Part shown: positions 1 through 27,143 of the stretch, in pieces
Position numbering within the stretch: the stretch's first letter is position 1
Layout of the letters: every line of letters starts with the position of its first letter
Source of the DNA: a virus
Length of the DNA: 27,143 nt
IMG/VR virus record: IMGVR_UViG_3300025849_000177
Span: 1 to 27,143 of that record
Direction: 5' to 3' (one strand)
Notes under the pieces: generated by a model
Databases searched by the model: none
Seen by the model: the letters and a program-made list of their open reading frames with translations, nothing else
What the model was told of the DNA's origin: nothing
Made by a program: the position numbers and the translations under genes

Positions 1-2
1 GG

Positions 3-3000
3 GTGTTTGTTGAAGTATCTAATGCCGCAGTAGAGCAGTTACGTTTTTCTGACGGTGCTATTATACCTGTAATAACTAACGATATAGACTTAGGTACTTC
101 TGGTTTAGAGTTTAAAGATTTATACTTAGATGGTACGGCACACATAGATACACTTGATGTAGATATTAATGGTGCAGTTGCAGGTACATTTACTATAGGA
201 AGTACACTAGGTGTTACTGGAACAACTACTCTAAGTACAGCTAATATAACTACAGGTGTTATTACTTCTGTAGATATTAACTCTGGTGCGATTGATAATG
301 TAACTATAGGTGGTTCAACAGCAGGTGTTGGTTCATTTACCACACTTAATGCTTCTGGGACATCCACTCTTGCTACCGTAGATATAAATGGGGGTGCTAT
401 TGATGGTACTATTATCGGTGCAAATACTGCCGCAGCCGCTACAGTAACAGCCCTAACAGCTTCTGGAACATCTACACTATCTACAGTTGATATAAATGGG
501 GGTGCTATTGATGGCACAACTATAGGTGCATCTTCAGCCGCCGCTGGTAGTTTTACTACAGTTACGACTTCTGGTCAGGCTACCCTAGCTAGTGTAGATA
601 TAAACGGCGGCAACATTGATGGTACTATTATTGGTGCTTCTTCTACAGCCGCAATCACAGGTACAACTATTACAGGTTCTAGTTTTGTAGGGCCACTTAC
701 AGGTAACGTAACAGGTAATACAGCAGGTGTTCATACAGGTAACGTAACTGGTAACGTAACAGGTAATATTACAGCAGGTTCAGGTACATCTACACTTAAT
801 AACCTTACAGTTAATGGTACGCTTGATGTTACAGGTACAACTATTGCTAATGTTACTGACCCAACCAATGCTCAAGATGCAGCTACAAAGAACTATGTAG
901 ATACAGAAGTATCAGCACTTGTAGATTCTTCACCTTCCGCATTAAATACTCTTAATGAGTTAGCGGCGGCAATCAATGATGATGCAAGCTTCTCTACAAC
1001 AATAACAAACTCAATAGCTACTAAGTTACCACTGGCAGGTGGAACTATGTCTGGTGCAATTGCGATGGGTACTAGCAAGATAACTGGACTAGGTGATCCA
1101 ACAGCTAACCAGGATGGTGCTACTAAAAACTATGTTGACACAACTGCCTTACTAAAATCAGGTGGTACTATGGCATCTGCTATAGCGATGGGTAACAATA
1201 AGATTACTGGATTAGGTACACCTACTGCTAATACTGATGCAGCAACAAAAACGTATGTTGATAGTATTGCTGGATCAAATACTGCGGCGGCGGCTAGTGC
1301 TACTCAAGCGGCTACTTCAGCTACCAATGCGGCTACATCAGCTACAAACTCAGCTAACTCTGCAACATCTGCGGCTACAAGTGCTACTAATGCCGCTAAT
1401 TCTTATGACTCTTTTGATGATAGATACCTTGGTGCTAAATCATCTGCTCCTACAGTAGACAATGATGGTGATGCTCTTATTACAGGTGCATTATATTTTA
1501 ATACTACAAGTAACATTATGTTTGTTCGTAGTAGTGCAGGTGGTTGGCAAGCCGCTGGTTCATCCGTTAATGGTACATCAGGTCGTAACACATACACAGC
1601 TACAGCAGGTCAAACAACATTCTCTGCAACATATGATGTAGGCTATGTAGATATTTATCTCAATGGTGTAAAACTTTTAGTTGGTACAGACGTAACAGCT
1701 ACAAGTGGTTCTACTGTAGTATTAGCTACAGGTGCTACTGTAGGTGATATTATTGACATCGTAGGCTACGGTACATTCCAACTTGCAGATCACTATAGTA
1801 AGACAGCATCTGATGCTAGGTTCTTAGGTCTAGCTGGTGGCACTATGACAGGTGACATTGATGGTAATGGCAATAAAGTTTTATTCGGTAACGTATACTC
1901 TCAGTTATCAGACTTACCAAGTGCATCAACTTATCATGGTATGTTTGCTCACGTTCATGCAACAGGTAAGGGTTACTTTGCTCATGCAGGTAACTGGGTT
2001 GCTTTAGCTAATGACACAGAAAAACTAAACTTATCTGGCGGTACTATGACAGGTAACTTAGACGTTGGTGGATCGATTGAGTTTGATAGCCTATCTGGTA
2101 CAGGTTCTGTCTCTATCACAGATATACTTGATGAAGATAACATGGCATCTAACAGTGCAACAGCACTAGCTACACAACAGTCTATCAAAGCTTATACAGA
2201 TACAGCAGTAGCAAACTTAGTTGATAGCTCACCTGCTTCTCTTGATACACTTAATGAGTTAGCCGCAGCACTAGGTGATGATGCATCATTCAGTACTACT
2301 ATAACTAATAGTATTGCTACTAAGCTACCACTAGCAGGTGGTACACTTACAGGCAATCTGGATGTCGGTGGCACAGTGACTGCTGATGGGCTGACTGTGG
2401 ATGGTGATGGAAAGATTACAACATCTTCTGGTATTGGATTGCAATTACACAACAGTAGTTCTAATCAATCTTATCTACAATTTACAAACAGTGCTACTGG
2501 TGAAAGTTCAGCAAACGGCTTCCAAATAGGTATAGACGGTTCGGAAGAAGGTTTGATTTGGCATTATAAGAATGAGCCTATAAAATTTGCTACAAACAAC
2601 ATAGAAGCCATACGCATAGATGCATCAGGCAACTTGCTTGTGGGACGTACCTCCACAAGTGGTAATGATGCTGGTGTTGAAGCTAGAGCAGACGGTCAAA
2701 TTGTAGGCACAAGAGATGGAAATCGTGTCGCATACTTAAACCGTAAGACATCTGACGGTGATATAGTGCAGTTCGCCAAAGACGGCACAACTGTAGGTAG
2801 TATTGGGAGTTACTCTGGGTCTTTTCTGAAGATACAATCAGCAGGTAATCAGTCAGGTACACTTTACGGCACTACTGCGTATTATCCACTTAAAAACGAT
2901 GCGTTAAGTGATGCTGATATTGACCTTGGTGGTACAAGCAACCGCTTTAAAGACCTCTACCTATCAGGCTCTATAGCTAATCCATCTGGCAACCTAACAC

Positions 3001-3953
3001 TGGATGCGTCAGGAGATATTATTCACGACTCAGATGGTGCTAACTGGCGGCTCAAAGACAATGGCACACAAATTTTACATATTAGTAGACCCTCTGGTCA
3101 GGTAAAGTTTTTCTCTAGTGTTCAAGATGCTGATATAGTTTTTGGTGGTATGGATGGAACTTCAGCTATCACAGCCCTCACCCTTGATATGTCTGAGGGT
3201 GGTCGTGCTTATTTTACTAATGGCTTTAAACTAGGCGATACTCAGAAAGCATTTTTTGGTGATGGTAATGACTTAGAGATTTATCATGATGGCACTAACA
3301 ATCGCCTTACTCTTAATTCAGCAAACACTTATATACAAACAGATGGCATCATTCATTTTACAGATATAGGTAACAATGAAAAGCATCTTACAATAAATGA
3401 TAATGGCGCAGTTACTCTTTACTACGACAACGCCGCCAAACTCGCCACATCATCAAGCGGTGTCACAATAACAGGCACAATCAACGGCGGCGACTTGCGT
3501 GGTGAGGCTTGGACTATTGGTCGTGATGGCAACGATTATATCGTCGTAGACTCCAACAAAATAGACTTTGCTCTTGATAACAATATTGACATGCGTCTTG
3601 AGAATGATGGTGACTTACACGTTGATGGTAATGTAGTTGCTTACTCTACAACTACTTCAGATGAGCGTCTAAAGAAAGACATTGTGAAGATTGATAATGC
3701 CTTAGATAAAGTATCACAGCTAAGTGGTTACACATTTGAATATATTGCAGATGGTAAAAAGTCTGCTGGTGTTATTGCTCAAGAAGTTGAGAAGGTAATG
3801 CCAAGCGCAGTATCAGAAACAACATTGCCTCTTAAAATGGGTGAAGATGATAAGACTGAATACAAGACAGTGCAATACGATCAACTTCATGGATTAATGA
3901 TTGAAGCAATCAAAGAACTAAAAGCTGAAATCGAAGAATTGAAGGAGAGGTAA
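3..3953 (+). CDS. Long tail fibre protein with C-terminal S74-type chaperone domain (5' end cut by window)
   Basis: Host-recognition fibre of the virion. The frame is open to the window edge and its first codon here is GTG, not a convincing start, so the gene probably begins upstream. At least 1316 residues are visible. The protein is Gly/Thr/Ser/Asn/Asp-rich and built from beta repeats: 36-residue units near residues 81-225, GNVTGN units near 234-256, a heptad Ala/Thr/Ser/Asn stretch at 432-466, and two LNELAAA...KLPLAGG modules. Near the end it has the LEIYHDGTN and YYDNAAKL motifs typical of marine phage fibres. From about residue 1219 the sequence SDERLKKDI, then GVIAQEVEK and QYDQLHGLMIEAIKEL, marks an intramolecular chaperone (peptidase S74). 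This family trimerises the fibre and cleaves itself just before that Ser. The next gene starts 5 bp after the stop, behind a strong GGAG site. Fibre identity is clear; the receptor is unknown. Confidence 0.9.
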   Translation: MFVEVSNAAVEQLRFSDGAIIPVITNDIDLGTSGLEFKDLYLDGTAHIDTLDVDINGAVAGTFTIGSTLGVTGTTTLSTANITTGVITSVDINSGAIDNVTIGGSTAGVGSFTTLNASGTSTLATVDINGGAIDGTIIGANTAAAATVTALTASGTSTLSTVDINGGAIDGTTIGASSAAAGSFTTVTTSGQATLASVDINGGNIDGTIIGASSTAAITGTTITGSSFVGPLTGNVTGNTAGVHTGNVTGNVTGNITAGSGTSTLNNLTVNGTLDVTGTTIANVTDPTNAQDAATKNYVDTEVSALVDSSPSALNTLNELAAAINDDASFSTTITNSIATKLPLAGGTMSGAIAMGTSKITGLGDPTANQDGATKNYVDTTALLKSGGTMASAIAMGNNKITGLGTPTANTDAATKTYVDSIAGSNTAAAASATQAATSATNAATSATNSANSATSAATSATNAANSYDSFDDRYLGAKSSAPTVDNDGDALITGALYFNTTSNIMFVRSSAGGWQAAGSSVNGTSGRNTYTATAGQTTFSATYDVGYVDIYLNGVKLLVGTDVTATSGSTVVLATGATVGDIIDIVGYGTFQLADHYSKTASDARFLGLAGGTMTGDIDGNGNKVLFGNVYSQLSDLPSASTYHGMFAHVHATGKGYFAHAGNWVALANDTEKLNLSGGTMTGNLDVGGSIEFDSLSGTGSVSITDILDEDNMASNSATALATQQSIKAYTDTAVANLVDSSPASLDTLNELAAALGDDASFSTTITNSIATKLPLAGGTLTGNLDVGGTVTADGLTVDGDGKITTSSGIGLQLHNSSSNQSYLQFTNSATGESSANGFQIGIDGSEEGLIWHYKNEPIKFATNNIEAIRIDASGNLLVGRTSTSGNDAGVEARADGQIVGTRDGNRVAYLNRKTSDGDIVQFAKDGTTVGSIGSYSGSFLKIQSAGNQSGTLYGTTAYYPLKNDALSDADIDLGGTSNRFKDLYLSGSIANPSGNLTLDASGDIIHDSDGANWRLKDNGTQILHISRPSGQVKFFSSVQDADIVFGGMDGTSAITALTLDMSEGGRAYFTNGFKLGDTQKAFFGDGNDLEIYHDGTNNRLTLNSANTYIQTDGIIHFTDIGNNEKHLTINDNGAVTLYYDNAAKLATSSSGVTITGTINGGDLRGEAWTIGRDGNDYIVVDSNKIDFALDNNIDMRLENDGDLHVDGNVVAYSTTTSDERLKKDIVKIDNALDKVSQLSGYTFEYIADGKKSAGVIAQEVEKVMPSAVSETTLPLKMGEDDKTEYKTVQYDQLHGLMIEAIKELKAEIEELKER
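243..672 (+). repeat. About four tandem 36-codon (108-bp) repeats in the tail fibre
   Basis: Clear unit boundaries fall at 351, 459 and 567, with a diverged unit before 351. Each unit carries the core VDINGGAIDGTxIGA followed by an Ala/Thr-rich strand. The repeat is kept better in protein than in DNA, which suggests an old duplication of a beta-structured fibre segment. Confidence 0.8.
702..769 (+). repeat. Short GGTAACGTAAC repeats encoding GNVTGN units
   Basis: The 11-mer GGTAACGTAAC occurs three times exactly, at 702-712, 738-748 and 750-760, with related GGTAATA variants between and after. It lies in frame inside the fibre gene and encodes a run of Gly-Asn-Val-Thr units. Confidence 0.8.
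1296..1400 (+). repeat. Five tandem 7-codon repeats (SATxAAT/N) in the tail fibre
   Basis: Residues 432-466 read as five heptads of the form SATQAAT, SATNAAT, SATNSAN, SATSAAT, SATNAAN. Ala/Ser-rich heptads of this sort are found in lambda-like side tail fibres, where they are thought to form trimeric coiled shafts. The shaft role here is inferred. Confidence 0.75.
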
Positions 3954-3958
3954 GTTAG

Positions 3959-4951
3959 ATGGCGTTACCATCCAGTGGACAGATAAGCCTTAACCAAGTT
4001 AATGTAGAGCTTGGCCTAAGTGGTACAGCACAAATTGGCATGAACGACAGTGCTGTGAGGACTCTATTTGATGATGCTTCTGGACAAATTTCTATGTCTC
4101 AAGGGCATGGTAAGGCTAATGAATTTAGCTTTACGATTAGCTCTAGTACAGAAGAAGCTAATTTATCTTCACTTGCGTCTAGTGCTGGTTGGAATGGAAC
4201 TGCTCCTTTAATATGTAATATAAATTCTGGCGTATATCTATGGAGTGATGACATTACAGTTGGTGGCCTTACAATAAGTGGGTCTTACGCAAACGGCGTT
4301 ACTGTAAATAACAGTGGTTTCATTATGGGCAGGGGTGGACAAAGTGGTGGTGGTTTATCGGGTACATACCAACAAGGTTATCCCGGTGGTGATGCAATTG
4401 AAATATCGACATCAAGCTCAGTGACTATCAATAATAACTCTGGAGCTTACATAGGCGGCGGTGGCGGCGGCGGCGGTGGAGATTGGGGCGGCGGCGGAGC
4501 TGGTGGTGGCGGTGGCGGTGAAAACGGCGAATATGATTATGCATATGGCGGACGAGGCGGTACAATAGGTCAATCTGGGGCTAATGGTAATGACCCTTAC
4601 AATGCAGGACGCCCTATAGCTTACGGCGGCGGTGCAGGCGGCGGCGGTGGTGGCGGCGATACTAATTATCAAGTAAGACGTGGCGCTGGTGGTGGTCGTA
4701 TCTTCCCCGGTACTGGTGGTGCTGGTGGTGGCGGTAGCTCTCTGGCAGGCGGCAATGGTGGTTCTGCTGGAAACGGCGGTACATCTAGGAATGGTTTTGC
4801 TGGTCCGGGCGGCGGCGGTTGGGGTGCTTCTGGTGGTACTGCCTCAGGTGCAACACCTAATGGTCCGGGCGGTGCTGGCGGTAAAGCAATAGAAGACAAC
4901 GGCAGTAGCTACACGCTATCAAACAGTGGCACAATTTACGGAGCAACATAA
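3959..4951 (+). CDS. Polyglycine-rich tail-tip protein or adhesin candidate
   Basis: A 330-residue protein. The N-terminus (MALPSSGQISLNQVNVELG, then SAVRTLF and SGQISMSQGHGKA) matches, from memory, a conserved leader on many marine phage tail proteins. The middle (about 55-160) looks beta-structured. From residue 166 to about 312 it is dominated by glycine runs, the first nine glycines long, separated by short polar segments. Such glycine-rich repeats form polyglycine-II bundles in the distal adhesin gp38 of T4-like phage S16. By analogy this could be the variable receptor-binding tip carried by the preceding fibre. A strong ribosome site (AAGGAGAGG, 3942-3950) precedes the start. The stop overlaps the next start by one base. 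The virion role is well supported; the exact tip function is inferred. Confidence 0.7.
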   Translation: MALPSSGQISLNQVNVELGLSGTAQIGMNDSAVRTLFDDASGQISMSQGHGKANEFSFTISSSTEEANLSSLASSAGWNGTAPLICNINSGVYLWSDDITVGGLTISGSYANGVTVNNSGFIMGRGGQSGGGLSGTYQQGYPGGDAIEISTSSSVTINNNSGAYIGGGGGGGGGDWGGGGAGGGGGGENGEYDYAYGGRGGTIGQSGANGNDPYNAGRPIAYGGGAGGGGGGGDTNYQVRRGAGGGRIFPGTGGAGGGGSSLAGGNGGSAGNGGTSRNGFAGPGGGGWGASGGTASGATPNGPGGAGGKAIEDNGSSYTLSNSGTIYGAT

Positions 4952-5328
4952 TGGCTAATATATGGGTTTACACAGGTACAGAATATACAACCGAAAATGC
5001 GGTGAACGCCGCAGTTGTGGAAAGAAAAGCTCGTTTAGAAAATAATCCGACAGATTGGGCTATTGTAAAAGAGCTAACTGGAAATGCTGATGATGGGTGG
5101 GTTGTACCATCTGAAACGCTCTCAGATAGTGAGATTAACAGCTTAGATGCAACCAAATATTACAGCGTTGCCGCAGTAGTTGATGGCAATAATGATCTAG
5201 GGCTTACTGCCTCTGAAGCAACTGCAAAGGTGGCAGAGCATCGCACATCGTATGCTCGATTTATACAAGCAAATACAATTTTACTTCTTTATCCGCCATC
5301 TAATGTAGATATGTCTGGTTACGTTTAG
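4951..5328 (+). CDS. Hypothetical tail-region protein, possible partner or chaperone of the Gly-rich tip
   Basis: A 125-residue acidic protein with no motif I can name. It opens MANIWVYTGTEYTTENAVNAA and is mixed alpha/beta in character, with no membrane segment or signal peptide. Its start shares one base with the stop of the Gly-rich gene (TAATG), and GGAG lies 8 bases upstream, so the two are probably translated together. In many phages the gene after a receptor-binding tip encodes its assembly chaperone. That role is plausible here but rests only on position. The gene ends the first tail cluster, since a non-coding gap of about 120 bp follows. Confidence 0.6.
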   Translation: MANIWVYTGTEYTTENAVNAAVVERKARLENNPTDWAIVKELTGNADDGWVVPSETLSDSEINSLDATKYYSVAAVVDGNNDLGLTASEATAKVAEHRTSYARFIQANTILLLYPPSNVDMSGYV

Positions 5329-5449
5329 ATGTTGTATTTTCCATAACGCTAAAAAAAAAAAGAATTTACTTACCTAAACTTTAGCTAAGTAACAAACCCA
5401 AGATAATCTTGTCTTGGTAAACCTAACCACAAACTTAAAGGAGTTTATA
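5329..5449 (+). promoter_or_regulatory. Non-coding gap with A-tract and three small palindromes (possible promoter or operator)
   Basis: This is the largest gap in the plus-strand block. It has an 11-base A-run from 5351, the odd palindrome CTAAACTTTAG (5374-5384), the overlapping perfect palindrome TTAGCTAA (5381-5388), and CAAGATAATCTTG (5399-5411). GATAAT at 5402-5407 could be a -10 element, but the -35 match 16-17 bases upstream is poor. I see no convincing terminator. The ribosome site of the next gene is AAAGGAG (5437-5443). A regulatory role is only suggested. Confidence 0.3.
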
Positions 5450-5674
5450 ATGGGAAAAACAGAAAAAAACCCTACTATAACAGTTAACGATAAAGAATAC
5501 GAAATTGAGAGTATGACTGATCAGCAAAAGATTATGATTAATCATATTACAGATTTAGATCGTAAGATTTCTACAACACAGTTCAACTTAGACCAACTAA
5601 GTATTGGCAGAGAAGCTTTCGTCAATAGGCTTACCGCTTCCTTAGAAGAACCAGCCGTAGAAGAAGCAGCATAA
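5450..5674 (+). CDS. Small DUF6447-like phage protein
   Basis: I place the start at ATG 5450, 6 bases after AAAGGAG, rather than at an upstream in-frame codon with no ribosome site. That gives 74 residues. The protein is MGKTEKNPTITVNDKEYEIE, then a predicted helical stretch with DQQKIMINHITDLDRKI and QFNLDQLSIGREAFVNRL. It ends in an acidic Glu/Ala tail. This layout matches, from memory, the DUF6447 family common in marine phages, next to tail fibre genes and of unknown role. It sits between the regulatory-looking gap and the second fibre gene, so a structural or fibre-accessory job is likely. The family assignment is moderately sure and the function is unknown. Confidence 0.65.
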   Translation: MGKTEKNPTITVNDKEYEIESMTDQQKIMINHITDLDRKISTTQFNLDQLSIGREAFVNRLTASLEEPAVEEAA

Positions 5675-5700
5675 ATTATATAATATAAAAAGGATGAGCC

Positions 5701-7677
5701 ATGAGTAAGGCAAGAGACTTAGCAGACAGCGCACAAGAAATAAACATCTTAGATGGTAAGAGCTTCCTTGATGAGGATAACCTTGCCAGTGACTCTGCTA
5801 CTGGCATTGCTAGTCAGCAGTCTATCAAAGCATATGTTGATGGTATCACTACAACTAACATCACCTCTACAGGTGCATTGAATAGTGGTAGCATAACGTC
5901 AGGCTTTGGTAACATAGACAATGGCTCATCTACTATAACAACTACAGGTGCTATAACAGGTGGTAGCTTTGTAATAGGTAGTGCTGATATTAATGAGAAT
6001 GACTTAGAGAGCATTGACGGTATTACCGCAGGTACAGTATCAGCATCTAAAGCTGTAGTAGTTAATACAGACAAAGATGTAACAGGCTTCCGTAACATAA
6101 CAGCTACAGGTACTATTAGTGGTACACTTAGTGGTTCTCTATCATCTACTACTACAGCAACTACACAAGCTGAGTCTGATGATAGTACTAAGATAGCTAC
6201 AACAGCTTATGTAGTAGATAAGATTACGACACTTATTGGTGGCGCACCTAGTACACTCAATGATTTGAATGAGTTAGCTGCGGCTATCAATGATGATGCT
6301 AACTACAACTCTACACTCACAACAGCATTGGCTACTAAGTTACCTTTAGCTGGTGGTACAATTACTGGTAATATAACTTTTGGCGACAATAACAAAGCCA
6401 TATTCGGTGCTGGGTCTGATCTACAGATTTACCATGATGGGTCAGGTTCGTATGTAAAAGAAGGCGGCACTGGTTCTTTATATCTTCAAGGTACAGATGT
6501 TCGTATTCAAAATGCGTCTGGTGAAAACATACTAAATGGTACATCTAATGGCGCAGTAACCATTTACTACGACAACGCCGCTAAACTCTCCACTACCTCC
6601 ACAGGCATTGACGTAACTGGCACAGCCGTAACAGACGGTGTTACGTCATCTGGCAACATTGAAATTGCAAAAGATAGTCCTCAAATTTTGTGGAATGATA
6701 CAACGGGCGGCACTCAAGTAGACTATTCTGCATATGCAAACGGAGGGGCATTTGCGATAACTGATGTGCCTAACAGCTACAACTTATTAACTCTAAATAG
6801 TGGCTCTGTTTCTTTGGCGTATCAATCTACGGTAAAACTAGCCACAACATCAACAGGCATACAAGTCACAGGTAATATAGCTAATGCTTCTGGCAACCTA
6901 ACATTAGACGTTGCAGGAGATATTACTCTTGATTCAGATGGTGGATATATTTGGTTTAATGATGGTGGAAATACTATTGGGTATTTGAAAAATGAAAGTA
7001 CAGACCTGTCAATAAATGTCCATAACCAAAATAGAGATATATTTTTCAAAGGCAATGATGACGGCTCAACTATCACAGCCCTAACCCTTGATATGTCTAA
7101 TGGTGGTAAAGCTACATTTAATAATGGCATAAGTAGTCCTAGTGGTCATGTTAGTCTGGGGTCTTCTTCTTGGGCTGATGATATTCTGTATCTAACTCGT
7201 TCTAATGATGGAAAAATGCAAAGGTTTTTCAAAGGAACAACTGAGGTAGGTAGTATTGGAACAAATAGTAGTCAACTTTTTATTGCATCACCAGTATCTA
7301 ATGACAGTGGTCTTGTATTCTCAAGTGGTGAAATACATCCTTGTACAACAACAGGTGCAGTAAGAGATAATGGAATAATGCTTGGCGCATCTGGTAAACG
7401 ATTTAGTGACGTATACGCTGTAAACTTCCACGGCGATGGCTCTAACCTAACAGGTGTTGGTGGCAGTACAACTTGGGATGCTGTTGGTACTTATGCAGCA
7501 GGTGTTTTGTGGCGGCCCAACGCCGTTAATCCCGGTGCTACAGAATCTGGTTCTAACATTAGAGCATGTCAATTTGATGGGATTAATTCTTCTGGTTATA
7601 CACTTAGTGGTACTTGGAGAGCTATGGGTTACACGAATCAAGGTTACAGAGGTACAGTTTGGGTAAGAATATCTTAA
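5701..7677 (+). CDS. Second tail fibre protein
   Basis: A 658-residue fibre with its own start (MSKARDLADSAQEINILDGK) behind AAGGATGAG. It shares several cassettes with the first fibre: DEDNLASDSATG...SIKAY near residues 24-45, LNDLNELAAAINDDA...KLPLAGG near 186-220, DLQIYHDG near 240, YYDNAAKL near 290, and ITALTLDMSNGG near 458. The C-terminus differs. It lacks the S74 chaperone and instead ends with HGDGSNLTGVGG followed by a module of about 75 residues finishing GTWRAMGY...GTVWVRIS. That end resembles a receptor-contact or closing domain seen on marine phage fibres. The phage therefore carries at least two fibres, perhaps with different targets. Fibre identity is firm; the division of labour is inferred. 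Confidence 0.85.
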   Translation: MSKARDLADSAQEINILDGKSFLDEDNLASDSATGIASQQSIKAYVDGITTTNITSTGALNSGSITSGFGNIDNGSSTITTTGAITGGSFVIGSADINENDLESIDGITAGTVSASKAVVVNTDKDVTGFRNITATGTISGTLSGSLSSTTTATTQAESDDSTKIATTAYVVDKITTLIGGAPSTLNDLNELAAAINDDANYNSTLTTALATKLPLAGGTITGNITFGDNNKAIFGAGSDLQIYHDGSGSYVKEGGTGSLYLQGTDVRIQNASGENILNGTSNGAVTIYYDNAAKLSTTSTGIDVTGTAVTDGVTSSGNIEIAKDSPQILWNDTTGGTQVDYSAYANGGAFAITDVPNSYNLLTLNSGSVSLAYQSTVKLATTSTGIQVTGNIANASGNLTLDVAGDITLDSDGGYIWFNDGGNTIGYLKNESTDLSINVHNQNRDIFFKGNDDGSTITALTLDMSNGGKATFNNGISSPSGHVSLGSSSWADDILYLTRSNDGKMQRFFKGTTEVGSIGTNSSQLFIASPVSNDSGLVFSSGEIHPCTTTGAVRDNGIMLGASGKRFSDVYAVNFHGDGSNLTGVGGSTTWDAVGTYAAGVLWRPNAVNPGATESGSNIRACQFDGINSSGYTLSGTWRAMGYTNQGYRGTVWVRIS

Positions 7678-7695
7678 TAATAATAGGAGGCGTTA

Positions 7696-8115
7696 ATGCC
7701 AACAGTAACAATAACAGAAGTGCGTAACGCACAATCTCTTAACGCAGAAAATACTGCATTTGATGTAGAAATAAACCATCCAGAGTATGATTGGATACCT
7801 TACACATTAAGCCCTGATGATACAGATATGACTGTAGACAACAGCGTATTGCTTACACTCATTGGCTCAGACTTCGAGGCTTATGTAGCACCTACTCAAG
7901 CAGAACTAGATGCAGAACTAGCGGCAAATCTAAGAGGCCAACGTGACCAGAAGTTAGCCCAAGAAGTAGACCCAATAGTAACAAACCCTCTACGTTGGGC
8001 TGAACTTACAGATGCTAAACAAACAGAGTGGACACAGTACCGAACTGATTTACTTAACCTACCAGCACAAGCAGGTTTCCCGAATACAGTAACATGGCCT
8101 ACAAAGCCAGAATAA
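7696..8115 (+). CDS. Tail assembly chaperone-like protein (Phage_tail_APC type)
   Basis: A 139-residue protein with a near-perfect AGGAGG site (7685-7690) five bases before the start. The N-terminal half is beta-rich. The C-terminal half (about 83-139) has the signature of the Phage_tail_APC family: LRGQRDQKLAQEVDPI, a central WAELTDAK, then WTQYRTDLLNLPAQ and GFPNTVTWPTKPE at the very end. These proteins are annotated as tail or tail-fibre assembly chaperones in many phages. Its place directly after a fibre gene fits that role. A virion structural role cannot be excluded from sequence alone. Confidence 0.75.
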   Translation: MPTVTITEVRNAQSLNAENTAFDVEINHPEYDWIPYTLSPDDTDMTVDNSVLLTLIGSDFEAYVAPTQAELDAELAANLRGQRDQKLAQEVDPIVTNPLRWAELTDAKQTEWTQYRTDLLNLPAQAGFPNTVTWPTKPE

Positions 8116-8129
8116 GGAATATTAAACAT

Positions 8130-8387
8130 ATGTCTAGTATTATCTTGACACCAGATGAGTTAGAATCTATGCTAGACCGTGCAGCTAAGCGCGGAGCTAA
8201 ACAAGCTCTATCATCTATAGGATTACACGATTCTACAGCGGCTAAAGATATAAACGAGATGAGAGACCTACTTGACGTATGGCGTGATACACGTAGAGGT
8301 ATCTGGTCTACCGTGGTCAAGGTAACAACAATAGCTATTTTAACATTCATTGCTGGTGCAGTGTGGATGCAGTTAGGGAATAAATAA
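8130..8387 (+). CDS. Small membrane-anchored protein, DUF6127-like
   Basis: I choose ATG 8130, with AAGGAA about 10 bases upstream; the longer frame from 8094 runs into the previous gene without its own ribosome site. The product is 85 residues. It has an amphipathic N-terminal part (LTPDELESMLDRAAKRGAKQALSSIGL), a charged middle (INEMRDLLDVWRDTRRGIW) and one C-terminal membrane helix (about 60-81) ending MQLGNK. This matches my memory of the DUF6127 family in alphaproteobacterial phages and prophages. A single-span protein near the muramidase could take part in lysis, but nothing in the sequence proves that. It may equally be a membrane-bound virion or entry factor. Confidence 0.65.
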   Translation: MSSIILTPDELESMLDRAAKRGAKQALSSIGLHDSTAAKDINEMRDLLDVWRDTRRGIWSTVVKVTTIAILTFIAGAVWMQLGNK

Positions 8388-8389
8388 TT

Positions 8390-10222
8390 ATGGCAAAAAA
8401 GTTTATAGGGTTTAAACCTGAGACACTACAAAAGAAGGTTTTACCAGCGCTGGGTTACAATGGCCCTATGGACAATAAGTCTATTAATCTCTTTCTAGCA
8501 GCTAACCCCAGCGCCGCATCTAAGATGGGTAAGTTTACACTAGCGGCTAGGCGTACCATAGAAGGTAAACCTGTTAAGATGATGGCTGAGGGTGGTGTAA
8601 CTATCAACAGCGGCGCTAACATCATGACTAAGGCTATTACGTCTGATCCTCGTAAGCTAACTATTAAGGCTGAGACAGAGGCAGATAAAGGTGTAGGCAC
8701 AGACATTGCTACAGGTACAGGTCAAGCAGGTGATGTAAGTACAGCAGGTGTTACAACAGCTATGCCCTCTCCAGATGCTGTAGCTGCACCTATTGTACAA
8801 CCAGCTACTATAGACTCTGTTACAGCTACTCCAGCAGTAGATACAGCCCTCTCAGGTGTTACTCCAGCTACAGGTGTAGTAAGTGACGAAGCTACTATGA
8901 CAGCGGCTACAGGAGATCCTACTAAGTTAGCTCAACTAGATCTACAGGCGGCACAGGGTGAGGCGGCTAAAGTAGAAGATGCTCCTACCCGTGTTGTTGA
9001 AACTGGAGAGATGATTGATGGCTCAGCTGTAGATCAAACAAAAGTACAAGACATTTATGGAACACAGAAGCTAGAAGCGGCTAGTGTTAAGGATGAGTTA
9101 GACTCTCTTATGGCAGACTTTGAGGGTGGAGCTACACCAACTTGGGCTGCAGGAGCTATGAGGAATGCTACAGCTACTATGGCTGCGCGTGGCTTAGGTG
9201 CATCATCACTGGCTGGTATGGCTATAGTACAAGCGGCTATGGAATCTGCACTACCTATTGCACAGATGGATGCATCTAATAAGCAAGAGGTTGCTATGGA
9301 GTCTGCACGTCAACGTGCTGGTTTCCTCAACATGGAGTTTACTCAAGAGTTCCAAGCTAAGGTTCAGAACGCATCTAGAATATCTGAGATAGCTAACATG
9401 AACTTTACTGCACAACAGCAGGTAGCTCTTGAGAATGCTAAGATGGCTCAGACTATGAACTTAGAAAACCTGAGTAATCGTCAGGCTAAGGTTATGGCTG
9501 ATGCGGCAACTATGTCTCAGATGGACTTAACTAATCTAAACAATAGACAACAAGCGCTGGTACAAAACGCTCAAGCATTCTTACAGATGGATATGGCTAA
9601 CCTAAGCAATGAGCAACAGACAAGTATGTTTGTAGCACAACAACGTGTTAATACTATTCTATCTGATACAGCACAAGAGAATGCAGCTAAGCAGTTTAAT
9701 GCTACATCTGAGAATCAGACTAACCAATTCTTTGCTACACTTTCTACACAGGTATCACAGTTTAACTCTGAGCAAACCAATGCTATGTCTCGTTTCAACG
9801 CTGGTGAAGCTAATGCTCTATCTAGGTTTAACTCAGATCAAGATAATGCACGTGATCAGTTCAACGCTACTAATCATTTGATTGTAGCTCAGGCTAATGC
9901 TCAGTGGGCGCAGTCTATAACAACAGCTGAGAATGCCTCAGATAATCAAGCTAATCGTGACGCAGCTTTAGCCGCTAACAACTTAACCATGACTGCCTAT
10001 AATAACATGGTTCAACGTGAACGAGATATTCTTGCTTGGGCTTGGCAGTCAGGTGAGAACGCTGCTCAGAGGGATGCTAGTATTGCTATGTCTAAGATTG
10101 CTGCTGAGGCTAAGGCTTCTGCTGGTGGCGACACTGATTCTAGTGGCTTGTCAGCCGCATCAGGAAAGTTCCTTGGGGAGATTGCTGTTAATGCAGCAGC
10201 CCTACTATTCGGAAAGTTATAA
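8390..10222 (+). CDS. Large virion protein with 11/22-residue repeats (likely internal or tail structural)
   Basis: A 610-residue protein. The first 60 residues contain FIGFKPETLQKKVLPALGY, and an Ala/Thr/Pro-rich, low-complexity stretch follows to about 190. The rest is very helical and rich in Ala, Gln, Asn and Met. Residues 356-421 are three 22-residue units beginning MNLENLSNRQ, MDLTNLNNRQ and MDMANLSNEQ. Residues 435-511 are seven 11-residue units of the QFNxxxxNxxx type. Hendecad periodicity implies a long coiled coil. There is no signal peptide or catalytic motif. Its place between tail genes and the muramidase, and just before the internal-protein cluster, suggests an ejected core protein or tail component. 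The start has only a weak TAGGGA ribosome site, 3 bp after the previous stop. No specific family recognised. Confidence 0.65.
   Translation: MAKKFIGFKPETLQKKVLPALGYNGPMDNKSINLFLAANPSAASKMGKFTLAARRTIEGKPVKMMAEGGVTINSGANIMTKAITSDPRKLTIKAETEADKGVGTDIATGTGQAGDVSTAGVTTAMPSPDAVAAPIVQPATIDSVTATPAVDTALSGVTPATGVVSDEATMTAATGDPTKLAQLDLQAAQGEAAKVEDAPTRVVETGEMIDGSAVDQTKVQDIYGTQKLEAASVKDELDSLMADFEGGATPTWAAGAMRNATATMAARGLGASSLAGMAIVQAAMESALPIAQMDASNKQEVAMESARQRAGFLNMEFTQEFQAKVQNASRISEIANMNFTAQQQVALENAKMAQTMNLENLSNRQAKVMADAATMSQMDLTNLNNRQQALVQNAQAFLQMDMANLSNEQQTSMFVAQQRVNTILSDTAQENAAKQFNATSENQTNQFFATLSTQVSQFNSEQTNAMSRFNAGEANALSRFNSDQDNARDQFNATNHLIVAQANAQWAQSITTAENASDNQANRDAALAANNLTMTAYNNMVQRERDILAWAWQSGENAAQRDASIAMSKIAAEAKASAGGDTDSSGLSAASGKFLGEIAVNAAALLFGKL
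9455..9922 (+). repeat. 22- and 11-codon tandem repeats encoding a hendecad coiled coil
   Basis: Three 66-bp units (9455-9652) encode MxLxNLSNRQ-type 22-mers. After a short linker, seven 33-bp units (9692-9922) encode QFNxxxxNxxx 11-mers. 22 is exactly 2 x 11, so both blocks share one structural period. The DNA is diverged, so selection appears to act on the protein. Confidence 0.75.
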
Positions 10223-10238
10223 GAAGGTAACAACAACT

Positions 10239-11441
10239 ATGCCAGAACCAGGTTACAACCCAAACGCTGTATCAAGTTACTACAATCCCAATAAAACTAC
10301 ACGTCCTAAGTTACGTCCTAAAGGATTAGGATCACGTCCCAGTGGTACATCTAGGGCTGATAGAAAAGGTGAGTCTGCAGTCTTCTCTGCACCTAAGCCT
10401 ACATATTCTAGTAATAATAATGACAATGATAACAAGTCAGACAAAAGACTAACACCAGCGTCTGCATTGTATAGCGCTACTGCTACTTCTTTGGCTGAGT
10501 CTGGAGCTAGACTATCAGCAAATAAAGAAACAAGAATAACACCTATGGGCTTGTATAATCAAAAGAACATGCAAGAGATGAAGACTGAGCTTGAAGATTA
10601 CTTGCGTGGTGTTGCTATTGAGGGTGCTATCGAAGCTGACATAGCTGACATGGCTGACATGGCTATACCAGAAGTTTATACAGGTGAAGTAGAAGACGTT
10701 ACTGTTAAGGCTGGAGATACACTAACAGCTATAGCTAAGGATAAGGGTGTGTCTTTAAAAGAATTAATAGATGCTAACCCACAGATTGCTAACCCTGATA
10801 TGATTAGGCCGGGTGAGAAGGTTGTTATACCAACCAAACAAACGGTTAGTGCTCCCTCTAGGTCTCTTACTACAGAAGAGCGTACCGCTTTATCAGATAT
10901 GTCTAGTTTTAAAGATATGAAAAAAAGAAAAGATCTTATAGCATCTGTGTTTAAAGCAGAGGGAGGTTATTCTACAGATAAAGGTGATATAGGTAATTAT
11001 TATAATGGTATTTTTGTAGGTACAAATCACGGAATATCAGCCCCTGTACTTGCAGAAAAACTAGGTAGAGCACCTACTATAAAAGATATGAAGTCTCTCA
11101 CTATAGACGAGGCTTCAGAGATAGCAGCAGAGAAATACATTGATAGGTTTAATATTGAAGAGTTGCCTGATGACGTACAAGAGATTGTACTACACGCTAC
11201 TTTTATGGGGGAGACAAGAGGAGTACGCGCTTTGCAGAATCTTCTAGGTTTGACTCCTGATGGGTTAATGGGACCTCTCACTAAAACAGCTATGAAAAAT
11301 TCTAGTTTTACCAAGAAACAGTATAGAGATGCATTCTTAGAAGAACTAGAGTTTGGTACAAAAGGATATAGTAAACCGTCTGCTACATGGAATAGGCATG
11401 GCAGAGGCTGGACTAAACGATATAATAAGTTGGCTAAATAG
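10239..11441 (+). CDS. Muramidase: LysM plus GH108-type lysozyme domain (endolysin or virion lysin)
   Basis: The start is ATG 10239, with AAGAAGG about 11 bases upstream; the longer frame from 10017 lies inside the previous gene and is rejected. The product is 400 residues with no signal peptide. Residues 1-145 are polar and low-complexity. Residues about 154-198 form a peptidoglycan-binding LysM (VTVKAGDTLTAIAKDKGV, ending PGEKVVIP). Residues about 230-395 are a GH108-type N-acetylmuramidase: LIASVFKAEGGY with the expected catalytic Glu241, then GTNHGIS, the PG_binding_3-like GLTPDGLMGPLTKTAM, and a GWTKRYN end. It should cut the glycan strands of peptidoglycan. It lies among virion genes and is followed without a gap by a multi-span membrane protein. 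It may serve in lysis (needing a holin), in wall penetration at entry, or both. Enzyme identity is strong; timing is not known. Confidence 0.85.
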   Translation: MPEPGYNPNAVSSYYNPNKTTRPKLRPKGLGSRPSGTSRADRKGESAVFSAPKPTYSSNNNDNDNKSDKRLTPASALYSATATSLAESGARLSANKETRITPMGLYNQKNMQEMKTELEDYLRGVAIEGAIEADIADMADMAIPEVYTGEVEDVTVKAGDTLTAIAKDKGVSLKELIDANPQIANPDMIRPGEKVVIPTKQTVSAPSRSLTTEERTALSDMSSFKDMKKRKDLIASVFKAEGGYSTDKGDIGNYYNGIFVGTNHGISAPVLAEKLGRAPTIKDMKSLTIDEASEIAAEKYIDRFNIEELPDDVQEIVLHATFMGETRGVRALQNLLGLTPDGLMGPLTKTAMKNSSFTKKQYRDAFLEELEFGTKGYSKPSATWNRHGRGWTKRYNKLAK

Positions 11442-11864
11442 ATGTTTGGACTTCCCTTAGAATTAATCACAATGCTTTTCTCCACTGTCTTAGGTGGAGT
11501 TATGTCCATCTGGGGTCAAAGCAATAAAGCTAAAGCAGAACAGCAGAAAGCCCTAGTAGGCGCAGTCAGTGAAGCTAGAGATCATGGTAGTAAAGATAAA
11601 CACTTTGCTTGGACACGCAGGATCATAGCTTTATCTGCAGTAGGATCTATTATTGTATTGCCAAAGCTAGTAGCAGTATGGTATCCTGACGTAAGTGTAA
11701 TCGTTGGTTATACAGAAGTACAGGGTGGATTCATTAACTGGATCTTAGGTGCACCAGATGCAGTACACTGGAAAGCGGCACGTGGCTTCGTTATAACCCC
11801 TCTAGACACACACATAGTTTCAGCAATAGTCGGCCTCTACTTCGGCGCTGGCTTCACTAAATAG
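11442..11864 (+). CDS. Multi-span membrane protein, candidate holin
   Basis: A 140-residue protein with about three hydrophobic segments: residues 5-24 (ELITMLFSTVLGGVMSIW), 60-83 (RIIALSAVGSIIVLPKLVAVWY) and 118-136 (DTHIVSAIVGLYFGAGF). A charged loop (KAKAEQQKALVGAVSEARD) separates the first two. The start follows the muramidase stop immediately (TAG then ATG), so the two are probably co-translated. A membrane protein of this size paired with a lysozyme lacking a signal peptide is the usual holin-endolysin layout. It also loosely recalls three-span holins of gene transfer agents. I found no decisive motif, and it could instead be a membrane protein of the DNA-entry channel. Confidence 0.55.
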   Translation: MFGLPLELITMLFSTVLGGVMSIWGQSNKAKAEQQKALVGAVSEARDHGSKDKHFAWTRRIIALSAVGSIIVLPKLVAVWYPDVSVIVGYTEVQGGFINWILGAPDAVHWKAARGFVITPLDTHIVSAIVGLYFGAGFTK

Positions 11865-11873
11865 GATAATAAG

Positions 11874-12431
11874 ATGCCAATAGCAGGACCATTTGATAGA
11901 CCAATTCCTGGTGAGTCACTCACAGGTGAACCACGTAACAACCCTTGGGAACAACCAGCGCAGATGTCAGACATTAATGAGGTGGCTGCATACTACGTTG
12001 AGAGACTAGACAATGAGGAAATATTACAGGACTTCGGTGCTATGATAGAAGCTGGTGTATCTTTAGCACCTATAGTTGAGACTACATACCTACAGGGTGT
12101 TATGAGAGGCTTACACTCACTAGATGCAGGTGTTGTTGTAGCGCCTGTTATACACGCATACATAAAAGCCTCTCTTGAAGATATGGGTGTTATGGTTAGA
12201 GATACAAACGATAACCCACAGAAGAAAGCTGAAGATGCAGAGATGCAACGCTTCCTCATAATTGCTAATAGTATGCTAGACAAAGAAGGTACAGACGTAT
12301 CTGATGAAGGACAACAGATGGTTGAGTCTATGGTTGAAACGCAGGAGGGAGAACCTGTGGAGGAGGAGATGCCACAAGAAGAAGAAATAGTACAAGAACA
12401 AAAGCCTATGGGCTTGATGGCGAAGGGTTAA
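11874..12431 (+). CDS. Hypothetical acidic protein of the virion cluster
   Basis: A 185-residue protein starting MPIAGPFDRPIPGESLTGEP, a Pro/Gly-rich leader I have seen on marine podovirus structural-cluster proteins but cannot tie to a function. The middle (25-140) is predicted helical, with no membrane segment strong enough to call. The last 40 residues are very acidic and Glu/Gln-rich (EGEPVEEEMPQEEEIVQEQ), ending KPMGLMAKG. A ribosome site AGGATAA lies just before the start. The gene sits between the holin candidate and two probable internal virion proteins and is separated from the next gene by only 6 bp. A scaffold, adaptor or small ejected protein would fit. No family assigned. Confidence 0.6.
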   Translation: MPIAGPFDRPIPGESLTGEPRNNPWEQPAQMSDINEVAAYYVERLDNEEILQDFGAMIEAGVSLAPIVETTYLQGVMRGLHSLDAGVVVAPVIHAYIKASLEDMGVMVRDTNDNPQKKAEDAEMQRFLIIANSMLDKEGTDVSDEGQQMVESMVETQEGEPVEEEMPQEEEIVQEQKPMGLMAKG

Positions 12432-12437
12432 TATACA

Positions 12438-13853
12438 ATGGCATTTAACAGTAAAGAATTTCAGGCAAACTTTCTCAATCAAGTAACAGATCGTATAGGT
12501 GAGATGACTGACGAGGCTAAAGCCTTTAAGGAAAGACAGATAGAGGCTAGTGATCGTAACAAGGCACTTATAAGTACACGTACTGCTAGAGCAAATGCAG
12601 CTGTATCTTTAGGTAGAGAAGCACTTCAGTATATACCAGAAGGTGCTAGGTCTAAAGCTATAATACGTACTGCTATGGCTTCTGGTATGACAGGTGTGAG
12701 TGAGCTTAGAAATAAACTTGCTAAGGCACACGCTGATGCAGGTTTAGCCGCAGGTCAAACATTATCTATGAATGATGTTGAAGCTGTTATTAATATGCCT
12801 AACATACCTGATATTGATACAAAGTATATTGATATGCCTTTAGAACAGTTTGCTAAAGAAACATACGGAGCTACAGCACAGGCTACTAAGTTTAAAGATG
12901 ATACTAATATAGTTGGTAGGTTGTTTGGCTTTGGTGCTATGGATAGAGCTAGAGAAGAACTAGGAGAAATGGATGCTATGGATGGTATGTCTGTTGCAGA
13001 TATAAATGCCGCAGCTCGTTTAGCTGAGTTTAATTCTCTCATACCTAATGCTGTAATGTCATTCTCTGAGATGAAACGTTTTAGTAAGCTAGAAGGTTTT
13101 AACTTTTCTAAAGAAATAACAGAAACATATGATGATGCACTAGCGTCTAGAGAAGCACAGGACGAGGCAGAAAAGGCTGAAAAAGCTCTTTTAGAAAAAG
13201 CGATAGCCGATGGGCGTGATCAGAGTGATGTAAGCACTACAGAGATTCTTGAGGCACAAAGAATTGCTAGAGAATTTTATGCTAGGGGAAAGGTAGAAGA
13301 AGAGATTAAAGTATATGCAGGTATGTATGGTGAGGCTGGTGGTTTCTTTGATCAGAAGGTTGCCACAGATCAGATTTCAAGACTTATGGGTAAAGAATAT
13401 CTAGACACACTTAAGGCTGAGTATGGAATAGAAGTTGATAAAGGTGAAGATGGTGCTGAAGATATAAAAGAAAAGACCCCAAACCAAGAGGCAGCTGAAT
13501 CTATGTTATCTGTAGGTATAGGTAGTGTAGGTGGCCCACCAAGTGTTTCTTCTACTGTGAGTCCTACTTTAAAACCTTTACCAAAAGAAAAGCACAGACC
13601 AGGTGGCGATAGAAAGGCTGGATTTGGAGATGCAGATATTAGACAATGGGATAAACAATATGGAGGTCGATATACATTTGATGGTCAACCTATCCTAGTT
13701 GAACCTAGACCTACAGATCCTAAGGCTAAGGTGACTATCACAAAATTTGTGACAGGTAGAAAGACTAGAGTAAATGCTATGGATAATTGGGATGATCAGT
13801 ATGGTGACACACATAACCCAGACGGTACACCTAAACAGTTTAAGGGCGACTAA
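12438..13853 (+). CDS. Probable internal virion protein with C-terminal WDxQYG repeat
   Basis: A 471-residue, mostly helical, charged protein. Residues 1-330 are predicted helices with no signal peptide. A coiled-coil-like stretch (QDEAEKAEKALLEKAIADGR) lies near 235-260. Residues about 340-390 are Pro/Ser-rich and look disordered. The tail holds two related motifs, WDKQYGGRYTFDGQP near residue 398 and WDDQYGDTHNPDGTP near 453, which may be short binding modules. The gene is 2 bp from the 1165-aa gene. T7-like phages carry a set of adjacent helical proteins that are packed in the capsid and ejected to bridge the cell envelope; this size, order and composition fit such a role. I recognise no sequence similarity to gp14, gp15 or gp16. 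Confidence 0.6.
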   Translation: MAFNSKEFQANFLNQVTDRIGEMTDEAKAFKERQIEASDRNKALISTRTARANAAVSLGREALQYIPEGARSKAIIRTAMASGMTGVSELRNKLAKAHADAGLAAGQTLSMNDVEAVINMPNIPDIDTKYIDMPLEQFAKETYGATAQATKFKDDTNIVGRLFGFGAMDRAREELGEMDAMDGMSVADINAAARLAEFNSLIPNAVMSFSEMKRFSKLEGFNFSKEITETYDDALASREAQDEAEKAEKALLEKAIADGRDQSDVSTTEILEAQRIAREFYARGKVEEEIKVYAGMYGEAGGFFDQKVATDQISRLMGKEYLDTLKAEYGIEVDKGEDGAEDIKEKTPNQEAAESMLSVGIGSVGGPPSVSSTVSPTLKPLPKEKHRPGGDRKAGFGDADIRQWDKQYGGRYTFDGQPILVEPRPTDPKAKVTITKFVTGRKTRVNAMDNWDDQYGDTHNPDGTPKQFKGD

Positions 13854-13855
13854 GT

Positions 13856-16800
13856 ATGAACTACTTTGAACAAAAAGAATATATGAAAAATCTTTACAGT
13901 GGTACAGGTTCTTCTTCTGAAAAACAATATGAAACTCTATCTTTTGATCCAGAAGAAACACTGTCTGTAGAAGACATACGAAAAGATTATAAATATTCTC
14001 AACCTATTCGCGACTACATGATTGAACGTATGGGTATAGACTATCAAACTAAATCAGACGAAGATGTAGTAGATGATTTTGTTAAGCATATGCGTTACTT
14101 CAACGCTAACACTGTAATGACTGCAGGTGAAGTTAGATTTGTTACTAAAGCAAACGACAGACAAAAAGAAACAGCACGTAAAGCTTATCAGATATATGAT
14201 CAGCTAGGTAATGTCTTTGTCAATGATGGATTAATGGGTGCAGTAAAGGGTGTAGGCGACTACGTGTTTGCTGCGGCAGCTGATCCTACTAACTACTTGG
14301 GTATACTTACTGGTGGTATAGGTAGAGCTGCAGCTGGTGGTGTTCAAGTAAGTGGTAAGCAAGTTATTAAAGGGGCAGTACGTAAGGCTGGTAGAGACGC
14401 TTTAAGATCAGGAGCTACAAAGAAGGCCGCTAGAGAAGCAGGGCGTAAAGCTGGAAAAGAAGCGGCGGCACGTGCGGCGGCTAGAGGTATGACAGATAAA
14501 AGAACTAAAGGTGTCTATGATAAAGTATCTAAACTTGTTGAAACAGAAGCTAAGAAAGCTATACCTAGAGATGCCATGAAGGCTGCACAAAGAGATTTGT
14601 TTAGAACAGCGGCAACTAAATCTCTATATTCTACTACAGCACTGGACGCTACAGCTGCGGTGTATCAAGATATTGCAAATCAAGAGATTATGCTAGATGT
14701 AGGAGCACAGGAAACGTTCAGTAAAACACAAAGTGCTTTCTCTGCTCTCCTTGGTGGTGTTGCAGGTGGTGCTCAGCTTGTTGCACGTAAGCTAGGTGCT
14801 GGTAAATCAGGACTTGAAGACGCTCGTACAGAGACAGAAAAGTTAGCACAGAATACAATAGATTTGTATGCTCCTATTCTAAAGAAAGCAGATGGACCTG
14901 AGGCGGCTAAGGCTATACGTAAAGCTACAGATAAGTGGAATGCTAAAGTAGCTAAAGGAGATCCTAAGAAAGATATTATAGATGATTCTCAGCTTATAAG
15001 AGAGATTATGTTTGGTGATGTTGAGGGTGAGATAGGAGGTCTTGTTGGGGTGTTCCGATCTAAGGGATACAAGGTAGGTAAAGAAGTTCACATATCTGAC
15101 GTGATGACTAACGTAGCTAACTCACTAACACAGAAAGAACTTGAAGATATTAATATTTCTTTTGCTAAGTATACAGGTTTTAAATTTGGTGATCTTACAG
15201 GTGCACGTGTTAAGCTAGGAGATGTTATGGCAGCACGTTACAGTGAGGCTGGTAAGACTTTGCAGGTAGCATCTCAGGTTAGTAAGACTTTAAACTCTGG
15301 TTTATTAGCAGCTGAGACTAAGATAAAGTTACAGTCAGGTGCTATTAAAGAGGCTGAAGAAGGAAAAGAAATTACACTAGCTGATGGTACAAAGATTAAA
15401 AAGCCTAAGCCACCTGAGCCATTACGTTATGGTCAGTCTGTGTGGAAACGATTACTTGTTTCCTCTCCAGCTACCACAGCATTAAACGTTGCTGGTTTTA
15501 GCCAATACTATGTAGGTCAAACTATTGCTGATCTGTTTAGTTCAACAGCTTTAATGACTAAGGGTCTAGCTCAGAGTGTTACTAATCGTAATGCTGCACA
15601 AGAATCGTTTAGACAAGCACGTGCTCTTAGCTCACTACAGGTACAAAAGATTCGTAACTTGATGGACCCTTATACTACACGTGACGCATACATGAAGTTT
15701 CTTGAAGACCCTGAGAACTTAGATGCACAGAAGGTATTGTTTGAAACTATGGCAGGTGGTGTTGATGCATCAGCTAAACGTTATGGTATGAACCCTGACA
15801 GTAAAGCATTTCGTAATGTAGAAGCTTTTACTAGAGCTATGAATCAGATAACAGGTGTACGCATACAAGACACGTTTACTAAGTCTCAAATGTTTATGAC
15901 TGATATGGATAAGTATCTGAGATTAAAGAGAGGTGTTACTCTTAAGGAAGCTTTATTATCTGATGATATAATTATTGATGATGAGGTTATATCAGGTGCA
16001 CTAGATACTACTCTCAAGTCTGTGTTTGCTAAAGACTATACTACAACAGAACAACCAGAGCTTATTAGAACAGCGGCTAAGTTTGTAGAGACTGTATCTA
16101 ATACACCAGGTCTAGGTACTATACTACCCTTTGGTCGTTTCTTTAATAACGTTGTTGCTACCGCTTATCAATGGGGTCCTTTCTCTGCACCTGAGACACT
16201 ACTAAAACCTATGTATAAACGCATAGTTAAAAAAGAAGGTATGGGTGTTTCAGAAATGGATGCAGCTGCTCGTACAACAGTCGGAGTGGCTGGTTTAATA
16301 CTAGCCATGCAGTATGATGAAGAACGTAGAGATGATGGCTTAGGTGTATATGAGATTAATGTAGGCGGCGGTAAAATTATAGACGCTAAAAACACCTACC
16401 CGTTCTCTGCCTTCCTAGCCGCTGGGCGTATACTAAATATGAAAAGGAACAGTGAGACTATACCACCAGAGCTTATACAAGAGATGGGTACTCAAGTTGC
16501 TGTAGGCCAGTTAGCAAAAGATGCTCAGTTTGGTAATGACTTAAACAACCTACTAGATGTATTGATAAATCAAGATGAGGGTGCACGTGGTGCTTCTATA
16601 GATGCGTTTGCTAAAACTTTTGGTAATCTTACAGCTGGTGTTACTAGACCTTTAGACGCTATCAATAAGGTTGTAGGTTTTGCTATGGGTACAGACACAG
16701 CTAAAGATGTAAGACAGGCTGATGGTTTAGGTTTGTTTACTCAGACTTCTACAAAATACTTTGATAATATTCTTGAAGCATTCATAGGTAAGACAGATAC

Positions 16801-17353
16801 TATTACTGGTGAAGATTTAAAAGTAGCAACAAGAGAGGGCGAGATATATGATGCTAACCCCTTTGCTAGAATCTTTGGTCTAACTATAAAGCAAGGTCGT
16901 ACCGCTACGGAGAAAGCATACTCTATGTCTGAGATGCAAGCCTGGACTGCTAATGAGAGATCTAAACTACCTGCATACGATAGAGCATTCAATGGTATGT
17001 TAGCGCCTATCTTAGAGAGACAGACACAGAGACTTTTAAGAACAGAAAAGTTTATGAAAGCTGACCTACCTAAAAGACGTGGTATGTTAAAGGCTGTATT
17101 ACGTAGTGCTAAGAAACAGATACGTGATAAGTTGGACGATGGTTATACTACAGGTGATAACGTTAAGTTAAGGGCTGCATATAAAGCACAGTCAAGATTC
17201 TCTAAAGAGATAACAACAGAAGCTAAGAAAGTGCTGAAAGAAAAGTTTGGTGTGAGTGGTGAAATAGAAGACTACTCTTTCGCTGAGCTAGATCTATTCA
17301 TAAGTTACAGTGAGCATCTCAAAGATGCCTATGACGAAGCAGGTCAGTTATAA
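13856..17353 (+). CDS. Large internal virion protein (ejectosome-type)
   Basis: The largest complete protein here (1165 residues) and the last gene of the plus-strand block. Near residues 125-165 are small-residue segments including VFAAAADPTNYLGILTGGIGRAAAGG, a pattern I associate with large podovirus internal proteins. Residues 165-250 are rich in Lys, Arg and Ala, as in DNA- or membrane-binding helices. Several semi-hydrophobic stretches occur (LLGGVAGGAQLVA, TVGVAGLILAMQY). Most of the rest is helical. I see no lysozyme or transglycosylase motif, so unlike T7 gp16 it probably leaves wall digestion to the LysM-GH108 enzyme. It starts 2 bp after the previous stop with AAGGG upstream. A terminator hairpin follows the stop by 11 bp. 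Virion location is likely; its detailed role is inferred. Confidence 0.65.
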   Translation: MNYFEQKEYMKNLYSGTGSSSEKQYETLSFDPEETLSVEDIRKDYKYSQPIRDYMIERMGIDYQTKSDEDVVDDFVKHMRYFNANTVMTAGEVRFVTKANDRQKETARKAYQIYDQLGNVFVNDGLMGAVKGVGDYVFAAAADPTNYLGILTGGIGRAAAGGVQVSGKQVIKGAVRKAGRDALRSGATKKAAREAGRKAGKEAAARAAARGMTDKRTKGVYDKVSKLVETEAKKAIPRDAMKAAQRDLFRTAATKSLYSTTALDATAAVYQDIANQEIMLDVGAQETFSKTQSAFSALLGGVAGGAQLVARKLGAGKSGLEDARTETEKLAQNTIDLYAPILKKADGPEAAKAIRKATDKWNAKVAKGDPKKDIIDDSQLIREIMFGDVEGEIGGLVGVFRSKGYKVGKEVHISDVMTNVANSLTQKELEDINISFAKYTGFKFGDLTGARVKLGDVMAARYSEAGKTLQVASQVSKTLNSGLLAAETKIKLQSGAIKEAEEGKEITLADGTKIKKPKPPEPLRYGQSVWKRLLVSSPATTALNVAGFSQYYVGQTIADLFSSTALMTKGLAQSVTNRNAAQESFRQARALSSLQVQKIRNLMDPYTTRDAYMKFLEDPENLDAQKVLFETMAGGVDASAKRYGMNPDSKAFRNVEAFTRAMNQITGVRIQDTFTKSQMFMTDMDKYLRLKRGVTLKEALLSDDIIIDDEVISGALDTTLKSVFAKDYTTTEQPELIRTAAKFVETVSNTPGLGTILPFGRFFNNVVATAYQWGPFSAPETLLKPMYKRIVKKEGMGVSEMDAAARTTVGVAGLILAMQYDEERRDDGLGVYEINVGGGKIIDAKNTYPFSAFLAAGRILNMKRNSETIPPELIQEMGTQVAVGQLAKDAQFGNDLNNLLDVLINQDEGARGASIDAFAKTFGNLTAGVTRPLDAINKVVGFAMGTDTAKDVRQADGLGLFTQTSTKYFDNILEAFIGKTDTITGEDLKVATREGEIYDANPFARIFGLTIKQGRTATEKAYSMSEMQAWTANERSKLPAYDRAFNGMLAPILERQTQRLLRTEKFMKADLPKRRGMLKAVLRSAKKQIRDKLDDGYTTGDNVKLRAAYKAQSRFSKEITTEAKKVLKEKFGVSGEIEDYSFAELDLFISYSEHLKDAYDEAGQL

Positions 17354-17364
17354 ACAAAGAGAGA

Positions 17365-17390
17365 GGGGGCAATTAAGCCCCCTTATTTTA
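17365..17390 (+). terminator. Rho-independent terminator shared by convergent transcripts
   Basis: GGGGGC (17365-17370), loop AATTAA, then GCCCCC (17377-17382), followed by TTATTTTA. This is a perfect 6-bp GC stem with a T-rich tail for the plus strand. It lies in the 29 bp between the stop of the 1165-aa gene and the stop of the facing minus-strand gene. On the minus strand the same stem is followed by a CT-rich tail (TCTCTCTTTGTTT), so it may work both ways, more weakly in that direction. Confidence 0.85.
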
Positions 17391-17589
17391 TTCCGTGTCT
17401 GTCTGCTGCTAATCTAGCCCACATCTTAGCTTCCATAAGTCTCTCCCTAGCCCTCTCCTTTTCCTTACAATCATGTAAGTTATTTAAGATGTAGCTGTTT
17501 AGATTACGCACCTCTTCGTTAAGCCCTGTGTTAAACTTATTACTCTTAGTCTTAACAAAGTTGTCTGCCTCTAGCTCTATCTTCTTCAT
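17383..17589 (-). CDS. Small helical protein, possible Acb2/Tad1-hairpin (anti-CBASS sponge) homologue
   Basis: A 68-residue charged protein, last gene of the minus-strand block. Its start overlaps the previous stop by one base (TAATG). The N-terminus (MKKIELEADNFVKTKSNKFN) is followed by two predicted helices: LNEEVRNLNSYILNNLHD and KERARERLMEAKMWARLAAD. The second helix, with Arg, Ala, Leu, Glu-Ala, then Met-Trp-Ala, recalls the signature helix of the Acb2/Tad1 hairpin family. Those small phage proteins bind the cyclic nucleotides used by CBASS and Thoeris immunity. The length is a little short of the usual Acb2 (about 90 aa). The position at the end of an operon, in a cluster of small accessory genes, also suits an anti-defence gene. 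This is pattern recognition, not a search result; a structural or DNA-binding role remains possible. Confidence 0.45.
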   Translation of the reverse strand: MKKIELEADNFVKTKSNKFNTGLNEEVRNLNSYILNNLHDCKEKERARERLMEAKMWARLAADRHGIK

Positions 17590-18035
17590 TATTTATTTTC
17601 TACTTTCTTTAGGTAGTCTACTGCCTGTTGTACTCCCTCAAGATTATCACTTAACATACCTATACCACGATTACAACTACCACATAGATGCCCTCTATAT
17701 TCACTTGTCTTATGGCAGTGATCTAAGTGTAGCTTCTGACCTTTAAGTTCTTTAGAATCTACACCACAGCATTCACATTTACCAAAAGCTTTGTGTCCAT
17801 GTATTTTCCTAAGAATTCTTTGTATAGCCTCAGCTTTAATACAACAGGCTTTACACTTATTTTGAAGATGTTTATTGGAAGTGCCATCCTTTGATATATA
17901 AGAAAATGCTATATAAAAATTTTCTTCTGTTTCTGGAAATACTTCTTCACAAACTGTACACTGTTTATCTCTAACATCATTAGGTGTGTCTTCTCTTTCC
18001 ATATCTTCAAACAAGTTAAACTTTAACTGCATCAT
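17589..18035 (-). CDS. Endonuclease VII-like Zn-binding nuclease (HNH/beta-beta-alpha metal fold)
   Basis: I start it at ATG 18035, which overlaps the previous gene's stop (ATGA); a longer frame to 18059 has no reason for use. That gives 148 residues. Two Cys pairs lie in the N-terminal half (C26/C29 and C61/C64). The catalytic core reads KCECCG (C87, C90), then KLHLDHCHKTSEYRGHLCGSC with DHCH at 105-108 and C118/C121, then NRGIGMLSDN. This is the T4 endonuclease VII pattern: a Zn knuckle flanking a DH-containing metal-binding active site. Such enzymes cut branched DNA, but the same fold occurs in free-standing homing endonucleases. The genome also has a T7-type endonuclease I, so a second resolvase would be redundant. 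A mobile HNH gene is therefore a real alternative. Confidence 0.8.
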   Translation of the reverse strand: MMQLKFNLFEDMEREDTPNDVRDKQCTVCEEVFPETEENFYIAFSYISKDGTSNKHLQNKCKACCIKAEAIQRILRKIHGHKAFGKCECCGVDSKELKGQKLHLDHCHKTSEYRGHLCGSCNRGIGMLSDNLEGVQQAVDYLKKVENK

Positions 18036-18232
18036 GTATCCTCTGGTATAGCTGTACACATAGGTAATATAAAAACCTTCTCAGTAAGCTCTTCTGGTAA
18101 GTATGTGTATACGCTTGTCATTGCACGTGCTGCACCATCAATACAGCTACCGTATGTGTCATACAGGATAGGTGAGGCTCTTATTGTTGGCTCCTCACCT
18201 ACCATGTAAGCTATTAGTACGAGAACATACAC
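18032..18232 (-). CDS. Small hypothetical protein with hydrophobic N-terminus and two Cys
   Basis: A 66-residue frame beginning GTG; its first base is the last base of the upstream stop (TAGTG), and a purine-rich GAAGAGAAAGAA site lies just before. It opens MYVLVLIAYMVGEEP, a short hydrophobic start that could be an uncleaved anchor or weak signal. The remainder carries YGSCIDGAARAM and VFILPMCTAIPED, so two Cys could pair if exported. Similar tiny Cys-containing proteins occur in marine podoviruses from memory, without known role. Tight overlaps on both sides (TAGTG and ATGA) argue that it is real. Confidence 0.6.
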   Translation of the reverse strand: MYVLVLIAYMVGEEPTIRASPILYDTYGSCIDGAARAMTSVYTYLPEELTEKVFILPMCTAIPEDT

Positions 18233-18384
18233 TATTCTTTCTCTTCAGAATCAAGTTTATCTTTGACGTAATCTACTCCCTGTATTACCTTAGGTTCTAC
18301 ATAATCATAAGTAGAACTACCTACATCAGTTGCTACTTCAATAGCCGCAACACCTACAAAAAACATTACTAAAACTTCAACCAT
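18232..18384 (-). CDS. 50-residue hypothetical protein with N-terminal membrane segment
   Basis: A short frame from ATG 18384 to TAG 18232-18234. It begins MVEVLVMFFVGVAAIEVATD, whose first 17 residues are hydrophobic enough to span or attach to a membrane. The rest is charged and ends KDKLDSEEKE. Its start lies inside the end of the glutaredoxin gene (8-base overlap), and its last base is the first base of the next start. These couplings, plus codon use like its neighbours, make it a likely gene. The function is unknown. Confidence 0.55.
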   Translation of the reverse strand: MVEVLVMFFVGVAAIEVATDVGSSTYDYVEPKVIQGVDYVKDKLDSEEKE

Positions 18385-18604
18385 CTAATTGTTCCTTTAG
18401 TTCATTGTAGCCACCAACATGGTGACCTTCATTGTCCCAGATTTGGGGTACAGTTTTCATACCTGCCTGTCGCATCAATGTCAACAACCACCTACTACTA
18501 ACTGTATCAACAGAGTAAGGCATAAACGCTATGCCTTTCTCCTCTAGTAAGTTCTTTGCTTTGTTACAGAACCCACACTTACTTGTTCCTAGTACTACAT
18601 ACAT
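18377..18604 (-). CDS. Glutaredoxin
   Basis: A 75-residue thioredoxin-fold protein. It has the dithiol active site CGFC at residues 10-13 on the first strand, the cis-proline motif TVPQIW at 51-56 and the C-terminal GGYNEL at 64-69 that contacts glutathione in the family. It is close to the minimum size of a phage glutaredoxin. It starts 3 bp after the nrdJ stop, so it is very probably made with the reductase. Its likely job is to re-reduce the reductase C-terminal cysteine pair using glutathione or a host reductase. It is the only redox carrier gene in the window. Confidence 0.9.
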   Translation of the reverse strand: MYVVLGTSKCGFCNKAKNLLEEKGIAFMPYSVDTVSSRWLLTLMRQAGMKTVPQIWDNEGHHVGGYNELKEQLDG

Positions 18605-18607
18605 AGT

Positions 18608-20527
18608 TTATACTAGGTCTACAATTTCACAAGAGTCTCCAGAGCAAGCCATTGTTTGCATAGACACTGTGTTATCCTCACTCTCGTAGTCTGACAACTC
18701 TGACCAATCAATACTTGTAGGCATCTCTGAGAGTAGTGCTTTGTATGCTTTCTTATCTATCTCTTGATAAGGTGCTTGCTGGTATGAGTGATCTGAGTGT
18801 GGCAAAAATGACACACCTGACATCTCATCAAAGTGTTGATACACAAATGCACCAACATCCATCCACTCTTCATCGCGTACTGTTATAGTAACAGATGGCT
18901 TATGCTCACACCAATGCCGTTGATATGTAAGCCACAGATCTAGTTGCTCTACAGCAGTCATATCATTACGTGTAACTGCTTTCTCTGGTGACTTAACTGG
19001 GAAGCTAAACACAACTGTAGAGTCAGGCTTCATAACGCACGGCTCATTAGGTACACCTCTATCAATCATAAACTGTGTTAGAGGGTCTTTAATGTCACCA
19101 CGTACAGTACGAATATAGTAAGGGCTGTGTCTCGCATGGATTCCACTGGCGCTATCTACAAGCTGTGAAACCGTGCCACTTGGTTTTACGCAACTGATAG
19201 CAGTACTAGCAGGTATACCTAGTAGGTTAGCCCAATCCCTATTAGTTTCTACAGCAACAGAACGTAGGTGCTCTAGTGTCTTCTTCAAACCCTTGTTCTT
19301 TTGTGTCATTAATGGGTTATCCATAATACCTGTCATAGACACACCAAGTAATCTCTCTTCTGCTGTATTGTTTTGCCATACTTTACGTAGGTAAGGAAAC
19401 TTAATCAGCATTGATTGTATTGTACCTAAGATAGTAGCGAGTCTAACCTTACGCTCAAGATCTTCTAGTGTATCAGTAGCACGTACTACACACTCCGTTA
19501 AGTTACAGAATTGGTAAGGGCGTAATATTATCTCGCTGCACGGGTTGCAGCCGAACTCATAATTAGGATCACGTCTACCATTCTTAGCGGCCTGTACCTT
19601 AGATGCTTGTCTGTTAAAGATACCACGCTCACCAGACTTAGACTCAACCAGAGACAACCATTCACGCATGAATGTTTCCATATCTGGCTTCTCACTATAT
19701 GCTACAGAGTTATTAGCTAGTGCTCTATGACCTGCAGTTTCCCACCACTGTCCTGACTTAGCGTGACGCATACGATCATCAGATAAATTACTCAATGAAA
19801 TCATAGCACTACGGCGTACACCACCTACAACAACTATCTGACCTATGAAACACATAAGGTCGTGACATTCCATAGAGCTAAGCTTACGTCCTTGTGCGCC
19901 CTTGAAAGTAGCTACAGCAAAGTTAAACAGTTCTACTAACGGCGCTGGTCCTGATGCTCTACCACCAAACGTTTTAAGTCTTGCACCTGCAGGACGAACC
20001 TGAGACACATCCCACTTAGGTATTTCACCAGCCCATAGGAGTGCTAGAACTTGACGGAAGCCCTTAGCCCAACCTTCTTTGCTGTCCTTAACGACAACGA
20101 TAGACTCACTGTCGAAAAGATCAGGAACTTCTGGCAACTTTTTGATGAACTGTCTCTCGACAGAGAAGCCAACACCCGTACCACAGAGAAGGATATACAT
20201 AGCTTCATCGAAGGACTTAGGGTCATCTACGGGTAAGTAACTACAATTATATCCTGCTGTATTATCGCGATCTAAAGCTGGACCAGCAGTCATCATTGCC
20301 CTCATACTAGGCATTATTTCTTGACCCAGTATAGCCTGTTCAAGATCATACACTTCATTGTTATTTACAATTCTCTCTACTTCATTACCCAGCGCCTTAC
20401 GAACTACATTATCCATGTAGCGTTCCACTGTTTCTCCCCAAGACTCACGCCCTTTGCCATCAAAGTACTTAGCGTAGCGTGACTTGTGTATGAATGCTTG
20501 ATAGTCTGTTGGTAGTTGGTTACTCAT
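18608..20527 (-). CDS. nrdJ: Adenosylcobalamin-dependent (class II, monomeric) ribonucleoside-triphosphate reductase
   Basis: A 639-residue enzyme that makes deoxynucleotides for phage DNA synthesis, using a radical derived from coenzyme B12. All expected residues of the Lactobacillus-type monomeric enzyme are visible. C95 (YNCSY) pairs with C341. C330 is the thiyl-radical cysteine in CNPCSE, 11 residues before C341, the same spacing as C408/C419 in the Lactobacillus enzyme. E332 is the catalytic Glu. C628 and C633 form the C-terminal CxxxxC shuttle pair. It is about 100 residues shorter than the 739-residue Lactobacillus protein. The start overlaps the mazG stop (ATGA) and glutaredoxin follows 3 bp after the stop. 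The reaction needs no oxygen or partner subunit, but it does need cobalamin from the host or the environment. Confidence 0.95.
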   Translation of the reverse strand: MSNQLPTDYQAFIHKSRYAKYFDGKGRESWGETVERYMDNVVRKALGNEVERIVNNNEVYDLEQAILGQEIMPSMRAMMTAGPALDRDNTAGYNCSYLPVDDPKSFDEAMYILLCGTGVGFSVERQFIKKLPEVPDLFDSESIVVVKDSKEGWAKGFRQVLALLWAGEIPKWDVSQVRPAGARLKTFGGRASGPAPLVELFNFAVATFKGAQGRKLSSMECHDLMCFIGQIVVVGGVRRSAMISLSNLSDDRMRHAKSGQWWETAGHRALANNSVAYSEKPDMETFMREWLSLVESKSGERGIFNRQASKVQAAKNGRRDPNYEFGCNPCSEIILRPYQFCNLTECVVRATDTLEDLERKVRLATILGTIQSMLIKFPYLRKVWQNNTAEERLLGVSMTGIMDNPLMTQKNKGLKKTLEHLRSVAVETNRDWANLLGIPASTAISCVKPSGTVSQLVDSASGIHARHSPYYIRTVRGDIKDPLTQFMIDRGVPNEPCVMKPDSTVVFSFPVKSPEKAVTRNDMTAVEQLDLWLTYQRHWCEHKPSVTITVRDEEWMDVGAFVYQHFDEMSGVSFLPHSDHSYQQAPYQEIDKKAYKALLSEMPTSIDWSELSDYESEDNTVSMQTMACSGDSCEIVDLV

Positions 20528-20880
20528 CTATTGTCTCCTGATCCTTTTATTACACCACGTGCAGCGCGGCTGTTTAGTTTATACATATTCCTCTGTATTA
20601 TATCCTGTAGGTCACTATCAAAGTAGTTAGCTATAGCAACTGTATAAAACAATACGTCACCACATTCCTTGAGTATACCCTCTTCATCATTAGTATCATC
20701 ACGCAGAACACGCTTTATCTTACCATGTAGTTCCCCTACTTCCTCACACAACCCTAGTAGGTTTTCCATTAGCCTATCCTCAGGTTTTGTTACAATCATG
20801 CTCTCAACAAAATCAGAATACTCTGTAGGTGTTGAGTCAATCAGATTGTTTATTGCTTCTATATCTTCTCTAGCAATCAT
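20524..20880 (-). CDS. mazG: MazG-like nucleotide pyrophosphohydrolase
   Basis: A 118-residue all-helical protein. The metal-binding pattern of the MazG/dUTPase-like fold is present: EEVGEL with E47 and E50, a helix with KIKR, then KECGDVLFYT with E72 and D75. The C-terminal part (RNMYKLNSRAARGVIKGSGDNR) is typical of phage MazG. It should hydrolyse a (d)NTP or similar nucleotide to the monophosphate and pyrophosphate. In marine phages it has been proposed to clear unwanted nucleotides or affect (p)ppGpp signalling; the substrate cannot be read from the sequence. It overlaps both neighbours by ATGA and lies directly before nrdJ, so it is part of the nucleotide-supply set. Confidence 0.88.
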   Translation of the reverse strand: MIAREDIEAINNLIDSTPTEYSDFVESMIVTKPEDRLMENLLGLCEEVGELHGKIKRVLRDDTNDEEGILKECGDVLFYTVAIANYFDSDLQDIIQRNMYKLNSRAARGVIKGSGDNR

Positions 20881-21044
20881 TTTCTTTCCTTAACGTTTAA
20901 ATTTTCTATACTCATATCATCCACGTCATATATAACATCTGTTATTAGATCGTGTACATCTTTCTCATGGCTATCATTACTAGCTGATAGTATATTATTG
21001 TTGTCGTCTACCTTAGCTACAAATGTAACATTAAACTTTTTCAT
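20877..21044 (-). CDS. 55-residue conserved-looking hypothetical protein
   Basis: A short gene from ATG 21044 to TGA 20877-20879, overlapping both neighbours with ATGA. The protein opens MKKFNVTFVAKVDDNNNILS, continues through an acidic helix (VHDLITDVIYDVDD) and ends SIENLNVKERK. The beta-alpha-beta look (strand, acidic helix, strand) is shared, from memory, by many small phage proteins of unknown role. Double start-stop overlap is strong evidence for translation. Confidence 0.65.
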   Translation of the reverse strand: MKKFNVTFVAKVDDNNNILSASNDSHEKDVHDLITDVIYDVDDMSIENLNVKERK

Positions 21045-21388
21045 GCGTTACCCTTAGTCTTAGTCCATCGGTTCAGTAATATAACATTATCCTCTACACT
21101 GTAACCCTCATCTGTTTCAATCAGAGCTTCTGCATATTGTTCTGGGAACATCTCCTGTAAAAGCTCACCTCGTATATCTACAAAATCTTCCCATGCCTCA
21201 GGATATATATCTAAAAACTTCTGTGCTGCTGCCATAGTAAGAGCTTCTTCCAGTGCTGCCCTCATACCTTCATGTGTTTCAGCCTCACCAAATACTAAAC
21301 CTGTCTTGATGTGACCTGTCCACTCACCTTCTCTAGTAACAGGGTGTAGTATAATAGCTATATCTCCAGGCTTTACTTCGTAGCTCAT
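21041..21388 (-). CDS. Hypothetical acidic protein of the replication operon
   Basis: A 115-residue protein starting MSYEVKPGDIAIILHPVTRE, with a good GAGGAG site 8 bases upstream and a one-base overlap with the endonuclease I stop (TAATG). The first 35 residues look beta-structured (GEWTGHIKTGLVFG). A long acidic helical part follows (HEGMRAALEEALTMAAAQKFLDIYP, EAWEDFV). The end returns to strand (DNVILLNRWTKTKGNA). It has no catalytic motif I recognise and no membrane segment. Its place between endonuclease I and mazG suggests a role in DNA metabolism or host takeover, but that is context only. Confidence 0.6.
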   Translation of the reverse strand: MSYEVKPGDIAIILHPVTREGEWTGHIKTGLVFGEAETHEGMRAALEEALTMAAAQKFLDIYPEAWEDFVDIRGELLQEMFPEQYAEALIETDEGYSVEDNVILLNRWTKTKGNA

Positions 21389-21822
21389 TACAATCTCCTC
21401 TTTACTTTGACACGTTGCTCTTTCATACGCTTACCCTTCTCTAGTAGCCAGCCCTCAGGTATTACTCTGTGCGCCCACTTGAAGCCATTCTTCTCACACC
21501 AATCACAGTATCTACTCTTAGCACCCTTGTATAGCTTAGAGTTTGCGTTACTAAATACAAAGCGTATGTCTAGTTTAGGATGTTGCTTCTGTATTTCTAT
21601 ATGCTTGCGCCGATCTCCAGCACTAAATAACCCTTTGGTCTCAATTATAATACCGTTGTCCAATTCGAAGTCTGGTGTATAGGTGCGATACTTTAAATCT
21701 TCCCACTCTATCTTTAGCTTTTCATAGGATACAATCTTCTGACGTGTCTCTAAGAATGTAGCGGCCTCTAGTTCAAGGCCACTACGATAGTTTCTTCTGT
21801 TGTGTTTACGAACCACGCCCAT
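21388..21822 (-). CDS. T7-type endonuclease I (Holliday junction resolvase)
   Basis: A 144-residue protein matching T7 gene 3 endonuclease along its length. The active-site set is present: E17 in YRSGLE, then YTPDFEL with D51, and IIIETKG with E61 and K63, as in the PD-(D/E)XK fold of the family. The conserved block HPKLDIRFVFSNANSKLYKG, then YCDWCEKNGFKWAHRVIPEGW, follows. It cuts branched DNA, resolves replication and recombination intermediates and can help degrade host DNA. The C-terminal 15 residues are strongly basic. The ATG at 21822 touches AGGAG with no spacer, whereas the in-frame GTG at 21816 lies 6 bases from it and may be the true start. Either start overlaps the nuclease gene before it. 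Confidence 0.93.
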   Translation of the reverse strand: MGVVRKHNRRNYRSGLELEAATFLETRQKIVSYEKLKIEWEDLKYRTYTPDFELDNGIIIETKGLFSAGDRRKHIEIQKQHPKLDIRFVFSNANSKLYKGAKSRYCDWCEKNGFKWAHRVIPEGWLLEKGKRMKEQRVKVKRRL

Positions 21823-22672
21823 CTCCTATGTGTACGTACTCTACCATAGGGGGTTCGTTCTTACCCTTATACACACGCGAAGGTAATTCCTGTAGATTCC
21901 AACACTTGTGTTTAAAATCACACCAGCCACAAGTATCTTTATCTAGTACTAAGTTACCACTAGGCTTCTTAAAATATGTCTCAGGTATGGGATCATAACA
22001 ACGCTTGAAGGGTTCATCATTCTCAATGTAATCTACAGTAGCTTGGATACCTTCTAGTACAGCTTCCTTGTTTACCTCAGATGCGTCTACATACTTGAAC
22101 TCACCGTTCCCTTTGTTGACTACCCACCAACCACCTACATCCTTTCCTGCGGCTTCTGCGTAACCTACAAGCTGTGATACGTAGCCGAAGCTATCTTTTT
22201 TGTTGAGTGTATCGAAGCTTTCAAACTTGTTCTTGTATCCCCAAGGAGAGGAAGACTTAACATCGTCAATCTTACCATCCATTTCCATATCGTACTCACC
22301 CTTGATCTCCTGACCATTGGGTAACTTGAGTGTGACAATCTCATTGTCTTTAAACTCTTGGTCTACTGCACGAAGTAATCCTTTGAACACAGCCTCAACG
22401 ATATCACCAAGGATCATGTTCATTAAGAAGTGTGGTGGGAAGGGTCTACGATCTTCTGGATCATTCTTTTCGAACCACAACTGGCATGGAGCTTTACCTA
22501 TGTTAGACATACGTAGGCGAAAGTCACCGCGTGGGGGAGAGTTAAACTGTTTGTTCAACGCTGCCTCAACATCAGCGGCAACCTGTTTGGTCACCGCCTC
22601 TGTCATGTTTGCTTCACCAGCTAAAGCCTTCTGCAGAAAACTGTAGATTGCTAATTCTGCTGGGTGATTCAT
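21806..22672 (-). CDS. RecB/Cas4-like PD-(D/E)XK exonuclease with iron-sulfur-type cysteines
   Basis: A 288-residue nuclease. The order of motifs is that of the RecB family: GDIVEAVFKGL near 89-99, GEYDME with D128, GKIDDVKSS with D137 and K139, then Q167-x-x-x-Y171 (SQLVGYAEA). One Cys (C63, APCQLW) plus three near the C-terminus (C248, C251, C257 in DTCGWCDFKHKCW) repeat the one-plus-three layout that holds a 4Fe-4S cluster in Cas4 and AddB nucleases. It probably acts as the phage 5'-3' exonuclease in recombination, primer removal or host DNA breakdown, the place T7 gp6 fills. Its start overlaps the upstream stop (ATGA). The family assignment is firm; polarity and the cluster are inferred. 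Confidence 0.85.
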   Translation of the reverse strand: MNHPAELAIYSFLQKALAGEANMTEAVTKQVAADVEAALNKQFNSPPRGDFRLRMSNIGKAPCQLWFEKNDPEDRRPFPPHFLMNMILGDIVEAVFKGLLRAVDQEFKDNEIVTLKLPNGQEIKGEYDMEMDGKIDDVKSSSPWGYKNKFESFDTLNKKDSFGYVSQLVGYAEAAGKDVGGWWVVNKGNGEFKYVDASEVNKEAVLEGIQATVDYIENDEPFKRCYDPIPETYFKKPSGNLVLDKDTCGWCDFKHKCWNLQELPSRVYKGKNEPPMVEYVHIGDGRGS

Positions 22673-23547
22673 GGGCTTACCTCGATGAAGTCATTGTTGA
22701 TAATGTCTGTTACTACAGACTCATCATCCTCAGACATAGCTTTGTCGAACCTCTCATGGTATAAGTCTAAGATCTTACCATTACTGTACTCGATAAGCTC
22801 AATGAAATCTTTTAACATCTCATTGTCACCCTCACCAAGATCAACCTTGTCACCTGATCCTGCTTTGATCTTACCAAACTTAGCACCTGTTGGGATGCTA
22901 TCTTCTACGCCCATAAACTTAATAGTAGACATGATAGGTAGTAAGTTCTTGCGCTTCAGCACACCTAGAACACCATTGATACTCTTCAGAGAGTCACGGT
23001 TCTTTACGTCCATAACAAATGGCACATCTTTATATGCTGACTTGTCAAGAGATTCACCCTTCTCATTGATAGGATCATCAAGTGTTACTGTACCATAGTA
23101 AACATTAACACGTTTAACACTACGGATAACCTGCTTAGTAGCATCGTCTAAAGCTTGGAAGTCTTCGATCCAACCTGAGGGTCTACCCAAGTTGAAGCCA
23201 CCTATGCTATCCTTCATGTCACCATTGAGTGAGTTAGCTAAGACAGACTTCTCCATCTCTTCTGTTTCACTGTTCCAACGTTGCCATTGTTGGCGCTGGG
23301 CGAAGATACGTACTGTAATACCATTACTGTAGATCTTTTCGTCACCACGATTGAGGATGAATGCACCTACTGGTACTACCTCAGTCTTGATTGCTTTACC
23401 ACCTACGTCTATTTCACCCATCAGGGGTGAGTGCAGCATACCCATACGTGCTATGGATGGCGTTGAGTCACCACTAGACGCAGACACGCCCATAAGTTCT
23501 GCCATTGATTGTCCGCGTTCATTCGCGATTGATAGTTCATTGCTCAT
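22669..23547 (-). CDS. Probable single-stranded-DNA-binding protein
   Basis: A 292-residue protein with a beta-rich core (IKTEVVPVGAFILN, YSNGITVRIFAQRQQWQRW, VNVYYGTVTL) consistent with an OB-like fold. The C-terminus is acidic (AMSEDDESVVTDIINNDFIE), as in T7 gp2.5 and bacterial SSB, whose acidic tails recruit other replication proteins. In marine podoviruses a protein of this type between DNA polymerase and the RecB-like nuclease is annotated as an SSB, from memory. AAAGG lies about 7 bases before its ATG, and its stop overlaps the nuclease start. I see no catalytic motif. The SSB role is the best reading but was not tested. Confidence 0.6.
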   Translation of the reverse strand: MSNELSIANERGQSMAELMGVSASSGDSTPSIARMGMLHSPLMGEIDVGGKAIKTEVVPVGAFILNRGDEKIYSNGITVRIFAQRQQWQRWNSETEEMEKSVLANSLNGDMKDSIGGFNLGRPSGWIEDFQALDDATKQVIRSVKRVNVYYGTVTLDDPINEKGESLDKSAYKDVPFVMDVKNRDSLKSINGVLGVLKRKNLLPIMSTIKFMGVEDSIPTGAKFGKIKAGSGDKVDLGEGDNEMLKDFIELIEYSNGKILDLYHERFDKAMSEDDESVVTDIINNDFIEVSP

Positions 23548-23589
23548 TTCTATACCTTTCTATAGATTCAAAGAGTTCCTAGTTATACA

Positions 23590-25638
23590 TCATACATCAA
23601 CTGTGTCAAGCCAGTTTGATCCTATTTTTGCTTCAAGTAGTAGTGGTACATTCATCTTTACATTGTACGTTTTTTCTACAAGATCGTTTATATTATCGTT
23701 AAGTGATTCTATTATATCAATAACTTGTTGTTCTTCATCAGGGTGTATGTCAATTACCATACTGTCGTGTACTGAATTAACTACGACAGAGTTGTATGGT
23801 TGTAACAATTCGTGAAGTTCGTTCAACACAATAGGTACTACATCACCTGTTGCAAACCCTTGTACTGGGTAGTTCTTAATCATTGTGAAGTGGCTTGGCA
23901 TACCATTGTCCCTGCGTTTTACATTAGGAAAAGCATACTGTCGCCCTGACTTATTAGTTATCTTATTAAACCGTAATGCCTCATCGCCTAACTCTTTATG
24001 CCATGCAGCAATACCCTCATACTTCTCAATAAAATGTTTATAGTAAGCGGCTTCAGCCTTAGATCTTCCATACCCTGTAGCTCCGAAGAGGGGGGCGAAT
24101 GTATGTGCCTTGGCATCCTGGCGAGAAGTCTTCTGCCCTGCATCTGTAATAACTTTAGCAGTGTAACTATGCACATCAAACCCTGTGTCTATCTCTTTCA
24201 TAGCAGTCTCATCTTGCGCTAAGAATGCAGCAGTACGAAACTCAAGTTGAGCAAAGTCAGCTTCCATAATCTTACCATTTTCCCATCGTGAAACAAAGAC
24301 TTTCTTCACAGGAAACGTACCACCTCTGGGCATGTTTTGCATGTTAGGATTGCGTCCACTGAAACGTCCAGTAGCTGTTATGTGCTGAGTTAAACTTACA
24401 TGTAAGAACCCATCATGCTTAGTGTAGTTTGATATACCCTCAACAAAAGAACTTAGGTAGCTACTAATAGCAGACAAACGTTTAAGATCATTAAGAAAAG
24501 ACTCAGCCTCTGCCATGTTATTATTTCTTGCAGTAGCCGCTAAGATCTGTAGGTTATCTTTACTTGTACTAAAACCATTAGCACTAATCCATTTCTTATT
24601 GGGTGCTGTAAATTTTAGACCAGCAACTTGTTTTGTTTCTTTAAGCTGAAACCCTCGCGTGTCACAGTCCTTACACTTGTTAGGTCTAGCATACTTTGTA
24701 CCATCCTTCTTTACTTTATACGTCTTGCCTTGTCCCTCACAGGTAGGGCATGTAAATGCTTCTGTTCTATATACACGTTTAGAGTTTGCTTTAACAGCAT
24801 CTTTATATTCATCTACTGTAGAGGTAAACTCAAACAGATCAGCCCACTCTTTCTTATTAACCATACGCAGAGAGAATACAACCTGAGACATCTGCTCTGG
24901 ACTACTGAGATTTATAGGTGTGTCACCCATAAGCTGACGAACTTTCTTCTGTAGCCTACTTTCAATCTCTGCCTTCTCTTGTTCAAACTGTAGTCTTACC
25001 TCGTCAAGGGCAGATCTATCCACCCTGATTCCTGACATGTACATTCTGGTAAGGGTTTTACAGGTGATGAAGGTGGTATCTCTAATGACTTTGAGACCTG
25101 TAGATTCGGGCTTGGCGTAGTCTGCTTCGATATTATGGAACAACCAGCTAGTTGAAAGCAGATCACACCTGAGATAAAAGCTAAGCTCATCCAACGGTAT
25201 CTCATTTGTAGTATAGCCTTCTTTAAAATATCTTTTAAGTGTATCATCTTTCTGTACCTCTAGGTTTCTGCGTTCAGCACAAGCACCTAAGCTTAATGGA
25301 GTGCGTTGCCCTCTATCAAGTATATACTCTGCTAACATTGTATCATAGATCAAGCCATCATACTTGAAGCCTGACTCCCACAACCACATCATATCGTGTT
25401 GTGCGTTGTGCATTATGAGTAGTGTTGTTAAGTCTAATATATCCTGGACTAGCTTATGCCCAGCGCCTGACGTATCCTTTGCTTCATCGTGGTCTATGTT
25501 TACAATGTGTAGTTCATCATGGTTGTCTGCATTAACCATACCAACTTGGACTAAATGATTGTCAATCTCAAACGGGTCCATGTGATCTTTGCCGTTGCGT
25601 TTTGTTGTGCTATTCTCAACGTCTAATACTAATCTCAT
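23590..25638 (-). CDS. polA: Family-A DNA polymerase with 3'-5' exonuclease and DnaJ-like zinc finger insert
   Basis: The replicative polymerase, 682 residues. The exonuclease domain has D6/E8 (LVLDVEN), D82 (HNAQHDMMW) and Y155 with D158 (FYLRCDL). Between it and the polymerase core, residues 297-325 hold CPTCEGQGK and CKDCDTRG, two Cys pairs like one zinc site of the DnaJ central domain. The polymerase part has TATGRFSGRNPNMQN, motif A (EADFAQLEFR, D461), motif B (R506, K510, F514, F518) and motif C (VHDS, H624 and D625). There is no 5' nuclease domain. F514 is the position of E. coli Phe762. F518 replaces the usual Tyr766. The zinc finger fusion is reported for HMO-2011-type phages. The start is 8 bp after the helicase stop. 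Confidence 0.95.
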   Translation of the reverse strand: MRLVLDVENSTTKRNGKDHMDPFEIDNHLVQVGMVNADNHDELHIVNIDHDEAKDTSGAGHKLVQDILDLTTLLIMHNAQHDMMWLWESGFKYDGLIYDTMLAEYILDRGQRTPLSLGACAERRNLEVQKDDTLKRYFKEGYTTNEIPLDELSFYLRCDLLSTSWLFHNIEADYAKPESTGLKVIRDTTFITCKTLTRMYMSGIRVDRSALDEVRLQFEQEKAEIESRLQKKVRQLMGDTPINLSSPEQMSQVVFSLRMVNKKEWADLFEFTSTVDEYKDAVKANSKRVYRTEAFTCPTCEGQGKTYKVKKDGTKYARPNKCKDCDTRGFQLKETKQVAGLKFTAPNKKWISANGFSTSKDNLQILAATARNNNMAEAESFLNDLKRLSAISSYLSSFVEGISNYTKHDGFLHVSLTQHITATGRFSGRNPNMQNMPRGGTFPVKKVFVSRWENGKIMEADFAQLEFRTAAFLAQDETAMKEIDTGFDVHSYTAKVITDAGQKTSRQDAKAHTFAPLFGATGYGRSKAEAAYYKHFIEKYEGIAAWHKELGDEALRFNKITNKSGRQYAFPNVKRRDNGMPSHFTMIKNYPVQGFATGDVVPIVLNELHELLQPYNSVVVNSVHDSMVIDIHPDEEQQVIDIIESLNDNINDLVEKTYNVKMNVPLLLEAKIGSNWLDTVDV

Positions 25639-25646
25639 ATCTTACC

Positions 25647-26867
25647 TCAAGCTGAATAGATAGAGCGTGATCCATCCAATACACAGGCGATCCTACCCTG
25701 ATACCCATTCAACTTATTCTTGGCTAGGTTTAAAAAACGAACTGGGTCTTCATCTCCCCCTTCAACTTGTGGTGCTTTACCTATCAATAGCATCAGGTCA
25801 GCTTCAGCTGCCTTTCCTGTCTTAGATCCTTCCATCATTGCTTGGTTAAGATCTACCTTACCTTCTGCTTCAGCAGATAGTTGTGACATCCAGATCACAC
25901 AGCAATCATACTGCTTAGCAATGTTACGTGCATGGATAGCAGCAGTCTTGAGTGTGATGTCACTTCTCTCACTACTCACATCAGCAAACTTATCTCCCAT
26001 ATCTAACACTACAATGTCAGGCTTCTCTTGTTTAACAACAGACTCAACCCATGCCATACCCTTACCTGTACTATCCTTGAACAAGACATTCTTGCGGATA
26101 GGTTCATAACGTTTCTGTGCTAGAGCTTTATTCTCTCTGACTTCTTTCATTGTCATGTTAGCTGTTGCACTTATGTAACGTGCAGCAACACGTGTGTATG
26201 CCTCTTCGTTACACAGTACAATACACTTAGCACCCTGATGTGCAAAGCCCTCAGCACCTGCTATAATACTGGCATGGAAAGAAGTTTTACCAGTATTGGG
26301 ACGAGCGCCAACCAATACAAGGTGACCACCACTAACACCTTCCACCCTACGAGCCAAGGAAGATATGTTAAATCCCCACTTGGATTCCAGAAGCGTTGCA
26401 TCAAGTATCGTGTCAAGACTATTATCATCCCAATCAACACGCAGGTTAGGAGTAAAATCATTTTTGTATTCCTCTAATAGTTGTCTCAAAGGTTCTAGGC
26501 TATCCTCTGTACCATTAACAAAGTCAAAACCTAGGTTGGCTACACGATCACCTACGTGCTGTTGAAACAACTGTGATAGTGTGTCTTGTGCTATCTCTTC
26601 TTTGATAGGCTCAGTAATTGATATACGTTTAAACAGATCTTCATATGCTCCACGTGTTGCTGTGGTAAGACTAGCATTCATTCTATTGAACACAGCCTCT
26701 AGATCCGCAACAGTTAGGTCACCCTCATAGGCTTCCATAGCACCATCAAGTGCCTGTTTAATCTTACGTACATCCTTACTAAATATTTTATCTGGGCAAC
26801 GTATGCCCTTGTGTTGATCATAAAAGTTACGATCTAGTAACGTTTTAATCAGTGCTAATTCCATCAT
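25647..26867 (-). CDS. dnaB: DnaB-type replicative helicase (no primase domain)
   Basis: A 406-residue RecA-fold helicase. An N-terminal helical part (1-120) resembles a reduced DnaB N-domain. The ATPase core starts near 165: Walker A GARPNTGKTS at 187-196, CNEEA with Glu221-222, Walker B PDIVVLDMGD with D289, the DCCVIWMSQLS strand at 321-331, and EGSKTGKAAEADLMLLIGK near 346-364. It should unwind the fork as a hexameric ring, pairing with the polymerase encoded next. I see no TOPRIM or zinc-ribbon primase domain, unlike T7 gp4, so primase must come from the host or from a gene outside the window. A good AGGAG site lies about 9 bases upstream. Two Met codons open the gene. Confidence 0.9.
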   Translation of the reverse strand: MMELALIKTLLDRNFYDQHKGIRCPDKIFSKDVRKIKQALDGAMEAYEGDLTVADLEAVFNRMNASLTTATRGAYEDLFKRISITEPIKEEIAQDTLSQLFQQHVGDRVANLGFDFVNGTEDSLEPLRQLLEEYKNDFTPNLRVDWDDNSLDTILDATLLESKWGFNISSLARRVEGVSGGHLVLVGARPNTGKTSFHASIIAGAEGFAHQGAKCIVLCNEEAYTRVAARYISATANMTMKEVRENKALAQKRYEPIRKNVLFKDSTGKGMAWVESVVKQEKPDIVVLDMGDKFADVSSERSDITLKTAAIHARNIAKQYDCCVIWMSQLSAEAEGKVDLNQAMMEGSKTGKAAEADLMLLIGKAPQVEGGDEDPVRFLNLAKNKLNGYQGRIACVLDGSRSIYSA

Positions 26868-26892
26868 TCTTTATGTCTCCTACAACAATTTA

Positions 26893-27132
26893 TTATATAT
26901 CTACTTTTGGCTCCAAGTAATATGCTCCTGCACTACTCTTATATGCAGCCATAATGTCCAACCACTGTTGGCTACTCATGATTAACATTTGATAAGCATC
27001 CATCTCAGGTTCAAACTGTCTCATGTATACAGTACCCTCATCACCAAAGATTATCTCTATGTCTTCATGCTTATCTGTATGATCTAGGGTAGTTATTATA
27101 GACGCATCAGATTCAAACTCAACTGTGAACAT
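26893..27132 (-). CDS. Small hypothetical protein upstream of the helicase
   Basis: A 79-residue acidic protein (MFTVEFESDASIITTLDHTD, then IEIIFGDEGTVYMRQFEPE, MLIMSSQQWLDIMAAYKSSAG). It looks like a small beta-rich fold followed by one helix, and no motif is recognised. GGAGG lies about 7 bases before the ATG, just inside the window edge. It is the first visible gene of the minus-strand block and is separated from the helicase by 25 bp, so it is probably co-transcribed. The operon may begin further right, outside the window. Confidence 0.6.
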   Translation of the reverse strand: MFTVEFESDASIITTLDHTDKHEDIEIIFGDEGTVYMRQFEPEMDAYQMLIMSSQQWLDIMAAYKSSAGAYYLEPKVDI

Positions 27133-27143
27133 CTGATCCCTCC

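Follow-up and report, generated by a model that had tools for sequence, protein, structure and literature searches.

Known gp38-Type Adhesins

The closest described systems are the gp38 adhesins of phages S16 and PP01. In S16 gp38 (PDB 6F45; PF05268 and PF21721), two extensions of a beta-helix form a polyglycine-II lattice, with hypervariable loops between constant Gly motifs. The gp38 gene lies directly downstream of the gp37 fibre gene, which ends in Peptidase_S74. The protein attaches to the gp37 trimer through three helices and three tryptophans, which occupy three equivalent pockets (PMC6851490). The receptor-binding domain of gp38 from E. coli phage PP01 (9V85) also has a beta-helix, a polyglycine-II sandwich and loops; in difference from the locus studied here, its receptor is OmpC and the loop contacts were cross-linked (PMC12892980).

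Similar adhesins have been reported from other viruses. In haloarchaeal Hafunaviridae (myoviruses), glycine-rich, hypervariable gp38-like adhesins determine host range (PMC8651126). A small gene follows the head in these archaeal viruses, as in the present locus, the likeness being one of description. The polyglycine "brush" fingers of siphovirus tail hubs (LSH1, mycobacteriophages) were proposed as antireceptor (PMC13243795), but they are fused to hub proteins, whereas the present adhesin is a separate fibre-tip gene. In addition, gp38-type adhesins were listed in 2014 among the host-recognition genes of marine phages, in phage islands (PMC3909814), and UniProt already labels Gp38-domain proteins with the gp38 fold in uncultured and Rhizobium phages.

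Gene Organization of the Locus

The window, that is, the whole stretch of 27,143 nucleotides analysed here (IMGVR_UViG_3300025849_000177), showed 79% nucleotide identity to Roseobacter phage CRP-207, with 43% of the window covered. CRP-207 is in the HMO-2011-type group, which was assigned to Podoviridae (PMC9038755). The resemblance of the phage to HMO-2011-type podoviruses is supported by this similarity, and the "marine podovirus" of the original prediction can be kept on these grounds, morphology not being its basis. In CRP-207, only one fibre gene is annotated at the corresponding place, so the fibre module of the window is unlike that of its closest isolated relative. The features of the locus are as follows:

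3..3953, +, long tail-fibre gene truncated at the 5' end by the window border, at least 1316 aa, gp37-like partner with C-terminal Peptidase_S74
3609..3656, +, mature fibre-tip motif GDLHVDGNVVAYSTTT, directly ahead of the putative site of self-cleavage (Ser1219|Asp1220)
3657..3812, +, Peptidase_S74 (chaperone of endosialidase) domain, PF13884
3959..4951, +, adhesin gene, gp38-type, 330 aa (PF05268 above the gathering score, phrog_2056, AlphaFold2 model and fold match)
3959..4120, +, N-terminal plug (adaptor), residues 1-54, conserved among relatives and also present on unrelated heads, three model helices
3974..3997, +, plug repeat 1, residues 6-13, SGQISLNQ (profile self-comparison)
4025..4048, +, plug repeat 2, residues 23-30, TAQIGMND (profile self-comparison)
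4079..4102, +, plug repeat 3, residues 41-48, SGQISMSQ (profile self-comparison)
4121..4456, +, central beta-helix, residues 55-166 (GP38 profile match, model strands)
4337-4387, +, first short Gly-rich extension, residues 127-143, inside the central beta-helix part
4457..4882, +, predicted polyglycine-II region, residues 167-308, Gly framework with hypervariable loops (column profile of 63 relatives, pLDDT dips)
4883..4948, +, C-terminal strands that close the beta-helix, residues 309-330 (KAIEDNG..YTLSNSGTIYGAT), model strands 318-322 and 325-327, conserved
4951..5328, +, companion gene for a 125-aa protein of compact alpha/beta fold (AlphaFold2 model, linkage to gp38-like heads)

The companion starts at position 4951, the final base of the adhesin stop codon, in agreement with the one-base overlap noted in the original prediction. 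Between the companion and a second fibre, a small gene (5453-5674) matched phrog_21153 (function unknown; E 5e-19). The second tail fibre (658 aa, 5701-7677) has neither S74 nor the tip motif, and is followed by a Phage_tail_APC assembly protein at 7696-8115 (together 5701-8115). The phage thus seems to have two fibres, each with a different maturation partner.

Family and Fold of the Adhesin

The adhesin matched PF05268 (GP38) over residues 57-187 (profile positions 3-133 of 218) with a score of 28.2 bits, above the cut-off of 25 (E 2e-6), and phrog_2056, "tail fiber protein; host specificity" (E 8e-8). The profile of 63 relatives matched the T4-type (T-even) gp38s over residues 45-175 with a probability of 97.7 and an E-value of 1.7e-12. 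Sequence searches of the PDB with the single adhesin protein and with the first family profile gave no match, presumably owing to composition-bias filters, and the link to 6F45 and 9V85 came solely from the fold search.

An AlphaFold2 model built from the alignment of the 63 relatives had a pLDDT of 91.1 and a pTM of 0.85. The glycine region reached a pLDDT of 84-97, with dips in the blocks 191-200, 211-220, 231-240 and 291-300, each of which holds loops. In the fold search of the PDB, the gp38 proteins of PP01 and S16 were the only matches under E 0.001. The VIA-align Z-scores were 19.4 for S16 gp38 (6F45_D; 225/248 residues, about 28% structure-aligned identity) and 18.3 for the PP01 receptor-binding domain (199/222 residues), and the next-best matches were unrelated beta-helices with Z of about 8 (8.2). 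The Bxb1 tail-tip chain matched the glycine region alone, with Z 4.2.

In the model, strands 121-123 and 147-151 flank the first extension, and strands 164-166 and 318-322 flank the second. The first extension has about 17 residues and the second about 142, whereas those of S16 have 18 and 77 (PMC6851490); the lattice should therefore be larger in the window than in S16. The model strongly supports a packed polyglycine-II lattice formed by two extensions of a beta-helix, the arrangement that characterizes the gp38 family, here as a prediction. A disordered glycine linker, the outcome against which the original prediction was to be checked, was thus not what the model gave. The S16-type gp38 polyglycine-II adhesin proposed there is supported by PF05268, the AlphaFold2 model and the fold match.

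Counterparts were also found in isolated phages. In Rhizobium phages such as RHph_I46 and RL2RES, a "putative tail fiber adhesin" with the same plug and a gp38-like beta-helix follows an S74 fibre, as in the window; these phages differ in having large genomes annotated as myoviruses, and the PF05268 score of RHph_I46 was barely below the cut-off. Furthermore, gp43 of Sphaerotilus phage vB_SnaP-R1 and its counterparts in Limnohabitans phage YIMV22061 and Macromonas phage BK-30P (Autographiviridae) have a gp38-like beta-helix and a polyglycine region. These are isolated podoviruses whose head gene lies just behind the fibre gene, as in the window, but they are without the marine plug and no S74 fibre end was seen in them. 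Their heads are annotated "hypothetical protein" or unannotated, including two Autographiviridae proteins annotated as hypothetical that exceed the PF05268 cut-off. The plug-free PF05268 adhesins of vB_SnaP-R1 and YIMV22061, which are podophages of wastewater/freshwater bacteria, are at L099:3911-4687 and L102:2908-3744. The extension of the gp38 architecture to a further tail type, as originally proposed, was correct, but it was not the first, given the haloarchaeal myoviruses, the siphoviruses, the marine phages and two podophages.

Glycine Region and Variable Loops

Position 4454 is codon 166 of the ORF 3959-4951. The glycine runs described from this residue of the 330-aa protein are real: Gly made up 71 of the 143 residues from 166 to 308 (49.7%), compared with 15.5% in the remainder of the protein, and short non-Gly segments break up the runs. 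The Gly codons were mixed (GGC, GGT and GGA). All 15 invariant columns in the alignment of the 63 relatives were Gly, as were most of the nearly invariant ones. The mixed codons and the invariant columns indicate that the region is neither due to chance nor a drifting GGN microsatellite. A GGGWG..G motif was also nearly invariant in these divergent relatives.

Column entropies over the 63 relatives placed hypervariable loops near residues 173-176, 188-196, 208-222, 232-241, 255-263, 275-282 and 294-303, and the segment near residues 128-142 was likewise variable. The variable segments differed in both sequence and length. Constant Gly motifs with hypervariable segments between them are a property of the gp38 family, S16 gp38 included. 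A pooled comparison of loops and framework covered 2485 pairs and was partly circular, because the loop segments were picked on the very alignment that was measured; close pairs are the better evidence. For L060/L088, the beta-helix was 94% identical and the loops 27%; the values were 83% and 16% for L009/L011, and 75% and 17% for the window and L021. In some close pairs, such as L072/L079, the loops were nearly identical. Conserved loops among relatives had been set beforehand as the finding that would speak against the prediction; the loops were hypervariable and the glycine framework was kept.

N-Terminal Plug

Profile self-comparison showed that the plug contains a triple repeat, starting at residues 6, 23 and 41, with a score of 38.1 compared with a permutation maximum of 14.3 (0/500 column permutations). 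The AlphaFold2 model has three short helices, one going with each repeat. Plug counterparts occurred in nearly all of the 63 relatives, L015/L016 being an exception, and also on heads unrelated to gp38. The N-terminal domain typical of marine phage tails that the original prediction pointed out is real, and it is common to many other heads.

The plug is different from the attachment part of S16 gp38, being a Trp-free triplicated domain. The locus also departs from S16 in having the companion gene behind the head and in lying on a podovirus genome. PF21721 (Gp38_N) had no match in the adhesin in Pfam. When the marine plug was aligned by hhalign with the Gp38_N N-termini of T-even phages, the probability was 0.6, with no detectable homology, and none of the 63 plugs had three Trp. 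Gp38_N with three helices each carrying a conserved Trp, as in T-even/S16-type gp38, was hence not found, although three short helices are predicted. Residues 1-54 are interpreted as a plug of pseudo-threefold symmetry that would fit a trimeric fibre tip, and the head, like S16 gp38, is predicted to be a monomer on such a tip. On this reading, the plug would act like Gp38_N without belonging to its family. Since it has no detectable sequence relation to Gp38_N and no Trp triad, docking is proposed by analogy.

Upstream Fibre and Tip Motif

In the upstream fibre, PF13884 matched residues 1219-1270 (E 5e-17). The adhesin gene lies directly downstream of this S74-bearing distal fibre gene, the order seen in S16 and characteristic of the gp38 family. 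A search of viral contigs by the fibre end of the window alone gave 75 usable loci, and in 75/75 the plug gene came next, only a few bases away; these loci are not independent, being 66-97% identical to the fibre end of the window. Among the S74 relatives, 73/79 had the tip motif ahead of the cleavage site. Among fibres without a recognised S74 that precede plug genes, the protein stopped after the tip motif (...GNLTVTGNVTAYGTV) in 41/67, compared with 7/1093 other ORFs of those loci, a contrast somewhat inflated by a background that takes in mechanical ORFs. The distinct plug proteins behind S74 fibres carried 48 gp38-like, 20 other glycine-rich and 13 non-glycine heads.

Companion Gene

The companion had no relative in Pfam, PHROGs or the PDB, and thus matched neither Phage_tail_APC nor another tail-fibre assembly family; within the window, the gene at 7696-8115 did match Phage_tail_APC. 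A tblastn search of isolated phages gave no relative either. The AlphaFold2 model had a pLDDT of 92, Foldseek gave nothing under 0.001, and the best VIA Z-score was 3.6, to unrelated PDB chains. The folds of Tfa and of the T4 gp38 chaperone were missing from the match list, an absence that is no proof of different folds.

Behind S74 fibres, homologues of the companion followed 24/46 gp38-like heads compared with 0/32 other heads (Fisher 1e-7). After clustering at 60% identity, the numbers were 11/24 and 0/22 (p 2.4e-4). As the homologues follow gp38-like heads exclusively, the companion tracks the gp38-type head and not the plug or the fibre. It is not generally required, since about half of the gp38-like heads behind S74 fibres are without it. 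Short ORFs behind other heads (KYAxxNPxTGxY...) were considered as relatives of the companion, which was not confirmed, the identities being just 9-17%. The companion is a candidate head-specific chaperone or partner. The chaperone proposed in the original prediction finds indirect support in the linkage to gp38-like heads, and none in a match to a known chaperone family or fold.

Proposed Mechanism and Significance

We consider it highly likely that the adhesin forms a monomeric head which binds the receptor at the end of a podovirus tail fibre, working like gp38 of T2, S16 and PP01. The upstream fibre would trimerise aided by its C-terminal Peptidase_S74, which would then cut itself off and expose the fibre tip ...GNVVAYSTTTS. 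This self-cleavage chemistry is known from the Peptidase_S74 family and would apply to the fibre of the window. The three-repeat plug would dock one head on the three chains of the tip. The remainder of the head is predicted to be a beta-helix with its two extensions folded into the packed lattice. By analogy with T2, S16 and PP01, we infer that the loops between the polyglycine-II helices are displayed, bind the host surface and set host range; such a head would very probably choose the host. The 125-aa downstream protein most likely helps fold or load the gp38-type head, which is the simplest reading of its linkage.

Two other readings concern the adhesin itself. If the glycine region were structural filler, or a linker that is flexible or of low complexity, another part of the phage, such as the second fibre, would bind the receptor. 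The Gly sequence is indeed of low complexity, and the second fibre has its own assembly chaperone downstream, but the high pLDDT throughout the region, the specific gp38 fold match and the invariant Gly columns with GGGWG..G in 63 relatives, a framework that a linker would not retain, make this very improbable. It is also unlikely, if less so, that the head is attached by its N-terminal domain straight to the tail or baseplate instead of the S74 fibre tip. The plug does occur behind upstream genes without recognisable S74, and a plug-fibre complex is a proposal; against this, every fibre end fetched by fibre sequence precedes a plug gene, fibres without S74 share the tip motif far above the other ORFs, and the triple repeat suits a trimeric partner.

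For the companion, a quite plausible alternative to a folding or loading helper is that the protein stays in the fibre tip as a permanent second component, or that it is a small unrelated protein travelling with some gp38-like heads. That no known tail-fibre chaperone was matched in Pfam, PHROGs or the PDB, and no fold either, fits this, as does its absence after about half of the comparable heads. A dedicated helper is consistent with the direct adjacency and with a linkage confined to gp38-like heads, and genes for tail-fibre chaperones often come immediately behind, an example being Alteromonas phage V22 (PMC7289586).

We also lean towards a broader reading, in which the plug is a general, Trp-free trimer-to-monomer coupling of marine phages with several tail types. 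It would fit a G-N-V-x-A-Y tip produced by S74 self-cleavage or by a stop codon, and carry swappable heads: gp38-type polyglycine, other glycine-rich, non-glycine and, on one contig, one that is apparently diversified by a diversity-generating retroelement. Because the plug in related viruses bears quite different heads too, the result suggests that these viruses change hosts through head swapping on one standard fibre end.

None of the open-licence papers searched was found to describe the triplicated plug, the partner motif on the fibre tip or the companion linked to the head. New in this study are the threefold plug repeat without the S16 tryptophans, the linkage of S74 fibres to plug genes and the linkage of the companion to the head. 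According to PMC9038755, HMO-2011-type phages dominate in the ocean and are widespread there. Most of their genes are without assigned function. With a gp38-type head found on one of these phages, the protein that likely determines host range is identified together with its variable loops. From a diffuse set of "hypothetical" marine tail genes, the triplicated plug and the fibre-tip motif make a modular system that can be tested, with one coupling and many heads, and the companion linkage offers a concrete candidate for folding or loading of polyglycine heads.

Other Head Arrangements

On the contig L014 (8001-9293), a plug gene has a head ending in an apparent variable repeat of a diversity-generating retroelement. 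The variable repeat (8513-8638) differed from the template repeat (9168-9293) at 28/126 positions, 26 of them at template adenines. RVT_1 had no match on this contig; between the two repeats is an ORF that, judged by eye, resembles Avd. In the T-even relatives Matisse and Phynn (L108:1501-2028 and L110:1501-1989), a Gp38_N-like N-terminus is joined to a non-glycine C-terminal domain; head swapping on an attachment domain thus seems to happen there also. In addition, L006 (3067-5129), L029 and L091 have tandem or paired gp38-like heads per contig, each with its own plug, which are possibly alternative heads of one phage.

Follow-up and report, generated by a model that had tools for sequence, protein, structure and literature searches.

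The last gene of the leftward replication operon in a 27,143-base IMG/VR virus record (here called the window, at its full length) encodes a protein of 68 residues, which probably represents a diverged branch of Acb2/Tad1 helical-hairpin sponges in which the ligand pocket is altered. Acb2/Tad1 sponges are phage proteins that soak up the alarm molecules of the host. The basis for this reading is computed, and comprises the ancestry of the hairpin, a model of the monomer, the residues that pack the hexamer, a fixed position at the operon end, and purifying selection. The features concerned are listed below.

17383..17589, minus strand: Acb2/Tad1-hairpin-like gene, 68 aa (ORF, profile, fold-model and reciprocal-search evidence)
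17479..17583, minus strand: helix 1 codons, residues 3–37 (AlphaFold model and conservation)
17398..17469, minus strand: helix 2 codons, residues 41–64, the Acb2/Tad1 signature helix with A47, L51, M56, W57 and A58 (AlphaFold model, profile alignment)
17386..17397, minus strand: codons of the C-terminal tail H-G-I-K, residues 65–68 (conservation across 36 sequences)
17363..17384, both strands: terminator-like hairpin, GGGGGC-AATTAA-GCCCCC, touching the stop codon of the sponge-like gene
17589..18059, minus strand: endonuclease VII gene, 156 aa, directly upstream of the 68-residue gene (PF02945, 1.2e-14)
18032..18604, minus strand: tiny operon genes of 66 aa (18032–18232) and 50 aa (18232–18384), and glutaredoxin, 75 aa (18377–18604)
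18608..20527, minus strand: class II (B12-dependent) ribonucleotide reductase, same operon
13856..17353, plus strand: convergent 1165-aa gene of the structural module, which adjoins the sponge-like gene in relatives as well

The gene, its operon and its phage group

The open reading frame runs from an ATG at 17589 to a TAA at 17385–17383, and its product, MKKIELEADNFVKTKSNKFNTGLNEEVRNLNSYILNNLHDCKEKERARERLMEAKMWARLAADRHGIK, is highly charged and contains the last helix quoted in the initial annotation. Searches of IMG/VR returned 80 relatives with identities down to 31%, nearly all of them 67–68 residues long, and the same length and the same place at the operon end were found in 83 loci. Pairwise dN/dS was 0.07–0.34, mostly 0.1–0.3 (all calculable pairs with dS of at least 0.3), and the gene is, as judged from these sequences, under purifying selection. 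The constancy of length and place together with the low dN/dS indicates that the open reading frame is a genuine gene and not a chance one. In one relative (IMG/VR 3300017753_001956, 4001–4203), the gene is frameshifted about 16 codons in, which reflects a natural loss of the kind seen in phages under pressure from Panoptes, or else an error of assembly.

The stop codon of the endonuclease VII gene (TAA) shares one nucleotide with the ATG of the 68-residue gene (TAATG), and this overlap suggests translational coupling. The upstream part of the operon holds the tiny genes, glutaredoxin, the class II ribonucleotide reductase, MazG, a family A DNA polymerase and a helicase, the latter two assigned by reading the sequence. 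The position at the end of a replication operon, as initially annotated, is kept across all 83 loci. The accompanying statement that the gene follows tiny overlapping genes holds for the operon, which contains such genes, but not for the direct upstream neighbour, which is the longer endonuclease VII gene. The nearest recognised upstream gene was endonuclease VII in 34 of the 83 loci, PhoH in 16 and GIY-YIG in 3, while in 29 only ribonucleotide reductase was recognised; a long convergent gene was recognised downstream in 50. In the window this convergent gene ends at 17353, and the terminator-like hairpin at 17363–17384 separates the two convergent operons (three terminator-like sites in the region versus 1.0 expected).

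The named phages nearest in ribonucleotide reductase are the roseophages CRP-13, CRP-207, CRP-603 and CRP-2 (82–89% identity), and the window phage and its roseophage relatives belong to the HMO-2011-type group (PMC9038755). The DNA polymerase of the operon (23590–25638, minus strand) contains two CxxCxGxG-like repeats (CPTCEGQG and CKDCDTRG) between its exonuclease and polymerase parts, which correspond to the partial DnaJ insert that has been described as characteristic of HMO-2011-type phages (PMC9038755). HMO-2011-type polymerase genes (54% and 77% identity) were also seen on contigs binned into Euryarchaeota and Flavobacteriaceae MAGs; these are probably mis-binned phage contigs. CRP-207, CRP-603 and CRP-2 carry the 68-residue gene in the same place (66%, 46% and 43% identity, respectively), and all three copies are labelled hypothetical in GenBank. 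CRP-13, CRP-345, CRP-1, HMO-2011 and CRP-235 are without it; where it would lie, ahead of the same kind of convergent gene, their operons end in other small unannotated genes (73–87 aa) or in MazG. These operon-end genes gave no match to the Acb2/Tad1 hairpin family PF24729, and the small ones among them are possibly other counter-defence genes. A search of one genome per species, covering 84,980 bacterial species, found no bacterial copy of the 68-residue gene, so that a link to a host through a prophage was not possible.

Relationship to the Acb2/Tad1 hairpin family

The sole Pfam match of the window protein is PF24729 (14.5 bits; E value 0.043), for which the curated gathering cut-off is 27 bits. 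The family matches 11 of 14 relatives (best E value 0.0012), although no single relative reaches the gathering score, the top value being 18.8 bits in a six-frame search. In a wider set of 36 members, 18 have PF24729 as their best family, and every other family hits three at most. When whole phage records were searched, the PF24729 signal was confined to the 68-residue gene, appearing in eight of ten records that contain it and in no record from five related phages that lack it. The scores below threshold point to a distant homologue forming a new branch, rather than to membership of the curated family.

A bridge is provided by PHROG 1454, which includes actinophage hairpin proteins and matches the window protein at 2.2e-5 and every one of the 14 relatives (best 1.8e-6). 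In PF24729, two of its members, LoneWolf gp49 and Ibantik gp60, reach 68 and 64 bits, respectively. For comparison, the proven-type sponges PaP2 p26 (the sequence of PDB: 8h2j) and RB69 Vs.4 score 66 and 65 bits. The actinophage proteins are likewise short and single-domain, of similar length, and align with the window protein over residues 21–64 as a gap-free hairpin with 36% identity to the aligned member. A conserved A-x(6)-A/V-x-M/F-W-A/S helix is common to them and to the window family. In contrast, the actinophage hairpins begin with a short helix and a loop, with RFxFH...EKR, where the window protein has a single helix (residues 3–37), and their LPxGREK turn becomes LHxCxEKE.

The initial annotation had guessed at an Acb2/Tad1 hairpin and proposed a profile comparison as a check. 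By hhalign, the profile of the window family scored 35.9 against 40 actinophage-type hairpins and 30.7 against six Acb2 proteins (Vs.4/p26). With 100 plain column shuffles and 100 hydrophobicity-preserving shuffles, the mean scores were 10–11 (sd about 2) and the maxima 19.4 and 17.8, respectively, and the reversed profile scored 9.6 and 13.8. A reciprocal hmmsearch, in which the window-family HMM was run on 6,258 stop-to-stop ORFs of loci containing Acb2/Tad1 genes, placed Acb2/Tad1 genes at all of ranks 1–78, and they made up 83 of the 86 hits at E values up to 10. The guess stands as one of remote homology, borne out by tests each of which might have gone against it: the family profile, the PHROG 1454 bridge, the shuffled controls, the reciprocal search and a viral fold library (see below). 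Neither phmmer with the window protein nor hmmsearch with the 36-sequence profile found a match among PDB sequences, and NCBIfam held nothing relevant for the window protein, nor for proven Acb2.

Taken as profile evidence, these results indicate that the hairpin of the 68-residue protein shares ancestry with T4 Vs.4 (Acb2), PaP2 p26 and the actinophage Acb2/Tad1-hairpin proteins. It was also described as an unusually small version, which does not agree with the sizes of known members, beginning at about 65 residues; small accepted PF24729 members include those of phages 7t3 and ZX1 (74 and 78 aa) and one of approximately 63–67 aa (54.9 bits) in a Yoonia-family genome (L191). The layout around PaP2 p26 (983–1264) is the same as that of the window gene, since p26, too, closes its operon, with MazG three genes before it and a long convergent gene facing it. 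On a human faecal phage contig, an unannotated hairpin gene (415–576; 32.8 bits in PF24729) lies just before an ORF reading like an anaerobic ribonucleotide reductase.

Predicted fold, retained residues and alternative readings

An AlphaFold model of the monomer, based on the 36-sequence alignment, predicts with confidence (mean pLDDT 92.9) two long antiparallel helices, residues 3–37 and 41–64, in agreement with the two-helix polypeptide initially described. The separate short N-terminal helix and loop of the Acb2 type (T4 Vs.4/PaMx33) are not present in this model, helix 3–37 being continuous, whereas in a bona fide PF24729 member modelled in the same way a short helix (3–9) is separated by a loop from the next (18–41), and a further helix follows at 46–68. 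Among the top 26 matches of a BFVD fold search, 11 were named Acb2/Tad1 hairpin; this search uses sequence besides shape, and is therefore not independent of the profile evidence. In a fold search of the PDB, T4 Vs.4 with cGAMP (7uq2) was at rank 11 (Z 6.9, rmsd 2.9, 65 aligned residues) amid unrelated hairpins, and the same search with a certain PF24729 member, run as a calibration, retrieved no Acb2/Tad1 protein. Foldseek against the PDB gave no Acb2/Tad1 protein among the 50 matches listed for the window protein, nor one for the certain member.

Tad1 has an N-terminal beta-sheet (PMC12043709). The model of the window protein contains no beta-strand, and identity with Tad1 was rejected for this reason; the proposed role against Thoeris, which had rested on Tad1, is left unsupported. 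Only the C-terminal two-helix hairpin would be common to the window protein and Tad1, which were compared here by fold; PF24729 covers Acb2 and Tad1 by name.

The hexamer of T4 Vs.4 is built by L29, A66, A73 and A77, mutation of the interface residues A66, A73 and A77 abolishes it, and the contacts to cGAMP are made by Y8, H11, K23, R79 and F82 (PMC10097602). The last-helix signature is common to the window protein and T4 Vs.4/PaP2 p26 (KLKEASMWACRA versus RLMEAKMWARLA; hhalign probability 77.6%), although the turn of the window protein is shorter and the N-terminal motif GY-x(3)-S/T is missing. In the signature-helix alignment, the small residues that pack the hexamer interface are retained, A66, A73 and A77 corresponding to A47 (34/36), A/V54 (35/36) and A/S58 (35/36). 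In contrast, the residues of the cyclic-dinucleotide pocket are mostly not kept. The position of R79 is occupied by L60 in the clade of the window protein and by Arg in 26 of 36 relatives; that of F82 is D63 in the window protein and is never aromatic; H11 has no conserved counterpart, and there is no conserved basic residue in the region of K23. Equivalents of F82 and R79 are missing from the window clade, and the conserved C-terminal tail, HGIK, is also different. The counterpart of Y8 is F11 by one alignment method and F19 by the other, and because the two disagree no claim is built on the N-terminal mapping. Invariant across the 36 sequences are E5, E7, A8, F11, F19, L38, W57, G66 and K68, with Lys or Arg always at position 15. 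The pocket residues, together with the Pfam score under threshold, set the protein beside the Acb2/Tad1 hairpin family, as a new branch, rather than within Acb2 itself.

That the likeness reflects helix composition only, in an unrelated two-helix protein, is very improbable. Helical hairpins do look alike, the PDB fold matches are mostly to unrelated hairpins and the Pfam score is under threshold, but the shuffled, reversed-profile and reciprocal-search controls argue against chance, as does the frequency with which PF24729 is the best family. We also regard as improbable, though less so, a canonical Acb2, in which 3',3'-cGAMP and further dinucleotides would be bound in the manner of T4 Vs.4, F11 standing in for Y8 and H65 or K68 for F82 and R79. 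It would agree with the clearly common signature helix, with the Arg found at position 60 in most relatives and with the alignment that puts the invariant F11 on Y8/Y11; it is opposed by the second alignment, by the absence of conserved counterparts of H11 and K23, and by a model in which the first helix shows no break.

A homologous hairpin could instead have changed its job, keeping the oligomeric scaffold without binding a signalling nucleotide and acting as a small regulator, as a nuclease partner coupled to endonuclease VII, or as an accessory of nucleotide metabolism. The lost pocket residues and the acidic invariant N-terminus (E5/E7) would fit such a change, as would the strong purifying selection and the permanent place as the closing gene of an operon for nucleotide metabolism and replication, which is not a variable cargo island. 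However, the upstream gene varies (endonuclease VII, PhoH, GIY-YIG and others) while the 68-residue gene stays, so that it is not the fixed partner of one enzyme, and proven-type Acb2 genes are also found among nucleotide-metabolism genes, as PaP2 p26 illustrates. We judge the changed job to be rather unlikely, and retain the sponge with an altered pocket as the preferred reading.

Proposed action, hosts and significance

As a sponge with an altered pocket, the 68-residue protein would assemble as an interlocked helical oligomer, by analogy a hexamer, and would sequester, without degrading it, a nucleotide second messenger of the infected marine alphaproteobacterial host; with the messenger sequestered, the host effector would not be triggered. 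The binding mode of the ligand probably differs from that in T4 Vs.4, because the residues for dinucleotide stacking and for the salt bridge are lost and the N-terminal helix-loop is now a straight helix. The likeliest pocket would be the open end of the hairpin, where invariant E5, E7 and F11 and K/R15 may face invariant G66 and K68. Judged from helix pairing and not from coordinates, the N-terminal invariant set and G66/K68 would meet at this open end, which by the same reasoning would be the location of the dinucleotide site in Vs.4. The other likeliest site would be the trimer channel, which in Acb2 binds cyclic trinucleotides.

We put forward, as a tentative extension, a distinct sponge branch whose pocket has been rebuilt for a messenger other than the known cyclic dinucleotides (e.g., a trinucleotide only, or an undescribed signal) and which has become fixed in a very abundant marine phage group. 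Panoptes-type guards sense Acb2; if the extension is true, the loss of dinucleotide binding would also let the rebuilt-pocket branch avoid such guards.

Plausible hosts, i.e., members of a family that holds a Yoonia MAG, carry CBASS: a SMODS synthase was found in 14 of the 198 genomes sampled from this family. Over-threshold PF24729 genes of their own were present in nine of the 198, and two genomes had both a SMODS nucleotide synthase and such a hairpin gene.

Phages of the HMO-2011 type rank with the most abundant marine phage groups known (PMC9038755). A literature search found no publication naming both HMO-2011 phages and Acb2 among the matches listed, nor any report of a counter-defence gene of the Acb2/Tad1 kind in phages of this type. 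If these phages do conserve a sponge-like gene, this would point to nucleotide-signalling immunity as a regular pressure in the surface ocean. With its scaffold kept and its pocket not, the branch would be a natural test of ligand change in hairpin sponges, and the 68-residue protein itself would be a ready bait for the signal used by marine alphaproteobacteria.
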